From contig JAGBQJ010000049.1 in the NCBI GenBank assembly GCA_017632935.1, forward strand, positions 234,986 to 298,985: 64,000 nucleotides of DNA, in the 5' to 3' direction. The DNA is from Bacteroidales bacterium (GTDB taxonomy: Bacteria; Bacteroidota; Bacteroidia; Bacteroidales; F082). The position numbers and the translations under genes are program-made. This document shows, one piece after another, positions 1-64,000 of this stretch (within the stretch, counting starts at the first letter, position 1; each line of letters starts with the position of its first letter). The notes beneath the pieces were generated by a model, which did no database searches, was not told the DNA's origin, and saw only the letters and a list, made by a program, of their open reading frames with translations.

Positions 1-10
1 GAGCGCCGAT

Positions 11-51
11 TGTCAAATTGTGTGCCATCAAGAAAAAGTGACAAAATGGCA
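11..51 (-). promoter_or_regulatory. Composite stress-type promoter motif, facing left out of the window
   Basis: Read on the minus strand, this is TGCCATTTTGTCA (51-39), 11 nt, TGGCA (27-23), five bases, then TTTGA (17-13). The same blocks with almost the same spacing stand before grpE at 25922-25961. TGGCA-N5-TTTGA has the spacing of a sigma-54 -24/-12 element but lacks its C after TTG. It implies a leftward gene just outside the window, perhaps a chaperone or protease; that identity is inferred. Confidence 0.5.
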
Positions 52-72
52 AGAGTGTACGGAAACTATTTC

Positions 73-80
73 TATTTTTG
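73..80 (+). promoter_or_regulatory. Bacteroidota -7 box (TATTTTTG)
   Basis: This matches TAnnTTTG exactly and lies 23 bases before the ATG at 103, so it gives a short leader for the adhesin-like gene. Confidence 0.6.
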
Positions 81-102
81 TGGCACCTAAACAGAACCAG
101 AT

Positions 103-2586
103 ATGAAAAAACTGTACGCTTTTATTGCGACGATGCTTCTTGCAGGAAGCGCCTTCGCCCAAGTGCTTGTCAACGAGACTTTTGAAAATGGTAACACTGT
201 TGGCCAGACCCCAGTGGGCTGGATTGGCGACGGCGGCTGGAAAGCCGGTATCACTATCCCTGACGACAACGAGGCCCGCGGCAGAAAGCCGCATACCGGT
301 GACTGGTACATGTATGCCACCTATAACACTGATGTGTGGATTTACAAAGAAATCAACGTGAACTCTGGTGACTATTACCGCGTTTCGTTCTGGTATTCCA
401 CCTGGCATGTCGACCACTTCAACTTGGAAGTGAAAGCTGGTGCCAGCGCCAATGCCTCTGCCATGACGGTCACGGCGGTGCCGATGATGGTCGTCGACAA
501 CGAGGAATATGAACAGGCCTCAGGCGTGTTTCAGGCTACGAGTTCGGGTTCCTTCTATGTGGGCTTCCACAGTGTGGCCGACAACGGACCTTGGTACTTA
601 TCCATCGACGACATTATCATTGAGCAGACCGCGCAATACAATTTCGATGTGGAGCAACTCACTGCCGACACTGCTGTCTATTTTGGCGAGCCTGCCTATC
701 TGCGTTTCCGTCTCAGCAATACGGGTTTGGAGTCCGATACCTATCATTTTACCAACACCAGTGACCTGCCGATGACGTTCTATCAGAACGGCAACCAGGT
801 GAATGAGGTCAGTTTGCCTTACAATAGTTCGGTGGAGTTGGTGGCCAAGGCAACTTTGCCGATGAACTTGAACAACAACGAAGTCGTTCACGCCACTTTC
901 GATGTCGTTTCCAGACATTCTGCCCCGACACAAAGCGCCGACTTCTCCATCACGGCCTTGGCGCCTTACGCTGATTTCCCTTTGGAGGAGGGCTTCGAGA
1001 ACGACTTCGTGCCTTTTGGCTGGCAAAACAACATTACCAACGGCACCTACGCCTTTGACAGGCGCGAATCAAGTTCCACCCCGAGTGCTATGCCGCATGA
1101 AGGAAGCCGATACATGGCCCGATTCTATACCTATACCAATCCCGAAGATTGCTCGGCTGAACTGGTCTCGCCTAAGTTAGAACTGAACGCAAACGACAAC
1201 CTCGTCCGCTTCTGGATCTACCGCAACAGCAACCCGAACATCAACCGTCCCGACCGTATCAATGTGTACTATAATACGGTACCGAGTTCAGAAGGTGGCC
1301 AATTGTTAGGCACCGTCCACCGCTGCACCTATTTAGAGCCTGTCGTCACCTATGTGGATGACTGGTATGAGTATGCCTTCACCTTCGACAGCCCAACAGG
1401 TTATGGCTTTATCATTTTTGAGGGTGTGAGCGGCTATGGTTGGGATCTCCTTATTGACGACATCTTCATCGACAATTCTTCGATTGACACCAACCCGCCT
1501 ACGATAGTCTCTGTTTCAGGCAACCAAACCTATGCCGACACCGAGATGAACCTTACCTTGCGTGTTCATGATGCCTCGAGAATGCCTTCCACTTTGGCAG
1601 CCACCTATACCATTTGGGGTCACGATCATGAATTGACTTTCACCCAAGCGGGTAAAGGTAACTACGACTACACCGCCACCATCCCGGCTTACGACAACCA
1701 CACTCACGGTACACTGACCGTACAGCTTGTGGATGCCTTGGGCAACAGCGCCCTTTCGGAGGAAATCCCGATTCGTTGGGACTATCAGCGGCCTTTGCTT
1801 TATGAGACCTTTGAGGAATGCAGCCTGTATGGTCTACCCGAGGACTGGACCACAGACGGCAACCCGACCTGGTGGGATTGGTCTTTCCAAGGAACAGTAT
1901 ATTATACAGACTATTACGAAGAAGATTTCGTTGTGTCACCTCATCGCGGCAACAAGCAGGCCGTTTTGGAGTGGGATAGCAGCGACAGCCCATCAGCGCA
2001 GGATCAAACCTTGATTACACCTGTGTTGACCATCACCAGACCGACCGTGTTGCAGTTCTGGACCTGGGTGCAGTACGGCACCGACGGATATGACCGTTTT
2101 GTGGTACGTGTGTATGACACTTACAACGGTACCTGGGATGACAAATGGGATGCCGCCGACATGCCTTATGGCCAAATCAACGCCTACGATGAGCCGGTTT
2201 CCATCAACTTGGACGAGTACATCGGACGTAATATCAAGATCGGATTCAGAGGATATAACACCATGGGCGATTTTTTGGCCTTCGACTGGTTCGTTGATGA
2301 TGTGAAGGTTGTCCCGACTGATACTACCGACGTGAATGTGAATGAAATGGCTAATCTGAAGTTTAATGTCTATCCCAATCCAGCAAAGGACAAGGTCGTC
2401 ATCGAGGCACAAAGCAGCATTCAGCAGGTGACGTTGATGGGCATAAAGGGAGAGTTGCTTGAGGACAGGAAGACGAATGCCAACAAAGTCGAACTGAATT
2501 TGGAAGGCTATTCCAAAGGCATTTATGTCGTCCGCGTTGTGACCGAAAACGGCGTGGCTGCGCAAAAGATTAATTTGATTGAATAA
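103..2586 (+). CDS. Secreted cleaved-adhesin (choice-of-anchor J) protein with T9SS type A sorting domain
   Basis: 827 residues. The Sec signal peptide MKKLYAFIATMLLAGSAFA is followed by three cleaved-adhesin/MAM-like beta-sandwich modules at about 20-175, 285-445 and 575-755; each opens with an E-x-F/G-F-E type segment and contains paired Trp/Asp-rich strands. Between them are CARDB-like and immunoglobulin-like stretches. The last ~80 residues (from VYPNPAKDKVVIE) are a type A T9SS sorting domain, so the protein should cross the outer membrane and be anchored to the cell surface or released. Cleaved-adhesin modules occur in gingipain-type adhesins and bind host or glycan ligands; the ligand here is unknown. 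It is a single-gene unit with its own promoter and terminator. Confidence 0.9.
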   Translation: MKKLYAFIATMLLAGSAFAQVLVNETFENGNTVGQTPVGWIGDGGWKAGITIPDDNEARGRKPHTGDWYMYATYNTDVWIYKEINVNSGDYYRVSFWYSTWHVDHFNLEVKAGASANASAMTVTAVPMMVVDNEEYEQASGVFQATSSGSFYVGFHSVADNGPWYLSIDDIIIEQTAQYNFDVEQLTADTAVYFGEPAYLRFRLSNTGLESDTYHFTNTSDLPMTFYQNGNQVNEVSLPYNSSVELVAKATLPMNLNNNEVVHATFDVVSRHSAPTQSADFSITALAPYADFPLEEGFENDFVPFGWQNNITNGTYAFDRRESSSTPSAMPHEGSRYMARFYTYTNPEDCSAELVSPKLELNANDNLVRFWIYRNSNPNINRPDRINVYYNTVPSSEGGQLLGTVHRCTYLEPVVTYVDDWYEYAFTFDSPTGYGFIIFEGVSGYGWDLLIDDIFIDNSSIDTNPPTIVSVSGNQTYADTEMNLTLRVHDASRMPSTLAATYTIWGHDHELTFTQAGKGNYDYTATIPAYDNHTHGTLTVQLVDALGNSALSEEIPIRWDYQRPLLYETFEECSLYGLPEDWTTDGNPTWWDWSFQGTVYYTDYYEEDFVVSPHRGNKQAVLEWDSSDSPSAQDQTLITPVLTITRPTVLQFWTWVQYGTDGYDRFVVRVYDTYNGTWDDKWDAADMPYGQINAYDEPVSINLDEYIGRNIKIGFRGYNTMGDFLAFDWFVDDVKVVPTDTTDVNVNEMANLKFNVYPNPAKDKVVIEAQSSIQQVTLMGIKGELLEDRKTNANKVELNLEGYSKGIYVVRVVTENGVAAQKINLIE

Positions 2587-2607
2587 GAGAGTAGCGCTTA
2601 TTAAAGA

Positions 2608-2648
2608 AGCAACGGCCAACCATGATTATGGCTGGCCGTCTGCTTTTT
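2608..2648 (+). terminator. Intrinsic terminator after the adhesin-like gene
   Basis: A G+C-rich hairpin (ACGGCCA..CCAT, GATT loop, ATGG..TGGCCGT) is followed by CTGCTTTTT. It lies 22 bases after the stop codon, between convergent genes. Confidence 0.8.
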
Positions 2649-2661
2649 GTGGGTCAGGACG

Positions 2662-3030
2662 TTAGTCGTCCAAGTCGAAATCGCACCCCATTTTTTCGGC
2701 TTTTTGTTTCGCTACCTCCATGAGGTTTTCTGCAATCTTTTCGATTTGTTCGTTCTCTTTTTCGGTCATCTTTTCATCAGCGGTGTATTGATCGCCACCA
2801 AGGCCGACGGCAAGACTTCCGAGCAGCAGCGTAAATGATGCTTCTTGCAACTTGTCGCAATCGTCGGCGTCTTTGATCATCTTTTCGATTTCATCATACG
2901 CTTTCTTGACTTCGGTGTATTGCTTGGTGCCTTTCGAGCTGACGCTTTTGCTAGCTCCGTCACCGCCTCCGCATTGCGTGAAGGCGAACATCATGATACC
3001 CGCAAGGGCAATAATCATGGTCTTTTTCAT
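2662..3030 (-). CDS. Small lipoprotein of unknown function
   Basis: 122 residues. The signal peptide ends in a lipobox-like FTQC (Cys20), so the mature protein should be lipidated and tethered in the periplasm or at the outer membrane. After a short Gly/Ser linker come charged amphipathic helices rich in Lys and Glu, with a small hydrophobic stretch at about 68-78 (LLLGSLAVGLGG) that is too weak for a secure membrane segment. I do not recognise a family. It is transcribed on its own from a TATTTTTG box at 3083-3076, divergent from the M28 peptidase. Confidence 0.75.
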   Translation of the reverse strand: MKKTMIIALAGIMMFAFTQCGGGDGASKSVSSKGTKQYTEVKKAYDEIEKMIKDADDCDKLQEASFTLLLGSLAVGLGGDQYTADEKMTEKENEQIEKIAENLMEVAKQKAEKMGCDFDLDD

Positions 3031-3075
3031 AGTGTAAATGTTTAAAGTGTTGATGATTGTGATTGTTAAACGCTA

Positions 3076-3083
3076 CAAAAATA
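3076..3083 (-). promoter_or_regulatory. -7 box for the small lipoprotein gene
   Basis: TATTTTTG on the minus strand, about 45 bases before the start at 3030. Confidence 0.6.
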
Positions 3084-3124
3084 GTAAAAAAGCGGAAACG
3101 TCAAGGGCTGTATTATTATTTTCC

Positions 3125-3132
3125 TATTTTTG
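3125..3132 (+). promoter_or_regulatory. -7 box for the M28 peptidase gene
   Basis: TATTTTTG, 48 bases before the ATG at 3181. It stands back to back with the leftward box at 3076-3083. Confidence 0.6.
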
Positions 3133-3180
3133 CACCAAATTATATTGAAAGGATTCAAAACATATTTAAAATACAGCAAT

Positions 3181-4698
3181 ATGAAAAAACTACTATTAAC
3201 TTTGATTGTACTGGCCATGTCCATGGTGACAATGGCAGGCCATTTCGTGATGCTTCCTTATTCGGGTCGCGCCGAACTGGAAAAACACTTCTCTGATCCC
3301 AACCTGACGGTGCATTTCTATACCGATTCGGAAATCTTTGCCACGGTCGAACGTTTCGATGCCGGTACGATGGTCATGATTGACAATCAAGCCTTTGAGG
3401 ACAACGATGTTTACACTTTGGTGTATTGTCCGAAGAGTGAACAACAGCGTTACGACGCGCTGTATGCAACGGAAAACTATGTCGTTGTGAGAGGCTCGGT
3501 TATGCCATACAAAAACGATGGTGCTGTTGCTATCTTCAACAAAAAGGCCAACTTGTCCCGCCTGACCCGTGACTTCCCACAGGTGATGGAGGAAAACCCG
3601 ACCATCCGCGAGATGCTGGAACAGGTGAACATGGACTCACTGGAGGCCACGGTGCAGCACTTGCAGAATTACGGCAGCCGTCTTTGGAACTCTGAAAACG
3701 CCTTTGCCGTTTCCGACTGGATTGCGGGGCGCATGCAGGCGCTCGGTTTGGAGGTGGAGCAACAGCCTTTCTATGCCAATACTTGGTATGGTAGCGGTGA
3801 GGCGGCACCCAATGTCATCGGCATTCAGCGTGGTACGCTCTATCCCGACACCTACGTGGTCTGTGGCAGCCACTTCGACTCGTTCTCGTGGGAGGCCTAT
3901 AGTGGTGGCCTGGCTCCTGGCGCCGACGATAACGCCACGGGTGTGGCCAGCGTTTTGGAGAGCGCGAGAATCATGACCCAATATGAGTTTGAATACAGCA
4001 TCATCTATTGCGCCTATGGCTGCGAGGAAATGGGTCTCTACGGCAGCGAGGCCTACGCTTCGCGTTGCCAAGAAGAGGGCATGGACATCATCGGCTATTT
4101 CAACAACGACATGAACGGATACCTGAATCCTGGCGACCCAATCCATATCGACTGCATTTATCCCAATTCGGTGGAGCCCATTGGCACCTATTACATGAAT
4201 GTCGGCAGCGTCTATTATCCCGAGCTGCCCATCCGTCACGTCAACTTCAACCAAGGCGACAGCGACCATACTTCATTCAATAACCATGGCTATATGGGTA
4301 TCTATCCCTTTGAGGACTACCAGAACTACAGCCCATACATTCACACGCCCAACGACTTGATTGGCACGAGTGTGACAAGCTTCGAAATGTCGCAGCAATA
4401 TTGTCAGATGAATATCGCTTGTCTTGCAGAAATTGCCAAATTGGATTTTGATGATGTCAACGAGTTTGAAAGTGGTAGCATGTTGGTATATCCCAATCCT
4501 TCCAACGGCATCTTCAACCTTAATCTCGGCGAAGGCCAATGGGACATTGAAGTCTATGACATCACGGGCCGCAAGGTCTATGAAAACCGTATGGAAGGCC
4601 GCTCTGCACTCGAGCTGGGCCAGTGCCTTAAGGGGATTTATTTCCTGAAAGCCTCCAACGAAAGCAGAAGCCTGACTACGAAAGTCGTGATACAATAA
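3181..4698 (+). CDS. Secreted M28 family zinc aminopeptidase with T9SS sorting domain
   Basis: 505 residues from the ATG that opens the signal peptide (MKKLLLTLIVLAMSMVTMAG). An in-frame ATG 17 codons upstream would put a non-signal sequence first and overlaps the promoter region. Di-zinc M28 ligands are visible in order: His in CGSHFDSFSW, Asp in PGADDNATG, the Glu-Glu pair in GCEEMGLYGS, Asp in FNNDMNGY and His in DSDHTSF. The C-terminus from about 430 (VYPNPSNGIFNLNL onward) is a T9SS sorting domain. It is expected to trim N-terminal residues from peptides at the cell surface. The methyltransferase gene follows after 29 bases and may be cotranscribed. Confidence 0.92.
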   Translation: MKKLLLTLIVLAMSMVTMAGHFVMLPYSGRAELEKHFSDPNLTVHFYTDSEIFATVERFDAGTMVMIDNQAFEDNDVYTLVYCPKSEQQRYDALYATENYVVVRGSVMPYKNDGAVAIFNKKANLSRLTRDFPQVMEENPTIREMLEQVNMDSLEATVQHLQNYGSRLWNSENAFAVSDWIAGRMQALGLEVEQQPFYANTWYGSGEAAPNVIGIQRGTLYPDTYVVCGSHFDSFSWEAYSGGLAPGADDNATGVASVLESARIMTQYEFEYSIIYCAYGCEEMGLYGSEAYASRCQEEGMDIIGYFNNDMNGYLNPGDPIHIDCIYPNSVEPIGTYYMNVGSVYYPELPIRHVNFNQGDSDHTSFNNHGYMGIYPFEDYQNYSPYIHTPNDLIGTSVTSFEMSQQYCQMNIACLAEIAKLDFDDVNEFESGSMLVYPNPSNGIFNLNLGEGQWDIEVYDITGRKVYENRMEGRSALELGQCLKGIYFLKASNESRSLTTKVVIQ

Positions 4699-4727
4699 GT
4701 GACGAAATAATACCAGAAATCTTAACC

Positions 4728-5897
4728 ATGTCGGAAAACCTTGATCGATTCTTGAATCGTGTGGCCGAGGCTGCCGAACAAAGCACCTTGGTGAAAATGA
4801 CACTGAGCAAGCCCGCACAAAAGCATGACGAGTTGCGCAATATCTATGTCAAGCCTGTGCTGATTAAGGAGAAGCGCCTTTTTGCCTTCACTTACCATTA
4901 CGAACGACGTGATGAGGTGAAGAACTATGATGCTGCGCAGATGCTTGCCATTTTAGGGGATATGCTGCCCGCGCGCTTCCTGAATGCTGTGCTGTTCACG
5001 GTGGATGAGGATGTCACGCTGCTTGTCTCAAACAAGGGCAAGGCGACGATTCAGACCAAGAAAGTTCAGGAATGTCGCGAACAGAACCTGGAACACGACA
5101 AGCAGAAAGCCCGCCTCATCAATCCGGCCAATCCATGGTGGTACCAACTTGGCTTGACCACGCGTGAGGGCAAGATCACCGCCGACATGCAGCATAAGTT
5201 CAAGCAGATTTACAAGTACGCCGAGATTGTGGAGAGCCTCATCAAGCCGATGAAGTTTGAGGGCACCGTTCACATCGCCGACATGGGGGCAGGGAAGGGG
5301 TACCTCACTTTTGCCCTTCATGAATTGTTGACGCAGAGGCTGAACATGGACGTCAACATCAAAGGCGTGGAGATCCGTCCCGACTTGGTGCTGAAAATCA
5401 ACGAGATCATTAAGGCGGACAACTTAGAGGGTTTGGAGTTCGTGGAGAGCAGCATCGAGGCCTATCATCCCGAAAAATTAGATGTGCTGATTGCACTTCA
5501 TGCATGCAATACCGCTACCGACGATGCCATCGCCTCGGGCATTCGTGCTGGTGCGGATCTGATTGTCTGCGCGCCATGCTGCCACAAGCAAATCCGTCAG
5601 GAGATGGAACGTTCGGGCAAGGTGGATGCCATCACGCGTTATGGAATCTTCCTCGAACGCCAAGCCGTGATGGTTACCGACACCATCCGTGCCTTGGTTT
5701 TGGAGTATTTCGGCTACAAGACTCAGGTGATGGAGTTCATTGAGATGGAACACACGCCGAAGAATGTGTTGCTGGTGGGCAGAAAGACGTCGAAAAACGC
5801 GAAAGACCCGAAAATTTTGCAGCAAATCAAGGACTTGAAGCGGCAATATGGCATTGAGACACACTATCTTGAAACAGTATTAGGTTTAAATACTTAA
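4728..5897 (+). CDS. Class I SAM-dependent methyltransferase, substrate unknown
   Basis: 389 residues, cytoplasmic. The N-terminal ~150 residues form an alpha/beta domain without a motif I know. The SAM-binding motif I is clear at about 185-200 (ADMGAGKGYLTFAL), followed by an acidic residue at the end of strand 2 (GVEIRPD) and ALHACNTATDDAI. A PCCHKQ motif near 285 is characteristic of a conserved but poorly studied methyltransferase group, also seen in eukaryotic GSTCD-type proteins, where Cys-Cys-His may contact the substrate; RNA is a reasonable guess. It has no promoter of its own and follows the M28 peptidase, although the two products act in different compartments. Confidence 0.8.
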   Translation: MSENLDRFLNRVAEAAEQSTLVKMTLSKPAQKHDELRNIYVKPVLIKEKRLFAFTYHYERRDEVKNYDAAQMLAILGDMLPARFLNAVLFTVDEDVTLLVSNKGKATIQTKKVQECREQNLEHDKQKARLINPANPWWYQLGLTTREGKITADMQHKFKQIYKYAEIVESLIKPMKFEGTVHIADMGAGKGYLTFALHELLTQRLNMDVNIKGVEIRPDLVLKINEIIKADNLEGLEFVESSIEAYHPEKLDVLIALHACNTATDDAIASGIRAGADLIVCAPCCHKQIRQEMERSGKVDAITRYGIFLERQAVMVTDTIRALVLEYFGYKTQVMEFIEMEHTPKNVLLVGRKTSKNAKDPKILQQIKDLKRQYGIETHYLETVLGLNT

Positions 5898-5993
5898 TTT
5901 TCGCTGAAAAAGTGCCGAACATTCAGAAATATTTCGTAATTTCGTGGACTTTTAGAAAACGACAGAATTTAATCATTTAAAATAATAAGAATC

Positions 5994-7019
5994 ATGCAAA
6001 ACATCGATTGGGCAAATTTAACATTTGGTTATTATCCAACGAATTACAATGTCCGCTGCTATTTCCGCAACGGTAAATGGGGCGAATTGGAAATCAGCTC
6101 CGAAACTTCAATCAACATCCACATGGCAGCCACTTGCCTGCACTATGGTCAGGAAGCCTTCGAAGGCTTGAAGGCATATCGCGGTAAGGACGGCAAGGTG
6201 CGTGTGTTTCGCTGGGACGAGAACTGCAAGCGTTTGCAGCGTTCGGCTCAAGGCATCATGATGGCTGAGGTCCCGCAAGAGAAGTTCTGGGAAGCCGTCG
6301 AGAAGGTCATCCGCCTCAATGCCGATTTCATCCCGCCTTATGAGACGGGTGCTTCGCTCTATCTCCGTCCGCTGCTGATTGGCACGGGCGCCCGCGTGGG
6401 TGTGAAACCCGCTGACGAGTACTTGTTCATGATCTTCGTGACGCCTGTTGGTCCTTATTTCAAGGGCGGCTTCATGGCCAACCCCTACGTCATCACGCGC
6501 AAGTACGACCGCGCTGCTCCGCTGGGTACCGGTACTTACAAGGTCGGTGGCAACTATGCCGCTTCTTTGCGTCCGCACGTTGAGGCCTGCCATGGTGGCG
6601 AGTATGCCTGCGAGTTCTATCTCGACGCCAAGGAGAAGAAGTACATCGACGAGGCTGGCGCTGCCAACTTCTTCGGCATCAAGGACAATACATACATCAC
6701 ACCTCAGAGCACGTCCATCCTGCCTTCTATCACCAACAAGAGCCTCATGCAGCTGGCAGAGAGCATCGGTATGAAGGTCGAGCGTCGTCCCATCGCTGAA
6801 GAGGAATTGGCCACCTTCGAAGAGGCTGGCGCATGCGGCACCGCTGCCGTCATTAGCCCTATTTCGCGTATCGACGACCCCGAAAACGGTAAATCATACC
6901 AGTTTGGCGATGGCAAACCCGGCCCGTGGAGCCTCAAACTTTACAACAAACTCCGTGGCATCCAATATGGCACCGAGCCCGATGAATTCGGTTGGACGAC
7001 CGTCATCGAAGGCCTCTAA
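5994..7019 (+). CDS. ilvE: Branched-chain amino acid aminotransferase
   Basis: 341 residues. This is a PLP fold type IV enzyme that interconverts Leu, Ile and Val with their 2-oxo acids, using glutamate and 2-oxoglutarate (EC 2.6.1.42). Lys183 in GTGTYKVGGNYAAS is the Schiff-base lysine. The N-terminal segment with YGQEAFEGLKAYRG is the usual substrate-side motif, and EEAGACGTAAVISP near the C-terminus binds the PLP phosphate. The length and longer N-terminus fit the BCAT2-like subgroup rather than the E. coli form. It stands alone with a terminator behind; the only nearby promoter candidate is a weak TAATTTCG at 5937-5944. Confidence 0.95.
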   Translation: MQNIDWANLTFGYYPTNYNVRCYFRNGKWGELEISSETSINIHMAATCLHYGQEAFEGLKAYRGKDGKVRVFRWDENCKRLQRSAQGIMMAEVPQEKFWEAVEKVIRLNADFIPPYETGASLYLRPLLIGTGARVGVKPADEYLFMIFVTPVGPYFKGGFMANPYVITRKYDRAAPLGTGTYKVGGNYAASLRPHVEACHGGEYACEFYLDAKEKKYIDEAGAANFFGIKDNTYITPQSTSILPSITNKSLMQLAESIGMKVERRPIAEEELATFEEAGACGTAAVISPISRIDDPENGKSYQFGDGKPGPWSLKLYNKLRGIQYGTEPDEFGWTTVIEGL

Positions 7020-7044
7020 TTCCAAGGCTTTTGAAAAAAGTTTC

Positions 7045-7076
7045 AAAAAATGCGTCACAATGTGGCGCATTTTTTT
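7045..7076 (+). terminator. Intrinsic terminator of ilvE
   Basis: AAAAAATGCGTCACA/TGTGGCGCATTTTTTT forms a hairpin (one internal mismatch) with a U-run, starting 26 bases after the ilvE stop. Confidence 0.8.
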
Positions 7077-7086
7077 AATTAATGTG

Positions 7087-7094
7087 TATTTTTG
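7087..7094 (+). promoter_or_regulatory. -7 box for the Omp28-like gene
   Basis: TATTTTTG, 37 bases before the ATG at 7131 and directly after the ilvE terminator. Confidence 0.6.
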
Positions 7095-7130
7095 TGGCGG
7101 AAAAGTATTAATCAACTAATCTATAACACT

Positions 7131-9179
7131 ATGAAGAAATTTACCTTTGCCTTAATGGCTTTGCTGGCCTTCACTTTCTCGTTGAAAGCTCAGCAGTATG
7201 TATCAACTGATCCTGCCAACAGGAACGTCATCATTGAAGAGTTTACAGGACGTAATTGCGGTTATTGCCCAATTGGCCATCGTATTACGCATGAGCTTAT
7301 GGAGGCTCACCCTGGACGTGTGTGGGCTATCAATGTACACTGCACGAGTTTGTCCCCCACGTCTTCCCCTAATCTGAACGTCAATGAGGGTCATAGCATT
7401 GCTAATGGATTCAACTTTGATGGTATCCCTATGGGAATGATTAACCGTCATTCTGGGACAGCTGCCGAAACAAGTCAATTTACCAGTTTGACAAATAATC
7501 AGTTGAATCAGGCAGCCGAATGTAATGTGGGCGGTATCGTGGCTGTTAATCCTGAAACCCGTGTAGCCACGATTACTGTGGAAGTGTATTACACTGGAAA
7601 TAGTAGCCAACCGACGAACTATCTTACTATTGCTATGGTTCAGGATAGCATCATTGGCTCGCAGTCTGACTATGGTGACTACAACCCTGGAGGTTGGGTG
7701 TCTCCAGGACAATATTCACACATGCATGTTTTGCGTGACATTGTTACCAACAACATTTGGGGTGATGAAGTCACTCCTACTACACAGGGCTCACTTGTGG
7801 TACTTAACTACACGTATGAAATCCCTGAAACCATAGGGTCGCCTAACGGTGTCGAAGTTGACTTGGACAACATTCATTTTCTGGCTTTCGTAACACAGCA
7901 GTATCAAGGTACGCCAACCCGTCCAATCCTTAACGGTTGTCAACTTGATATGGTGCAAGGCGTCGACGAACCCATCTATCCCATCATCAATGGCATCAAC
8001 CAAGTGGGTGGTTCCACATGTACACATACCAAGGATATTGAGGTGAGCATCCAGAACATTGGTATTGAGACCTTAACTTCGATGACGCTTGAGGTTGAGT
8101 TTGAAGGGAATACCCAAACCATCAACTGGGAAGGTGAACTGCCTCAGTATGGTTCGGAAAAGATTCGCACCACCTTGGAGGTGCCGTTTGGTACTTATCC
8201 GGTCCATGTGACCCTTACCGAAGCCAATGGCGAGCCTTTGGAGAAAGAAGCCAATAGCTCGATCAGTTGCATCGAGTGGGCCAATCTTGAAACCGAGAAC
8301 GAGGAAGAGGAATTGACTCTTGAACTCATGCAAGACAAGTTCGGTAACCATATTACATGGGAATTCACGGCTTCAGATGGTACTGTATTGGGATCCGGTG
8401 GTCCTTACTCCATGCTTGCCAGCGGTACGGGAACGCAACTTCACATTGAGCATGTAACTGTTCCGGCCGATGAGTGCGTGAAATTCACGATACGTGACCA
8501 AAATGGCAATGGCATTTGCTGTTCGTTTGGCCAAGGTTATTACATTGTGAAGGATAGTGAAGGCAATGTGTTGTTTGGTGATGAGAACGATGGACAGTTT
8601 GGCGAGTCGGCTTCTCATCTGATTTCGGTGGGAGGCGCACAGGTCCAAGTGGAAATCAGTGAAACTGAAGTCGCCAATGTGGATTCCAACCACGCTGATT
8701 TTGCTGCACATTTGACTTATGATGGTTATCCTGATGAGGTGGGCTTCTCTTGCCGCAAGGTGACCAGTTCAGAGCCGATGATTATTGAAGGTACTCTTAA
8801 CGAATTCCGCAATATCCTGGGCTATACGGATGATCTCGAACAATCCAGCATTTATGTCGTGAGAGCCTTTGCTGTTATCAACGGTGAGACCTATTATGGC
8901 TCTGAAACCACATTCCAGACCATGCCAGATGGTGTCGCAGAGCTTGAGCAGAGCCTGAAGATTTATCCCAACCCGACCACGGGTGTGCTCAACATCCAAG
9001 GCGAAGGCATGACCAGCATCGAGGTTTACAATGCTGTCGGTCAACGCGTGATGACGCAGGTCGTCAATGGCAACGACATCCAACTGAATACGGAGAGTCT
9101 CAACAACGGCATTTACTTCCTCCGTATCCATGCCAACGATGGCAATGTGCTGAATAGCACCTTCTCAGTGGCTCGTTAA
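7131..9179 (+). CDS. Omp28-like secreted protein with thioredoxin-like CGYC site and T9SS sorting domain
   Basis: 682 residues from the ATG of the signal peptide MKKFTFALMALLAFTFSLKA; an upstream in-frame ATG at 7092 overlaps the promoter. The first ~200 mature residues resemble the Omp28 family, whose core is a thioredoxin-like fold. The segment FTGRNCGYCPIGH carries a CxxC redox pair soon after the first strand, as in thioredoxins. Beta-sandwich modules follow (CARDB-like near 295-385, another near 395-510). The last ~80 residues, from KIYPNPTTGVLNIQGEG, are a T9SS sorting domain. It is likely surface exposed. Whether the CGYC pair is redox active outside the cell is not known. Confidence 0.87.
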   Translation: MKKFTFALMALLAFTFSLKAQQYVSTDPANRNVIIEEFTGRNCGYCPIGHRITHELMEAHPGRVWAINVHCTSLSPTSSPNLNVNEGHSIANGFNFDGIPMGMINRHSGTAAETSQFTSLTNNQLNQAAECNVGGIVAVNPETRVATITVEVYYTGNSSQPTNYLTIAMVQDSIIGSQSDYGDYNPGGWVSPGQYSHMHVLRDIVTNNIWGDEVTPTTQGSLVVLNYTYEIPETIGSPNGVEVDLDNIHFLAFVTQQYQGTPTRPILNGCQLDMVQGVDEPIYPIINGINQVGGSTCTHTKDIEVSIQNIGIETLTSMTLEVEFEGNTQTINWEGELPQYGSEKIRTTLEVPFGTYPVHVTLTEANGEPLEKEANSSISCIEWANLETENEEEELTLELMQDKFGNHITWEFTASDGTVLGSGGPYSMLASGTGTQLHIEHVTVPADECVKFTIRDQNGNGICCSFGQGYYIVKDSEGNVLFGDENDGQFGESASHLISVGGAQVQVEISETEVANVDSNHADFAAHLTYDGYPDEVGFSCRKVTSSEPMIIEGTLNEFRNILGYTDDLEQSSIYVVRAFAVINGETYYGSETTFQTMPDGVAELEQSLKIYPNPTTGVLNIQGEGMTSIEVYNAVGQRVMTQVVNGNDIQLNTESLNNGIYFLRIHANDGNVLNSTFSVAR

Positions 9180-9198
9180 GTAGCCTACTGGATGTAAC

Positions 9199-9231
9199 GA
9201 AAAAAGCCGCTTCATCAAAGCGGCTTTTTTC
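9199..9231. terminator. Bidirectional terminator between convergent genes
   Basis: CGAAAAAAGCCGCTT, CATCA loop, AAGCGGCTTTTTTCG: symmetrical hairpin with A-run and U-run that serves the Omp28-like gene and pyrF. Confidence 0.85.
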
Positions 9232-9262
9232 GTCATTGCGAGCGAAGCGAAGCAATCTAGAC
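9231..9262 (-). repeat. Family A stop-codon repeat, copy 1 (single arm)
   Basis: On the minus strand it reads from the pyrF stop: TAG, ATTGCTTCGC, TTCG, CTCGCAATGACG. The pyrF stop codon lies inside the element. Other copies are at 23812-23906, 25139-25237 and 27890-27925. The CAATGACG/ATTGCTTCG type of repeat is widespread in bacterial genomes, but its function is not settled. Confidence 0.8.
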
Positions 9263-10084
9263 TAGTCCCTTCTTCTTCAGCAACTCTGCCATCTGCTCCT
9301 GCAACTTCTTGGCCTCTTCACCAGCCCTCACAGCAAAGTCACTGCCATTAGAGGCATAGATGATACCTCGGGACGAGTTGACCAGCAAGCCGCATTCGTC
9401 GTTCAATCCGTTTTCAGCTACGGCTTTCAAGTCGCCGCCTTGGGCACCCACGCCGGGCACGAGGAAGAAATAGTCGGGCAACATCTTGCGGATCTCGCCC
9501 AACTCCTCGGGGTGCGTGGCACCTACCACAAACATCATCTGTTCCGAGGTGGCCCAGGTGGTGGCTGTTTGCAACACTTGTTGGTGCAGCATACGTTCAC
9601 CTACGTTGAGGTATTGGAAATCTTGAGAGCCTTTGTTGGAGGTCAAAGCCAAGAGGATGACCCATTTGTCCTCGAAGTTGAGGAAAGGCTCCACGGAGTC
9701 CTGACCCATATAAGGCGCCACGGTCAAGGCATCGGCTTTCAAGGTGTTGAAGAAGGCCTTGGCGTAGTTGGCCGAGGTGTTGCCGATGTCGCCGCGCTTG
9801 GCATCTGCGATGATGAAGATGTCGGGATGGTTGTTTCTGATGTATTGTATGGTACGTTGCAGGCTCTGCCAGCCTTTGGCACCGTAGACCTCGTAAAAGG
9901 CGGTATTTGGCTTGTAGGTCACGGCATAGGGTGCAGTATGGTTGATGATCTGCTTGTTGAACTCAAAAACGGGGTCGTCCATAGCCAACAATTTCTGGGG
10001 AATTTTGTTGATGTCGGTGTCCAACCCGACACAGAGGAACGACTGCTTCTTCTTGATTTGCTCAAATAATTGGTGTTTATTCAT
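9257..10084 (-). CDS. pyrF: Orotidine 5'-phosphate decarboxylase
   Basis: 275 residues starting at MNKHQLFEQ. The reading frame is open further upstream, but that part is only the palindromic repeat at 10095-10168. It makes UMP from OMP, the last step of de novo pyrimidine synthesis (EC 4.1.1.23). It is the ~275-residue type 2 form, with the catalytic [16 protein letters not shown] segment (Asp-Lys-Asp array) and CVGLDTDI near the N-terminus. It is the last gene of the minus-strand operon porE-like, purM, prfA, pyrF, and is separated from prfA by 90 bases that hold a family B repeat. Confidence 0.95.
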
Positions 10085-10094
10085 AATTTTATAA

Positions 10095-10168
10095 TTGACG
10101 CGGGACACGGGACTGCGAGACACAGGACAAAAAAGTCTCGCGTCTCGTGTCTCGAAGTCTCGTGTCAA
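10095..10168 (-). repeat. Family B palindromic repeat, copy 1
   Basis: A ~75-bp inverted repeat built of CGAGAC/GTCTCG units. In the direction of prfA it starts GACACGAGACT and ends in GTCCCGCGTC. It begins 6 bases after the prfA stop and ends 10 bases before the pyrF start, so it forms most of the intercistronic spacer. Copy 2 lies at 52557-52630 in the same orientation relative to the gene it follows. Confidence 0.8.
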
Positions 10169-10174
10169 TGGTAT

Positions 10175-11281
10175 TCATGATTCTATGTTTTCTTTCAATT
10201 TTTCCGCATTTTCAGCCATCATCAACCTGTTGATGATTTCATCCAAGTCGCCATCCATGACGGCGGCGAGGTTGTAGACCGTCAGGCCTTCCACGCGGTG
10301 GTCGGTGACACGGCCTTGAGGGTAGTTATAGGTGCGAATCTTAGCAGAGCGGTCGCCAGTCGAGACCATGGTCTTGCGCTTGGCGGAGATGTCGCTGATA
10401 TATTTCTGGTATTCCATGTCGTAGATGCGTGTGCGCAGCCGCGCCAAGGCGCGTTCCTTGTTCTTGGGTTGGTCGCGGGTCTCGGTACACTCAATGAGGA
10501 TCTCCTGCATCTCGCCCGTGTTGGGGTTCTTCCACATATAACGCAGGCGCACGCCCGACTCCACTTTGTTCACGTTCTGTCCGCCAGCGCCACTGGATCG
10601 GAAAGTGTCCCATTTGATTTCACCCTCGTTGATTTCCACATCGAACTCTTCGGCTTCGGGCAGTACGGCCACCGAAGCGGCAGAGGTATGGATGCGGCCT
10701 TGGGCCTCGGTCTTGGGTACACGCTGCACGCGATGCACGCCCGACTCGAACTTCAGGATGCCATAGCAACCATTGCCCGTCACGGTGAAGTCGATTTCCT
10801 TATAGCCGCCGCTTGCGCCTTCACTGACGCTGGTCACTTCGACCTTCCAACCACGGTTCTCACAGAACTTGCTGTACATGCGGTATAGGTCACCGGCAAA
10901 GAGGCAGGCCTCGTCGCCGCCTGTGCCCGCGCGGATCTCCATGATGGCGTTTTTGCTGTCCTGTGGGTCTTTGGGAATCATCATCACGCGGATGTCTTGC
11001 TCCAGCTGCTCAATGCGCGTTTGGGCGGTGTCCAGCTCTTCTTGGGCCATCTTCCGCATTTCTTCGTCTTTCTCCATGGCCAGGATTTCCTTGGCTTCCT
11101 CCACGTTGGCTTGCAGGGTCTTATATTCCTTGAAGGCCATGACGATAGGCTCCAAGTCCTTATAGTCCTTGTTGAGTTTCACGAACTTCTTCATGTCCGC
11201 AGTTATGGCTGGATCAGCCAATTGCTCTCCGATTTCTTCCCAACGGTGTCGGATGGTCTCGAGTTTTTCGGTAATGTCCAT
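10175..11281 (-). CDS. prfA: Peptide chain release factor 1
   Basis: 368 residues. It recognises UAA and UAG in the ribosomal A site and triggers peptide release. The GGQ motif is at 233-235 in RSSGAGGQNVNKV, with Gln235 the residue normally methylated by PrmC. The RF1-type stop-recognition tripeptide PxT is present as PKT at 189-191, which separates it from RF2 (SPF). The N-terminal helical domain is complete. It starts 3 bases after the purM stop and is clearly in the same operon. Confidence 0.96.
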   Translation of the reverse strand: MDITEKLETIRHRWEEIGEQLADPAITADMKKFVKLNKDYKDLEPIVMAFKEYKTLQANVEEAKEILAMEKDEEMRKMAQEELDTAQTRIEQLEQDIRVMMIPKDPQDSKNAIMEIRAGTGGDEACLFAGDLYRMYSKFCENRGWKVEVTSVSEGASGGYKEIDFTVTGNGCYGILKFESGVHRVQRVPKTEAQGRIHTSAASVAVLPEAEEFDVEINEGEIKWDTFRSSGAGGQNVNKVESGVRLRYMWKNPNTGEMQEILIECTETRDQPKNKERALARLRTRIYDMEYQKYISDISAKRKTMVSTGDRSAKIRTYNYPQGRVTDHRVEGLTVYNLAAVMDGDLDEIINRLMMAENAEKLKENIES

Positions 11282-11284
11282 GGA

Positions 11285-12445
11285 TTAATACTCAAAAGTA
11301 CCAAATTCGCTCTTAATAGTCAATCTCTTAGCTTCCGAACTCTCCACATGCCCAATAATCTGACTATCAATATTGAACGCCTTAGCAATGGCAATCATCT
11401 CGTTGGCGGCTTTTTCGTTGGTGTAAATTTCCAAACGGTGGCCCATGTTGAAGACCCTGTACATCTCGTGCCAGTCGGTGCCAGAAGCGGCTTGAATCAT
11501 GAGGAAGAGTGGGGGCAAAGCCAGCATGTTGTCCTTCACGATGTGCAGCTTGTCAACGAAATGCAACACCTTGGTCTGGGCACCGCCACTGCAATGGATG
11601 ATGCCGTGAATTTGCTTGCGGAACTCTTTCAGAATCGGGATCATCAACGGGGCATAAGTGCGGGTGGGAGAGAGGATGAGCTTGCCTACATCCATGCCAG
11701 GGACCTCGGTGGGGTCGGTCAGTTTGTGCGGACCGGAATAGACCAAGTCTTCTGGGATGCTGTGGTCGTAGCTCTCGTCGTATTTCTCGGCCAGATAATG
11801 GTTCAGCATGTCGTGGCGTGCCGAGGTGAGGCCGTTGCTGCCCATGCCGCCGTTGTAGCTGTCTTCGTAAGTGGCTTGTCCGTAGGAGGCAAAGGCCACG
11901 ATGACATCGCCGGGTTGCAGGTTGTTCTCGATTACCTCGTCTCTTCTAATGCGCGTGGTCACAGTGCTGTCAACGATGACGGTGCGCACGAGGTCGCCCA
12001 CGTCGGCGGTCTCGCCGCCCGTGAGGTAGATGCCGATGCCCAACTTACGCAGCTTCTCCAAGAAGTGTTCCGTGCCGTTGATGAGGGCGGAAATGACCTC
12101 GCCAGGAATCAGGCTCTTGTTACGTCCAATGGTGGAGGAAAGCAGCATGTTGTCCGTTGCGCCTACACAAATAAGGTCGTCGGTGTTCATCACCACGGCA
12201 TCTTGCGCCACGCCTTCCCACACGCTCATGTCGCCGGTCTCTTTCCAATAGAGGTAGGCTAATGAGGATTTCGTCCCTGCGCCATCGGCATGCATGATGT
12301 TGCAATACAATGGGTCACCACCGAGGATGTCGGGGATGATTTTGCAGAAAGCGTTAGGGTATAGCCCCTTGTCGAGGTTCTTGATGGCATTGTGGATGTC
12401 TTCCTTTTCTGCGGAGACGCCGCGTTGGCTATAACGATTGTCCAT
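11285..12445 (-). CDS. purM: Phosphoribosylformylglycinamidine cyclo-ligase (AIR synthase)
   Basis: 386 residues, about 40 longer than the E. coli enzyme but typical of the divergent Bacteroidales form. It makes 5-aminoimidazole ribotide from FGAM and ATP (EC 6.3.3.1). The N-terminal motif HADGAGTKSSLAY, then VMNTDDLICVGA and TGGETADVGDLVRT, are the ATP-grasp-independent PurM superfamily signatures. Its ATG shares one base with the stop of the porE-like gene (TAATG), suggesting translational coupling. Confidence 0.93.
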   Translation of the reverse strand: MDNRYSQRGVSAEKEDIHNAIKNLDKGLYPNAFCKIIPDILGGDPLYCNIMHADGAGTKSSLAYLYWKETGDMSVWEGVAQDAVVMNTDDLICVGATDNMLLSSTIGRNKSLIPGEVISALINGTEHFLEKLRKLGIGIYLTGGETADVGDLVRTVIVDSTVTTRIRRDEVIENNLQPGDVIVAFASYGQATYEDSYNGGMGSNGLTSARHDMLNHYLAEKYDESYDHSIPEDLVYSGPHKLTDPTEVPGMDVGKLILSPTRTYAPLMIPILKEFRKQIHGIIHCSGGAQTKVLHFVDKLHIVKDNMLALPPLFLMIQAASGTDWHEMYRVFNMGHRLEIYTNEKAANEMIAIAKAFNIDSQIIGHVESSEAKRLTIKSEFGTFEY

Positions 12446-14901
12446 TATTTAAACTTTAACTTCTTTTCTTTGGTGTCAAACTCGAAGTTGCCGAGCTGCT
12501 TCAGGTTCTTCTGGCCGATGACCCATTGCTCGATCATCTTGCTGACGACCTTGCACTCCATGTTGTAGAGCGAACGACCAGCGATTCTCACCTCCTTGAT
12601 GACGACGATGGAGTTGTTGGCGATGCCGCCTGTGGTAAGGATCTTCTCCACGTCACCTTGGAAGTCATCGGCGCTGATGCGCCCGTCTTTCAGCAGCTGC
12701 AAGGCACGACTCTCAGAGACGCAGAAGTCGGCATTTTGACTATAGGTGAAAGGTTCCTTGTAACCGTCCACGTTGGCGATGAAGTTGAAATACCCCTTCT
12801 TGTCGACGGTGAACGTCTCGCTTTGGTCTTCCTGCGGGTTGATGGCGATGTTGACGGTGCCGCCTTCCTTGATTTGTTCGCGCGGCACGTAGTCCTTGCT
12901 CAAGATGCGGAACTCGGTGCGACGATTCATCTGGTGCGCAGCTTCACGTACATCATTGTTAGGCAGCTTGTTGATGAAATCCTCGGTAAGGCGCGTGCCT
13001 GCCTTGAAGGTGTAACCTCTTACGGTCATGTCCTTTTGGATGGTGCGTGGCACTCTTTCACCATAACCCTTGGCGGTAAGTCTAAGCGGGTCGATGCCAC
13101 GGATGATGAGGTAATCCACCACGCTTTGGGCACGCTTTTGCGAAAGGATGTCGTTGCGCTCGTCTGTGTCGCGGGCGTCGGTGTGTGAGGCCAGCTCAAT
13201 AGTGATGGTCGGGTTGACTTGCAGGGTCTCAATCAGACCTTGCAGCGAGTCTTCAAACTGTGGCTTGAGGTCCCATTTGCCTAGGTCGTAGAGGATGTCG
13301 GGCAGCATGATGGGTTCCTGTGGTATGGGCTCGATGTCGAAGTCCTGCACGATGTCCTTGCTGAATTCTAGCCCTATCGTGGTCTGCTGTGCCGTCAAGG
13401 TGAAGTAGTTGTCCTTGTCGATGGTGATATCGTAGGTGGTGTTCTTGTTGATTTGGCTGTCGCTGAAGTTGAAGTAGCCCTTCTCGTTGGTGCGGGTCAT
13501 GATGTTGGACCCGTCGCTGCCGATGAGGCGTACTGCGGCGTTGCTAGCGTACTGCTTGGTCTTGGCATCCTTAACTGTACCCGAGAAGGTAAACAAGATA
13601 GGTGGCTCCTCAAAGTAATAAATGTTATCCAATCCACGGCTGTTGCCGCGGCTGGAGGAGACGAAGCCTTTCTCGTCGGTAGGGTGGAATACGATGGCAA
13701 AGTCATCGCCCGTCGAGTTGATGGGATATTTCAGGTTGCGAGGCTCGCCCCAGTTGCCAGCGGTGTCCATGGAAGAGACGAAAATGTCGAGTCCACCCAT
13801 GCCACCGTGACCGTCGGAGGCGAAATAAAGGGTCGTGTCGTATCTCAAGAAGGGGAATACTTCATTACCTGGTGTGTTGATGCGCTCGCCGAGGTTGAAG
13901 GGATGCTTGAAAGGCTCGGTGACGTTGTCGCGCATGGCCACCCAGATGTCGTTGCCGCCAAAGCCGCCTTTGCGTTCGGCAGCGAAATACATGATGAGTT
14001 CATCGCTCGAAAGGGTAGGGTGACCGACGATATCCAAGGTGTCGACACCGGCGATTTCCACGGGACGGGCTTCAGAGAAGGCACCGCCGCTCTTTCCTGC
14101 CACCATGATCTGACAGCCGTTCTTACGGTGGGCGCCGTTCTGACAGCGGGTGAAGTAGAGTTTGGTGTATTTCGCGTTCATGAAAGGCGTGCCTTCGCTG
14201 GCTTCGGTGTTGATGTTTTCGCCTTCGTCGGCAAGGGTGGGCGTGCTCCAGTCGCCTTTACGGTCTTGCTTCGAGATGAAGAAATCGGCAAATTCCTGTC
14301 CGGTGATGCCGTCTTTCTCCTTGCCCGTGGCAGCGTCGCGGGTGGAGGTAAAGATGATTTCGTTATAGTTGTTGTTGAGCCAAGTGGCACCAAAGTCAGA
14401 GTCTTTGGTCGAGTTCACTTTTTTCAGCTCGGTGAGTTGGTATTTGGAAGGATTCTCCATCCATTCCTGAATTTGTTGTGTGGTCTCCACGCCGAGTTGT
14501 CCCCGCGGGTCTTCGGGTACTTTCTGGGCGTAGGTCTCGTACATCTCGATGGCATCCTTGAACTTCTCGTTCATCTTATAAGTCTCGGCCATATAGAGAT
14601 AAACCTCTGGGTGGGTGTTGGGATACTCGGTCTTCAGCAGACGCTTGTAATATGGCTCTGCGCGTTTGGTGAGGCCGATAAGACGATAACATTCAGCCAT
14701 CTGGAAGCTGATGCGGTTGCGTTCGTCTTTGTTGCGGCGCACCCTGCGGTAGGCTTTCTTGTAACGGTCGGCGGCTTCGATGTATTGCTTGCGCCCGAAG
14801 GCGAGGTCGGCGTTCTTGGCTGGGTTTCTTCTTTGAGCGTAGATGTCGGAGCTCATGAAGAGGAACAGCGCCGACATGATGATTATGATGTATCTTTTCA
14901 T
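12445..14901 (-). CDS. PorE-like T9SS outer-membrane/peptidoglycan protein with C-terminal degenerate retropepsin-like domain
   Basis: 818 residues starting at the signal peptide (MKRYIIIIMSALFLFMSS). Domain order: TPR repeats (about 25-140), PD40/WD40-like beta-propeller (160-430), carboxypeptidase-regulatory beta-sandwich (435-530), OmpA C-like peptidoglycan-binding domain (540-690; HTDARDTDERN and SQKRAQSV hold the diaminopimelate-binding Asp and Arg). This order is that of PorE (PG1058) of Porphyromonas gingivalis, which ties the T9SS machine to the cell wall. Residues 695-818 are extra: their strand and motif pattern follows retropepsin-like (clan AA) proteins, ending in WVIGQKNLKQLGNFEFD like the usual LLGQSxLxxLG end. 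The DTGAS site reads SQNAD (721-725), so the catalytic Asp is gone. First gene of the operon with purM, prfA and pyrF. Confidence 0.82.
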   Translation of the reverse strand: MKRYIIIIMSALFLFMSSDIYAQRRNPAKNADLAFGRKQYIEAADRYKKAYRRVRRNKDERNRISFQMAECYRLIGLTKRAEPYYKRLLKTEYPNTHPEVYLYMAETYKMNEKFKDAIEMYETYAQKVPEDPRGQLGVETTQQIQEWMENPSKYQLTELKKVNSTKDSDFGATWLNNNYNEIIFTSTRDAATGKEKDGITGQEFADFFISKQDRKGDWSTPTLADEGENINTEASEGTPFMNAKYTKLYFTRCQNGAHRKNGCQIMVAGKSGGAFSEARPVEIAGVDTLDIVGHPTLSSDELIMYFAAERKGGFGGNDIWVAMRDNVTEPFKHPFNLGERINTPGNEVFPFLRYDTTLYFASDGHGGMGGLDIFVSSMDTAGNWGEPRNLKYPINSTGDDFAIVFHPTDEKGFVSSSRGNSRGLDNIYYFEEPPILFTFSGTVKDAKTKQYASNAAVRLIGSDGSNIMTRTNEKGYFNFSDSQINKNTTYDITIDKDNYFTLTAQQTTIGLEFSKDIVQDFDIEPIPQEPIMLPDILYDLGKWDLKPQFEDSLQGLIETLQVNPTITIELASHTDARDTDERNDILSQKRAQSVVDYLIIRGIDPLRLTAKGYGERVPRTIQKDMTVRGYTFKAGTRLTEDFINKLPNNDVREAAHQMNRRTEFRILSKDYVPREQIKEGGTVNIAINPQEDQSETFTVDKKGYFNFIANVDGYKEPFTYSQNADFCVSESRALQLLKDGRISADDFQGDVEKILTTGGIANNSIVVIKEVRIAGRSLYNMECKVVSKMIEQWVIGQKNLKQLGNFEFDTKEKKLKFK

Positions 14902-14952
14902 AGACATAAACTCTCTTTTGTCAAACGCAGGGAAGGCGTTTTTATTATCGGA

Positions 14953-14960
14953 CAAAGGTA
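14953..14960 (-). promoter_or_regulatory. -7 box for the porE-like/purM/prfA/pyrF operon
   Basis: TACCTTTG on the minus strand, 52 bases before the start at 14901. Confidence 0.6.
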
Positions 14961-14994
14961 CAACAATTCCGCGAATTGCAGGGATGTATTGGCA

Positions 14995-15028
14995 ACAAAA
15001 AAATCCCGCCGAAACGGGATTTTTTGTT
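14995..15028 (-). terminator. Terminator of the C10 peptidase gene
   Basis: AAAAAAATCCCG, CCGAAA, CGGGATTTTTT: hairpin with U-run, about 20 bases after the stop of the C10 peptidase. Confidence 0.8.
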
Positions 15029-15048
15029 GGAACAATGTGGACCGATGT

Positions 15049-18042
15049 TTATTCGGCTTTCATGATGCGTCTGGTCAAGATGCGGTCTTGGCTGACGGCT
15101 CGCAGGATATACACACCGTTGGGCAGATCTGACAGGTCAATTTGGACATTGTCGCGGCCTTCAACGGACATGCTTTCTATCTTTTGGCCTTCAGCGTTGA
15201 AGAGGCTGATTTCTTCAATGCCTTCGCAATGGATATTGGTCACGTTTTTGACGGGATTGGGATACACACTGAAGGAAGTCACATCCGACTCTTCCATGCC
15301 AGTTCCGCTTGTGATGTTGATTTGAAGCAGGTAAGTTCCGATTTCTCCTTCATAATAGGACATGACGCAGAAATAGACAGTACCTGAATTAACGGTGAAG
15401 CTTGCTGCCTCTTCGTCATCGAAATATCCTTCCCAGTTGTTACCATCTATCGAATAGAAAAAGATGGCATCAACCGTGTAGTTGTCAGTGTTGTAGGCAT
15501 CATAGAGACGTGGAGTGATGGTGTAGTTTCTGCCGGAGGCAAACTCTATCTTGTAATAGTCGACATCAGCTTCGTCATGGATATTGGCTCCTGTGGTGCG
15601 TATGGTGGCCGAATTGCCCGAGAAGGTGTAAGGCAGGGTATAGGCGTTGCTGATGTCATCGTTGTATTCGTAGGGGTCTGAGGTGTCTCCGCCTCCTCCG
15701 CCACCACCTCCGGATTCGTAACTGATGTTGACATCGAGTTGGTAGGTGCCCGTAAACCCTTCAAAATAAGGTCTGACGCAGAAGTAAAGCGTGCCTGGGT
15801 CAATGGTGAATTCTGAGGTCACATCATCGTAGAAGTCCGACCAATTGACGCCGTCTGTCGAATAGGCAAACATGGCATCGGCAGTGTAGTAGGTGTCGCC
15901 TTCGCCATTATAGGCGTCGTACAGGCAGGGAGTGATGTAATAGCTTCCGCTGGCATTGAGGTCGATTTTGTAGTAGTCGACATCGGTGTCGCTATGGAAA
16001 TTGGCTCCGGTGGTGCTTATGGTGGCAGAATTGTTTGTGAAGGCGTAGGGCATCGTGTAGGCGCTGCCGGCGCTGTCGTTGGATTCGTATGGGTCTAAGG
16101 TGACGGGTGCTGCAACCACCTCAGTGCGCACGGGGTTTTGGTATGCGTAGGCACCTGCATAGTACCAGTCCGAGTCACCGGGATCCTGATAAGCCAGTTC
16201 CATGTAATAAGAGCCTGGCTCCACAGTGATCAGACCTGTGAAATCAAGGCCGCCATCATAGTAACAACCTGCTTCTAAACCGTCTGAGCAGTCAATGATA
16301 GCAATATTTTGTGCCCATGAGACGTCGAGATTGGACAAGCTTACGCATAATTTGCCATAGAACGTCGTGGAGCCCGAATTCCAGACGCCAACGTTAACCG
16401 TGGCAGTTGTGCCAGAATACAGATAGTCGCCCGATGTGATAGTGAAGTCGGAGAAAGTCTCGATGTCTTGCTCATAAATGATTTCGAACATGGCGTTTTC
16501 ATAGCCATTGTTGTCAATCATGTTCCATAGATTGCCGTCTAGACTATAAAGCATGGCGACTACGTATGAGCCTGGCAGATACGGCGGACCTCCTGCGCTT
16601 TCCAGATGGCCATTGATCGTTTCTCCGGGCTGTAGTGGATCTGAAGAGAAATCCCAACCGTTTTCAAACATGCAAAAGAAAACGTACTCGCCGTTTTCGT
16701 CTTTCCGGAATACACCTGCGCCAATATAGCCCGTAAATCCGGCGCCGCCAGTATTGGCCAGTTCGCATTGAGCGTATAGGTCATCGTAGAACCAATAATC
16801 GGTTTCTGTCATTGTGACGTTGTCTGTATAAACGAGTTCGTAGCTGGTAGAGCCGCCGCCGCCACCACCGCCACCATTTTGGTTGGGCTCAACGCCGACA
16901 AGGGCTTGCTGGTTTTGAGAATACGTGTGCGAACCTGGATTCAGGCTGTTGATGTAGAAATAGTCGTCGTAACTGCCGCCCCAACCCCAGTTGAAGTGGA
17001 AATAGTTGCTGTTGTTGTATCCGTCGCAAACAAAGGCATGTCCGCTTGATTCACTATAGCCGGCATATACCATGGGACGCGCGTTATCCAACTCTTCTTT
17101 TAATAATGCCACCCACTCTGCGTCTGAATAGTTGATTTTCTGGATGCTGTGCAAATTGCTATTGTAGTCGAAGTAGGTCTTTAATGCGACCTCGGCGCTG
17201 GCATATTGGCCGTTGTAATCGATAACGTAGGCACCGCTGGAAGTAGGACCATATCTCATTTCCACACTGACACCGCAATGGTACATCAACGTGGCCACGG
17301 CATTATTGGCGCTGTACACACTATTGGGCATAGACGACCATTGATAGTTGACGGAGCTGAAATCAGCATATTGTGTGCCGTATTCGGGGTGCGTGTAGGG
17401 TACATAAGAATGGCTGCCGTAGCCGTGTTCGGGATACGACCAGTATTTCATGACTTGAGCCATTGCAGTGGCTACGCAACCTGTTAACGCCCTTGAGCCT
17501 ACCTCGTAATCGTAAGGGCATAGGTCGTTGTAATAAGGGGCTTGGTTCCATTGGGTTTGGATCAAAGGCGTCACTGCCTTCTCCGACTTAACAGGCAAAG
17601 GCTTGCCTAGACGCAAACATTCCCAGTCGGTGCGGATGTCTTGGGTGGCATGGAGTTTCATGGCTGTCGCCTCCTCGATTTGCAGGGCATAGCCATCGAG
17701 CCATTCCTTGAGGTTGGGTGGAAGCTCGCCATCGTCGAAGTTGTGTTCGTACGAGTAACCCAAGATGGGGGCCACGCAGTCATCGGCCGACATGATGACA
17801 TAGCCTTTGCCGGCCTTGTTGTTGAAGATGTAGAACGCGCTATAACCGTGTTGTGCGGCCACGTTTACGAAACGGGCTTCATCCATTTTCTGCTTGTAGA
17901 CTTTGCCGCCCTTTACCGCCATGATGTTGTTCTCTTTCCAGAAGTTCTGGGCAAGTTGCTTCGCTGTGGTTTCGTCAATCGGACCTCCCATCATCGAATA
18001 GCAGAAGGCCATTGTCAAGATAATAGTAAGAACTCTTTTCAT
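15049..18042 (-). CDS. Secreted C10 (streptopain/PrtT-like) cysteine peptidase with T9SS sorting domain
   Basis: 997 residues. A signal peptide (1-19) is followed by a Spi-like inhibitory propeptide (20-130) and the C10 catalytic domain (about 155-385). Cys189 in RALTGCVATAMAQVMKYW is the nucleophile and His335 in SSGHAFVCDGY the general base, followed by FHFNWGWGG. Poly-Gly linkers (8 Gly near 390 and before the second C-terminal module) join beta-sandwich modules, among them two tandem PPC-like domains that open with DPYESND and DPYEYND. The end, from SVYPNPVKNVTNIH, is a T9SS sorting domain. Related enzymes (SpeB, interpain, periodontain) degrade host proteins; a digestive or virulence-like role is inferred. 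Own promoter and terminator. Confidence 0.92.
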   Translation of the reverse strand: MKRVLTIILTMAFCYSMMGGPIDETTAKQLAQNFWKENNIMAVKGGKVYKQKMDEARFVNVAAQHGYSAFYIFNNKAGKGYVIMSADDCVAPILGYSYEHNFDDGELPPNLKEWLDGYALQIEEATAMKLHATQDIRTDWECLRLGKPLPVKSEKAVTPLIQTQWNQAPYYNDLCPYDYEVGSRALTGCVATAMAQVMKYWSYPEHGYGSHSYVPYTHPEYGTQYADFSSVNYQWSSMPNSVYSANNAVATLMYHCGVSVEMRYGPTSSGAYVIDYNGQYASAEVALKTYFDYNSNLHSIQKINYSDAEWVALLKEELDNARPMVYAGYSESSGHAFVCDGYNNSNYFHFNWGWGGSYDDYFYINSLNPGSHTYSQNQQALVGVEPNQNGGGGGGGGSTSYELVYTDNVTMTETDYWFYDDLYAQCELANTGGAGFTGYIGAGVFRKDENGEYVFFCMFENGWDFSSDPLQPGETINGHLESAGGPPYLPGSYVVAMLYSLDGNLWNMIDNNGYENAMFEIIYEQDIETFSDFTITSGDYLYSGTTATVNVGVWNSGSTTFYGKLCVSLSNLDVSWAQNIAIIDCSDGLEAGCYYDGGLDFTGLITVEPGSYYMELAYQDPGDSDWYYAGAYAYQNPVRTEVVAAPVTLDPYESNDSAGSAYTMPYAFTNNSATISTTGANFHSDTDVDYYKIDLNASGSYYITPCLYDAYNGEGDTYYTADAMFAYSTDGVNWSDFYDDVTSEFTIDPGTLYFCVRPYFEGFTGTYQLDVNISYESGGGGGGGGDTSDPYEYNDDISNAYTLPYTFSGNSATIRTTGANIHDEADVDYYKIEFASGRNYTITPRLYDAYNTDNYTVDAIFFYSIDGNNWEGYFDDEEAASFTVNSGTVYFCVMSYYEGEIGTYLLQINITSGTGMEESDVTSFSVYPNPVKNVTNIHCEGIEEISLFNAEGQKIESMSVEGRDNVQIDLSDLPNGVYILRAVSQDRILTRRIMKAE

Positions 18043-18112
18043 ATCATTATAATTTATTGATTTTTAAATTGTTGATATAGTGATGCCTCATAATCGGCAG
18101 TTTATTACGAGG

Positions 18113-18120
18113 CAAAGATA
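18113..18120 (-). promoter_or_regulatory. -7 box for the C10 peptidase gene
   Basis: TATCTTTG on the minus strand, about 70 bases before the start at 18042. Confidence 0.6.
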
Positions 18121-18138
18121 ATCATTTGGATTAAAAAA

Positions 18139-18173
18139 CAAAAAAATCCCGCCGTTTCCAGCGGGATTTTTTG
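18139..18173 (-). terminator. Terminator of secDF
   Basis: AAAAAAATCCCGC, CGTTTCCA, GCGGGATTTTTT: hairpin with U-run, 34 bases after the secDF stop. Confidence 0.8.
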
Positions 18174-18206
18174 CAAGCAGTTTAGAAGGTTAATTATGAT
18201 ATGTTA

Positions 18207-21200
18207 TCATTTCTTCTTAGGAGCGTTTTCTGCTTCGATTTGCTTGTCCTTCTTGTGACCCTTCATCAGCACGTAGGCGAACGGCGTCGACAGGAACACT
18301 GAGGAGAAGGTACCGGCCAACACACCAACCAACAGGGCGAAGATGAAGCCGCGGATAGTGTCGCCGCCGAAGATGAAGATGGCGAGCAACACGACCAAGG
18401 TCGAACCTGAGGTGTTGAACGAACGGGTCAAGGTGCTGTTCACGGCATTGACCATGTTCTCCTTCCAGGAGGCCTTCGGGTGCAGGTTGACGTTCTCACG
18501 GACACGGTCGAAGATAACCACCGTAGCGTTGATGGAGTATCCGATAACGGTCAGCACGGCGGCGATGAAGCTCTGGTCGACTTCCATGGTGAAGGGCAGG
18601 ATGTTGTAGAACAACGAATACATACCCAACACGATGATGGTGTCTTGTGCCAAGGCCATGATGGAAGCCACACCATACTGCCATTTCTTGAATCGGATGG
18701 CGATGTAAACGAACATCAGAGCCAGAGCCACGATGATGGCCCATATGGACTTACGGGTGACGTCGCTGGCGATGGTGGCACCGACTTTCTGGGTGCTCAG
18801 GATACCCACGGTCTCGTCTTCCGAGGAGAACTTCGACATGGTGATTTCGTCTTTGTAGAGACTCTTCAAGTTGTCGTAGAGAATGCCTTGGATGATGTTA
18901 TCCACAGCCGGACTGTCGTCGTCAATCAAGAACTTGGTCGTAATCTTCACCTGACCATTGGTACCGTAGGTCTTCACTTCAGGCGTTGACCAGTCTTCCA
19001 CATCTTGGTCTGCGTTCATGTCAAGGGCTTGGCGGATGCCAGCCTTGTCAATGTTGACGTTGGACAAGACGTTGCGCACATCCTCAACCTTAATGCTCGG
19101 GTCGTCGAATTGGACGACATAGTTACGACCACCAGTGAAGTCGATACCGAGATTCAAGGAGTGACCGTCGGTCAGTTTACGGACGCCCAGAGAGCCCAAG
19201 CTGATTACCAAGAAGGCGATGCAGATGATGAACGAGGTCTTGCGCATGCCGATGAAGTCGTAGTGCTTGTCCTGCAAGAAGTTGCGGGTCATGTTGGTCG
19301 AGAAGCTGATTTCCTTGTCCTTGCTCAACATGCGTTCGAAGATCAAACGGGAAATGAAGATGGACGTGGCCAAGGAGGTCAGGATACCGATGCAGAGGGT
19401 GACAGCGAAGCTGTGGACAGGACCCGTACCCAAGATGATCAGGATGACACCGGTAATCAAGGTGGTGACGTTACCGTCGATAATGGCGGAGTAGGCGTTC
19501 TTGTAACCGTCTTGGATGGCGAGCTTGATGCCCTTGCCAGCCTTCACCTCTTCTTTGATACGCTCGAAGATAATCACGTTCGAGTCCACTGCCATACCCA
19601 AGGTCAACACGATACCAGCGATACCAGGCAAGGTCAGCACCGAGCCGAGGCAAGCCAGCACACCGAACAGGAAGAACACGTTGACCAACAGGGCGACATC
19701 GGCGACGAAACCGGCTTTCTTGTAGAAGAACACCATGTAGACCAGCACGAGAATGAAGGCGAACACCATGGACCACATACCTTTACGCACGGATTCCTGA
19801 CCGAGGGTAGGACCGACGACCTGCTCTTCAAGGATGCGGGCAGGGGCTGGCAACTTACCGGCCTTCAGGATGTTGGCCAAGTCTTGTGCCTCTTCAACGG
19901 TCATACCGCCACCGCTGATGGATGAACGGCCGTTCGGGATTTCACCATTGACGACAGGATAGCTGTAGACGAGGTCGTCGAGCACGATGGCAATCTGCTT
20001 GCCCACGTTGTCGCGGGTAAGGTTCTTCCACTTGTTGGCGCCTTCCGAGTTCATCTGGATGGTGACTTCCACTTGGTTGTTTTGACCATAGTCTTGACGG
20101 GCATCGGTGATGACTTCACCACCGAGGGCGCACTTGTTGTCGCGCGACATCTTCAAGGCGACGAGTTCGTACATCTCAACGGATTCGCCGTTTTCCATCG
20201 TGAAGGTCTCAGGCTTCACCGTCCAGGCGAACTTGAGGTCGCGAGGGAACATAGCCTTGTTCTCAGCCAGCTTCTCGTTGATGTATTTCATGTCCGTCTT
20301 GGAGGCGATACCCACGCGAGCCGTGCCGCCACCAGCGAGTCTCAGCTTGGTGAGCAGAGGATGGTTGGCATCCAACAGGGTGTCTTCAGCTTGTTCCTCT
20401 TGTTTGCTTTCAGCCAATTTGGCAGCGAGGTCGGTGCTGTCGGTAATGGCTTCGACTTCTTCGCCTTCTTTGTTCTCTTCGGCAACGGCCACTTCTTCAA
20501 CATTGTCTTCGGTAGCTTCGGTCTCTTCGGCTACGACGGGCTGCTCTTCCACATCCTTCTTGCTCTGTAAATCGGAGGCCAGTTTGGCATCGAGGTTGAC
20601 GAGAGCCTGTTCGAGCTTGGAAGCATCATAAGTCTCCCAGAATTCGAGCTGAGCGGCTCCACGGAGGAGTTTACGCACACGCTCGGGGTCTTTGACGCCA
20701 GGCAATTCAACGAGGATACGGCCCGAGTTCTCCATCTTCTGGATGTTGGGCTGTGCCACACCGAAACGGTCGATACGGGTGCGAAGAATCTGATAGGAAC
20801 GGTCGATAGCAGCATCGCTTTCTTCCTTCAAGACTTTCAGCACGTCGTCGTTGCTTGAGTTAATATTGATTCCAGGTTTGTCCTTGAATTCCATGAGGAA
20901 AAGGGAGACGAGTTTGGCGTTGGGGTCGGTCTCTTTGTAGGCCTCACCAAACAAGGTGACGAAATCACCCTTGCTCTTTTGTTGGCGTTCTGCGGCCAAC
21001 TCCATGGCTTGGAGGAAAACAGGGTCTTGAGAGTCGTGCGACAAGGCTCTGACAATGTCTTGCACCGAGACTTCCAAGGTGACGTTCATACCGCCCCTCA
21101 AGTCCAGACCCAAGTTGATTTCTCTTTCTTTTGCGTCACGGTAGGTGTACTTCTTGATGCCTAAATTGTACACTGTGGCGTTGCTCTTCGCTTCTAAATA

Positions 21201-21464
21201 GTTTTTCTCCAGCGTGTCCGCCAAACTGGCTTTGGCCAGCTTTTCATCCATCCCGTATTTTGACATGTATTCGTCAATGGTACCTTGGATGGAATCTGAA
21301 ACGGCGATGTCTTGTCCGTTAGCATCCTTTGGGAAGACTTGTTCCTTGGCATACTTTGCCGCTTTCCTCTCCACGATGTTGGTCACCACGGTGAAAGAAA
21401 GCTGGTACAAGAAAATGAGCCCAAAAATGATGGCCATCGCCCTGATTGCTCCTTTGTTTTGCAT
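18207..21464 (-). CDS. secDF: Fused protein translocase subunit SecDF
   Basis: 1085 residues. The inner-membrane SecDF fusion uses the proton gradient to pull proteins out of the SecYEG channel. SecD part: a first membrane helix (10-30), the periplasmic P1 domain with LGLDLRGGMNVTLEV, then five membrane helices around GIVLTLGMAVDSNVIIFERIKEE (Asp of the proton path). SecF part: starts near 740 (GMRKTSFIICIAFLVISLG) with LGIDFTGGRNYVVQF and its own helices with VIFDRVREN. An acidic low-complexity segment (about 290-370, rich in Glu, Val and Ala) is inserted in P1. It supplies the Sec step for all secreted proteins here, including T9SS cargo. Monocistronic. Confidence 0.96.
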   Translation of the reverse strand: MQNKGAIRAMAIIFGLIFLYQLSFTVVTNIVERKAAKYAKEQVFPKDANGQDIAVSDSIQGTIDEYMSKYGMDEKLAKASLADTLEKNYLEAKSNATVYNLGIKKYTYRDAKEREINLGLDLRGGMNVTLEVSVQDIVRALSHDSQDPVFLQAMELAAERQQKSKGDFVTLFGEAYKETDPNAKLVSLFLMEFKDKPGININSSNDDVLKVLKEESDAAIDRSYQILRTRIDRFGVAQPNIQKMENSGRILVELPGVKDPERVRKLLRGAAQLEFWETYDASKLEQALVNLDAKLASDLQSKKDVEEQPVVAEETEATEDNVEEVAVAEENKEGEEVEAITDSTDLAAKLAESKQEEQAEDTLLDANHPLLTKLRLAGGGTARVGIASKTDMKYINEKLAENKAMFPRDLKFAWTVKPETFTMENGESVEMYELVALKMSRDNKCALGGEVITDARQDYGQNNQVEVTIQMNSEGANKWKNLTRDNVGKQIAIVLDDLVYSYPVVNGEIPNGRSSISGGGMTVEEAQDLANILKAGKLPAPARILEEQVVGPTLGQESVRKGMWSMVFAFILVLVYMVFFYKKAGFVADVALLVNVFFLFGVLACLGSVLTLPGIAGIVLTLGMAVDSNVIIFERIKEEVKAGKGIKLAIQDGYKNAYSAIIDGNVTTLITGVILIILGTGPVHSFAVTLCIGILTSLATSIFISRLIFERMLSKDKEISFSTNMTRNFLQDKHYDFIGMRKTSFIICIAFLVISLGSLGVRKLTDGHSLNLGIDFTGGRNYVVQFDDPSIKVEDVRNVLSNVNIDKAGIRQALDMNADQDVEDWSTPEVKTYGTNGQVKITTKFLIDDDSPAVDNIIQGILYDNLKSLYKDEITMSKFSSEDETVGILSTQKVGATIASDVTRKSIWAIIVALALMFVYIAIRFKKWQYGVASIMALAQDTIIVLGMYSLFYNILPFTMEVDQSFIAAVLTVIGYSINATVVIFDRVRENVNLHPKASWKENMVNAVNSTLTRSFNTSGSTLVVLLAIFIFGGDTIRGFIFALLVGVLAGTFSSVFLSTPFAYVLMKGHKKDKQIEAENAPKKK

Positions 21465-21540
21465 TGTAAAACTGATTTAATTATTTGACTTTTAATTTAT
21501 TAAATTTCAATTTGAGCCTTTTTAGGCTATTACGAGCCTG

Positions 21541-21548
21541 CAAAAATA
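21541..21548 (-). promoter_or_regulatory. -7 box for secDF
   Basis: TATTTTTG on the minus strand, directly after the ABC permease stop codon (21559). The leader that follows contains a small AGCCTAAAAAGGCT hairpin. Confidence 0.6.
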
Positions 21549-21558
21549 CGAAATATTT

Positions 21559-22872
21559 CTATTTATATTTCAACCACTTGAAAATTTCCTTGTAAGAAAG
21601 TTTTTTCCCGTACATCAGGATGCCTGTGCGATAGATTTTTGCCGCAAACCAGGTCATCACGACAAAGGTGCCAGCCAATATCACAGCAGATAGCACGATT
21701 TGCCAAATGGGCGGGTCGAACGGGATTCTGACCATCATCGAGATGGGGGAGGTGAGGGGGATCATCGAAAGCCAAACCGACAAGGAGCTGTCAGGGTTGT
21801 TGACGATATAGAACGAGGAGATGATGGCGATAATCAGCGGCACGGTGACGGGCAGCGAGAATTGCTGCGAATCGGTATTGTTGTCGACCAATGAGCCGAT
21901 GGCGGCATAAAGCGTGGCATACAGCAGGTAACCCAAGATGAAAAAAACCAGGAACCAGAGGATGATGGATCCGAATGGGATGGAATGGACAATCTGCATA
22001 ATGTTTTGAACGCTTTCGTTGCTCATGATGCTGCTGGTGGTAATATCCTGTCCCATCAAAGTGCCTTGGGAGAGCATTTCGGGGCTGCTGAGGCCGATGA
22101 AAGCCGAGAAGCCCAAAGAGAGCGCGCCAGTGAGCAGAATCCACAGCACGAACTGGGTGAGGGCCACCAACGAAACGCCGATGATCTTGCCCATCATCAG
22201 CTGGAAAGGCTTCACTGAGCTGACAATAACCTCGATGATGCGGTTGGTCTTTTCTTCCGACACGCCTTGCATCACTTGTCCGCCGAAGAAGATGATGAAC
22301 ATGTAGACCAGCATGGAAAGCCCTATGCCGAGGGCAAACTGCACCTTGGTGAAGGTCTCCTTTTCGTTGCCTTTCTCGTCCATGCGCATGATTTGCAGGT
22401 TGACGTTGGTCTTGACAGCGCTTACGATATCGGGGTCAACGCCTTTTGCCATCAATTTCTGGTCTTCGATTTCCTTTTTCATCACGCCGCTGATGTAATT
22501 CTCTATTTCCATTGGCACCTGGCGGATGCTATATACGATGGCGTTCGAAGGGATGTTGAGTTGTGTTGGCGGCACGTATACGGCCATATCGAACGCGCCA
22601 CTTTTTACCATCTCTTTAACCGAGTCGATGGGCTGGCCAGGCATGTTGACAAAGGTGTGTTGTTCGTTGCTGGTGAAGCGATCCTCAAACCAATGGCTTT
22701 CGTCGACGACGGCCACGCGCAGATGGTCGGTGCTTGAGTTAAGGGCGAGCACGATGGGGACGATGTAAATTGCCGCCATGAGGATGGGCCCCAGGAAGGT
22801 CAGGATGAGGAAACTACGCTTGCGCACGCGCGTCATGTATTCGCGCTTGATGATGAGTCCGATCTTGTTCAT
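21559..22872 (-). CDS. ABC-2 type transporter permease (NatB-like)
   Basis: 437 residues with one membrane helix near the N-terminus (20-45), a large extracytoplasmic domain (about 50-175), and five more helices from 180 to the end, the layout of ABC-2 permeases such as NatB. It overlaps the ATPase gene upstream by 4 bases (ATGA), so the two are translationally coupled and form one exporter. NatAB systems export sodium, while close relatives export drugs or peptides; the substrate cannot be read from sequence. Confidence 0.88.
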   Translation of the reverse strand: MNKIGLIIKREYMTRVRKRSFLILTFLGPILMAAIYIVPIVLALNSSTDHLRVAVVDESHWFEDRFTSNEQHTFVNMPGQPIDSVKEMVKSGAFDMAVYVPPTQLNIPSNAIVYSIRQVPMEIENYISGVMKKEIEDQKLMAKGVDPDIVSAVKTNVNLQIMRMDEKGNEKETFTKVQFALGIGLSMLVYMFIIFFGGQVMQGVSEEKTNRIIEVIVSSVKPFQLMMGKIIGVSLVALTQFVLWILLTGALSLGFSAFIGLSSPEMLSQGTLMGQDITTSSIMSNESVQNIMQIVHSIPFGSIILWFLVFFILGYLLYATLYAAIGSLVDNNTDSQQFSLPVTVPLIIAIISSFYIVNNPDSSLSVWLSMIPLTSPISMMVRIPFDPPIWQIVLSAVILAGTFVVMTWFAAKIYRTGILMYGKKLSYKEIFKWLKYK

Positions 22873-23792
22873 GAGGCTTGGTTTTGGGATTGTACTTCGT
22901 GGATGAAGATGTCGTTCATGGAGGGCAGCACCTCTTTGAAGGAGACGAGTTGCCCAACTTGGAGCAGTTGGTTAATAAGCTCATTGGGCGATGCGCTGAA
23001 GAGGGTCAGCTTGGTCTCGTCGGGGAGGTCGGTCGACTCCACCTTTATATTATTATAGGTGTCGGCGATGTTCATCACCTTGAGGGTGTCGTCGCAGCGC
23101 ACCACAATCTCGCGCTGATGCGTGTCGTGCTGCCGCTTGATGTCGCTTACCTTGCCTTGCAGGATGCTCTTGCCGTTGTTAATCAGCGTGATGCTGTCGC
23201 AGAGTTCCTCCACTGAGGCCATGTTGTGTGTAGAGAGCAGCACTGTTGCCCCTTTGTCGCGCAGCCCGAGGATAGCTTCTTTCAGCAGGTTAGCATTGAT
23301 GGGGTCGAAGCCGCTGAAAGGCTCGTCGAAGATGAGGATGTCGGGGTCGTGGATGATGGTGGTGATGAACTGCACTTTCTGCTGCATGCCCTTTGAGAGC
23401 TCTTCCACCTTCTTGTCCCACCAATTGGCGATTTCGAACTTCTCGAACCATTCCATCAGCCTTTTCTTGGCCTCGGCTTTCTTGATGCCTTTCAGCTCTG
23501 CAAGGTAGATGGCTTGCTCGCCGACTTTCATCTTCTTGTACAGACCGCGTTCTTCAGGTAGGTAGCCGATGCGGGCGATGTGCTTCTGGCTTAGTTTCTC
23601 GCCGCTGATGAGCACCTCTCCGCTGTCGGGGGCAGTGATTTGGTTGAGGATGCGGATGAGGGTGGTCTTGCCGGCACCGTTAGGACCCAAAAGGCCGTAG
23701 ATGCACTGCTCGGGAATGTCAATGCACATACGGTCTAAGGCGGTGTGGTCGGCGTATTTCTTTGTGACCTCGTTGACGGATATTTTGGTCAT
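22869..23792 (-). CDS. ABC transporter ATP-binding protein (NatA-like)
   Basis: 307 residues. All nucleotide-binding motifs are present: Walker A GPNGAGKTTL, signature LSKGMQQKV, Walker B ILIFDEPFSGFDP, and the switch His in STHNM. The C-terminal ~80 residues are the DUF4162-type extension common in NatA-like ATPases. It drives the permease encoded 4 bases inside its 3' end. No clear -7 box precedes it; the region upstream is a family A repeat, and dnaJ lies beyond, so readthrough from grpE-dnaJ is possible. Confidence 0.93.
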   Translation of the reverse strand: MTKISVNEVTKKYADHTALDRMCIDIPEQCIYGLLGPNGAGKTTLIRILNQITAPDSGEVLISGEKLSQKHIARIGYLPEERGLYKKMKVGEQAIYLAELKGIKKAEAKKRLMEWFEKFEIANWWDKKVEELSKGMQQKVQFITTIIHDPDILIFDEPFSGFDPINANLLKEAILGLRDKGATVLLSTHNMASVEELCDSITLINNGKSILQGKVSDIKRQHDTHQREIVVRCDDTLKVMNIADTYNNIKVESTDLPDETKLTLFSASPNELINQLLQVGQLVSFKEVLPSMNDIFIHEVQSQNQAS

Positions 23793-23811
23793 GTGTTGTT
23801 ATTGTATTCGT

Positions 23812-23906
23812 CGCTTCGCGTCATTGCGAGGAGGAACGACGAAGCAATCCAGGGAATAAAGCGTATCGTCTGGACTGCTTCGTTCCTCGCAGTGACGCTA
23901 ACGCGT
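23812..23906 (-). repeat. Family A stop-codon repeat, copy 2 (two inverted arms)
   Basis: About 95 bp. In the dnaJ direction it reads GCGTCACTGCGAGGAACGA...CAGTCCAG, a 17-nt loop, then CTGGATTGCTTCGTCG...CTCGCAATGACGCG: a long imperfect hairpin. It begins about 6 bases after the dnaJ stop codon. Its layout is the same as that of copy 3 behind grpE. Confidence 0.85.
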
Positions 23907-23912
23907 CTTGTA

Positions 23913-25103
23913 TCAACTAAAGTAATCCTTTATCTTACTGAAAAAGCTCTTCTCCTCTGCTGTGGGGTTGGGCTTGAAGTTGTCCGACTGCGCAAGTTGC
24001 TGCAGCAGCTCTTCCTCTTTCTTGCTGACTTTCTTCGGCACCCACACGTTGACGTTGACGAGCATGTCGCCACTGCCGTAGCCGTTGAGGATGGGCAGGC
24101 CTTTGCCTCTCAGCCGCAGCACCTTGCCGCTCTGTGTGCCAGGGGCAATCTTCACGCGTACTTTGCCGTCGACGGTAGGCACTTCGGCTTGCGTGCCCAT
24201 GATAGCTTCGGGGATGGTGATGAACAGGTTGTAAATCAGGGTGCTCTCGTCGCGCTCGAAGTCGGGATGGGCTTCTTCTTCGATGAGGACGAGCAGGTCG
24301 CCGTTCACACCGTTGTGCGGACCGGCGTTGCCTTTGCCACGCACGGTGAGCTGCATGCCTTCGCCCACGCCAGCGGGGATGTCGATGTCAATGACCTCAT
24401 CGCCTTTCATGATGCCTTCGCCGCCGCAGTGCGTGCATTTCTTCTTGATGACGGTGCCTTGTCCGCCGCAGGTGGGACACACCGAGGCGGTCTGCATCTG
24501 CCCGAAGAAGCTGTTGACGGTTTTGACCACCTGGCCGCGACCGTGGCAAGTGGGACAGGTCTCGGTGGAGCCGTCCTCCGATCCGCTGCCGTGACAATGC
24601 GTACAAGCTACGTATTTGCTGACTTTGATTTTCTTCTTCACGCCATGAGCGATATCCTGAAGGTTGAGTTTCACCTTGACACGGATGTTGGATCCGCGCT
24701 GCTTGACGGTGCCGCCACGGCTGCCACCGCCTCCGAAACCACCGAAACTGCTGAAGCCGCCGCCAAAGTCGAAGCCGCGACCGAACACGCTGTTCAGGAT
24801 GTCGTTCAGGTCGAAGTCGCCGAATCCGCTGAAGCCGCCGCCACCGCTGGCCGAGCCGCCGTCCATGCCGGCGAAGCCGTAACGGTCGTAGCGTGCCTTC
24901 TTGTTCTCGTCGCTCAAAACGGAATAGGCCTCCGAGGCTTCCTTGAAGTTCTCCTCGGCGGTCTTCTTCTCGGCGTCGGTGCCGTTCACCCATTTGTCGG
25001 GGTGCCATTTCAAGGCGGCCTTACGGTAAGCGCTCTTTATCTCATCAGGCGTGGAGCTCTTGTTGACCCCCAGCACCTCGTAGTAATCTCTTTTTTCTGC
25101 CAT
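23913..25103 (-). CDS. dnaJ: Chaperone protein DnaJ
   Basis: 396 residues. J domain (1-70) with the HPD motif (KWHPDK) that stimulates DnaK; it has a small insertion after HPD ([14 protein letters not shown]). Then a Gly/Phe-rich region (about 75-135), and four zinc-finger repeats [32 protein letters not shown] (about 160-235), followed by the two client-binding beta domains. It lies downstream of grpE in the same direction, with a hairpin repeat in the 134-bp gap and another behind dnaJ. dnaK is not in the window. Confidence 0.97.
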
Positions 25104-25138
25104 TGTTTTAAGTTTCCTTTCATCTTCATGAATCCATG

Positions 25139-25237
25139 TCGTCGCTTTGCGTCATTGCGAGGAGGAACGACGAAGCAATCCAGAGACATAAGCTCTTTTT
25201 CTGGACTGCTTCGTGCCTCGCAGTGACGCGAAGCGTG
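25139..25237 (-). repeat. Family A stop-codon repeat, copy 3 (two inverted arms)
   Basis: About 99 bp between grpE and dnaJ. It has the same two-arm plan as copy 2 (GCGTCACTGCGAGGCACGA...CAGTCCAG, loop, CTGGATTGCTTCG...CAATGACGC) but a different loop. It abuts the grpE stop codon directly. Confidence 0.85.
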
Positions 25238-25876
25238 TCAATTACCAACCACCACCCGCGCGAATCGTATCACTTTCCCATTCAGTTTATATCCCTTTTG
25301 GATAACGTCCAAAACTTTACCTTTCTTGTCTTCCTCAGGGGCGGGAATCATGGTCAAGGCCTCGTGTTCGTCGGTGTTGAATTCGGCATCCATGGCCTCG
25401 ATTTCCTCCAGACCTTTCTTCTTCAGCGTGTCTTTCAACTTGTTGAAGATCAAGGTGACGCCTTGCAGGTCGGCCTCGTTACCGTTTTTCTCCATGTTTT
25501 GCAGGGCGCGTTCGAAGTCGTCCAACACGGGCAGAATGTCCTTGATGACGCTTTCCGAAGCTGTGACGGTCAGGTCAAGCTTCTCTTTTGCCGTGCGCTT
25601 GCGGAAGTTGTCGAACTCTGAGAACAGGCGCAGGTATTTGTCGTTCAACTCGGCGTACTTGGCCTTTTCCTCTTCCAAGGCTTTCTCTTGGGCATGACGG
25701 ATTTTGAACCGTTTCGACTTTTTTTCGGAAACATTGTCACCTTTAGCCTCTTGGGTTTCGGTGGCTTCCTCTTGTTTCGGCTGTTCGTCGACGGGCTCTT
25801 GCTTGTTTTCCATGTCAGGATTGACGGTGTCTTTCAAGGCATCGTCCTGATTGTTAACGTTTTCGTTTTCGGTCAT
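25238..25876 (-). CDS. grpE: Nucleotide exchange factor GrpE
   Basis: 212 residues. It releases ADP from DnaK. The first ~75 residues are a disordered acidic tail rich in Glu, Asn and Gln, then a long coiled coil (about 75-130, LEEEKAKYAELNDKYLRLFSEFDNF-type heptads) and the C-terminal beta domain with EALTMIPAPEEDKKGKV and a conserved GYKLNGKVIRFARVVV end. Transcription most likely starts at the composite motif 25961-25922, and dnaJ follows. Confidence 0.95.
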   Translation of the reverse strand: MTENENVNNQDDALKDTVNPDMENKQEPVDEQPKQEEATETQEAKGDNVSEKKSKRFKIRHAQEKALEEEKAKYAELNDKYLRLFSEFDNFRKRTAKEKLDLTVTASESVIKDILPVLDDFERALQNMEKNGNEADLQGVTLIFNKLKDTLKKKGLEEIEAMDAEFNTDEHEALTMIPAPEEDKKGKVLDVIQKGYKLNGKVIRFARVVVGN

Positions 25877-25921
25877 GATATGTGTGTTTTGCTATTATTT
25901 TCTATTTTGCGCTAAGGCATA

Positions 25922-25961
25922 TCAAATCCTTTGCCAAAGCACAGAATTTGACAAAATGGCA
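25922..25961 (-). promoter_or_regulatory. Composite stress-type promoter motif of grpE-dnaJ
   Basis: Minus strand: TGCCATTTTGTCA (25961-25949), 12 nt, TGGCA (25936-25932), AAGGA, TTTGA (25926-25922), then 45 nt to the grpE ATG. There is no TAnnTTTG box. The same 13-mer and TGGCA-N5-TTTGA pair occur at positions 51-13 of the window. A heat-shock role is inferred from grpE. Confidence 0.55.
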
Positions 25962-25974
25962 GAGGTGATTAAAT

Positions 25975-26023
25975 GAAGAATCCTTCACCGGTGGCTTGGG
26001 CCATCCTCGGTGAAGGATTCTTT
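25975..26023 (-). terminator. Strong hairpin terminator of the small secreted protein gene
   Basis: GAAGAATCCTTCACCG pairs perfectly with CGGTGAAGGATTCTTT across a 17-nt loop. It lies 36 bases after the stop at 26059. Confidence 0.75.
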
Positions 26024-26058
26024 GTATTTGTTGCGATGATGCTAAATGGGATTGCTGT

Positions 26059-26454
26059 TTAGATCTTGAAATACCAGAAAATGTCAGACCCCAATGTCGT
26101 CAAGGTCCAATAATTATATTGTTTCACTGAATACCCCATATATTCACTTTTTGTGTTTCTTTGGAGATAGTTCTTTACGTTTCTGTATTTCGGGTCCTTG
26201 ATGTAGTAACCCTTGTTGTCTTGAAATACCTCGAAAGTTTGGCTGTGGGTTACGGTATTGCCGAAAGCGGAGCCGATTCCAAAGGCTGAATACCTACCGA
26301 CTAGTTTGTCATCATTCTGGTCAATGGTAGTGCTGTAGTTTGAACTGTTGTAGTCGGGCGTAGCCGAAACTCTGAATGAGAAAGATGCCAATGTCAGGCA
26401 AACGATCAGTGCTGTCGCAAGTATACGACCTGTCTTTGATAAGCTTGTTTTCAT
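26059..26454 (-). CDS. Small secreted protein of unknown function
   Basis: 131 residues starting at MKTSLSKTGRILATAL, which opens a signal peptide that ends near the VSA/TPDY junction. An in-frame ATG 24 codons upstream would overlap the promoter box. The mature part (about 100 residues) is rich in Tyr, Asn, Ser and Thr, with no Cys and no membrane segment; I do not recognise a family. It is monocistronic with a clear TATCTTTG box and a strong terminator. Its AT content is higher than that of the neighbouring housekeeping genes. Confidence 0.7.
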   Translation of the reverse strand: MKTSLSKTGRILATALIVCLTLASFSFRVSATPDYNSSNYSTTIDQNDDKLVGRYSAFGIGSAFGNTVTHSQTFEVFQDNKGYYIKDPKYRNVKNYLQRNTKSEYMGYSVKQYNYWTLTTLGSDIFWYFKI

Positions 26455-26494
26455 ATTGTTAGTATTTGAGGATGAATAATAATTAAATTCGGGG

Positions 26495-26502
26495 CAAAGA
26501 TA
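26495..26502 (-). promoter_or_regulatory. -7 box for the small secreted protein gene
   Basis: TATCTTTG on the minus strand, about 40 bases before the start at 26454. Confidence 0.6.
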
Positions 26503-26548
26503 TAAAACTTTTTTGACTTTTGACAAAAAGTCGGAAAAAAGTTAATAA

Positions 26549-27847
26549 TCAAATCCTTGTAATTTCTGCCCCGAGTGCATTCAACCGTTTATCAATATAC
26601 TGATAGCCGCGTTCGATCTGTTCGCTGTTGTCGATGATGCTGGTGCCGTCGGCGGAGAGGGCGGCGATGAGCAGGGCGACGCCGGCGCGGATGTCGGGCG
26701 AAGCCATGCGGATGCCGCGCAAGGCATGGGCTTTGTCGAGGCCGATGACGTTGGCGCGGTGTGGGTCGCAGAGGATGATCTGCGCGCCCATATCGATGAG
26801 CTTGTCGACGAAGAAGAGACGGCTCTCGAACATCTTCTGGTGGACGAGCACGGTGCCTTTGGCTTGCGTGGCCACCACCAAGACGATACTGATCAAGTCA
26901 GGCGTGAAGCCAGGCCAAGGGGCATCGGCTACGGTGAGGATGCTGCCGTCCATGAAGGTCTGCACCTCGTAATGCTCTTGTGCAGGGATGAAGATGTCGT
27001 CGCCACGGTATTCCATCTGGATACCGAGCCTGCGGAACACGTCGGGGATGATGCCCAGCTGAGCGATGCCCGCGTTCTTGATGGTGATCTCGCTGCCCGT
27101 CATGGCGGCCATGCCGATGAAGCTGCCCACCTCGATCATGTCGGCCAGCAAGGTGTGGTCAGTGCCGTGCAAGCGGCTGACACCATTGATAGTCAGGAGG
27201 TTGGAGCCCACACCTTTGATGTCGGCACCCATGTTGTTGAGCATGGTGCAGAGCTGCACGAGGTAAGGCTCGCATGCGGCGTTGAAGATGGTCGTGGTGC
27301 CTTGGGCCATCACGGCGGCCATGACGATGTTGGCCGTACCGGTGACGGAGGCCTCGTCCAGAAGCATATAGCAGCCTTTCAGTCCGCCTTGTTGCACCCC
27401 GACCTGATAGCTGTCGAAGTCAAAGATGGCGCCCAGTTTTTGCAAGCCGATGACATGGGTGTCGAGCCTGCGACGGCCGATTTTGTCACCGCCGGGTTTG
27501 GGCATATAGGCCTTGCCGAAACGGGCCAGCATGGGACCGGTCATCATCACGCTGCCGCGCAGCTTCGAGGCGGTGCTTTGATAGTCCGAGCCTTTGAAAT
27601 AGTCGAAGTTGAGCGACCTGGCCTGCAAGATGATGTCGTGTCGTGTGGGACGTTCGATGCTTACGCCCATGCCTTCGAGCAGTGCAATCAGGTTGTTGAT
27701 GTCGAGGATGTCGGGCAGGTTGTGTATGGTGACCTTTTCTTCCGTCAGCAGACAGGCACAGAGGATCTGCATGGCCTCGTTTTTCGCGCCTTGCGGGATG
27801 ATTTCGCCTTGCAGCCTGCCGCCGCCTTTGATCTTCAGTGATGACAT
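26549..27847 (-). CDS. murA: UDP-N-acetylglucosamine 1-carboxyvinyltransferase (Asp-type MurA)
   Basis: 432 residues. It catalyses the first committed step of peptidoglycan synthesis, transferring enolpyruvate from PEP to UDP-GlcNAc (EC 2.5.1.7). The substrate-binding GAKNEAM is at 20-26. In the active-site loop (MPKPGGDKIGRRR) residue 121 is Asp where E. coli has Cys115, a substitution known to give intrinsic fosfomycin resistance. It is probably cotranscribed with the DUF4290 gene upstream, from which it is separated by 85 bases holding repeats of families A and C. Confidence 0.95.
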   Translation of the reverse strand: MSSLKIKGGGRLQGEIIPQGAKNEAMQILCACLLTEEKVTIHNLPDILDINNLIALLEGMGVSIERPTRHDIILQARSLNFDYFKGSDYQSTASKLRGSVMMTGPMLARFGKAYMPKPGGDKIGRRRLDTHVIGLQKLGAIFDFDSYQVGVQQGGLKGCYMLLDEASVTGTANIVMAAVMAQGTTTIFNAACEPYLVQLCTMLNNMGADIKGVGSNLLTINGVSRLHGTDHTLLADMIEVGSFIGMAAMTGSEITIKNAGIAQLGIIPDVFRRLGIQMEYRGDDIFIPAQEHYEVQTFMDGSILTVADAPWPGFTPDLISIVLVVATQAKGTVLVHQKMFESRLFFVDKLIDMGAQIILCDPHRANVIGLDKAHALRGIRMASPDIRAGVALLIAALSADGTSIIDNSEQIERGYQYIDKRLNALGAEITRI

Positions 27848-27848
27848 A

Positions 27849-27877
27849 GCAGTTGTCAGTTGTCAGTTAGCAGTTTT
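27849..27877. repeat. CAGTT(A/G)(A/G)-type direct repeat (family C, copy 1)
   Basis: Tandem ~8-base units of GCAGTTGT/CAGTTGT/CAGTTAG run right up to the murA start codon. The same kind of unit is found inside a coding region at 30479-30513. Confidence 0.6.
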
Positions 27878-27889
27878 TAAGTTGGAAGC

Positions 27890-27925
27890 GCTTCGCGTCA
27901 TTGCGAGGAACGAAGCAATCCAGGG
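27890..27925 (-). repeat. Family A stop-codon repeat, copy 4 (single arm)
   Basis: In the direction of the DUF4290 gene: CTGGATTGCTTCGT, TCCTCGCAATGACGCGAAGCG, starting 7 bases after its stop codon. It corresponds to the distal arm of copies 2 and 3. Confidence 0.8.
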
Positions 27926-27932
27926 GTGAAAC

Positions 27933-28634
27933 TTACAATTTTCCCAGTTCTTGCATGCGCTTCTTGTACGCCGGATTATTCGGGTTGTTCATATTGGCCT
28001 TCAAGTTCGGCACTTTCTTCTTTTTCTTCTTGCCTTGCTGTTGTTGCTTGGCTTGGGGCTGCATTTTGCCCATCATCTCCCCAGTGGCGTTCAGCTTCGA
28101 CTCGTCGGAGATGACGAGACGGCCGTTGCTGATGGTCTTCAGGTCGTCGATGATGACTTGGTCGTTGACGACGCTCTTGTTCCATTCCAAATAATTGCGC
28201 TTCATCTGTCCGGCCAAGGAGTAGGCGAGAGCCTCACGGATGTCGTCGTTAGGCTCTGCGGCAGCAGCCTCGATCATCTTGATAAGGTATTGTCCGTAGT
28301 GGCCGTATTTGATATTATTATTTTGATAACCAATATGTTGTGGTCTCTTTTGCTGCTCCACGGGAATAGGTGGAGCGAATGGGCTGTCGAGATCGAGGTT
28401 GTAGCCCGAAATCATGTAGAGGTGGTCCCAAAGCTTGTGCTCGTAGTCGCTCGACTGCTTGATGCTGGGATTCATCTGCACCATCACGCTGATGATGTAG
28501 CGGGCGGCATCGGTGCGCTCTTTACGGTCTTCAATCTCAGGCAGTTTCTTGATCATTTCCTGGACGCAGCGTCCGTATTCCGAAATGACAATCTGCTCTC
28601 TTTCTGTATTATAAGATAATCCTGGTTTGTCCAT
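27933..28634 (-). CDS. DUF4290 domain protein
   Basis: 233 residues starting at MDKPGLSYNTEREQIV; the open frame upstream of this Met covers the promoter. The N-terminal ~190 residues match the DUF4290 family as I know it (YGRxxQxMI near 20-30, AARYIISVMVQMNP, KLWDHLYMISGY), a mostly helical cytoplasmic family restricted to Bacteroidota and usually next to murA. The C-terminal ~45 residues are Lys/Gln-rich and look disordered (QPQAKQQQQGKKKKKK). The function is unknown; the conserved murA neighbour suggests a cell-wall link. Confidence 0.88.
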   Translation of the reverse strand: MDKPGLSYNTEREQIVISEYGRCVQEMIKKLPEIEDRKERTDAARYIISVMVQMNPSIKQSSDYEHKLWDHLYMISGYNLDLDSPFAPPIPVEQQKRPQHIGYQNNNIKYGHYGQYLIKMIEAAAAEPNDDIREALAYSLAGQMKRNYLEWNKSVVNDQVIIDDLKTISNGRLVISDESKLNATGEMMGKMQPQAKQQQQGKKKKKKVPNLKANMNNPNNPAYKKRMQELGKL

Positions 28635-28657
28635 GTTGTTTCGTTTCGTTCTGGGTG

Positions 28658-28665
28658 CAAAAATA
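28658..28665 (-). promoter_or_regulatory. -7 box for DUF4290-murA
   Basis: TATTTTTG on the minus strand, 23 bases before the DUF4290 start. Confidence 0.65.
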
Positions 28666-28706
28666 AGGAAAATAGTGGATATGCTCGCATTTTTGCAAAA
28701 AAGTCC

Positions 28707-28714
28707 TATTTTTG
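28707..28714 (+). promoter_or_regulatory. -7 box for the InlB-repeat lipoprotein gene
   Basis: TATTTTTG, 67 bases before the ATG at 28781, divergent from the box at 28658-28665. Confidence 0.6.
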
Positions 28715-28780
28715 CAAACGAAAGCAGGCTCGACAACCTGCACTGGCTGAACGACCGAACAATCATAAAATCATTAAAAT

Positions 28781-29953
28781 ATGAAGAAACCATTCAAATC
28801 TTTGATGTTGTTGCTGGCAGCTGTGGCGCTGCTGGCCGGCTGCTCGAAGAAGAGCAGCGAAAAGAAAATCCTCAGTTTCAGTTTCTACAGCCCAGCGGTG
28901 GAAGCCGAGGTCTTGGAAAGTGCGAAGACCATCGTGGCCACGCTGCCCGCTGGGACAGACCTCACCGCATTGGTGCCCATCATCACCGTCTCCGACAAGG
29001 CCACGGTCAATCCCGCTTCGGGCATCCCGCAGGACTTCACCCATTCCAAGACCTACATCGTGACGGCCGAAGACGGCACGCAAGCCGTCTACACCGTGAC
29101 CGTGACCGTTGAGAACGGCGGCAATGGTGGCGGTGGTAATAATGGTGGCGGCAATAATGGCGGCGGTGACAACGGAGAGGAAACCGAATGCACGATTTCG
29201 GTCGTCCCCAGCCCTTACACTGGCGGCACAGTGAGTGGCGATGGCACATACCAGAACGGCCAAAGCTGCACGATTAAGGCCACACCCGCCACAGGCTATG
29301 CCTTCGAGAAATGGGAAAGGGTGGTTTTCCCTGAAAACGAAAACGACCCCATAACGTATGTGGAAGTCTCGACCGAAGCCACTTACACCTTCACCGTGAC
29401 CAGCTCTGGAATCTACTATGCGAGGTTTGTGGAGGTCGTTAACTACACGATAACGGTATCAGCCTACCGGGCAGAGGGCGGCACAGTGAGCGGTGGCGGC
29501 GACTTCGCCCCTGGCCAAAGCTGTACGATTACTGCTGCACCTGCCGCAGGCTTCACTTTTGTAAAATGGGAAAAATCGGACGGCACGTGCGTTTCGACCG
29601 ATGCCAGCTATACCTTTACCGTAACGGAATCGGCCCATTATTTGGCATATTTTAGTGGGTACTACAATACAGACATTACGGTAATCACAGACCGTTGTTC
29701 GGCACGTTGTATGTATTATGTACCAGAGGATATGAATCTTAATTGGATGTATCCAGATTCTGGTTATCTCGTAGTGATTGTTGATGAGTGTGATGATTTA
29801 GACATGGACATGTGTTATATAGACCATATTTTAGACGAAGATGGCCATCGTCTAGCTTCTTTTTATATGGGATTTGAAGGCGGCAAACAATATTATCGGC
29901 TTGAAGATCCCCCTTATAGCGGTACTATTGAGCTGACATGGGAATGTCTTTGA
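28781..29953 (+). CDS. Surface lipoprotein with DUF5018-like domain and two InlB-type repeats
   Basis: 390 residues. Signal peptide with lipobox LLAGC (Cys21), followed by Ser/Lys. A DUF5018-like beta-sandwich (about 28-110) ends in TAEDGTQAVYTVTVTVE, as in many Bacteroidetes surface lipoproteins. A Gly/Asn linker (about 112-130) leads to two 'bacterial repeat' modules of the divergent InlB type, each with GGTVSG, GQSCTI, GYAFEKWE or GFTFVKWE. The last ~95 residues (from about 297) have Cys and Tyr/Asp-rich sequence and are AT-richer than the rest of the gene. It is probably exposed on the outer membrane. Confidence 0.82.
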   Translation: MKKPFKSLMLLLAAVALLAGCSKKSSEKKILSFSFYSPAVEAEVLESAKTIVATLPAGTDLTALVPIITVSDKATVNPASGIPQDFTHSKTYIVTAEDGTQAVYTVTVTVENGGNGGGGNNGGGNNGGGDNGEETECTISVVPSPYTGGTVSGDGTYQNGQSCTIKATPATGYAFEKWERVVFPENENDPITYVEVSTEATYTFTVTSSGIYYARFVEVVNYTITVSAYRAEGGTVSGGGDFAPGQSCTITAAPAAGFTFVKWEKSDGTCVSTDASYTFTVTESAHYLAYFSGYYNTDITVITDRCSARCMYYVPEDMNLNWMYPDSGYLVVIVDECDDLDMDMCYIDHILDEDGHRLASFYMGFEGGKQYYRLEDPPYSGTIELTWECL

Positions 29954-30020
29954 TTTATCATTTGTAGCAGGCGGTGAAATGCAATGAAACCCCTGCCGAA
30001 ATAAAACGACAATACCAATT

Positions 30021-30050
30021 TGTAGAGACGGTGCACGCACCGTCTCTACA
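30021..30050. repeat. Near-perfect 30-bp palindrome (family D)
   Basis: Two 14-base arms, TGTAGAGACGGTGC and GCACCGTCTCTACA, around two bases. It sits 6 bases after the stop of the frameshifted gene at 30057 and 67 bases after the lipoprotein stop, so it could terminate from both sides. GTAGAGACG-type palindromes are common as dispersed repeats in this phylum. Confidence 0.75.
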
Positions 30051-30056
30051 GTTTTA

Positions 30057-30366
30057 CTATTTTTTCTTCCTCTTTGACAATACGTAGGCGGCACCAAAGC
30101 CGATGAGCAACAGGGCGCCTCCGCCGAGCGGAACTTGTGGATCTGGATCATAATCTGTCGGACCATCAGGATCTGAATTCCAGTTGCCCCAGCTGGCGTG
30201 GCCAGGTAAAAACAAAGAACCATTCCCTCATTTGTTGTTCTTGAGTACTGCCACGATAGAAAAGGCCGCCCTTGCGTGTACCATAATAATAAGGGTAATA
30301 TTGCTGCGCGTAGGAACCCATTGCGAAACCTATCAATATAATTGCTGTTAAAACTAGCTTTTTCAT
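30057..30366 (-). pseudogene. Small secreted protein with C-terminal membrane/sorting tail, one frameshift
   Basis: Frame 1 from 30366 gives a signal peptide (MKKLVLTAIILIGFAMGSYA) and about 45 residues, ending at 30166 with an unrelated tail. The expected C-terminus lies in the next frame: LPGHASWGNWNSD, then DPQVPLGGGALLLIGFGAAY and VLSKRKKK, stop at 30057-30059. That is a short hydrophobic anchor with a basic tail, as in small sorted proteins of Bacteroidales. Removing one G from the GGG at about 30231-30233 joins both parts into a 102-residue protein. Either a recent mutation or a sequencing/assembly error. Confidence 0.7.
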
Positions 30367-30402
30367 GTTTTGTGTGTTTTTATTTGTTAAAAAACCAAAT
30401 AC

Positions 30403-32079
30403 TTATTCAACCACAATCTTTTGCGTTTTCACATCGTTGCCGTTGCAGAGGCGGACCACATACACTCCCGATGGGAAGTTGGCAGTTGACAGTTGGCAGT
30501 TGACAGTTGACAGATTCTTGGTGAGAATTTGGCGGCCAAGGACGTCAAACACCTGCAAGGTGCCCGTGCCGTTAATCATGAGTTGGCCGTTGCTGACGTA
30601 GGCGAAGCTCTCAACGATGTCGTTGGTGGCTTCCTCGGCGAAGACGATTTTGAAGCGGGTGGCATAGTTGCAGTCGCTCGAGTTGAAGGTGTATCTCGGA
30701 GTCTGGTACAGGTCGATGTCGATGCCCGTGGCGTTGTCGATGAGGTGCAGGTAGTCGCACTCAATGGCCTCCGTGTCGAATGTCAGCGTGTAGGTGCCGT
30801 GCTTCATGCACTTCAATGCACAATTGGTTCAAATTCCGGTTCACATTCTCTCCTCTGACATAATCAATAGAAGCCGTATTGTTTGGGTCATCAGGATTGT
30901 AAGGTTTGAAAGTGACGAGTGAGCCATCACCTTGCCAGTCGGACGCTCTATTAGAAAGGAAAAACACAGCAGTCATCGGGGCAATGACGATGTCGTCATC
31001 AGCAATGGTGGCAGGTATGATATCGCTTCTGTCAGTAATTCGGGTATCCGTATTCATACTATAGAAAACTTCCTGGACTTCCTCTCCAATAGTGATTCTG
31101 GCGTTGCAAGGATAAGGATTGCCAAGCAGGTTCGTACCAAACACAACATCATCAGCATTAGTAGCAGCATACAAATGGTATACCATAGATTCTTGCGTGT
31201 ACAAGGGACCTGTGAAATGCAAGTCGGTCTGATCATAGTTGGCATACAAATATGCGTTATGGTCAGCCTTGAAATCATTCAGCGTATACCAATATGTGGC
31301 ATCTTCCGTTTCATCATAAAAAGAGTGGGTGCCAGGCAAATAGTACCTGTAGTTTCTCCAACAGCCCTTGTAACTATCTGCAGTCTCCGGGTTTGTCGGA
31401 TCGGCCGGCCCACCATCGAACAAATTATAATAATCGTTCATCATAGGATCCCACCATGCTTGCTGGAAGAAGAAGAGGTCGTAGTTGTTTTCGCCCGTAA
31501 TCATGCCGGCGCCCTCAAAGTCAGGAAGGTAGTTGGGGTCTTCGAGATCCTGTACATGCGTGGGGAAAGAAATCAGGTACCAGTTGCCAAAGCCCTGTGT
31601 GATGTTACCATAGTCGTGTTGTGTGAAATAGACACTATGGTCATGCCATGCATGGATTCTCTTGATAAGGGTAGCCTCAACATTAGCACCTTTAGGAAGC
31701 AACAGTTGGCCTGCGCGTTGGTCTTGTTCGTTGCGCTCATCGTCGTCATCAATGATGTAAAGCTTCTTGTAATGGATGTCCTCCATATTAGTGACTTTGC
31801 AAATGGCGCCTGAAGCGATGACAACAGTGTCGTTATCAGAGGGACAACTGTTGCTGGACCAATAATTAGAATTGGTCCAGTCGGCGGGTTGTTGTTTTCC
31901 ATTTACTTGCAAGCCGCGGAAGATACGGAATCTTTGGGGCTTGCCTTGGAGATTTTCGATGCTTGGGTGGCCGATGCCTGTCATCGTGGCGACGGGGTCG
32001 GAGGAGGTGCCTGCGAATTGCGCCCACGCCGTTGCGCAGGTCATGATGAGGACGATGATGATAAGTGATAGTTTTTCAT
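30403..32079 (-). pseudogene. T9SS-secreted protein of unknown function, interrupted by two single-base frameshifts
   Basis: The longest frame (32044-30761, 427 codons) lacks most of its signal peptide and ends without a sorting domain. A signal peptide is restored by adding one A to the A-run after the ATG at 32079 (giving KKLSLIIIVLIMTCATAWAQ). The missing C-terminus lies in the frame 30816-30403: HGTYTLTFDTEAIECDYLHL, then LQVFDVLGRQILTKNL and SGVYVVRLCNGNDVKTQKI, a T9SS sorting domain. One surplus base near 30795-30805 explains this break. The body is rich in Trp, Tyr and Asp, with no family I recognise. The sorting domain holds an inserted CAGTTGA-type repeat. Decay and base-calling error cannot be told apart here. 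Confidence 0.75.
30479..30513. repeat. Family C direct repeat inside the T9SS sorting domain
   Basis: Tandem units of TTGGCAG/TTGACAG, about 35 bases, encode the periodic peptide STVNCQLSTVNCQLST within the sorting domain of the gene at 30403-32079. Confidence 0.7.
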
Positions 32080-32137
32080 TTTTTAAAACCTTACTTTTGA
32101 GGCCGTTAACAGTTTATCCGTCTAATCCTGAATAGAA

Positions 32138-34426
32138 TCATTTGATGATTCCCAATCGCGCAAACTTCAGCATGAGCATCTTCACGCCGGCGGTGTCGAA
32201 ACGTACCGAGGCTTTCTTGTTGGCTCCCGCGCCTTCGATGCTGAGTATAGTGCCTGCGCCGAACTTGGCGTGCATCACGCGCATACCTTCCTGTAAAAGG
32301 TCGGGATTGGAAGGCTCGAAGTTCTGAGGCACGATAGGTTGGCTGGCCTCAGGCCTCGCTGTCGGAGTGTTCTCGATTTTGCGGAAGCCGTGTTCGCTGA
32401 AGCGTCCGAAAGTCCTTGCACTCGTTGGTGAAGTGCCTCTGAACGAGGCTTTCTGCGTCTGCTCGATGAGGTTGGCATCGATTTCGTCGACGAAACGCGA
32501 ACGCTCGCTTAGGGTGAGGTTGCCGTAACGGTAGCGTTGCTCGGCATAGCTCAAAGTCAGCTTGGTCATAGCGCGCGTGATGGCCACGTAGAACAAGCGG
32601 CGTTCCTCTTCCAGCTCTTCCCGTGTGCTGAGGCTGAGGATGCCAGGGAAGAGGTTCTCTTCCATGCCCACGACGTAGACGTAAGGGAACTCCAAGCCCT
32701 TGGCCGAGTGGATGGTCATCAGGCTGACGTAGTCGTTGTCGCCGTCGTCTTTCTTCATCTCGGCGTCGGTGAGCAAAGCCACGTCTTCCATGAATTGCAC
32801 GAGGTCCACGCGGGCGGTCTCACCGGTGGTTTCATCCACTTGCCGGTCGCTGAACTCCATGATGGCGTTGAGCAACTCCTCCACGTTCTCGACTCTCGAG
32901 ACGCCTTCCGGTGTGTCGTCTTCCTTCAACACCTTGATGAGTCCGATGGTGTTGGTGATGTGCTTGGCCAGTTCGAAGGCGTTCATCTTGGCCTGCAAGG
33001 TCTGGAAGCTCTTGATCATCACCATGAAGTCGCGGAACTTGTTGACGGTACCCATGTTGAAGTCTTGCGGAAACACGTTGTTTTCCATGCACTTCCAGAT
33101 GCTCGTGCGCTGCTCGTTGGCGGTGACCATCATGCGTTCGATGCTGGTCTTGCCGATGCCTCGGGCAGGGTAATTGATGATACGCAACAATGCCTGTTCG
33201 TCCTCGGGGTTAATCACGACGCGGAAATAGGCCAGCAGGTCTTTGATTTCCTTGCGGTCGTAGAACGAGAGGCCGCCGTATATCTTATAAGGTATGTTCT
33301 GCTTGCGCAGCGCCTCTTCCATCGAGCGGCTTTGGGCGTTGGTGCGGTAGAGGATGGCGAAGCTCTTGTTGGGCAGATGGCGGTTCATCTTGTATTGGAA
33401 GATGCTGTTGGCCACCATGGTGCCTTCCTCGGTGTCGCTGTTGGCGTGGAGGAGGCCGATGAGTTCACCTTTTTCCTTGTCGCTCCATACCTTTTTCTTG
33501 ATTTGGTCCTTGTTGTGGGCAATGACGTCATTCGACGCGTTGACGATGTTCTGGGTGGAGCGGTAGTTCTGCTCCAACCTGATCAGTTTATAATCAGGGT
33601 AGTCGTTCTTGAAGTTGAGGATGTTCTGGATGTTGGCACCACGGAAGGCGTAGATGCTTTGGGCGTCGTCGCCGACCACGCAGAGGTTCTCAAACAAGGC
33701 CGCGATGCGTTTCACGATGAGGTACTGGGCGAAATTGGTGTCTTGGTACTCATCGACGAGGATGAACTTAAAGTGGTTCTGGTATTTGTAGAGCACGTCG
33801 GGGTTGTCGCGCAGCAAGACGTTGGTGAAGTAGAGGATGTCATCGAAGTCCATGGCATTGGCACGGTGCAGGCGCTCGTTGTAGAGCTTGAACAACTGCG
33901 CGATGAGTGGCTTGTTTGACTTGCGGTCGGTCTCCTGGATTTCGGGGTCGTTGGCATAGTCTTCGGGCGAGTAGAGGCTCGATTTGGCCGCTGAGATGCG
34001 TGACAGCACCTGTTTGGCGGGGTAGACCTTGGTGTCGAGACTCAAGTCTTTGAGAATCTGTGTGATGAGAGCCTTAGAATCATCAGTGTCGTAGATAGAG
34101 AAGTTGGACGTGAAGCCGATTTTCTCCGCCTCGATGCGCAAAATCCTTGCAAAAATGGAGTGGAAGGTGCCCATCCACACGTTGCGGGCGTCGCTGGCGT
34201 TGACAAGTTGCATGATGCGTTCCTTCATCTCACGGGCGGCCTTGTTGGTGAAGGTGAGGGCCATGATGCTGAAGGGATCGACGCCTTCCTGTATCATGTA
34301 AGCGACGCGGTAGGTGAGGGCACGGGTCTTGCCCGAGCCGGCACCGGCGATCACCATCACGGGGCCTTCTATAGTAGTAACGGCCTCTCTCTGAGGCTCG
34401 TTGAGGTCGTTCATTAAGTCAATCAT
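32138..34426 (-). CDS. UvrD/PcrA-type DNA helicase
   Basis: 762 residues (a start at the next Met, 34414, is equally possible). Superfamily 1A 3'-5' helicase for nucleotide-excision and mismatch repair and replication restart. Motifs: Q motif LNEPQREAV, Walker A GAGSGKTRAL, DEYQDTNFAQ, GDDAQSIYAFRGA, LEQNYRST, TIHSAKGLEFPYVYVVGMEE, VAITRAM. The C-terminal ~55 residues (MHAKFGAGTILSIEG to LMLKFARLGIIK) form the Tudor-like fold that binds RNA polymerase in PcrA. Its own -7 box lies just ahead, giving a leader of only about 15 nt. Confidence 0.95.
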   Translation of the reverse strand: MIDLMNDLNEPQREAVTTIEGPVMVIAGAGSGKTRALTYRVAYMIQEGVDPFSIMALTFTNKAAREMKERIMQLVNASDARNVWMGTFHSIFARILRIEAEKIGFTSNFSIYDTDDSKALITQILKDLSLDTKVYPAKQVLSRISAAKSSLYSPEDYANDPEIQETDRKSNKPLIAQLFKLYNERLHRANAMDFDDILYFTNVLLRDNPDVLYKYQNHFKFILVDEYQDTNFAQYLIVKRIAALFENLCVVGDDAQSIYAFRGANIQNILNFKNDYPDYKLIRLEQNYRSTQNIVNASNDVIAHNKDQIKKKVWSDKEKGELIGLLHANSDTEEGTMVANSIFQYKMNRHLPNKSFAILYRTNAQSRSMEEALRKQNIPYKIYGGLSFYDRKEIKDLLAYFRVVINPEDEQALLRIINYPARGIGKTSIERMMVTANEQRTSIWKCMENNVFPQDFNMGTVNKFRDFMVMIKSFQTLQAKMNAFELAKHITNTIGLIKVLKEDDTPEGVSRVENVEELLNAIMEFSDRQVDETTGETARVDLVQFMEDVALLTDAEMKKDDGDNDYVSLMTIHSAKGLEFPYVYVVGMEENLFPGILSLSTREELEEERRLFYVAITRAMTKLTLSYAEQRYRYGNLTLSERSRFVDEIDANLIEQTQKASFRGTSPTSARTFGRFSEHGFRKIENTPTARPEASQPIVPQNFEPSNPDLLQEGMRVMHAKFGAGTILSIEGAGANKKASVRFDTAGVKMLMLKFARLGIIK

Positions 34427-34445
34427 TGGTTGCTCGTTTGGACGG

Positions 34446-34453
34446 CAAAGATA
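34446..34453 (-). promoter_or_regulatory. -7 box for the uvrD/pcrA-type gene
   Basis: TATCTTTG on the minus strand, 19 bases before the start at 34426. Confidence 0.6.
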
Positions 34454-34459
34454 ATGAAA

Positions 34460-34557
34460 AAAGTTCAGAGTTGAGAGTAGTTGAAAAGTTTAGAGTTGTA
34501 GGGCTGTCACATCGTGGCAGCCGATAATGTAGGGGGCAGACCTGCGTGTCTGCCCTA
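34460..34557. repeat. Composite repeat island: GAGTT/AGTTGA units plus two hairpins (family E)
   Basis: Direct units like AGAGTTGAGAGTAGTTGA (34465-34501) are followed by a hairpin GGCTGTCAC/ATC/GTGGCAGCC (34502-34522) and a second, GGGGGCAGAC/CTGCGT/GTCTGCCCT (about 34531-34556). It lies between divergent genes and resembles dispersed palindromes common in this phylum. Confidence 0.65.
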
Positions 34558-34597
34558 TTCGTTTGATTATAAAATTTGTCGTTTTGGAAAAATAGTG

Positions 34598-34605
34598 TAT
34601 TTTTG
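34598..34605 (+). promoter_or_regulatory. -7 box for the CPBP protease gene
   Basis: TATTTTTG, 20 bases before the ATG at 34625. Confidence 0.65.
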
Positions 34606-34624
34606 CAAGATAAAATTATAAAAC

Positions 34625-35659
34625 ATGGACATAAACGAAAACGTCGTCGTGCCTTCTCGTAAGCCGCGCTTGTTCCGCTGGGCGCTTTGGTGGGGATTGG
34701 GTGTCATAGTGACTAGTCTTGTCGCCTTGATTGTTTACGCATCCATCAATCCCGATGCAGTAAACGAAATGAATGCCCCTCTCATGAAGGCTATTTACTC
34801 GATGGTCTGCCGGTTTGGCGTTTGGCCTGTCATCATTTATATGGGTTTGGTAGGGCCGATTATTGAGGAGCTCAGCTTCCGCCTTTGGGGTAACGGCAAA
34901 AACTGGACGGGTATTGTCTCCGTCATCCTCATGGCGTTATGGTGCTTTAATGTCGGCTGGTGGTTTTCGCTGCTCGCTTTAAGTGCTGGCGTTGCGATAC
35001 TTATGATATTCAAAGAAGACAGGACCAAACGGCTCTTTGTGCTTATGCTGTTTTCGTCAGTTCTCTTTGCCGTGGCACACATGGGCAACTACGACGGAAA
35101 TTGGTTTGTAGTGCTGTTAGGAGTGCTCCATAAACTTGGATTCGGTCTTTTGGCTTCTTATCTCGTCGTCAATCACAATATTTTGTGGTCTATGGGCTTG
35201 CATATCATCAATAATAGTATCGTGGTTCTTCCCCTTGTGCTGACGATGAGCCAAACGAACATCGTCGAGACCATAGAAAACGATAATTTCAGCCTCGAAA
35301 TTCGCCCTGTGCTGGTCCACAACGACAGTATCAGCGAGGATAAAAACTTTTTCGCCGATACCGACACCAATTACTATTTCGGCAACACCTCGAATTTTGC
35401 CGGGCAGGCATGGATTTATGAAGCTTGGCAGAATGGCATCGACCCCAACGGCGACTCCGTCAACATTGTGACCGACGACGCCTATCCGAATTGCAGCTTC
35501 AAGCTGGTATACAAGACACGGCTGTACGACCACCACGGCCTTATCGTTGCCATGGAGCATGCAGGATTCATCAAGATAGACACCACATACAACGAAATCG
35601 ACAAGAAGACGGTACTGGACATCAAGTCCACCTACGATCCGTTGTCGAAAAACAGATAA
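34625..35659 (+). CDS. CPBP family intramembrane glutamic endopeptidase-like protein
   Basis: 344 residues with about seven membrane helices in the first 215. The CPBP (Abi/Rce1) signature is visible: GPIIEELSFRLWG (EExxxR), AVAHMGNYDG with the second-motif His, and GLHIINNSIV with the third-motif His and Asn. Members cleave or modify membrane-bound peptides or prenylated proteins. The C-terminal ~125 residues are a soluble domain (NDNFSLEIRPVLVHNDS onward) that is unusual for the family and lies on the extracytoplasmic or cytoplasmic side depending on helix count. Substrate unknown. Monocistronic. Confidence 0.82.
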   Translation: MDINENVVVPSRKPRLFRWALWWGLGVIVTSLVALIVYASINPDAVNEMNAPLMKAIYSMVCRFGVWPVIIYMGLVGPIIEELSFRLWGNGKNWTGIVSVILMALWCFNVGWWFSLLALSAGVAILMIFKEDRTKRLFVLMLFSSVLFAVAHMGNYDGNWFVVLLGVLHKLGFGLLASYLVVNHNILWSMGLHIINNSIVVLPLVLTMSQTNIVETIENDNFSLEIRPVLVHNDSISEDKNFFADTDTNYYFGNTSNFAGQAWIYEAWQNGIDPNGDSVNIVTDDAYPNCSFKLVYKTRLYDHHGLIVAMEHAGFIKIDTTYNEIDKKTVLDIKSTYDPLSKNR

Positions 35660-35680
35660 ACGCAATCCTAGGCCAGAAAA

Positions 35681-35715
35681 GAAAAAAGTCGCAACCTTAA
35701 GTTACGACTTTTTTC
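35681..35715. terminator. Bidirectional terminator between the CPBP gene and tRNA-Lys
   Basis: GAAAAAAGTCG...TTAAG...CGACTTTTTTC: symmetrical hairpin with A and U runs. Confidence 0.8.
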
Positions 35716-35717
35716 TG

Positions 35718-35790
35718 TGACCCGGCTGGGGCTCGAACCCAGGACCCCAACATTAAAAGTGTTGTGCTCTACCTGCTGAGCTACCGAGTC
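35718..35790 (-). tRNA. tRNA-Lys (anticodon UUU)
   Basis: 73 nt on the minus strand. Acceptor stem GACTCGG/CCGGGTC, D arm GCTCAGCAGGTAGAGC, anticodon arm CAACA-CTTTTAA-TGTTG (anticodon TTT), T arm CTGGGTTCGAGCCCCAG. The 3' CCA is not encoded (ACAG follows). Confidence 0.97.
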
Positions 35791-35809
35791 ATCGCGTTTT
35801 TCGCGGCTG

Positions 35810-35817
35810 CAAAAGTA
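35810..35817 (-). promoter_or_regulatory. -7 box for tRNA-Lys
   Basis: TACTTTTG on the minus strand, 19 bases before the tRNA 5' end. Confidence 0.65.
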
Positions 35818-35859
35818 CTACTTTTTTCGTTATCTTAGTCTATTAACTGCAACTTTTTT

Positions 35860-36477
35860 TCATTCGTCTAACCAACCTTTGCCTTGTCTAATGATAACTA
35901 TCTCATTGTCAGTGCAATCTACAACGGTGCTCTCTTCGTTCTCGCCCGCGCCACCATCGATGACGATGTCCACCAAGTCCTTGTAGCGCTCATAAATCTC
36001 CTCAGGGTCGGTGAGGTAGGGGTTGATCTCATCCTCTTCATCAGCCAAGGAGGTGGTCATGATAGGAGAACCGAACTCCCTCACGATGTTCGTGATGATG
36101 GGCTGGTCGGGGATGCGGATACCGATGGTCTTCTTCTTGCTCTGGAAGATGCGCGGGATGTTGTTGTTGGCTTCCAGAATGAAGGTGAAGGCCCCAGGCA
36201 GGTTGCGCTTCATCATCTTGAAGACGTCGTTGTTGATGGGCTTGGTGAACTCGCTCAACATGCTGAGGTCGTGGAAGATAAACGAGAAGTTGGCCTTCTC
36301 CTTTTTGATGCCCTTGATCTGGCAGATGCGCTCGAAGGTGCGCGGGTTGTTGATGCAGCCTCCCAAGCCGTACAAGGTGTCGGTCGGGAAGATGATGGTG
36401 CCCCCGTCAGCCAGACATTCCAGAATCATCTTGACGTAGCGTGGGTTGGGATTCGTCGGGTAGAGTTTGAGTATCAT
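35860..36477 (-). CDS. Sua5/YciO/YrdC family protein (threonylcarbamoyl-AMP synthase-like)
   Basis: 205 residues, a single YrdC domain. Family members make L-threonylcarbamoyl-AMP from Thr, bicarbonate and ATP for the t6A37 modification of ANN-decoding tRNAs. Motifs: FPTDTLYGLGG, KGIKKEKANFSF, LPGAFTFILEA, KKTIGIRIPDQ and SPIMTTSL. Length and the ANFSFIF segment are closer to YciO than to E. coli TsaC, so its role in t6A synthesis is likely but not certain; another YrdC protein could exist elsewhere. It follows tRNA-Lys(UUU), itself a t6A-modified tRNA, in the same direction but with its own promoter. Confidence 0.88.
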   Translation of the reverse strand: MILKLYPTNPNPRYVKMILECLADGGTIIFPTDTLYGLGGCINNPRTFERICQIKGIKKEKANFSFIFHDLSMLSEFTKPINNDVFKMMKRNLPGAFTFILEANNNIPRIFQSKKKTIGIRIPDQPIITNIVREFGSPIMTTSLADEEDEINPYLTDPEEIYERYKDLVDIVIDGGAGENEESTVVDCTDNEIVIIRQGKGWLDE

Positions 36478-36497
36478 GGACTTGCAAAAAATTTCGG

Positions 36498-36505
36498 CAA
36501 AAATA
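36498..36505 (-). promoter_or_regulatory. -7 box for the YrdC-domain gene
   Basis: TATTTTTG on the minus strand, 20 bases before the start at 36477. Confidence 0.6.
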
Positions 36506-36537
36506 GTAAAATGTTGCCGAACAAAGATGAAAAACTG

Positions 36538-36545
36538 TATTTTTG
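36538..36545 (+). promoter_or_regulatory. -7 box for the PurF-like gene
   Basis: TATTTTTG, about 88 bases before the ATG at 36633; the transcript should begin near 36550. Confidence 0.6.
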
Positions 36546-36550
36546 CAGTC

Positions 36551-36588
36551 CATCTACGGGATACTTTCCGCAGATGTTTTTTGTTTTT
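36551..36588 (+). promoter_or_regulatory. Terminator-like hairpin in the PurF-like leader (possible attenuator)
   Basis: CATCTACGG, 8-nt loop, CCGCAGATG (one mismatch), then TTTTTTGTTTTT. It lies between promoter and gene, right at the predicted transcript 5' end. It could attenuate transcription or stabilise the 5' end. No anti-terminator partner is obvious. Confidence 0.45.
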
Positions 36589-36632
36589 ATGACCTAAATT
36601 AACTCTGTAAATAACCTAAAACTGTTACTACT

Positions 36633-38048
36633 ATGGGAGGCTTCTTCGGCACGGTCTTAAAGAATCCATGCGCACAGGATTTGTTCTATGGCATTGACTA
36701 TCACTCACATCTCGGCACCAAGCGCGCGGGTATGGTGACCCACGACGGCGTCGTATTCCACCGCTCGATCCACGACATCGAGAACACTTATTTCCGCTCC
36801 AAGTTCACCGACGAGATGAACATGAACAAGTTCGTCGGCAACAACGGCATTGGCGTCATCAGCGACACTGATGCGCAGCCCATCATCGTCAACTCGCACC
36901 TTGGCAAGTTCGCCATCGTCACGGTGGCCAAGATCAACAATATGGACGAGTTAGTCGACCATTGTCTTGCCAACAAGCAGCACTTCGCCGAGCTGAGCAT
37001 GGGCTTCACCAATCCCACGGAATTGGTCGCTCTCCTCATCACGCAAGGGGAGGACTTCGTGGATGGCATCCGCAACGTATATAATAAGGTGAAGGGCTCG
37101 TGCTCCATGCTTATCCTCACCGAGGACGGCATCATCGCTGCCCGCGACTACTACGGCCGCACACCCGTTGTCATCGGCAAGGGAGAGAACGGCTACGTGC
37201 TGGCCTCCGAAAGCCATAGCTACATCAACCTCGACTATGCTACCTGCTACGATGTGGGCCCAGGCGAGATTGTCAAAGTGACGCTAGACGGCGTTCACCA
37301 GATGCTGGCTCCTAATCCGAAGAAACAGATCTGCTCCTTCCTATGGATTTACTACGGCTATCCGGTTTCGGACTACGAAGGCGTCAATGTGGAGGAGGCC
37401 CGCTACAACGAAGGCCGCGAGATGGGCAAGCGCGACTACATCGACCTCGATTATGTCTCCGCCATCCCCGACTCAGGCATCGGCATGGCTTTGGGCTATT
37501 CCAATGTGCGTAAGATCCCGTATATGCGCGGTGTGGTGAAGTACACGCCCACCTGGTCGCGGAGCTTCATGCCTGTGAATCAGAGCCAACGCGAGCATGT
37601 GGCCAAGATGAAGCTCATCCCCAACCGTCAGATGCTGGAAGGCAAGAAGGTGGCTTTCTGTGACGACAGCATCGTGCGTGGCACCCAATTGCGCGACAAT
37701 GTGAAGATGCTCTATGACTACGGCGCGAATGAAGTGCATGTGCGCATCAGTTGTCCGCCGCTGCTCTTCGGCTGTCCCTTCCTTAACTTCTCTGCCTCGA
37801 AGAACGTGATGGAGCTCATCACGCGTCGTTGCATCAAGAAGATGGAGGGCGACGACAACAAGAACATCGACAAATACTGTGACCCGACGAGTGAACAATA
37901 TGCTAACCTCATCGAGATGCTCCGCAAGCATGTCGGCGTGGACTCGTTGAAGTTCAATACATTGGGAAGCGTGGTGGCTGCCATCGGCCTGCCCAAGTGC
38001 GATCTCTGCACGCATTGCTTCGATGGCTCGAGCTACGGCCACGAATAA
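36633..38048 (+). CDS. Amidophosphoribosyltransferase-like protein lacking the N-terminal catalytic Cys
   Basis: 471 residues. It has the two-domain plan of PurF: N-terminal nucleophile amidotransferase-like domain (1-230; LGTKRAGMVTHDG, GIGVISDTDAQPI, GSCSMLILTEDG, ARDYYGRTPVVIG) and phosphoribosyltransferase domain (240-471) with the PRPP loop VAFCDDSIVRGTQL at 340-353. PurF proteins begin MC, with Cys2 (Cys1 after processing) hydrolysing glutamine. Here the start is MGGFFG, and no Cys stands at that place (first Cys is 13). A CDLCTHCFDG motif closes the protein, as in Bacteroidales paralogues of this type. It may use free ammonia or have another PRPP-dependent role. Monocistronic, with a leader hairpin. 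Confidence 0.88.
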   Translation: MGGFFGTVLKNPCAQDLFYGIDYHSHLGTKRAGMVTHDGVVFHRSIHDIENTYFRSKFTDEMNMNKFVGNNGIGVISDTDAQPIIVNSHLGKFAIVTVAKINNMDELVDHCLANKQHFAELSMGFTNPTELVALLITQGEDFVDGIRNVYNKVKGSCSMLILTEDGIIAARDYYGRTPVVIGKGENGYVLASESHSYINLDYATCYDVGPGEIVKVTLDGVHQMLAPNPKKQICSFLWIYYGYPVSDYEGVNVEEARYNEGREMGKRDYIDLDYVSAIPDSGIGMALGYSNVRKIPYMRGVVKYTPTWSRSFMPVNQSQREHVAKMKLIPNRQMLEGKKVAFCDDSIVRGTQLRDNVKMLYDYGANEVHVRISCPPLLFGCPFLNFSASKNVMELITRRCIKKMEGDDNKNIDKYCDPTSEQYANLIEMLRKHVGVDSLKFNTLGSVVAAIGLPKCDLCTHCFDGSSYGHE

Positions 38049-38065
38049 AATTTTTCGGTTTTTGC

Positions 38066-38095
38066 TTGCCAATCCAAGAAAAGTCCGTACTTTTG
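38066..38095 (+). promoter_or_regulatory. Full promoter of SRP RNA (TTG-N19-TACTTTTG)
   Basis: TTG at 38066-38068, 19 bases, TACTTTTG at 38088-38095, with transcription predicted at about 38100, exactly where the RNA's terminal stem begins. Confidence 0.7.
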
Positions 38096-38099
38096 CATC

Positions 38100-38196
38100 G
38101 GGTAAGTCTTATACGACCAGCTCCCTCTGAAATCCCCCAGGACAGGAATGTAGCAAGGGTAGGAGGTTGTAGCGGTGCGATATGAGTAGCTTACCC
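38100..38196 (+). ncRNA. ffs: Small signal recognition particle RNA (4.5S)
   Basis: 97 nt. The ends pair (GGGTAAG/CTTACCC), and the apical part CCCCCAGGACAGGAATG followed by TAGCAAGGGTAGGAGG has the conserved helix 8 layout: CAGG..., asymmetric loop, GGAA-type tetraloop region and AGCA, where Ffh binds. A T-rich tract (TTCTTTATTT) follows as terminator. It works with Ffh and FtsY in cotranslational membrane targeting. Confidence 0.88.
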
Positions 38197-38214
38197 TTCT
38201 TTATTTAATCACTC

Positions 38215-39570
38215 ATGAAAAAAGTTCACTTCATCGCCATAGGCGGCAGTGCCATGCACAACCTCGCCATTGCCCTGCACCGCAAGGGTTATCAAGTCAC
38301 GGGATCGGACGACGAGATTTTCGAGCCATCCAAGTCGCGCCTTCTGAAGGAAGGTATTCTGCCGCCGCAATGGGGCTGGTATCCCGAGAAACTTGATAAG
38401 TCGTACGATGCTGTTATCCTTGGCATGCATGCCAGCGCCGATAATCCCGAGTTGCTGCGCGCCCAAGAGCTGGGCCTCAAAGTGTACTCCTATCCGGAAT
38501 ACCTTTACGAGCAAAGCAAGGACAAGACGCGTATCGTCATCGGCGGCAGCCACGGCAAGACGACCATTACCTCCATGATCCTGCATGTCCTCAAGCATAT
38601 CGGCATTGAGACTGATTTCATGGTCGGGGCACAACTGGAGGGCTTCGACGTGATGGTGCGCCTCAGCGAGACGGCGAAATATATGGTGATGGAAGGCGAC
38701 GAATACCTCACTTCACCCATCGACCGCGTGCCCAAGTTCCACCATTATCATCCGCATATTGCTGTCATCAGCGGTATCGGCTGGGACCATGTCAACGTGT
38801 TCCCGACTTTTGATAACTACCTGGAACAGTTCCGCATCTTCGTTCGCACCATTGAGGCGGGCGGCTGCCTCATCTATGACCAGACCGACATTGAGGCTGA
38901 GAAGATTGCTCAAGGTGCACAATGCCAGACCTTTGGCTATGGCGTGCATCCCTTCGAAAGTGACGGACTCAAGACCACCTTGCTCTTGCCCGACGGCGGC
39001 AGGAGGGAAGTAGGCGTGTTTGGTAGCCACAACATGAAGAATATCAACGCGGCACGGCTGGTTTGTAAGCAACTTGGTGTGACGGATGCGCAGTTTTATG
39101 AGGCCATTGCCACCTTCAAAGGTGCCGCAAGGCGTTTGGAACTCTTGTTCGACAATGGCGACAACTTCGTTTTCCGTGACTTCGCCCATGCACCTTCCAA
39201 GGTCAATGCCAGTGTGAAGGCTTTGCGCGAGCAGTTTCCCGAGAAGCATCTGATAGCTGTCTTTGAGTTGCATACTTACAGCAGCCTCAGCGAGGTCTTC
39301 ATCGACCATTACCGTGATGCCTTGAACTTAGCAGACACGGCCATCGTATTTTATGACCCACATGCCGTGGCTCTCAAAAGGCTTGAACTTATGCCTGATG
39401 AGCGCATCGTTGAAGGCTTTGGCCGCAAGGATTTGAAGGTGGTGCACAACAAGGCGGAACTGACGGCGCTATTAGAAAAAGGCCAACGACATAATATCGT
39501 TGGCGCTTTCATGAGCAGTGGTGACTTTAACGGCCTCACGACCGACGACTTGAAGGCACTGTATGCTTAA
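38215..39570 (+). CDS. mpl: UDP-N-acetylmuramate:murein tripeptide ligase (Mpl-like Mur ligase)
   Basis: 451 residues. Mur ligase fold: nucleotide-binding N-domain (IAIGGSAMHNLA), central ATPase domain with GGSHGKTTITSM (P-loop) and MEGDEY, and C-terminal domain with FRDFAHAPSKV. Mpl joins UDP-MurNAc to the recycled tripeptide L-Ala-gamma-D-Glu-meso-DAP (EC 6.3.2.45), saving cell-wall peptide. MurC (UDP-MurNAc:L-alanine ligase) is the closest alternative; the AIGG start, GDEYLTSPIDR, and SGIGWDHVNVFPT favour Mpl. It starts 18 bases after the SRP RNA end and converges with the LolA-like gene, overlapping it by 4 bases. Confidence 0.88.
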   Translation: MKKVHFIAIGGSAMHNLAIALHRKGYQVTGSDDEIFEPSKSRLLKEGILPPQWGWYPEKLDKSYDAVILGMHASADNPELLRAQELGLKVYSYPEYLYEQSKDKTRIVIGGSHGKTTITSMILHVLKHIGIETDFMVGAQLEGFDVMVRLSETAKYMVMEGDEYLTSPIDRVPKFHHYHPHIAVISGIGWDHVNVFPTFDNYLEQFRIFVRTIEAGGCLIYDQTDIEAEKIAQGAQCQTFGYGVHPFESDGLKTTLLLPDGGRREVGVFGSHNMKNINAARLVCKQLGVTDAQFYEAIATFKGAARRLELLFDNGDNFVFRDFAHAPSKVNASVKALREQFPEKHLIAVFELHTYSSLSEVFIDHYRDALNLADTAIVFYDPHAVALKRLELMPDERIVEGFGRKDLKVVHNKAELTALLEKGQRHNIVGAFMSSGDFNGLTTDDLKALYA

Positions 39571-40172
39571 AACTGAAACGTTTTCTTGTCAATAGCGACG
39601 TTATACTTCACGTTAGAGATCACGTAAGAATCTTTGTTGCCGCTGTAGTCGTACAGCACAATCTCCTTAAGTAGCAGACTGTCAGTGTGGTACTTAAAGA
39701 CTACCTGTTTATAACCAATGCCAATCAGCTTCTTTTTGTTGATTGTTCCAGTGACGATATGGTAGCCGCCTTCGGTCTTCGTCGAAAGGGTGTAACCGTT
39801 TTCCTTGGCCAGATCCTGTATGCGGCCTTGGAAGCCATAGAGGAAGATGTGGCTCAATCCCTGCATCGTGCCACCGTCCTTCAACTTGAAGGTGCCGTGA
39901 AACATGCCGATGTCCATTTTAATCTTCTTCTCATTGACAATCATGTAGTTGCCAGTGGTGAAAGTGGCGTTGAATTCGTGTGGTGATACAAAATAAAGCT
40001 TGCCGTTTTGCGAAGTGGTCTTCTTCGGCTTCACCATGGTGTTGGCCAAGTCGGACTCGAACGACTTGATTTTTCCGTTGACGGCTTGGATTTGATTCAA
40101 CAGGGCGACATCCTGAGCCTGAAGCTGGAGGGCAAAGAGTGCGGCGGTGAAAAGAATGATAAACTTCTTCAT
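39567..40172 (-). CDS. LolA-like outer-membrane lipoprotein carrier
   Basis: 201 residues. Signal peptide (MKKFIILFTAALFALQLQA) and a single LolA/LolB-like half-barrel: repeated long beta strands (KLYFVSPHEFNATFTTGNYM, YHIVTGTINKKK, VVFKYHTDSLLLKEIVLYDY) with the central helix region near 25-45. LolA carries lipoproteins across the periplasm; this is one of the divergent Bacteroidota homologues. It lies downstream of rho on the same strand, separated by rho's terminator, and has no clear -7 box. It overlaps the 3' end of mpl by 4 bases. Confidence 0.85.
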   Translation of the reverse strand: MKKFIILFTAALFALQLQAQDVALLNQIQAVNGKIKSFESDLANTMVKPKKTTSQNGKLYFVSPHEFNATFTTGNYMIVNEKKIKMDIGMFHGTFKLKDGGTMQGLSHIFLYGFQGRIQDLAKENGYTLSTKTEGGYHIVTGTINKKKLIGIGYKQVVFKYHTDSLLLKEIVLYDYSGNKDSYVISNVKYNVAIDKKTFQF

Positions 40173-40187
40173 AGGTTTATAAATAAA

Positions 40188-40228
40188 CTGAAAAATCGGT
40201 GCAGCAAAAACTGCACCAATTTTTCGGT
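40188..40228 (-). terminator. Terminator of rho
   Basis: GAAAAATTGGTGCAG, TTTTTG, CTGCACCGATTTTTC on the minus strand: stable hairpin with U-run, starting 8 bases after the rho stop. Confidence 0.75.
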
Positions 40229-40235
40229 TTTTGAG

Positions 40236-42095
40236 TTACTTATCCAAACTCATCAAAAACTCCTCATTGTTGACGGTCTTGGCCACACGGTCCTTGAGGA
40301 ACTCCATGGCTTCGAGCGGCGTCATGTCTGCGAAGTGGTTGCGCAAGGCCCAGACGCGGGCAAGGGTGCGCTCGTCGACCAAGAGGTCGTCGCGGCGCGT
40401 GCCCGAGGCCACAATGTCGATGGACGGGAAGATGCGCTTGTTCGACAGACGACGGTCGAGTTGCAGCTCCATGTTGCCGGTGCCCTTGAACTCCTCGAAG
40501 ATGACTTCGTCCATCTTGGAGCCCGTGTCGATGAGGGCGGTGGCCAGGATGGTCAGCGAGCCGCCGTTCTCGATCTTACGTGCGGCACCGAAGAAGCGTT
40601 TTGGCTTCTGCAGGGCGTTGGCTTCCACACCACCGGTGAGCACCTTGCCCGAGGCGGGCGACACGGTGTTGTAGGCGCGAGCCAGACGCGTGATGGAGTC
40701 GAGCAGGATGACCACATCGTGACCGCATTCAGTGAGGCGCTTGGCCTTCTCGAGGACGATGTTGGCAATTTGAACATGTTTCGAGGCAGGCTCGTCAAAG
40801 GTGGAGGCGATGACCTCCGCATTCACGCTGCGCTGCATGTCGGTGACTTCCTCAGGACGCTCGTCGATGAGCAGGATGATGAGGTACACCTCGGGGTGGT
40901 TGGCGGCGATGGCGTTGGCCACTTCTTTCAGCAGGACGGTCTTACCGGTTTTGGGTTGGGCCACGATCAAGCCGCGTTGGCCCTTGCCGATGGGGGCGAA
41001 GAGGTCCATGATACGGGTCGAGATGGTACAGCCTTGGTGTCCCGTGATCTTGAATTTCTCGTTCGGGAACAAGGGAGTGAGGTAGTCGAAGGGGATGCGG
41101 TCGCGCACCTCTTCAGGCCTGCGGCCGTTGATGAGGTCGGTCTTGATGAGCGGGAAGTACTTCTCGCCGGCCTTGGGCGGACGGATGACACCTTGGATGG
41201 TGTCGCCGGTCTTTAAGCCCATCAGTTTGATCTGCGACTGCGACACGTAAATGTCGTCGGGCGAAGGCAGATAGTTATAGTCCGATGAACGCAGGTAGCC
41301 GAAGCCCTCAGGCATGATTTCGAGCACGCCCTCGGCGCGCACGGTGCTGTCGAACTGATTCAGCAGCTCTTCACGACGGTTACGTTGATCGAAGCGTTCT
41401 CTCTCTTGACGTTCTTGCCGCTGCTGCTTGGGCTGAACGGGTGTTTCTTCCTGCTGCGGGTTTTCGGCGGCCATAGGTTTCTCTTCCTTCATGGCAGGAG
41501 CCTCATGCTGCATCTCTGGTGCAGGAGCACTTTCTGCAATGTTTTCGTGGGCGCGTTTGCGCTTCTGCTTGTTCTCCTTCTTTTCGTGAGCGGGCTTGGG
41601 CTCGGCCGCTGAGCTTGTCGAAGCGCCGTTGGAAGCGAGTTGGGGTGCTGCTACGGGTGCTTCAGCTACAGGTTCCGCGGGTTTTTCCGGCTCGGGCGTA
41701 ATCGTGAGCTGGATGCCGTTGTTTCTCTGCCACTCGTTGACTGCAGCCTCGGCTTCTTTACTGATGCGCGGACGACGGCCGCGTTTAGCTTGCGGAGTTT
41801 CTGCTTCGACGGTTTCTTTCACGGGCTCTATGGACTCTTTCACAGGCTCGACGAGCTTTTCGGCAGCGGGTGCTTCCTTGGGCTCAGTTGTTTCGGTTTT
41901 ATCGGCTTTGGCGGCTTTTTGTTTCTGTTTTTTTTGTTTTGTGGTTTTCTTGATGTCGGGGTGGTCTACCTGATGGTCGATGATGTCGTAGATGAGCTGG
42001 GTGCGGTCACGGTTTTCATCATCAATACCCATTTCGATAGCAATGATTTTGAGGTCGTCCAACGACTTCTCATTGAGTTCAAAAATGTTGTACAT
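40236..42095 (-). CDS. rho: Transcription termination factor Rho with long disordered N-terminal extension
   Basis: 619 residues, about 200 more than E. coli Rho. The N-terminal helical domain (1-40) is split from the RNA-binding OSB domain (starting near 255, [15 protein letters not shown]) by a disordered Lys/Glu/Pro/Gln/Ala-rich stretch (about 48-245). The ATPase core has Walker [12 protein letters not shown], Walker [16 protein letters not shown], and the Q/R-loop regions ([22 protein letters not shown]). Position 2 of the usual PKAGKT is Thr. A similar insertion in Bacteroides thetaiotaomicron Rho drives condensate formation and affects gut fitness (established for that species). Its own promoter gives a ~100-nt leader. 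Confidence 0.96.
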
Positions 42096-42199
42096 AAAGA
42101 ATTAGTTGAAATAATTCCGTAAAAGGAATATTAGGTGATACAATAAATTCTGGGAACACTTTGGCGTAATCAATCCATTGATTGACTCGAAAAGTGGGG

Positions 42200-42207
42200 C
42201 AAAGGTA
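42200..42207 (-). promoter_or_regulatory. -7 box for rho
   Basis: TACCTTTG on the minus strand, about 105 bases before the rho start. Confidence 0.6.
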
Positions 42208-42248
42208 GTGCTTTTTTTTGGAATGGCAAGTTTTTTCGAAAAAAATCG

Positions 42249-42256
42249 TATTTTTG
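42249..42256 (+). promoter_or_regulatory. -7 box for the DUF4293 gene
   Basis: TATTTTTG, 24 bases before the ATG at 42280. Confidence 0.65.
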
Positions 42257-42279
42257 CACCGCTTTTAAAACGAATTATC

Positions 42280-42792
42280 ATGTCACAAAGATTGCAATCC
42301 ATTTGCTTTTTCCTTTCAGCATTAGTGCTTGCCGTGCTGTTTTTCCTGCCTTTTGCCAGTTTTTACGGTGATTTCCATACCTTTGATTTGTTTGGTCATG
42401 GCATCACCTCTCCCGACAATTGGGAGAATGGCGCGTCACCATTCAGCATGACGTTTTCGCTGCCTATTCTGGTTTTGACCATCACCGCGATGATTTTGAG
42501 CGGTTATTTGGCCATGGGTCTGTTCCGCGCCGTGAAGCTGGCTCAGTTTCAGAAACTGTTGAAAATTGCCCGCATCGATATTATCATTATTGTGGTTTGC
42601 ATCGCTGCCTATCTCGGCTATTCCTATTATATTATACCTAAGATGGCTCAGTCGGTTGACCCGACTATCTTGGCACCTTCGTTTAGGGTGGGAGTGGCAT
42701 TCCCTTTGGCATCGTTGTTGCTGAGCATTGCTGCGGCGTCAGGTCTGAAGAAGGACATCAAGAAGGTGCGTTCCACCGACCGTATACGTTGA
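42280..42792 (+). CDS. DUF4293 integral membrane protein
   Basis: 170 residues starting at MSQRLQSICFF; the frame is open upstream, but that part covers the promoter. Four membrane helices (about 8-28, 62-84, 100-122, 140-160) with short loops and a basic C-terminal tail (KKDIKKVRSTDRIR). The N-terminus M(x)QR(x)QS and the DxFGHGI-type loop fit DUF4293, a small inner-membrane family of Bacteroidota of unknown function that is typically found next to rho, as here (divergent). Confidence 0.85.
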   Translation: MSQRLQSICFFLSALVLAVLFFLPFASFYGDFHTFDLFGHGITSPDNWENGASPFSMTFSLPILVLTITAMILSGYLAMGLFRAVKLAQFQKLLKIARIDIIIIVVCIAAYLGYSYYIIPKMAQSVDPTILAPSFRVGVAFPLASLLLSIAAASGLKKDIKKVRSTDRIR

Positions 42793-42810
42793 TAATAAAT
42801 CAAGAGAAAA

Positions 42811-42848
42811 AACGAAAGCCGGCTCTTTTGGGGCCGGCTTTGTCGTTT
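42811..42848. terminator. Bidirectional terminator between DUF4293 and yfcE-type gene
   Basis: AACGAAAGCCGGC, 9-nt loop, GCCGGCTTTGTCGTT, with A-run before and TTTT after. Confidence 0.8.
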
Positions 42849-43351
42849 TAATAGAGCTTGTTTCGGTCGAGTTGGAAGATCTCCATGTCTTTGAAGGTCT
42901 TGCCCTCGATGACCATACGGATGAAGGTGATTTGTTTGTGGAAGCCCGAGTTGCCCGCCGCGCCTGGGTTGATATGGAGCAGGTTGAGCTTCTTGTCATA
43001 CATCACCTTTAAGATATGCGAGTGACCGCAGATGAATAGGTCAGGTTCCATCTCCTCAAGGATATACTTCACCTCAGGCATGTAATGGCCGGGATAGCCG
43101 CCGATGTGGGTCATGTAGACGTCGACATCCTCGACATGGAATAACATTTCCCCGGGGTATTGCATCCGCACCACGTGGTCGTCGACATTGCCGTGCACAG
43201 CGCGCAAAGGCTTGAACGCAGCCAAAGCCTCGGCGGTCTCGATGCTGCCGATATCGCCCGCGTGCCACAACTCATCGACGTCCTTGAAGAAATCGAAGAG
43301 CTGCGGGATCAGGGTGCAGTGCGTGTCGGAAAGGATGCCTATCTTTTTCAC
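42848..43351 (-). CDS. YfcE/MJ0936 family metallophosphoesterase
   Basis: 167 residues, a single calcineurin-like domain. Metal ligands: ILSDTHC (Asp, His), HAGDIG (Asp), HGNVDD (Asn), MTHIGG (His) and ICGHSHI (GHxH). E. coli YfcE and MJ0936 are phosphodiesterases active on small artificial or cyclic substrates; the physiological substrate is unknown. Its start overlaps the DUF3078 gene by 4 bases (ATGA), and it ends the operon tonB-like, DUF3078, yfcE-type. Confidence 0.92.
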   Translation of the reverse strand: MKKIGILSDTHCTLIPQLFDFFKDVDELWHAGDIGSIETAEALAAFKPLRAVHGNVDDHVVRMQYPGEMLFHVEDVDVYMTHIGGYPGHYMPEVKYILEEMEPDLFICGHSHILKVMYDKKLNLLHINPGAAGNSGFHKQITFIRMVIEGKTFKDMEIFQLDRNKLY

Positions 43352-44262
43352 TTCAAGTTAACCATAAATCCGACTGCCAGCACTTCCTTAAACTGCACTT
43401 TGGAGCCTTCAATCTTCACATTTGCCTCATCATAGAACGGTATGTCATAGTCATAGATAAGGTGCGTGGCGAGGTTGCAGTTGAGCCAGTCGTTGACCTT
43501 CAGCACAAGCATGTTCTGCCAGTCCACGTCGATACGCTCGGGGTGGTTGAGGTAGTTGGAGAAGAGCTCGAGCTTCGAGTTGAAGTCGACGTTTTTGACG
43601 ATGGGGTAGTTGAAGTTGGCCACGGCGCGGGCACCAAACTCGTAGCGAACTTTGTCGTAATTGGTGTGGACGATGGTGTCGTTCTTGTCCAAGTTGTTTA
43701 CGCCAAACGCACCGATGGAGGCCAGGTAGTCGTCGTTGACGATGGTCACGCGGCCAGTGACGGGCGAGAAATAAAGTGAGAAATGCTTGCAGGGCACCCA
43801 TTCCACACCGAGACCCAAGCTGATGTAAGCCGGGGCAAGGAACTTGGAAATGTACTGCGTGGAGTCCTTGGAGTAGTCGAAACCATAGGCAAACTGCGAG
43901 CGGAAGGCGAGCTCAGCGCCATAGTTGAGGTGCTCGGTGGCTTTCAGCGCGGCCAGTGAGGTGAACTCAATCTTGTCGTCGGTCTTGACGGGCTTGTGCT
44001 TGAAGTCAAAGTAACTGTAACCTAGTGAGGTGTTCAGGGTGTTGTCCCACTTGAAGTTGCCATGCTTGTAATGGATGGCATAGTTAAAGATGCCTTGTCC
44101 GTTGATGGTGTTTTGTCCGCCCGCCGCCCAGTTGGTGTAGGAGCTTTGGCCGAAGTTGAGGCCGAAGTTGCCTTTGTGGTGCCAGCCGTCAGGAAGGGTG
44201 TCTTGTGCGAATGAAACGATGGCAAATGTCATTGCCAATGCGGTAAGTAATACTCTTCTCAT
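43348..44262 (-). CDS. DUF3078 outer-membrane beta-barrel protein
   Basis: 304 residues. Signal peptide (MRRVLLTALAMTFAIVSFA). The mature sequence starts with GWHHKGNFGLNFGQSSYTNW, the hallmark of DUF3078, and continues as alternating amphipathic strands ending in a hydrophobic final strand (LAVGFMVNLK), consistent with a 12- to 14-stranded barrel. The function is unknown in the phylum. It lies 20 bases behind the TonB-type gene and overlaps the phosphoesterase gene. Confidence 0.85.
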   Translation of the reverse strand: MRRVLLTALAMTFAIVSFAQDTLPDGWHHKGNFGLNFGQSSYTNWAAGGQNTINGQGIFNYAIHYKHGNFKWDNTLNTSLGYSYFDFKHKPVKTDDKIEFTSLAALKATEHLNYGAELAFRSQFAYGFDYSKDSTQYISKFLAPAYISLGLGVEWVPCKHFSLYFSPVTGRVTIVNDDYLASIGAFGVNNLDKNDTIVHTNYDKVRYEFGARAVANFNYPIVKNVDFNSKLELFSNYLNHPERIDVDWQNMLVLKVNDWLNCNLATHLIYDYDIPFYDEANVKIEGSKVQFKEVLAVGFMVNLK

Positions 44263-44282
44263 AGATGTGATTATTTGGTTGA

Positions 44283-45059
44283 TTAATAACTATTTCCGTC
44301 CTGGAAATTGTGTGCGCCAATGCTGAAAGTGATATCCTGCATATTGGAGCTTCTCACATATTTTCCGTTTTTCTCGGCTGGCAGCCAAACGGTGGATTCA
44401 AGGAGCCGAATGGCCTCATTGTCGCATCCGCCGCCCACCGAGTTGACGACGATGATGTTCGACACGCTGCCGTCGGTTTCCACCACGAAGCTCAGGCGCA
44501 CCGTGCCTTGGATTTCGCGTTCCTTGGCCTCGGCGGGGAATTGCATGTTGTTGACGATGTATTGGCCCATGTTGCCACCGTCGGCGAAATAAGGTCGGGC
44601 CACCTCTTCAAGTTGTTTATATTCGTAGATTCTATAAGAGGTGTCGGCCTCCAGTCCTAGCGGCACCACGGGGCGCTCATGGCGTTTCCAATAGCGTTTA
44701 TAGCTCCTCGCGCTGAAGCTGACTTCGTATTCGTAGTCGTAATCCATCGGTATGCCGATGTTGGTGGCGGGATTCCAAAGTATGGTCTTTACCAGATGCA
44801 ACGCAGTAGGTGAGGCCGCCTCGCTGAAACTTGACTTAATGGTGTAATCGCTGGCCATGCCTTGCGCGTCGATGTGCATGCCGACGACGACTTTGCCGCT
44901 GTTGCCCTGCTCAAGGTCGGCCTCGGGATAGACCAGCGTGCGGGTGATGTAGTCCTCGGTCACCTCGTGGCCCGCAATGGGTTGGGGTGCCGTGATTTGT
45001 GCAGTCAGGCGCATTCCCGAAAAGAGGATGAGCATAGCGAAAATGAGTCTTGCTTTCAT
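44283..45059 (-). CDS. TonB C-terminal domain protein (two domains, periplasmic)
   Basis: 258 residues. A cleavable-looking signal peptide (MKARLIFAMLILFSGMRLTA) replaces the membrane anchor of true TonB. Two TonB_C-like domains follow: about 25-115 (TLVYPEADLEQGNSGKVVVG...) and 150-255 (MQFPAEAKEREIQGTVRLSF...TDGSVSNIIVV). The first is divergent. There is no Pro-rich spacer and no ExbB/ExbD nearby, so it is unlikely to transduce energy; it may bind a periplasmic or outer-membrane partner such as the DUF3078 barrel encoded next. First gene of its operon. Confidence 0.82.
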   Translation of the reverse strand: MKARLIFAMLILFSGMRLTAQITAPQPIAGHEVTEDYITRTLVYPEADLEQGNSGKVVVGMHIDAQGMASDYTIKSSFSEAASPTALHLVKTILWNPATNIGIPMDYDYEYEVSFSARSYKRYWKRHERPVVPLGLEADTSYRIYEYKQLEEVARPYFADGGNMGQYIVNNMQFPAEAKEREIQGTVRLSFVVETDGSVSNIIVVNSVGGGCDNEAIRLLESTVWLPAEKNGKYVRSSNMQDITFSIGAHNFQDGNSY

Positions 45060-45081
45060 GGCGTAAAAGGATTTGATGATG

Positions 45082-45089
45082 CAAATATA
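45082..45089 (-). promoter_or_regulatory. -7 box for the tonB-like/DUF3078/yfcE operon
   Basis: TATATTTG on the minus strand, 23 bases before the start at 45059. Confidence 0.6.
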
Positions 45090-45113
45090 GGTGTTTTGTT
45101 GGAAAAAGCACTA

Positions 45114-45121
45114 TTTTTGCG
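45114..45121 (+). promoter_or_regulatory. -7 box for rlmB
   Basis: TATTTTTG, 15 bases before the ATG at 45136, divergent from the box at 45082-45089. Confidence 0.6.
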
Positions 45122-45135
45122 CAAAAATTGACCCT

Positions 45136-45882
45136 ATGGAAGACAACTACAAGAATAATATGGTGTTCGGCATCCATCCCGTGCTTGAGCTGATCCGTTC
45201 GCAGAAAGAGATAGAAAAGGTGTACATCCAAGGCGGCACGCGTTCGCCCGAAATCTCGGAGATTGCCAATGCCTGCCGTGCCAATGGCGTCCCTGTGCAG
45301 TTTGTGCCTGTCGAGAAGATGAACCGCCTGACGCGTAAGAACCATCAGGGCGTGGTGGCCTTCATCTGCCCGATTGAATATCAGCCTTTGGAGAAGGTGG
45401 TGCAGATGGTCTTCGAGGACGGCCGCGACCCCTTCGTCCTGATGCTTGACCGCGTCACCGATGTGCGCAACTTCGGTGCCATCGCCCGTACGGCCTACGC
45501 CGCCGGTGTCGATGCCATCGTCATCCCCAACCACGGTTCGGCCTCCATCAACGGCGATGCGATGAAGACCTCGGCAGGGGCCTTGTCGTTGATCAACGTG
45601 TGCCGTGTGGAGAACCTGAAGGACGCCATTGACTTCCTGAAGGCCAGTGGCCTGCGTGTGGTGGGCTTCACCGAGAAGGCACACGAAAGCCTCTGGAAGG
45701 CCGAACTCACAGGTCCCCTCTGCGTGATGATGGGCTCCGAGGAGGACGGTATCAGTCCCGCCTATATCAAACGACTCGACGGTCACCTGATGATCCCCAT
45801 GCCTGGCGACATCGATTCGTTGAATGTCTCGGTGGCCACGGGAGTGGTTTGTTTCGAGGTGGTGAGGCAGCGGATGGGATGA
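45136..45882 (+). CDS. rlmB: TrmH/SpoU family 23S rRNA 2'-O-methyltransferase (RlmB type)
   Basis: 248 residues starting at MEDNYKNNMVFGIHPVLE; an upstream in-frame ATG lies ahead of the promoter box. The N-terminal substrate-binding domain (GIHPVLELI, KVYIQGG) is followed by the knotted SPOUT domain: LMLDRVTDVRNFGAIARTA (motif 1), CVMMGSEEDGISP (motif 2), and IPMPGDIDSLNVSVATGV (motif 3). RlmB methylates G2251 of 23S rRNA in the P loop; TrmH-type tRNA methylation is a less likely alternative. Confidence 0.92.
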   Translation: MEDNYKNNMVFGIHPVLELIRSQKEIEKVYIQGGTRSPEISEIANACRANGVPVQFVPVEKMNRLTRKNHQGVVAFICPIEYQPLEKVVQMVFEDGRDPFVLMLDRVTDVRNFGAIARTAYAAGVDAIVIPNHGSASINGDAMKTSAGALSLINVCRVENLKDAIDFLKASGLRVVGFTEKAHESLWKAELTGPLCVMMGSEEDGISPAYIKRLDGHLMIPMPGDIDSLNVSVATGVVCFEVVRQRMG

Positions 45883-45921
45883 TTTTTTATAGGTTTATTG
45901 GCGAAAAAATGAAATTGTTGT

Positions 45922-45929
45922 TATTTTTG
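45922..45929 (+). promoter_or_regulatory. -7 box for the toxin-antitoxin pair
   Basis: TATTTTTG, 21 bases before the antitoxin ATG. No operator-like palindrome is obvious around it. Confidence 0.6.
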
Positions 45930-45949
45930 CAGCGACAAATACTATTTGG

Positions 45950-46171
45950 ATGGAGACAATTACATTAAGATTCAGTACAGATAATCCGTTTGCGGCTTCG
46001 TTAGAGGCACTTTTGCGTGAATCTAGAGGAGTTGATGTGATGGAAAAACGTGTCGCAAAACCGTCACGTTCATGTAAAGGGTCATTGGCAAAAGCCATCG
46101 AAGAAGAAAAAGAAGGCAAGGTGACTACTTATGCCAGTGTAGAAGAGTTGTTTGAAGACTTGGGTATCTGA
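45950..46171 (+). CDS. Putative antitoxin of a YafQ-type module
   Basis: 73 residues. An N-terminal beta-strand/helix part (METITLRFSTDNPFAASLEALL) is followed by a basic middle section and an acidic C-terminus (VTTYASVEELFEDLGI) that could wrap the toxin. It is not a clear RelB/DinJ ribbon-helix-helix. The call rests on size, position directly before the toxin, and the TGATG overlap of stop and start, which is typical of such modules. Confidence 0.75.
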   Translation: METITLRFSTDNPFAASLEALLRESRGVDVMEKRVAKPSRSCKGSLAKAIEEEKEGKVTTYASVEELFEDLGI

Positions 46172-46449
46172 TGTATACGATTAAGACCACCGGCCAATTC
46201 AAAAAGGATGTGAAGCGTTGCCAAAAGCGAGGCTATGACATGAGTTTGTTGCGAAACGCCTTAAGTATCCTTGCCGAGACGGGTACATTACCGGATTCAT
46301 ATTTCCCGCACAAACTAACGGGTGATTATAAGGGGCATTGGGAATGTCATTTGCAACCCGATTGGCTTTTGATTTGGAAGAAATATGGAAAAACACTTAC
46401 CCTTACGATGACCGATACAGGAACCCATGCGGATTTATATGGGAAATGA
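46171..46449 (+). CDS. YafQ family mRNA interferase toxin
   Basis: 92 residues, RelE superfamily. The E. coli YafQ catalytic residues His50, His63, Asp67 and His87 correspond to His47 (PHKLTG), His60 and Asp64 (CHLQPDWLLIW), and His86 (TGTHADLY) here, so the toxin should be active and cut mRNA in the ribosomal A site. It is translationally coupled to the antitoxin by a 1-base overlap. The pair is flanked by housekeeping genes with no mobility genes. Confidence 0.93.
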   Translation: MYTIKTTGQFKKDVKRCQKRGYDMSLLRNALSILAETGTLPDSYFPHKLTGDYKGHWECHLQPDWLLIWKKYGKTLTLTMTDTGTHADLYGK

Positions 46450-46454
46450 GTAAT

Positions 46455-46489
46455 AATAAAGGCGAAGTTCATAGAACCTCGCCTTTATT
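46455..46489. terminator. Bidirectional terminator between yafQ-type and S9 peptidase genes
   Basis: AATAAAGGCGA...GTTC/GAAC...TCGCCTTTATT, symmetrical hairpin 5 bases after the toxin stop. Confidence 0.75.
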
Positions 46490-46507
46490 GTGCAGTATGA
46501 TTTCTTA

Positions 46508-48652
46508 TTATTTCAAATATTTGTCTAGCCAGTTATAGAATCTTCTCTGCCAAAGAACGCCATTCTGCGGTTTCAACACCCAGTGGTTTTCGTCGGGGAA
46601 ATACAGGAATTCCGCGTCGAGGCCGCGCAGGATGGCGGCGTTGTAGGCTTGCATGCCCTGCGTGAAGCAGATACGGTAGTCGAGGCCGCCGTGGATGACG
46701 AGGATGGGCGCCGTCCATTTGTCGACGAAGAGGTGAGGCGAGTTGGCGTAGGTCTTACGCACGGTGGGGTTGTTCCAGTCCCAGAAGGGGCCGCCAAGGT
46801 CCCAGTTGACGAACCACATCTCTTCGGTTTCAAGATATTGGGCCTCAAGGTTGAACATGCCATCGTGGGCGATGAGGGCCTTGAAACGGCCGTCGTGGTG
46901 ACCCGCCAGCCAGTACACGCTGAAGCCGCCGAAGCTGGCGCCCACGGCACCGAGGCGGTTCTCGTCGATGTAAGGCTCTTTCTTCAGTTCGTCGATAGCG
47001 CTCAAATAGTCTTTCATGCACTGTCCGCCGTAGTCGCCGCTGATTTCCTCAAGCCATTCCTGACCGAAGCCGGGCAGACCGCGACGGTTGGGGGCGACGA
47101 TGATGTAGTCGTTGGCGGCCATCATCTGGAAGTTCCAGCGGTAGCTCCAGAACTGGCTCACGGTGCTTTGCGGACCGCCCTCGCAGTAGAGCAGGGCAGG
47201 GTATTGCTTGGTGCTGTCGAAATGCGGGGGATAGATGACCCAGGTCAGCATGTCCTTGCCGTCGGTGGTCTTCACCCAGCGTTCTTTGACCTCACCCATG
47301 GTGAGTTGGGCGAAGATGTTGTCGTTGACGGTGGTGATCTGAGTGGCCTCGCCCGTGGCGGGGTCTACGCTGAAGAGCTCCGTCGGGTGGCTCATCGACT
47401 GACGGCCTGCAATCAGCTTGTCGCCGTTGAAGTGCACCGAGACGTAGTTGTGCACGCCTTCGGTCAGCTTCTTGATTTCACCGTTTTCGATATTGAGGGC
47501 GTAGAGTTGGTCGGTGGCATAGGCATCGCTGATGAAGTATAAGGTCTTGCTGTCGTCTGCCCAGCTGAAGCCCGTGCAGCATTGGTCGAAGCGGGCCGAG
47601 TAGTCGGTCTTCTCGCCGGTCTCGAGGTTCATGACAAAGAGGCGTTGCTTGTCGCTCTCATAGCCGTCGCGTTCCATGCTCTCCCAGGCCATGTATTTGC
47701 CGTCGGGTGAGATGACCGGGTTGAGGTCGTAGCCCATCATGCCTTCGGTGAGGTTCTTGCATTCGCCACTTTGGATGATGTATTGGTAGATGTCGGTGTT
47801 GGTGGAGAGGGCGTAGTCCTTGCCGACCTTCTTACGGCAGCAGTAGACGAAGCTCTTGCCGTCGGGCAGCCATTGCACTTGTTCCATGCCACCGAAGGGG
47901 CGCACGGGGGCTTCCCATTGTTCGCCAGCCATGGCGTCAAACGAAGCCTCGATCTTGCCGCTGCTAAAGTTACCCACGAAGAGGTGGCCGTAGGTGTCGA
48001 CCCAGTGGTCCCAATGGCGGTACATCAGGTCGTTGTTGATGCGGCCCGAAGATTTGTCGAGGTCGGGATAGATGTCTTTCACGGTCTCTTTCAGCTTCAC
48101 CTCCTTGGTGAAGAGCACCTGGGCGCAGTCGGGTGAGTAGAGGAAGCCGTTGATGTCGTCGGCCTCGCTGGAGACGCATTGCAGGCCGGTGCCGTCGGGA
48201 TTCACTTCCCAGAGTTGCATGACGTCGTCTTTTGGGGCAAGGAAGCCGATCTTCTTGCCGTCAGGACGCCATTGCGGGCTGTATTGGCTGTCGTTGCTCA
48301 CGACCAATACCTTGTTGTCGCTGCCGTCGGCATTCATAATATATAAGGTGGAGCCGCTGCGGTTTTCGGGCACGCTATAGTAGGTCACAGCGTAGACGAT
48401 CTGTTGATGGTCGGGCGAGATGCTGTATTCGCCGATGCGGCCCATGGCCCACAGCACTTCGGGCGTCATGATGTCCGACTGCAAGGTGAGCTCCGTCGGG
48501 CCGATTTTGTCTTGTGCTTTTGACGCATTCGCATCATTGGCAACGGGAGCTTTAAGATTGTTTTGAGTCCCGTTTTCTTTGGGTGACTGTGTGTTACATG
48601 ACACGATAGAACAGGTGATCATGGCTAACAGGAATAGTTTGGTTTTTCTCAT
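46508..48652 (-). CDS. S9 family serine peptidase lipoprotein (prolyl oligopeptidase/DPP-like)
   Basis: 714 residues starting at MRKTKLFLLAMITCSIVSC, a lipoprotein signal with Cys19. The frame is open for 95 codons upstream, but that part has the composition of noncoding DNA. A seven- to eight-bladed beta-propeller of PD40-type repeats (about 70-440) caps the alpha/beta-hydrolase domain (460-714). Triad: Ser in VGASFGGFSVYW (GxSxGG), Asp in IHGGLDYRI, His in PDENHWVL. Relatives (DPP5, acylaminoacyl peptidases) remove dipeptides or acyl-amino acids, so this one probably processes peptides in the periplasm or on the surface. No clear -7 box. Confidence 0.93.
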   Translation of the reverse strand: MRKTKLFLLAMITCSIVSCNTQSPKENGTQNNLKAPVANDANASKAQDKIGPTELTLQSDIMTPEVLWAMGRIGEYSISPDHQQIVYAVTYYSVPENRSGSTLYIMNADGSDNKVLVVSNDSQYSPQWRPDGKKIGFLAPKDDVMQLWEVNPDGTGLQCVSSEADDINGFLYSPDCAQVLFTKEVKLKETVKDIYPDLDKSSGRINNDLMYRHWDHWVDTYGHLFVGNFSSGKIEASFDAMAGEQWEAPVRPFGGMEQVQWLPDGKSFVYCCRKKVGKDYALSTNTDIYQYIIQSGECKNLTEGMMGYDLNPVISPDGKYMAWESMERDGYESDKQRLFVMNLETGEKTDYSARFDQCCTGFSWADDSKTLYFISDAYATDQLYALNIENGEIKKLTEGVHNYVSVHFNGDKLIAGRQSMSHPTELFSVDPATGEATQITTVNDNIFAQLTMGEVKERWVKTTDGKDMLTWVIYPPHFDSTKQYPALLYCEGGPQSTVSQFWSYRWNFQMMAANDYIIVAPNRRGLPGFGQEWLEEISGDYGGQCMKDYLSAIDELKKEPYIDENRLGAVGASFGGFSVYWLAGHHDGRFKALIAHDGMFNLEAQYLETEEMWFVNWDLGGPFWDWNNPTVRKTYANSPHLFVDKWTAPILVIHGGLDYRICFTQGMQAYNAAILRGLDAEFLYFPDENHWVLKPQNGVLWQRRFYNWLDKYLK

Positions 48653-48758
48653 ATTTTTGAATTTTTGAAATTTGAATTCTCGCAATGATTTTGAAGCTGT
48701 AAAATTAGGGAATAATCTTGTTCGCGCCGAAACAAAGGCGAAAAATCCTTGCAATTTG

Positions 48759-48789
48759 TTTGTTCGTTCATGGTTTTTTGCTATTTTTG
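48759..48789 (+). promoter_or_regulatory. Full promoter (TTTG-N19-TATTTTTG) of the long-leader gene
   Basis: TTTG at 48759-48762 and TATTTTTG at 48782-48789 with ideal 19-base spacing. The start of transcription should be near 48796, leaving a ~285-nt leader before the ATG at 49082. Confidence 0.65.
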
Positions 48790-48795
48790 TGGCAT

Positions 48796-49081
48796 AAACA
48801 AACGGAAGTAGAACTATCAAAATAGTACATAATAGTAGAGTAAACGATATTAAACAGTTATAATCAAAGCATTTAGACAAATCACTTCTCTTCGAAAATT
48901 GACGTTTACGGGAGAACACGTAATAGAATTTGAACAAATGCTCACGTTATGGCGTGAGCTGAATCATTTTCTGTACGTGTGGGTTACGCCAATACCTCGA
49001 AGAGCGGGAAACGGTTAGGTTCACGCTTTTTTTGTCTGGTGCTGGAAGAAACAGAAACTTTAATCCTTAAATCTTATCAAT
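48796..49081 (+). promoter_or_regulatory. Long structured leader with mutually exclusive helices, U-run and 26-codon upstream ORF
   Basis: This fills the only gene-free stretch over 300 bases (48653-49081). The first ~100 nt are AT-rich. The 3' part can fold three ways that share one segment: GCTCACG/CGTGAGC (48940-48946 with 48953-48959); GGCGTGA/TTACGCC (48951-48957 with 48984-48990, one G-U); and GCGTGAGCT/GGTTCACGC (48952-48960 with 49018-49026), which ends directly before seven T (49027-49033), like a terminator. A short ORF (ATG 48938, TAG 49016-49018, 26 codons) covers exactly this segment. A riboswitch-like or leader-peptide control is inferred; no known class is recognised. 48653-48758 holds nothing I can name. 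Confidence 0.45.
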
Positions 49082-49735
49082 ATGAAAAAAGTAATAATGG
49101 CAGTAGCAGCCTTAATGCTAATGACGGTGGCTCTCGTTGCCACAGGATTCAAAAAAAATGATGTATCAATCAGCGGTGTCACAGGAAGGAAACCATCCTC
49201 CTTTGTTGACCTTGGTCTACCGAGTGGCACTTTGTGGGCTAAATGGAATGTGGGTGCCAGTTATCCAGAAGATTTGGGCGACTCGTTTACCTGGGGCGAG
49301 ACTAAAAAGCCAAAAAGCGGTAAAGATGTCGAATATACAAGGCTCGGACAGACATTGGAAGAAAGAGATGATGCTGCAACAGCCAATTGGGGTAAGAATT
49401 GGCGTACCCCTACGTATGAAGAATGGGCAGAATTGAAAAGGTATTGCTCCACTAATTGGACGGCACAGGGCTGTCATGTTGTAGGACCAAACGGCAATAG
49501 TATCTTTCTACCAGGCGATATATTTTACTGGTCAGCTACGTTCATTCCTGCTTGGGCAAAAGGGATACCATGTCCATCTGCTTATTTCGTTCGAGTACTA
49601 TGTAATCACAAATTAATTGATTTAGGTGATAAGACTACTAGTTGTACAAGTAATAAATGTGCAGTTAGGCCAGTACTTAAGTACACGAAGGATGAATATA
49701 TGATGATGTCAATAGAAAAACAATTAGGCAATTAG
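49082..49735 (+). CDS. Secreted C-type-lectin-fold-like (FISUMP/DUF1566-like) protein
   Basis: 217 residues. Signal peptide or membrane anchor (MKKVIMAVAALMLMTVALVA). The segment VDLGLPSGTLWAKWNVGAS is the hallmark start of a large Bacteroidales group that also has DSFTWGET, WGKNWRTPTYEEWAELKRYC and YWSATF before a C-terminal VRPV strand (CAVRPVLKY). The fold is of the formylglycine-generating-enzyme/C-type-lectin type. No catalytic residues are known; such proteins are secreted or phage-like binding proteins, and some members are diversity-generating retroelement targets. Gene composition is AT-rich compared with neighbours. It is preceded by the structured leader and followed by a strong terminator. 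Confidence 0.78.
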   Translation: MKKVIMAVAALMLMTVALVATGFKKNDVSISGVTGRKPSSFVDLGLPSGTLWAKWNVGASYPEDLGDSFTWGETKKPKSGKDVEYTRLGQTLEERDDAATANWGKNWRTPTYEEWAELKRYCSTNWTAQGCHVVGPNGNSIFLPGDIFYWSATFIPAWAKGIPCPSAYFVRVLCNHKLIDLGDKTTSCTSNKCAVRPVLKYTKDEYMMMSIEKQLGN

Positions 49736-49766
49736 AGTATTGAAGCATTATAGACATCATAGCCAC

Positions 49767-49817
49767 AAAGCCACCCTCAAAAACTCTATTGAAAACAGAG
49801 TGTGAGGGTGGCTTTTT
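49767..49817 (+). terminator. Terminator of the secreted C-type-lectin-like gene
   Basis: AAAGCCACCCTC pairs with GAGGGTGGCTTT, with an inner ACTCT/AGAGT stem, followed by TTTTT. Confidence 0.8.
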
Positions 49818-49872
49818 AATGCGCTAAAATCACTTTTTTCAACATTTCCTTTGCCATTTCCCTGAAATCCAC

Positions 49873-49880
49873 TACTTTTG
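49873..49880 (+). promoter_or_regulatory. -7 box for efp
   Basis: TACTTTTG, about 78 bases before the efp ATG. The leader contains tandem TTTGAATTTTAAATC units (49911-49942). Confidence 0.6.
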
Positions 49881-49957
49881 CACCTTCATTTCAGCCTCAA
49901 TGGATTGAATTTTGAATTTTAAATCTTTGAATTTTAAATCATTAAATCTGAAATACT

Positions 49958-50521
49958 ATGTTAAGTCAAGACGTAAAAATTGGAAGCGCCGTCCGTCTGG
50001 ATGGAAAGATTTATTTCTGCATTGACTTCCAACATGTTAAGCCTGGAAAGGGCAACACTATCATGCGTATCAAACTGAAGGATGTGTTGAGCGGCAACGT
50101 TTTGGAGAAGCGTTTCGACATCGGCGTGAAGCTGGAGGATGTCCGCGTTGAGCACCGTCCCTATCAGTACCTCTACAAGGAAGCTGAAGACTATATCTTC
50201 ATGCACACCGAGACCTACGAGCAGATCCCGATCGCTGGTGAGAACATCACGGGCGTGAAGTTCATGAAGGAAAACGATATCGTTGACGTCGTCGTCGACG
50301 CCAGCACCGAGACCATCCTCTTCGCCGAAATGCCGGTGAAGACCGTCCTCCAAGTGACCTACACCGAGCCTGGTGAGAAGGGCAACACTGCAACCAACGC
50401 GCTGAAGGAAGCCACCGTCGAGACCGGTGCCATGGTCCGCGTGCCGTTGTTCATCAACACCGACGATATGATCCGCGTTGATACCCGCACGGGCGAATAT
50501 TGCGAACGCGTGAAGGCCTAA
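49958..50521 (+). CDS. efp: Elongation factor P
   Basis: 187 residues, three beta-barrel domains: KOW-like (1-63), OB (65-125) and the C-terminal OB domain (VPLFINTDDMIRVDTRTGEY). It relieves ribosome stalling at polyproline. Lys31 in the HVKPGKGN loop is the position that carries beta-lysine, rhamnose or another modification in other bacteria. No EpmA or EarP gene lies in the window, so the modification state is unknown. Monocistronic; its terminator runs into the lpxD promoter. Confidence 0.96.
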   Translation: MLSQDVKIGSAVRLDGKIYFCIDFQHVKPGKGNTIMRIKLKDVLSGNVLEKRFDIGVKLEDVRVEHRPYQYLYKEAEDYIFMHTETYEQIPIAGENITGVKFMKENDIVDVVVDASTETILFAEMPVKTVLQVTYTEPGEKGNTATNALKEATVETGAMVRVPLFINTDDMIRVDTRTGEYCERVKA

Positions 50522-50539
50522 TAAAGCAGGTTGAACATA

Positions 50540-50576
50540 AAAAAGCGCAAAGTCGATTGACTTTGCGCTTTTTTTG
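50540..50576 (+). terminator. Terminator of efp
   Basis: AAAGCGCAAAGTC, GATT, GACTTTGCGCTTT, then T-run. 13-bp perfect stem, 20 bases after the efp stop. Confidence 0.9.
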
Positions 50577-50584
50577 TATTTTTG
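50577..50584 (+). promoter_or_regulatory. -7 box for lpxD, fused to the efp terminator
   Basis: TATTTTTG starts directly after the T-run of the efp terminator and lies 26 bases before the lpxD ATG. Confidence 0.65.
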
Positions 50585-50610
50585 CATTTTTATCAAAACT
50601 GCATTGCCGA

Positions 50611-51552
50611 ATGAAAATAAAGAAAACTACCCTTAAAGCTATAGCGGAACTCATTGACGCCAAATACATTGGCCCCGCCAATTTTCCTATTACTGGACTG
50701 AACGAAATCCACAAGGTGGAGGCGGGCGACATCACCTTCGTCGACCACCCGAAGTACTATGCCAAGGCCCTCAACTCGGCGGCCACGGTGGTGCTGATCA
50801 ATAAGGAAGTGGTTTGCCCCGAAGGCAAGGCCTTGCTGCTTCACGACGATCCTTTCGATGCCTTCTTGCGTATCATGAGGCATTTCCGTCCCCTCGAGCC
50901 GCAGACGCAGCCCATCAGCGACTCAGCCGAGATAGGGGAGGGCACGCTCATCATGCCGGGCTCGTTCGTCGGACATCACACCATCATCGGCAAGAACTGC
51001 CTCATCCATCCCAACGTGACCATCTATGACCACTGTGTGATTGGCGACAACGTCATCATCCATTCGGGCAGTGTCATCGGTGCGGACGGCTATTATTTCC
51101 AGCGCCGTAACGAAGGCTTCAAGAAGTTTGAGTCGTATGGTCGCGTGGTTATTGCCGACGACGTGGAGATCGGAGCCCTGTGCAGCATCGACCGTGGCGT
51201 CACTTCCGACACCATCATCGAAAGCGGCACTAAGTTGGATAACCATTGCCAGATAGGCCACGACAGCTATATCGGCCACAACTGCCTCATTGGTGCCCAT
51301 GCCGCCATCGCAGGCGTGACGCGCATTGAGGACGACGTCATCCTCTGGGGCCGTGTGTGCATCAACAAGGACTTGGTCATCGGCACGGGCGCTGTCGTCT
51401 TGGCCACCTCGGCCGTCGACAAGAACATCGAGCCGGGCAAGGCCGTCTTCGGTGTGCCTGCCCAAGAGGTGCGCAAGCAATGGCGCGAACAGGCCGCACT
51501 GCGTCAGTTACCGGAGTTCCTGAAGGAATACTATAAAACACATCAATCATAA
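50611..51552 (+). CDS. lpxD: UDP-3-O-acylglucosamine N-acyltransferase
   Basis: 313 residues starting at MKIKKTTLKAIAELI; the longer open frame upstream runs through the terminator of efp. It adds the N-linked 3-hydroxyacyl chain in lipid A synthesis (EC 2.3.1.191). An N-terminal uridine-binding domain (1-95) is followed by a left-handed beta helix of hexapeptide repeats (about 100-260; I-x-x-x-x-x pattern such as AEIGEGTLIMPGSFVGHHT). The catalytic His lies in DNHCQIGHDSYIGHN. It is about 30 residues shorter at the C-terminus than E. coli LpxD. Confidence 0.93.
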   Translation: MKIKKTTLKAIAELIDAKYIGPANFPITGLNEIHKVEAGDITFVDHPKYYAKALNSAATVVLINKEVVCPEGKALLLHDDPFDAFLRIMRHFRPLEPQTQPISDSAEIGEGTLIMPGSFVGHHTIIGKNCLIHPNVTIYDHCVIGDNVIIHSGSVIGADGYYFQRRNEGFKKFESYGRVVIADDVEIGALCSIDRGVTSDTIIESGTKLDNHCQIGHDSYIGHNCLIGAHAAIAGVTRIEDDVILWGRVCINKDLVIGTGAVVLATSAVDKNIEPGKAVFGVPAQEVRKQWREQAALRQLPEFLKEYYKTHQS

Positions 51553-51553
51553 C

Positions 51554-51634
51554 GATGGCTGTTGGCCTATGACTATGGATTGCTCCACTGACGATGCAGG
51601 CCATAGTCATAAGCCATTGGCCATAGTCATAAGA
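51554..51634 (+). repeat. Palindromic repeat after the lpxD stop (family F)
   Basis: GGCCTATGACTATGG (51564-51578) is inverted as CCATAGTCATAAGCC (51601-51615, one mismatch), and CCATAGTCATAAG recurs directly at 51621-51633. The element begins at the base after the lpxD stop codon and fills the space to the next gene. Confidence 0.7.
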
Positions 51635-51641
51635 AACAAAG

Positions 51642-52559
51642 ATGAAAAGACTAACACTATTCTTATCGATTCTCCTCGTGGGCATGACGGCCTTTGCTCA
51701 AAACATGAAGACCTACCAATATGCCGAGCGCGACACCTTGAAGCTTAATTTGGATTTCTATACGCCTGCCCAAGTGCATGATAGCACCATTTGCGTTGTC
51801 TATGTCTTCGGCGGTGGCTTTATCGGTGGTCATCGCGACGGCGAGTTTGAGAAAGCCTATTTCAAGCAATTGGTGGACGAAGGATTTCAAGTGGCCGCCA
51901 TCGACTACCGTTTGGGCTTGAAAGGCGCCAAAAACCTTGGCATTTTCAATAGCGACCCTCTGAAGGATGCCGTCAATATGGCGGCGGAAGATGCCATTTC
52001 GGCCATCGCCTATTTGCTTGAACATGCCAAGGAACTGAAGGTGAACAAGGACTTTATTGTGATGGTTGGTTCCAGCGCGGGCGCCATCACCTCGTTGCAG
52101 GTGGACTATGTCCTCTGCAATGGTTTCTTGAACTATGACATCCTGCCTAAGGACTTCCGTCTGGCAGGCGTGGTGTCGTATGCTGGTGCCATCTTCTCCA
52201 AGGAAGGTAAGGTGAAATACCGCAACCATGCGCCTGCCCCGACCATGTTCTATCACGGTACTTCCGACAAACTGGTGCCTTACAAGCAACTCAAGTTCTT
52301 CAATACCGGTTTCTTCGGTACCGATGCCCTTGTGAAGCGTTTCGAGGAGTTCGACTATCCCTTTTTCGCCCGTCGTTTCGAGGGCTATGGCCATAGTGTC
52401 GCCGCCGCCGGTCCCTTGACCGTCGACGACCTCGTGTGGTTCTGCCGCCATTACATTTACGACAAGGAACAATGGCAATTCGATGGTCTGATCGAGAACA
52501 TGAACCCTGCTGCCATGCCGGCATACGACATGTTCACTCCAGGAGATTTGTATAAATGA
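51642..52559 (+). CDS. Secreted alpha/beta hydrolase (esterase/lipase, BD-FAE-like)
   Basis: 305 residues. Signal peptide (MKRLTLFLSILLVGMTAFA). Alpha/beta-hydrolase of the carboxylesterase type: oxyanion segment VYVFGGGFIGGH (a variant of HGGG with Phe-Gly-Gly-Gly), nucleophile elbow GSSAGAI, acid GTSDKLVPY and His in EGYGHSVA. Size and motifs suggest activity on acetyl or feruloyl esters of plant polysaccharides or on small lipids; the substrate is not determined. It is separated from lpxD by repeat F and from the M49 gene by repeat B2, which shares its stop codon. Confidence 0.87.
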   Translation: MKRLTLFLSILLVGMTAFAQNMKTYQYAERDTLKLNLDFYTPAQVHDSTICVVYVFGGGFIGGHRDGEFEKAYFKQLVDEGFQVAAIDYRLGLKGAKNLGIFNSDPLKDAVNMAAEDAISAIAYLLEHAKELKVNKDFIVMVGSSAGAITSLQVDYVLCNGFLNYDILPKDFRLAGVVSYAGAIFSKEGKVKYRNHAPAPTMFYHGTSDKLVPYKQLKFFNTGFFGTDALVKRFEEFDYPFFARRFEGYGHSVAAAGPLTVDDLVWFCRHYIYDKEQWQFDGLIENMNPAAMPAYDMFTPGDLYK

Positions 52560-52630
52560 CACGAGACTGCGAGACGCGAGACACGTGACATGGAATCTGT
52601 CCCGTGTCCCGAAGTCACGCGTCCCGTGTC
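52557..52630 (+). repeat. Family B palindromic repeat, copy 2
   Basis: A 74-bp inverted repeat that starts TGACACGAGACTGCGAGAC and ends in CGCGTCCCGTGTCA. Its first three bases are the hydrolase stop codon. Orientation relative to the upstream gene is the same as for copy 1 behind prfA. Confidence 0.8.
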
Positions 52631-52671
52631 AAATGAATTTGTATGCACATAATTACTTAATAATCAATAAA

Positions 52672-54726
52672 ATGAAAAAACTGATGATTTGCATTGGAAT
52701 GGCTGCCGCTTTGGTGGGGTGTGCCCCGAAAGAGGAGAAACCCGCTGAACAGCCCCAGCCCAAAGAGGAATTCAAGTACCTGGTGGACGAGTTCGCCGAC
52801 TTGAGGATCATGCGTTACCAGATTCCCGAATGGGATCAGTTGACGCTGCAACAGAAGAGCTACATCTATTATCTCGGTGAGGCCGCCAAATGCGGTCGCG
52901 ACATCCTTGCCGACCAGAACTTCAAGTATAACCTGGTGGTCCGTAAGACCATCGAGGCCGTGCTAAACTCGTATCAAGGCGACCGCGAGAGTGCCGACTT
53001 CCAGAACTTCGTGGTCTATGCCAAGCGTGTGTTCTTCAGCAACGGCATCCATCACCACTATGCCGAGGACAAGTTCTTCCCTGAGGTCAGCGAGGCCTAT
53101 TTCGCCGATTTGGTGAAAGGCAGCGACGCCAGCCTGCTCCCTCTCAATGAGGGCGAGACCGTCGACGACTTCATCGCCTTCCTGACTCCTGTGGTCTTCG
53201 ACAAGGAGCTCTACAAGATGCGCCGCAGCAACGAGGAAGACATCATCGCCAACTCGGCGGTCAACTTCTATGAAGGCGACATCAAGAAAGCCGAGGTTGA
53301 GGCTTTCTACAATAAGATGCGTAAGCCTAACGACGCCACGCCTATCAGTTATGGCTTGAACTCCAAGCTGGTGAAGAAGGATGGCAAGATTTATGAAGAT
53401 GTGTATAAAGCCGATGGCTTGTATGGCGAGGCTATCACGGCTATCATCGGCTGGCTCCAGAAGGCCAACGAGGTGGCGGAGAACGACAGCCAGCGCAACT
53501 ACACGCAAAAACTCATCGACTACTACACCACGGGCGATCTGAAGACCTGGGACGAATATAACATTGCTTGGGTGCAGGACTCCGTGTCGCACATCGACTT
53601 TGTGAACGGTTTCATCGAAGACTACGGCGACCCGATGGGCATGAAGGCCACTTGGGAGTCGGTCGTCAACTTCAAGGATCTGGAGGCTACAGTGCGTTCC
53701 AATACCATCAGTGAGAATGCCCAGTGGTTTGAGGACAACTCACCCGTTGACCCGCGCTTCAAGAAAGAGGAGTGCAAGGGCGTCTCGGCGAAGAGCATCA
53801 TCGTCACCACGTTGGGTGGCGATTGTTTCCCGTCACCCCCGATTGGCATCAATTTGCCCAATGCTGACTGGATCCGCAAGGACTATGGCTCTAAGTCGGT
53901 GACCATCACCAACCTGATGGAAGCCTACGACAAGGCCGCCGAAGAAAGTCCGAAGAGCGTCACGGCGGAGTTCGCCTACACGCAGGACGAAGTCGACCTC
54001 TGCAAGAAATACGGTCCCGATGCCGATGTGGTGCACACCAACTTGCACGAGTGTTTGGGCCATGGCTCAGGTAAGCTGCTGCCTGGCACCCAGCCTGGTG
54101 CCTTGAAGGAGTTTAGCTCGACGCTGGAGGAAGCCCGTGCCGACCTCTTCGGCTTGTATTATCTGGCTGATCCGAAGATGGTGGAGTTGGGCGTGATGCC
54201 CGATGCTGAGGCTTATAAGGCCGAGTATTGCTCTTATATCCGCAACGGCATGATGTCGCAGCTGGCCCGTGTGGAGCTGGGCAAGGACGTCACCGAGTCG
54301 CACATGCAGAACCGCAAACTTATCTCCGAGTGGTGCTACGAGCATGGCAAGGACGCCAACGTCATCGAGAAGAAGGTGGAGAACGGCAAGACCTACTATG
54401 TCATCAACGATTTCGAGGCCCTGCGCGGCCTATTCGGTGAACTGTTGGCCGAGATCCAGCGTATCAAGAGCGAAGGCGACTATGCCGCAGGCAAGGCCAT
54501 CGTGGAGAAGTACGCTGTGAAGGTCGACCCCGAGCTGCACAAGGAAGTCAAGGAGCGTTACAACGCCTTGGGTCTGAAGCCCTACGGTGGTTTCATCAAT
54601 CCCGAGATTGTGCCTGTCATGAAAAACGGCCAAGTGGTCGACTACAAAATCGAATACCCCACCGATTTCGTGGCGCAGCACTTGAAATACGGTAAGGAGT
54701 ACAGTTTCTTGAAGGCAAAGCATTAA
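52672..54726 (+). CDS. M49 family dipeptidyl peptidase III, lipoprotein
   Basis: 684 residues starting at MKKLMICIGMAAALVGC, a lipoprotein signal with Cys17 and a Glu/Pro/Lys linker behind. The M49 zinc motif HECLGH is at 459-464 (consensus HExxGH, one residue longer than HExxH), and the second motif EEARAD (consensus EEC/ARAE/D) is at 486-491. DPP III removes dipeptides from the N-terminus of short peptides. The cytosolic enzyme is known from eukaryotes; Bacteroides forms are often exported as here. Likely function: final trimming of oligopeptides in the periplasm. Confidence 0.93.
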   Translation: MKKLMICIGMAAALVGCAPKEEKPAEQPQPKEEFKYLVDEFADLRIMRYQIPEWDQLTLQQKSYIYYLGEAAKCGRDILADQNFKYNLVVRKTIEAVLNSYQGDRESADFQNFVVYAKRVFFSNGIHHHYAEDKFFPEVSEAYFADLVKGSDASLLPLNEGETVDDFIAFLTPVVFDKELYKMRRSNEEDIIANSAVNFYEGDIKKAEVEAFYNKMRKPNDATPISYGLNSKLVKKDGKIYEDVYKADGLYGEAITAIIGWLQKANEVAENDSQRNYTQKLIDYYTTGDLKTWDEYNIAWVQDSVSHIDFVNGFIEDYGDPMGMKATWESVVNFKDLEATVRSNTISENAQWFEDNSPVDPRFKKEECKGVSAKSIIVTTLGGDCFPSPPIGINLPNADWIRKDYGSKSVTITNLMEAYDKAAEESPKSVTAEFAYTQDEVDLCKKYGPDADVVHTNLHECLGHGSGKLLPGTQPGALKEFSSTLEEARADLFGLYYLADPKMVELGVMPDAEAYKAEYCSYIRNGMMSQLARVELGKDVTESHMQNRKLISEWCYEHGKDANVIEKKVENGKTYYVINDFEALRGLFGELLAEIQRIKSEGDYAAGKAIVEKYAVKVDPELHKEVKERYNALGLKPYGGFINPEIVPVMKNGQVVDYKIEYPTDFVAQHLKYGKEYSFLKAKH

Positions 54727-54747
54727 GCTGGAAGGAAGAATAACAAC

Positions 54748-54783
54748 GAGTCCTCGGTGTCAGTGATGCCGAGGACTTTTTTG
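54748..54783 (+). terminator. Terminator of the M49 peptidase gene
   Basis: AGTCCTCGG, 11-nt loop, CCGAGGACT followed by TTTTT, 22 bases after the stop. Confidence 0.85.
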
Positions 54784-54826
54784 CTTTTCTTTTTTTCTAT
54801 CTTTACAGCCTCAAATCGTATATACC

Positions 54827-55897
54827 ATGAAGAAATTTTTCACCAGTTTACTCGCTTTATTAGGACTGGCCGCCTGTGGCCAACAAGGTTATGAAAACGC
54901 CGATGTCAACGGCTTTGTGGCGCAGATTGCAGACCCCGATGTCGTATTGCTCGATGTGAGAACCGCCAAGGAATATGACGAAGGCCATCTCCAGAATGCC
55001 GTCAACATTGATGTCACGCAAGACGGTTTTGTCGAGAAAGCGAAGTCGATGTTGCCTGCCGACAAAACAATAGCCGTGTATTGCCGCAGCGGTAAACGCT
55101 CTGCCCTTGCCGCAGGTGGGCTTACCAAGGAAGGCTACAAGGTCGTCAATCTCAAAGGCGGCATCATCGCTTGGAAAGAAGCAGGGATGCCTGTTGTGAC
55201 TGAGAGCCCCGTTGAGGATGACACCTACGAAGTCGACACTTTCACCACCAAAAGCGGTAAGACGGTCAAGTTCCACGCCTTGGTACATGCCTCCATGCGC
55301 ATCGAATACGACGGCAAGGAGATACAAATCGATCCCGTGACGAAACTAGGGGAGAAGACCATCGACTATGCCGCGATGCCCAAGGCGGATTACCTCTTCA
55401 TCACCCATGAGCATTTCGACCATTTCGACACGACTGCCATCCAACTGTTGTCGGGCAACAACACCCAGCTGATCACCAACCAACGTTGTGCCGAGATGCT
55501 CGGCTATGGCACGGTGATGGCCAATGGTGACAAGCTGCAATTGGCTGACGACATCATTCTTGAGGCAGTTCCCGCCTACAACACCACCGAAGGGCACCAA
55601 CAGTTCCATCCCAAGGGAAGGGATAACGGTTTCGTTCTTACACTTGATGGACTGAGAATCTATATTGCCGCCGATACTGAGGATATCCCCGAAATGGCTG
55701 AAATTAAAGACATCGACATTGCCTTCCTACCATGCAACCAACCCTACACCATGACGGTCGAACAACTGGTCCATGCGGCAAGGATGTTCAAGCCGAAAGT
55801 GCTGTTCCCGTACCACTATGGACAGACGGATGTGAGCAGCCTTCCATCATTGCTGAAAGATGATGGTATCGAGGTACGAATAAGGCATTACGAATAA
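54827..55897 (+). CDS. Lipoprotein fusing a rhodanese domain to a UlaG-like metallo-beta-lactamase-fold hydrolase
   Basis: 356 residues. Lipoprotein signal with lipobox LAAC (Cys17). Rhodanese domain (about 22-125): LLDVRTAKEYDEGHL and active-site loop YCRSGKRS with Cys86, a sulfur carrier or sulfurtransferase site. An MBL-fold domain follows (140-356) with HEHFDH (194-199), AADTED and PYHYGQ, most similar in pattern to UlaG-like hydrolases. Rhodanese-MBL fusions elsewhere are persulfide dioxygenases or related sulfur enzymes, but those have the MBL domain first and a different MBL subtype. A role in periplasmic sulfur or thiol chemistry is inferred. The -7 box is weak (TATCTTTA, 54799-54806). 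Confidence 0.85.
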   Translation: MKKFFTSLLALLGLAACGQQGYENADVNGFVAQIADPDVVLLDVRTAKEYDEGHLQNAVNIDVTQDGFVEKAKSMLPADKTIAVYCRSGKRSALAAGGLTKEGYKVVNLKGGIIAWKEAGMPVVTESPVEDDTYEVDTFTTKSGKTVKFHALVHASMRIEYDGKEIQIDPVTKLGEKTIDYAAMPKADYLFITHEHFDHFDTTAIQLLSGNNTQLITNQRCAEMLGYGTVMANGDKLQLADDIILEAVPAYNTTEGHQQFHPKGRDNGFVLTLDGLRIYIAADTEDIPEMAEIKDIDIAFLPCNQPYTMTVEQLVHAARMFKPKVLFPYHYGQTDVSSLPSLLKDDGIEVRIRHYE

Positions 55898-55905
55898 CGA
55901 AAAAG

Positions 55906-55931
55906 CCTCAGCCGAAGCTGAGGCTTTTCTT
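55906..55931. terminator. Hairpin terminator between the fusion gene and tRNA-Ser
   Basis: AAAGCCTCAGC, CGAA, GCTGAAGGCTTTT: hairpin with one bulge and T-run, serving both strands. Confidence 0.7.
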
Positions 55932-55935
55932 TTTG

Positions 55936-56021
55936 CGGAGAGAAAGGGATTCGAACCCTTGGAACGCAAAGCGTTCAACGGTTTTCGAGACCGCCCCGAT
56001 CGACCACTCCGGCATCTCTCC
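55936..56021 (-). tRNA. tRNA-Ser (anticodon CGA)
   Basis: 86 nt, minus strand, with a long variable arm (TTGAACGCTTTGCGTTCCAA). Acceptor GGAGAGA/TCTCTCC, anticodon loop CTCGAAA, T arm GGGTTCGAATCCC. CCA is not encoded. Confidence 0.96.
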
Positions 56022-56075
56022 TTACTGCCTTGTCAGGCAGGGTCTTGCATTATAAAGGCGACTTACGCCGCCTTG

Positions 56076-56160
56076 CGGAGACAGAGGGATTCGAACCCCC
56101 GAAGCCTTTCGGCTTAACGGTTTTCAAGACCGCCGCTATCGACCACTCAGCCATATCTCC
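56076..56160 (-). tRNA. tRNA-Ser (anticodon UGA)
   Basis: 85 nt, minus strand, long variable arm (TAAGCCGAAAGGCTTCG). Acceptor GGAGATA/TGTCTCC, anticodon loop CTTGAAA, T arm GGGTTCGAATCCC. First gene of a two-tRNA unit with the CGA isoacceptor 54 bases downstream. Confidence 0.96.
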
Positions 56161-56164
56161 GCTG

Positions 56165-56172
56165 CAAAAGTA
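56165..56172 (-). promoter_or_regulatory. -7 box for the tRNA-Ser pair
   Basis: TACTTTTG on the minus strand, 4 bases before the predicted tRNA 5' end, so the primary transcript has almost no leader. Confidence 0.6.
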
Positions 56173-56235
56173 CAACATTTTTCCTTTGGTTGCGTTTTTT
56201 GCTGAAAAAAAAATTCCCGTTTGCCCCGAAATCAT

Positions 56236-56243
56236 TATCTTTG
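56236..56243 (+). promoter_or_regulatory. -7 box for the GWxTD/acyltransferase/GT2 operon
   Basis: TATCTTTG, 23 bases before the ATG at 56267. Confidence 0.65.
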
Positions 56244-56266
56244 CAACATGAAATAATCTGTACACT

Positions 56267-57742
56267 ATGAAAAGATCATTCGTTATCATCATGCTTGCTT
56301 TTTTGACCTTGACCGGCAACGCCCAGGTAAAGGCCAAGCGACTGAAGCCTTACCTTTCCACAACGACCTATTGTGCGCCAGGAATGACACCATTCGTGGA
56401 GAACGCCATTGCCATCGAAAACCGTTCGGCTGTATATAAGGAATTTGAGCCTGGTAAATTCAAGGCTACCGTGGAGATCCAGACCATCTTCCGCCAAGAG
56501 GACAAAATCTGCGCTTTTTCGAAAATAGCCCTCGATAGCCCCGTGGTGACCGATACCGCCAACCTCGACGGTGCCTTCATCGACCAACAGCGTTTCTCGC
56601 TGCCCAATGGCATGTATCAGATGGAGATCAGCATCACGGATACAAACAGTGGCGATGCCTTGCCCGTGGAAGCCATGGATGTGGAAGTCAACTATCCAGA
56701 TGACACGCCAGCCATCTCCGACATCCTACTGTTCGATTCTTACGCCAAAGCCGAAAAACAAACGGCCTGCACCAAGAGCGGTTTCGACTTCCTGCCTCGC
56801 GTGTATCCTTTCTATGGCGCCAATGAAGACAAACTACATTTCTATACCGAGGTTTATAACAGCGACAAGCTCTATGATGAAGGCAAGTTCCTCGTCAATT
56901 ACTACATCGAGACTGTCGAGTCGTCAAATCGGATGCAGAATTATTTCTTCAACAAGCGCTTCGACGTGAATAAGGTGAATGTGCTGCTCAACACCATCGA
57001 CATTTCGGAACTGCCTTCGGGTAACTATTACCTCGTTGTCGAGATGCGTGACCGCAGCAACGAGTTGATATGCTCCAAGAGTTGGTTTTTCCAACGCAGC
57101 AACCCAAACAAGGCGTATGATATTGAAGACATTGCTGGTGTCAACATCGCCAATACGTTTGTAGGAGGCATTGCTGAAATCGATACACTGCGCAAATACA
57201 TCCGTTACCTCGACCCAATCTGCACCGAGCTGGAACGTGACTATTGCTCTAATCTGGTGAAGACTGATGACTCGAAGACCATGCAGCAGTTCCTTTTCAA
57301 TTTCTGGAGCAAACGCTCGCCGATGAATCCAAAGCAAGGTTTTGATGACTATCTGGCTGCTGTGCGCCGCGTCAACATGTCGTTTGGCACTACTTCGTTC
57401 CCAGGCTACCGCAGCGACCGCGGCTATGTGTTCTTGAAATATGGCCAGCCCGATAAGATTATGGAAGTGCCCGACGAGCCTGCTGCCCGTCCCTACGAGA
57501 TTTGGCACTATTATCAGGTGGCCAATCAGCGCGACAAAAAGTTCGTCTTCATGGCTCCCGACCGCTCGACTAACGACTACCAGCTGATCCATTCCAATAT
57601 GGTTGGTGAGATCAATAATCCACGCTGGCCGATGGAAATTTACACGGTCTACGGTCAGGGCTACGACCAAGGCGTCGACCAAACCGAGTACGAGAGGGGC
57701 TGGGGCTCGCATGCCGTCGACCTCTACAACAACCCGAGATAA
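56267..57742 (+). CDS. GWxTD domain secreted protein
   Basis: 491 residues. Signal peptide (MKRSFVIIMLAFLTLTGNA). The N-terminal ~330 residues are beta-rich (YLSTTTYCAPGMTPFVEN at the start). The C-terminal ~140 residues resemble the GWxTD domain: FNFWSKRSPMNPKQGFDDY, YRSDRGYVFLKYGQPD and YEIWHYYQ. The namesake motif is not exact. The family is found in Bacteroidota and related phyla; its function is unknown, though it is probably periplasmic. First gene of an operon; the acyltransferase starts 3 bases after its stop. Confidence 0.85.
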   Translation: MKRSFVIIMLAFLTLTGNAQVKAKRLKPYLSTTTYCAPGMTPFVENAIAIENRSAVYKEFEPGKFKATVEIQTIFRQEDKICAFSKIALDSPVVTDTANLDGAFIDQQRFSLPNGMYQMEISITDTNSGDALPVEAMDVEVNYPDDTPAISDILLFDSYAKAEKQTACTKSGFDFLPRVYPFYGANEDKLHFYTEVYNSDKLYDEGKFLVNYYIETVESSNRMQNYFFNKRFDVNKVNVLLNTIDISELPSGNYYLVVEMRDRSNELICSKSWFFQRSNPNKAYDIEDIAGVNIANTFVGGIAEIDTLRKYIRYLDPICTELERDYCSNLVKTDDSKTMQQFLFNFWSKRSPMNPKQGFDDYLAAVRRVNMSFGTTSFPGYRSDRGYVFLKYGQPDKIMEVPDEPAARPYEIWHYYQVANQRDKKFVFMAPDRSTNDYQLIHSNMVGEINNPRWPMEIYTVYGQGYDQGVDQTEYERGWGSHAVDLYNNPR

Positions 57743-57745
57743 GCC

Positions 57746-58633
57746 ATGGCCAAAATCGGATTTCATATCGTGAAGCTGTGGGTGGCTTTCCTGTCCATCC
57801 ATCCTTATTGGCTGCTCTATCTGAAGTCCGATTGCTATTATTTTCTGGTGTATCATCTGCTTGGCTATCGGCGTAAAGTGGTCAGACAGAATCTGTTGAA
57901 CTCTTTTCCCGATAAGGAAGAAAAGGAAATCAGATGCATCGAACGACGCTTCTATCAAAACCTCTGTGATTTGTTCGTGGAAGCCCCGAAAATGCTGCGA
58001 ATGAAGGCTGACGGCTATCAGAGCCGCATCACTTATACCAATACTGAATTGGTGCAACACCTTTATGAACAAGGCAAGAATGTGTTTTATGCCATTCCAC
58101 ATTCGGGCAACTGGGAGTGGTTTGGCAAGATGATCCCTAGCTTTACCCAACATAAGAGCTTGGCTATCTATAAGAGAGTGGAAAATCCTGTTTTCGAGCG
58201 GCTTATGCTGTACATACGCACCTATGGCAGTACCTTGGAGATGGTGGAGTCGAACTCGGCTTTGCGACGCTTGGCGCAATTGCGCGAAAGTACCAATGCC
58301 GTGCTGATGATGGCCGACCAGACCTCTCATGGCCTGGCTCAGGATTATTGGACAGAGTTCCTGCATCAGGACACCTGCTGGTTTACAGGCATCGAACGCA
58401 TCGCCAAGAAGCTGGACTATGCCATCGTGTTTGTCGACATGAGAAGGCAGGGCAGGGGACGCTATACAGTGAGTTTTGAACTGGTTACCGATACGCCCAA
58501 GGAGTTGGCAGATGGTGAAATCATGGAACGTTATGTGCGCTGTGTGGAGCGTTTCATCGAGGCCAATCCCGACAATTGGTTGTGGTCGCACCGCCGCTGG
58601 AAACACCAAAGACCCCAAACGGAGCAAGCATGA
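57746..58633 (+). CDS. LpxL/HtrB-like lysophospholipid acyltransferase
   Basis: 295 residues, membrane associated through an N-terminal hydrophobic segment (LWVAFLSIHPYWLLYL). The catalytic HX4(D/E) motif is present as HSGNWEWFG (about residue 118), followed by SLAIYKRVENP and MMADQTSHG. Members transfer secondary acyl chains to lipid A or acylate aminolipids. Bacteroidetes use them for lipid A of five acyl chains or for ornithine/glycine lipids. The neighbours (GWxTD upstream, GT2 overlapping by 4 bases) suggest envelope lipid or glycan assembly. Confidence 0.9.
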   Translation: MAKIGFHIVKLWVAFLSIHPYWLLYLKSDCYYFLVYHLLGYRRKVVRQNLLNSFPDKEEKEIRCIERRFYQNLCDLFVEAPKMLRMKADGYQSRITYTNTELVQHLYEQGKNVFYAIPHSGNWEWFGKMIPSFTQHKSLAIYKRVENPVFERLMLYIRTYGSTLEMVESNSALRRLAQLRESTNAVLMMADQTSHGLAQDYWTEFLHQDTCWFTGIERIAKKLDYAIVFVDMRRQGRGRYTVSFELVTDTPKELADGEIMERYVRCVERFIEANPDNWLWSHRRWKHQRPQTEQA

Positions 58634-59658
58634 AGGTGGCTGTCGTCATATTGAACTACAACGGGCGGAAGTTTCTTGAAGAGTTTCTGCCTAATGTCAT
58701 CACCAACTGTGATCCGACCTTGGCGGAGATTGTCGTGGCCGACAATGCTTCCACTGATGATTCGGTGACTTTCATGCGCGAACATTTCCCGAAGATTCGC
58801 CTCATTGAAAACGGAAGTAATGGTGGCTTTGCCACGGGCTATAACTTGGCTTTGCGGCAGGTGGAGGCGCAGTATTACGTCTTGCTCAACTCGGATATCG
58901 AGGTGGCGCCGCATTGGATAGAGCCTGTCATCGCGCTGATGGATGCCGATTCGCAGATAGCTGCCTGCCAGCCTAAGATTCTGTCGTATTACCACAAGGA
59001 CCAGTTTGAATATGCTGGCGCTTGCGGCGGTTTCATCGACAAGTACGGCTATCCCTTCTGCCGGGGCCGGGTATTCCAAAACTTGGAAACTGACGAGCAC
59101 CAATACGACGAGCCGATGGAAGTCTTCTGGGCTACGGGTGCGTGCATGTTTGTTCGCGCCGACTTATACCATCAGATGGGCGGCTTGGACGACAGTTTCT
59201 TCGCTCACATGGAGGAGATTGACCTATGCTGGCGGCTGAAAAATGCAGGTTTCAAGGTGTATTGCTGCCCGCAGTCGTGGGTTTACCATATCGGTGGCGG
59301 CACTTTGCCGAAGAACTCGCCGCGTAAGACTTACCTGAATTTCCGCAACAACCTTTCGTTGTTGGTGAAGAACTTGCCTAGACGCCGTGTGCATCGCACC
59401 ATCGTTTATCGTATCTTCCTCGACTGGGTGGCGGCGCTGAAGTTCCTCTTCGAAGGCTGTCCGAAGGACTTCTTGATGGTCTACAAGGCGCATTGGGATT
59501 TCTACAAGAGGTTGAAATCTCTGAAGGCATACAGAAAGACCAGCGAGCACAAGACGGTGAGTCGCGTCTATCAGCGCAACATCGTCTTCGATAATGTGCT
59601 TCGCAAGAAAAAGAAATTCAGTGAATTGAAGGAAAGTGATTTCAGCAGGCTTCTATAG
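58630..59658 (+). CDS. Family 2 glycosyltransferase
   Basis: 342 residues starting at MKVAVVILNYNGRKF; the ATG overlaps the acyltransferase stop (ATGA). GT-A fold: VVADNASTDDSV, NGSNGGFATGYNLAL, YVLLNSDIEV (a DxD-like NSD that binds the nucleotide-sugar metal), WATGACMFVRADLY and HMEEIDLCWRLKNAG (catalytic-base region ExDL-CxR). The layout resembles rhamnosyltransferase-type GT2 enzymes. No membrane helix is clear; the C-terminal ~70 residues are basic and may touch the membrane. Its 3' end overlaps aroQ by 17 bases on the other strand. Confidence 0.92.
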   Translation: MKVAVVILNYNGRKFLEEFLPNVITNCDPTLAEIVVADNASTDDSVTFMREHFPKIRLIENGSNGGFATGYNLALRQVEAQYYVLLNSDIEVAPHWIEPVIALMDADSQIAACQPKILSYYHKDQFEYAGACGGFIDKYGYPFCRGRVFQNLETDEHQYDEPMEVFWATGACMFVRADLYHQMGGLDDSFFAHMEEIDLCWRLKNAGFKVYCCPQSWVYHIGGGTLPKNSPRKTYLNFRNNLSLLVKNLPRRRVHRTIVYRIFLDWVAALKFLFEGCPKDFLMVYKAHWDFYKRLKSLKAYRKTSEHKTVSRVYQRNIVFDNVLRKKKKFSELKESDFSRLL

Positions 59659-60052
59659 CCTTAGCATATCCTTCCATTCCCAATCCCATAATGCGCTTCA
59701 CGCAAGCCTCACCGGTATAAGAATGCCTGCGGTAAGGCTCCCGTTTCGAAATGTCGGAGATGTGCACCTCAATCACGGGGATGCTGATGGCGCGGATGCA
59801 GTCGGCGAGGGCGATGGAAGTATGGGCATAGCCTCCCGGATTCATCACCACGGCATCATATTGACCGTCAGCTTCTTGCAGCTGGTCAATCAAGACGCCT
59901 TCATGGTTGGTTTGAAAATAGGCGATTTCGTGTTGAGGAAAACGCTCGCGAAGTTGCGGCAGATAGTCTTCAAAGGAAAGTCTGCCGTAGATTTCAGGCT
60001 CACGTTTGCCGAGAAGGTTGAGGTTGGGACCGTTGAGGATAAGGATTTTCAT
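59642..60052 (-). CDS. aroQ: 3-dehydroquinate dehydratase, type II
   Basis: 136 residues. It dehydrates 3-dehydroquinate in the shikimate pathway (EC 4.2.1.10). Catalytic motifs: LILNGPNLNLLGKREPEIYG (Arg17, Tyr22), TNHEGVLIDQLQEA, NPGGYAHTSIALAD and EVHISDISKREPYRRHSY (His). Size and motifs are classical. It is the last gene of the minus-strand unit porin, antiporter, aroQ, 11 bases behind the antiporter. The last codons and the stop overlap the 3' end of the GT2 gene. Confidence 0.96.
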   Translation of the reverse strand: MKILILNGPNLNLLGKREPEIYGRLSFEDYLPQLRERFPQHEIAYFQTNHEGVLIDQLQEADGQYDAVVMNPGGYAHTSIALADCIRAISIPVIEVHISDISKREPYRRHSYTGEACVKRIMGLGMEGYAKAIEAC

Positions 60053-60063
60053 GATATTGCTTT

Positions 60064-61632
60064 TTAATCCGCCACGTCCATGTTGCCAGATTCGGCCTTG
60101 TTGTTGACGGCTCCGGGTTTATCCTGTTGTTCCAAAATGTCTGTGATGACTTCGGAATGGAACACCTCGTCGACAAAGTCATGGGCTTTTGAGTGTTTCT
60201 TGTGCCATTCCTCGCCGTCTTGCTTGGTCTTGGAGACGATGTTTTTCATCTTTTGGTTGAAACTCAGCATACTACCATAGAAGCGATATATGCCTTTTTC
60301 TCTGTCAATTAGCGGAATAAGAATAGAGTTGATAACGATACTGAAAAGGATGACGGAGAATACGATGTTTCTCACGAACATGGCGACTTCTAAATCAGGG
60401 ATGTAGATGAGGGCTTGCGTGGCCAACACAGCGGCGGTCAGTCCTTTAGGGTTGAGGGCCGACATGAAGGCCAGCTCCTTATCGGGGATGCCTTCTTTCT
60501 TTGACACGGCAAAACGGACGGCTGGGATGCGGATGACAAACAGCAAAACACTGATTCCCAATCCGATGACTATAGGTTGCCATTGGTTTAGTTGGATGGA
60601 AATACCCACATAGATGAAGAAGAAGGTCTTGAGCAGAAGGACAAGTTCCGAGAACAGCGAGCGTTCGGTTTCGTTCAGGTTGACGGGTACTTTCTTGATG
60701 AATTTCTTGAGCCAGGCGTTGTAGATGGCGTCAATATTGGCTAAGCCTATACCGAAAGCCAAAGCAGCGATGGCACCGCTGAAGCCCATCCATTCGTTGA
60801 TGCCGTAAATGATGAACACGAAGGCAGGCGTGGTCAGGATGGAGTATTTGATGTTGCGGATGCGGTCGAGAATTAAAGCCCAGAAAATGGCGCCAAGGAG
60901 GCCCATCACAGTGGCTAAGATGAAGGAAGAGAAGATGTTGCCAAGGATGGCGCCAAACTCCAAGTGCTTGCTCTTGATGGCTTGCATCAAGGCCAAGGCG
61001 AGCACGATGCTGAACACGTTGCCGATGGCGGCCTCCAAGATGAGCATGATGGCAGGCTTCTCCGACATTCTTAGCTGCCGCACAATGGGAATGACGACGG
61101 CCGAGGCCGTTCCACCCAGTACACAGCCCAAAATCATGCTGATCACAGGACTGATATCCAAAACTAACCAACCGACCAACCAGACCACCACCGCCGATAG
61201 GATGAAGTTTAACGCGGTAAGTTTCAAGGCACCTCCAAACGAGTCTTTCAAGGCGGCAAAACGCAATTGGGTACCGCTTTCAAACAAGATGGTGACCAAA
61301 GTGATGCCCGAAAACAGGCTACCCGCATTGCCCAGGCTCTCAGGCGAAATCCAATGGAAAACGGGACCGATGAGTAGGCCGATGATGATCAGGAACAACA
61401 CGTCGGGAATGCGCTTGCGGCTGAAGATTTCGCTGAAAAGATGTGCGGTGAAGATGAGCAGGCCAATGATGGCAATGGTCAGGCCGATCTCTCTCGACGA
61501 GCTGCTGGTCGACACTTGCTCGAGGACGCTCCCTACGGCATGATGATGTGTGATGGTGTCGGACAACGGAGCGATGGTGTCGGTGATTCTCGACAGCGTG
61601 TTGGTAGTGGGTATGAGCTCGGTTTGAAGCAT
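60064..61632 (-). CDS. CPA1-type monovalent cation:proton antiporter
   Basis: 522 residues. After ~45 polar residues come about twelve membrane helices (47-430) of the Na+/H+ exchanger fold: FLIIIGLLIGPVF, LFESGTQLRF, GCVLGGTASAVVIPIVRQL, the helix with MLILEAAIGNVFSIVLAL (Glu and Asn in place of the usual ND/DD pair), and FMSALNPKGLTAAVLA. A cytoplasmic tail of ~90 residues follows. It is similar to NhaP/NhaP2-like and to 'cation:proton antiporter' proteins of Bacteroidota; ion specificity (Na+ or K+) is unknown. It starts 9 bases after the porin stop. Confidence 0.92.
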   Translation of the reverse strand: MLQTELIPTTNTLSRITDTIAPLSDTITHHHAVGSVLEQVSTSSSSREIGLTIAIIGLLIFTAHLFSEIFSRKRIPDVLFLIIIGLLIGPVFHWISPESLGNAGSLFSGITLVTILFESGTQLRFAALKDSFGGALKLTALNFILSAVVVWLVGWLVLDISPVISMILGCVLGGTASAVVIPIVRQLRMSEKPAIMLILEAAIGNVFSIVLALALMQAIKSKHLEFGAILGNIFSSFILATVMGLLGAIFWALILDRIRNIKYSILTTPAFVFIIYGINEWMGFSGAIAALAFGIGLANIDAIYNAWLKKFIKKVPVNLNETERSLFSELVLLLKTFFFIYVGISIQLNQWQPIVIGLGISVLLFVIRIPAVRFAVSKKEGIPDKELAFMSALNPKGLTAAVLATQALIYIPDLEVAMFVRNIVFSVILFSIVINSILIPLIDREKGIYRFYGSMLSFNQKMKNIVSKTKQDGEEWHKKHSKAHDFVDEVFHSEVITDILEQQDKPGAVNNKAESGNMDVAD

Positions 61633-61641
61633 GGCGTGAGT

Positions 61642-63771
61642 TTAGTTGAAGAGTCTCCAGTTAATCCCGATGAAAATCTTGCTGCCGCGCATGGGGTAGT
61701 GGGGCGCAATGAAAGCATCGTAGTTGCCTGTAAGCAAAAACATGTTGTTGTATGTCAAGAAGATATGGGCTCTTTGGACTTTGAGCGCCACAGAGAGGTC
61801 GATAAAAGGGAAGTTGCCGATTTCTACCTCGTTTTGCAGATAGAAGGTGCGGGTGGCTGGCATGTAGGCATCAGCATAGTATCTGGTGAAATAACGCACG
61901 GTGATGCTGGGATGCAAAATGGCCGCCTTGTGGAAAACGGGTTGGGAATAGCCTAATTTCAACTGTCCTAAGAGCAAGGGGAGATGCATAACTTCCTCGT
62001 TGCTCGACTTCTGCAGGCTGGCAAAGCCTTCCAACTCAAAACGTCCCAAGCTTTGATAAAAACTGAGGTAGGCTTCGCGCACGCTGAACATACCGTCATA
62101 TTGGGTTGGACGTGCATCGGTGCCGAAATAGATGAGGTTGGCAATGGTGGTTTGCTTGAGGCCGATGCAATAGCACTTGTAGCTGTATCTCAAGTCGAAG
62201 GTGAGGTAGGTGGCGGCTTTGAAATCGTTCTCCCAACGGAAATGGTTGGAGTAATAGCTTTCCTCAAACCAGTTGGCCGACTGCCTTTTGAGTTCGGCAT
62301 CCAAGGTGGCGATTCCAAAGTTTTTGTTGGTGGTCCCAATGAATTGCTTCCATTGCCCTTTGAGGTCAAAGTCACCGATTTGGTAGCCTAAAGTGACGAG
62401 TTCGCCATGTCCTGTGATGCGTGTCGACTTGAACAGGTTGATGATGACGCCACCGTTCACGCTCAGTTGGTTGTAGTCGCGCGCAAGCAGGGTTTCTTCT
62501 TCTATGTAGTCGAAATGCTTCACTTGGTAAAACCCATGCGTGAGGCCGGCATAAAGGTAGAAGGGAATGTCATCGTTGTATTTCTGATAACCTAAACTAC
62601 TCCATTTCAGTGTGTTCCTTATGGCTCTGACGAGGGTGGTGTCAGTCGTTTTCCTCGTGTTGAACAGCGTGTCGTAAGGTTGGTAGAATGCGGCCGAAGG
62701 GGAAGTCTCGTTGTAGTACAGTTTATTGTTCAAGTAGCTGAAGCTGTGGCAAATCCTTCCCAAGGTGAATTTCCTGTCCTTGGTTTCTTGGACAACTTCT
62801 TGATTCATGGCGCTGACTATGGTGTCAACTGAGAGAGTGTCCGCCTGGAGTGTTGTGCTGTCTATAACCACAGTGTCGATCGCAATACTGTCATTTTGGA
62901 CATGGATAGGGGTGATGCTATCGTTTTGAATCAGCGAGATGGAATCGTTTTCTTTGGCGGACGCTTTCTTGGTTTGAGGTTTCTTTTTTGAAAGCAGATT
63001 GAAGTATTGTTCGAATCCTATTCCACTGGAAACCACAAAGTTGGTGGCACCGCTGAGGTTGACACGGATAGCGGTGTTGTCGGATTCGGTATTCGAGATG
63101 TAGTCTTCATCATTGACGATGCCGCCGTTTTCGTTCATCTCGAATTTGTTGCGGTACCAATAAGCCCCCACGCCATAGCGTTCGTCTTTGGTGATGTATT
63201 TGACGTTCACCCAGAAAGCATTGTTGATATTGTTGTTGTTGGCGAAGGTGGGAGTGTTATAGTCGGTGTCGAAGGCGAAGGAAATCAGTAGGCGAGGGGT
63301 GAATTGTCTGCCAAACCTGACATGGAGATGCTGTTCTTTGTCGCCGATGGTCATCAGGTAGCGTATCTCGGAGTAGGGCAGGACGGACAGGTAGGAGAGC
63401 ATGTTGTTTTCGTTCTGCATGAGGCCTGAGAAGGCAGGGAGGGTCATGTCGAAGCCTGCCTGGTGTAGGTAGTTGAATCTCATTGACTTATGCGCTGTTC
63501 CCGCGTTACTCAGTGTGCTGTAGATGGTGTTGTCATGTTGCAGATAGTCGTATTCTGCTGTATGGAATGTGGTAGTGTCGATCACTTTGGAGGCATTGAG
63601 AAAAATGCTGTCAAAAGCATAGCCGTTGTAAGTGACGAAGGTGGAATCGATGGGATGTGAAAGGGTAGGGGCAGGCGTTTTCGGTGCAATGGAATCTTGT
63701 GTAGGACTTTGTGAAAATCCTAATAAATTGGTAATCAGTAAAATAAAAACAAATGCCAGCCTTTTGGCCAT
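61642..63771 (-). CDS. Putative outer-membrane porin (Porin_10 family)
   Basis: 709 residues. Signal peptide (MAKRLAFVFILLITNLLGFS), a Pro/Ser/Thr-rich linker, then strands of a large barrel with many aromatic girdle residues (LHVRFGRQFTPRLLISFAF, AFWVNVKYITKDERYGVGAY, and others), ending in a terminal strand (IFIGINWRLFN) for BAM recognition. About 60 residues (265-325) form a Ser/Asp/Thr-rich loop with repeated IQNDSI/VQNDSI units. Porin_10 members are abundant, poorly studied barrels of Bacteroidota. First gene of the porin/antiporter/aroQ unit; no exact -7 box is seen (nearest is TACTTTTA at about 63791-63798). Confidence 0.88.
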   Translation of the reverse strand: MAKRLAFVFILLITNLLGFSQSPTQDSIAPKTPAPTLSHPIDSTFVTYNGYAFDSIFLNASKVIDTTTFHTAEYDYLQHDNTIYSTLSNAGTAHKSMRFNYLHQAGFDMTLPAFSGLMQNENNMLSYLSVLPYSEIRYLMTIGDKEQHLHVRFGRQFTPRLLISFAFDTDYNTPTFANNNNINNAFWVNVKYITKDERYGVGAYWYRNKFEMNENGGIVNDEDYISNTESDNTAIRVNLSGATNFVVSSGIGFEQYFNLLSKKKPQTKKASAKENDSISLIQNDSITPIHVQNDSIAIDTVVIDSTTLQADTLSVDTIVSAMNQEVVQETKDRKFTLGRICHSFSYLNNKLYYNETSPSAAFYQPYDTLFNTRKTTDTTLVRAIRNTLKWSSLGYQKYNDDIPFYLYAGLTHGFYQVKHFDYIEEETLLARDYNQLSVNGGVIINLFKSTRITGHGELVTLGYQIGDFDLKGQWKQFIGTTNKNFGIATLDAELKRQSANWFEESYYSNHFRWENDFKAATYLTFDLRYSYKCYCIGLKQTTIANLIYFGTDARPTQYDGMFSVREAYLSFYQSLGRFELEGFASLQKSSNEEVMHLPLLLGQLKLGYSQPVFHKAAILHPSITVRYFTRYYADAYMPATRTFYLQNEVEIGNFPFIDLSVALKVQRAHIFLTYNNMFLLTGNYDAFIAPHYPMRGSKIFIGINWRLFN

Positions 63772-63862
63772 ACTTCCAAATTTGGGTGTAAAAGTAATAA
63801 AAATTTGGGAATGAAGGACTTTAAATGTTCGAAAGCGTATGAAAAGGGTAGGGAAGTGCTAT

Positions 63863-63900
63863 AAAAACAACAAACCCCGCACCGTGATCGGTGCAGGGTT
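63863..63900 (-). terminator. Terminator of the rRNA operon
   Basis: On the minus strand AACCCTGCACCG, ATCA, CGGTGCGGGGTT, then TTGTTGTTTTTAT, just after the 5S rRNA. Confidence 0.85.
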
Positions 63901-63905
63901 GTCGT

Positions 63906-64000
<95 letters not shown>

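Follow-up and report, generated by a model that had tools for sequence, protein, structure and literature searches.

A leader RNA with two competing folds in a Bacteroidales bacterium, probably one copy of an unrecognised family of attenuator-like elements

What a 286-nt leader may be doing before the gene of a 217-aa protein is the question raised by this locus. In the window (the whole stretch of DNA analysed, 64,000 nucleotides; the features of the locus given below lie on its + strand), a promoter can be read in the sequence at 48759-48789, as TTTG (48759-48762), a 19-nt spacer and TATTTTTG (48782-48789). This is as the original prediction had it, and transcription would start near 48796. 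The first gene follows at 49082-49735; its product, labelled lectin-like in the original prediction, has a signal-peptide-like start, no Pfam match at E<=1e-3, and a DLGLPSGTLWA stretch that recurs in several other first genes behind copies of the family described here. Between promoter and gene, the segment GGCGTGAGCT (48951-48960) had been predicted to pair in three mutually exclusive ways, with GCTCACG (48940-48946), with TTACGCC (48984-48990) or with GGTTCACGC (49018-49026), and the logic of an attenuator had been proposed. The comparative evidence presented here shows, at the level of sequence, that two competing folds exist. We believe, with a probability of roughly 80%, that the leader is a cis-acting transcription-attenuating RNA belonging to an unrecognised family that is widespread in its host's class. 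Judged from its pairings, the reach of the attenuator logic is a family and not one gene.

Anatomy of the leader

The family copy in the window spans 48868-49033. From 5' to 3', the family presents a promoter box, a segment carrying the 5' strand of helix P0, then P1, an AAA loop, P2, a U-rich loop, P3, P4 and P5; on the returning 3' side come GG, P2, an RCCU loop and P1, followed by the terminator strand and a U-run. P1, P2, P3 and the competing upstream P0 had no place in the original prediction. In the window, the 5' strand of P0 lies within the upstream segment 48868-48890, and its partner in the family is the 5' strand of P3/P4 (swap test, see below, 0/2000); P0 is weak in this copy (-6.9 kcal/mol). 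P1 is formed by CTCTTCG (48888-48894) and CGAAGAG (48998-49004), as indicated by covariation and folding, and P2 by ATTGACG (48898-48904) and CGCCAAT (48987-48993), with one A-C mismatch. The internal loop L1 between them has AAA on its 5' side (48895-48897) and ACCT on its 3' side (48994-48997), where the T and the first A of the 5' side may form a pair. CACGTA (48917-48922) pairs with TACGTG (48974-48979) in P3, the P4 5' strand (48925-48933) has its partner within 48960-48972, and P5 joins GCTCACG (48940-48946) to 48953-48959. The strand 48952-48971 is shared, since it can serve either as the 3' side of the antiterminator helices P5 and P4 or as the 5' side of a terminator stem. The latter is completed by the terminator 3' strand (49006-49026), directly behind which stand seven T (49027-49033), so that this last feature occupies 49006-49033.

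Among 60 non-redundant copies, L1 is nearly constant (AAA in 44 and GAA in 12 on the 5' side, ACCT in 37 and GCCT in 13 on the 3' side), while the helices are variable: their letters, those of P2 included, change fully between copies. The second loop (L2, U-rich/GG) is more varied than L1, and few unpaired letters are conserved. Of the 60 copies, 55 have four or more T in a row in the last 14 nt of the match and 38 have six or more; the remaining five have no run of four. The G+C-rich stem and U-run before the gene have the make-up of an intrinsic terminator. The copy L024:1365-1558 has lost P4 and P5 through a natural deletion and keeps both P2 strands as well as the U-run and the 3' strand of the terminator.

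A family of leaders

BLAST of the host genome with the leader revealed three more strong copies, and among 149 genomes of the host's family copies were found in 20, all from one genus of 16. The aligned BLAST copies displayed conserved blocks, with a start codon at a similar distance. A first covariance model (R1, E<=1e-3) matched 75 of 99 genomes of the genus, and the further outer helix P1 was revealed by divergent copies. With a second model (R2) built from 64 copies, the host genome yielded 18 matches at E<=1e-3, one of which (L188) is partial and ends before the terminator. In the order, R2 matched at least 141 of 393 genomes and 87 of 206 genera, and in the phylum (E<=1e-4) at least 42 of 395 genomes and 20 of 171 genera; these counts are lower bounds, because at most seven candidates per genome were scored. 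Deeper scoring was applied to 12 genomes chosen for high counts or for their group. Ten copy-rich Bacteroidales genomes carried 10, 11, 14, 15, 16, 18, 20, 21, 21 and 24 copies, a genome of the host's genus (G093) having 15, and two genomes from another order of the same class carried three and four.

As to specificity, the best E-values in two non-Bacteroidota genomes were 0.21 and 4.8. The model matched 49 of 51 loci found by pattern; the pattern matches outside Bacteroidota, one in Vibrio (L058) and one in Oscillospiraceae (L080), had no model match and were set aside as chance. The named records among the pattern matches were mostly metagenome-assembled genomes of uncultured Bacteroidales, plus Paludibacteraceae, a Coprenecus and an Alistipes. 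No matches were obtained in viral contigs with two narrow patterns, nor in plasmids by blastn with the window copy alone, searches that divergent copies could escape.

Such copy numbers (up to 24 per genome, with several copies near contig ends in fragmented genomes) could also be those of a dispersed DNA element of the REP, MITE or attC recombination-site type that lies before genes by chance. The near-identical copies of L220, 1.1 kb apart before paralogous genes, would fit this as well. An element of that kind accounts poorly for the steady orientation and distance of the copies with respect to both promoter box and gene, for their competing covarying folds and T run, and for their wide sequence divergence, and we consider it very improbable. 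The original prediction had itself named a dispersed repeat unrelated to leaders as a possible undoing; the copies are indeed dispersed, yet as leaders (see below). The two L220 elements (1268-1417 and 2393-2542) each precede one of the two paralogues, and leader and gene were probably duplicated together.

Covariation of two mutually exclusive folds

RNAalifold, when applied to the first alignment, recovered only the base of the terminator, with no double change. We attribute this poor result to P3, which is too variable for sequence alignment, and we therefore relied on counts over named structures and on swap tests, an alignment-free procedure in which the helix arms of each copy are compared with arms exchanged between copies. 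Alignment A1 had 39 rows, with L033 (as L021) omitted. A2 had 32 rows, for which the copies were located by BLAST and a terminator-like motif; L045 was missed by the motif script, and L024, with its natural deletion, and six near-identical rows were left out. A5 had 64 rows, ten of the 74 listed copies being omitted, and the analyses on A7 omitted an opposite-strand match of L078. Copies at least 80% alike were excluded from the swap tests, which retained 32 of 91 copies, 28 of the copies from L175 onwards and 60 of 102.

On A2, 88.5% of the cells of the antiterminator were paired and 61 showed double changes, against 26.1 in shuffled alignments (0/500), the pair-types measure being weaker (43/500). 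The terminator had 16 double-change cells against 5.5 (3/500) and a covariation score reached by 13/500 shuffles; its paired cells (134/500), pairs with double changes (277/500) and pair types (454/500) did not exceed shuffles. The small GGG/ACC hairpin drawn in the A2 terminator fold was poorly paired (54%). When the partners were slid by 1-3 columns, pairing fell to 27-43% and 31-52% in the two folds. On these measures, the narrow set A2 gives good support to the antiterminator and modest support to the terminator. On A5, double changes were found in 24 of 29 antiterminator pairs (260 cells, 96.4 in shuffles) and in 12 of 16 terminator pairs (65 cells, 24.9 in shuffles), and all five measures stood at 0/500 shuffles for each fold.

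The swap tests on 32 non-redundant copies gave 0/2000 for each of P1, P2, P3/P4, P5, the terminator and P0, and the same held for 28 copies outside the model seeds. In the latter set, a copy's own partner was the best of all in 17 cases for P1, 22 for P2, 15 for P3/P4, 4 for P5, 15 for the terminator and 3 for P0; P5 and P0, both partly conserved in sequence, are thus the least specific. R2 selects its matches for P1-P5 pairing, and copies found with either model have been selected for that model's pairs. The evidence free of such selection comes from A2, from P1 among R1 matches, and from P0 and the terminator, whose pairs are in neither model.

Of the three pairings foreseen for 48951-48960, all are possible in the sequence, and the two outer ones, P5 with GCTCACG and the terminator, covary across the family. 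The middle one, with TTACGCC, did not hold, as own partners were no better than swapped ones (781/2000, 177/2000 and 1107/2000). The antiterminator and terminator share one strand and are mutually exclusive, and each covaries. Comparison with Bacteroidales genomes, as the original prediction had advised, thus disclosed compensatory changes in the competing stems; with covarying copies in many genomes, a lack of covariation and of conservation beyond this locus is excluded. The attenuator logic put forward for one leader is supported for a family that precedes many genes. Second-class loci, L132-L165 among them, have behind the terminator a segment (CTCGATAAGT-like in some) whose complementarity to the 3' strand of P3/P4 exceeds chance expectation (8/2000 permutations, 32 copies).

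Position and genes served

In 102 of 128 copies, a TAnnTTTG box stood 60-160 nt ahead of the element, a distance similar to that in the window; 200 mononucleotide shuffles gave a mean of 6.7 such copies and at most 15. The full TTTG-N17-21-TAnnTTTG was exact in only 34 of the 128. An ORF of at least 55 aa starting with ATG lay within 400 nt in 127 of 130 copies (median distance, 62 nt), and 2 of 130 elements fell within an ORF of 100 aa or more. Where there was enough flank (89 copies), a sense ORF of at least 100 aa started within 150 nt downstream in 76, against 9 with an ORF reading away from the 5' end. Most copies have a promoter box and an end resembling a terminator, as would a multi-copy gene for a trans-acting small RNA of about 240 nt, the downstream gene being then incidental, and multi-copy small RNAs are known in Bacteroides (FopS, PMC11697453). 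Against this stands the tight sense coupling to a gene; nor would a plain small RNA need a terminator whose covarying pairings compete with those of the remaining RNA. We regard this explanation as unlikely.

The 107 non-redundant first genes matched 75 Pfam families at E<=1e-3. Among the matches listed (25 of the 75 families), the commonest was HTH_26 (5 of 107), followed by Fib_succ_major, TonB plug, CarbopepD_reg_2, VWA and Lcl_C (3 each), LytTR and two DNA-methylase families (2 each), and PorV, C10 and S8 peptidases, GmrSD_N, YhcG_C and DUF1016_N (1 each). The PADLOC models matched by first genes include type II, IIG and III methyltransferases (among 25 of 157 families listed). By a crude signal-peptide rule, 67 of the 107 first genes were positive; for ORFs of the window the figure was 19 of 47 (Fisher p 0.014). 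Early-found relatives (loci below L131) gave 37 of 46, and the second class 5 of 25. The next long ORF looks SusC-like by eye in L236, L238, L242 and L243, which come from four genomes of a single genus outside the order. Four host copies (L178, L183, L187 and L188) precede small HTH proteins that look alike by eye. First genes of the HTH_26 type could belong to a control circuit.

Two host copies each head a run of three genes (L010:4182-7392 and L011:3728-6897), whose products are a secreted or lipoprotein-like protein with an SGSM stretch, a small protein of membrane-like character and one that resembles tubulin/FtsZ. The first is VWA-like by eye, with no Pfam VWA match; the Pfam Tubulin matches (E 3.6e-6 and 3.2e-3) both fall short of the curated cut-off, and PADLOC gave weak matches only. 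The DUF805b RNA (RF02914) was found from about 40 nt to 2.6 kb behind the element in L132, L158 and L169. Other RNAs in the window are three tRNAs, a small SRP RNA of the Bacteroidales type and a 5S rRNA truncated where the window ends (35718-35790, 38093-38200, 55936-56021, 56076-56160 and 63910-64000).

The first genes displayed no shared metabolic theme or amino-acid pathway, and this bears on attenuation by a leader peptide. The predicted short ORF is there (48938-49018, 26 codons plus stop) and spans the switch in the window, and 65 of 91 copies have an ATG for a leader ORF. Its part in the switch was not supported: across copies the ORF runs from 3 to more than 50 codons and shares neither stop nor frame. 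A leader-peptide attenuator driven by the 26-codon ORF was accordingly rejected and receives almost no credence from us.

Predicted folding and a possible mechanism

The whole 286-nt leader folded better than 198 of 200 shuffles (z -2.6), and the shorter segment 48930-49035 gave z -1.5, with 14 of 200 shuffles as good. When the leader is folded up to 49012, P1-P5 are predicted; in the predicted fold of the whole leader, P3-P5 are retained and P1/P2 are lost. In that full fold, the upstream segment also paired with the 40 nt behind the element, a candidate helix that the family did not support (320/2000). Predicted energies in the window were -41.1 kcal/mol for the long hairpin and -24.5 for the terminator hairpin, the means over 60 copies being -52.4 and -27.9. 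The long hairpin was predicted to be stabler in all 60 copies, and the terminator was absent from the predicted fold of every full-length element among them. Since prediction favours the antiterminator in 60 of 60, termination would need a kinetic or a factor-driven route.

The same uniform preference is what would be expected of a constitutive stabiliser, that is, a long hairpin which always forms and protects the 5' end of the mRNA, with terminator pairing as a by-product. We assign this a low probability, in view of a terminator stem that itself covaries, of the T run behind that stem in 55 of 60 copies, and of P0, which covaries against P3/P4.

We thus return to a cis-acting attenuator. 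In one fold, the nascent RNA would form the long hairpin (P1, L1, P2, L2, P3, P4 and P5) and sequester the strand 48952-48971, allowing read-through into the gene; in the other, this strand would pair with 49006-49026 to give an intrinsic terminator. Since P0 pairs with the 5' strand of P3/P4, it works against the long hairpin, and P0 plus terminator would lead to a stop of transcription near 49033. A signal acting at L1 and L2, or at P0, may set the choice. Mean duplex energies over 60 copies were -16.8 (P3/P4), -14.1 (P5), -10.5 (P0) and -24.1 kcal/mol (terminator), so that P3-P5 (about -31) and P0 plus terminator (about -35) are near balance when loop costs are ignored; with the same reservation, P1/P2 might be kept, as a loop-loop contact, whichever of the two states is adopted.

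Our leading guess for the sensor at the internal loops is a protein or a small molecule. Because surface, regulatory and defence-type genes are all served, a physiological cue or elongation factor of a general kind seems likelier than a pathway metabolite. More tentatively, the family may be a class-wide RNA sensor through which a large accessory regulon responds to one common cellular signal, sensed at the small conserved internal loops, the switch being an exchange of P3-P5 for P0 plus terminator while P1/P2 persist as an intramolecular loop-loop contact. Were this possibility correct, the regulon would take in surface and secretion-linked proteins, small HTH regulators and restriction-modification systems, and the family would possibly be among the most abundant cis-regulatory RNAs of Bacteroidota. 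Few leader RNA switches are known for accessory genes of this phylum. With 10-24 copies in some Bacteroidales genomes, the family would be, for bacteria of gut and rumen, a main control layer over surface and defence-type genes. The copies are many, short and portable, so the trigger can be looked for with standard reporter and transcription assays, and the leaders might be put to use as a natural gene-control tool in these bacteria.

Comparison with known systems

The comparison with Rfam advised in the original prediction gave no match: no Rfam 15 family was found for the element, at the gathering threshold or at a permissive E-value, in the window and 30 further loci, and the permissive search of the window returned sub-threshold, chance-level matches only. 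In the literature, none of the titles and abstract beginnings covered names such a family, a scope that also takes in parts of PMC2864571, PMC8040213, PMC9723704, PMC7366714 and PMC11697453; a term search of PMC11109978 met no Bacteroidota words. The leader-RNA family is thus apparently undescribed.

The Flavo-1, Bacteroidales-1 and Bacteroides-1 RNAs of Rfam are likewise structured RNAs of this phylum, but the element has no match to them in Rfam 15. A palindromic candidate of Bacteroidota, HMP2_4205 (132 bp), is called terminator-like in the part of PMC8040213 covered, and the corresponding part of PMC9723704 describes 64 structured 5' regions in Flavobacterium psychrophilum, leaders partly without Rfam matches. 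Either could be a partial earlier sighting of the family, both being known here by description. The FopS RNAs of Bacteroides, as described in part of PMC11697453, are multi-copy paralogous small RNAs of about 65-70 nt that act in trans (nine of intergenic origin, four antisense and one from a 3' UTR). Like the present family they are multi-copy and linked to SusC-like genes, but they are shorter and trans-acting.

The LoaP, ops-RfaH and UpxY antitermination elements recruit an elongation factor, and they too are leaders before surface and accessory operons. A recruitment site for UpxY, a NusG paralog, with a role like that of ops or LoaP elements, would suit the surface and accessory gene content, which resembles such regulons, and UpxY is widespread in the order, with 229 of 393 genomes above the cut-off. 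Its occurrence does not track the copy-rich genomes: by plain counts, of the 20 with the top count (seven matches each), strong UpxY matches (E below 1e-38) were present in 11, and the other 9 had only weak matches at the level of NusG (E 1e-15 to 1e-19). The family is therefore not confined to genomes with UpxY, which we rejected as the trans factor. We hold recruitment of UpxY to be quite improbable. Unlike those antitermination elements, the family has a built-in competing terminator.

The attenuator that we favour can finally be set beside riboswitches with intrinsic-terminator platforms, as an orphan class. It resembles them in its leader position, in helices arranged round a short conserved loop and in the strand exchange between antiterminator and terminator, and it differs from them in helix letters that vary widely, in having few conserved unpaired letters and in first genes that share no pathway.
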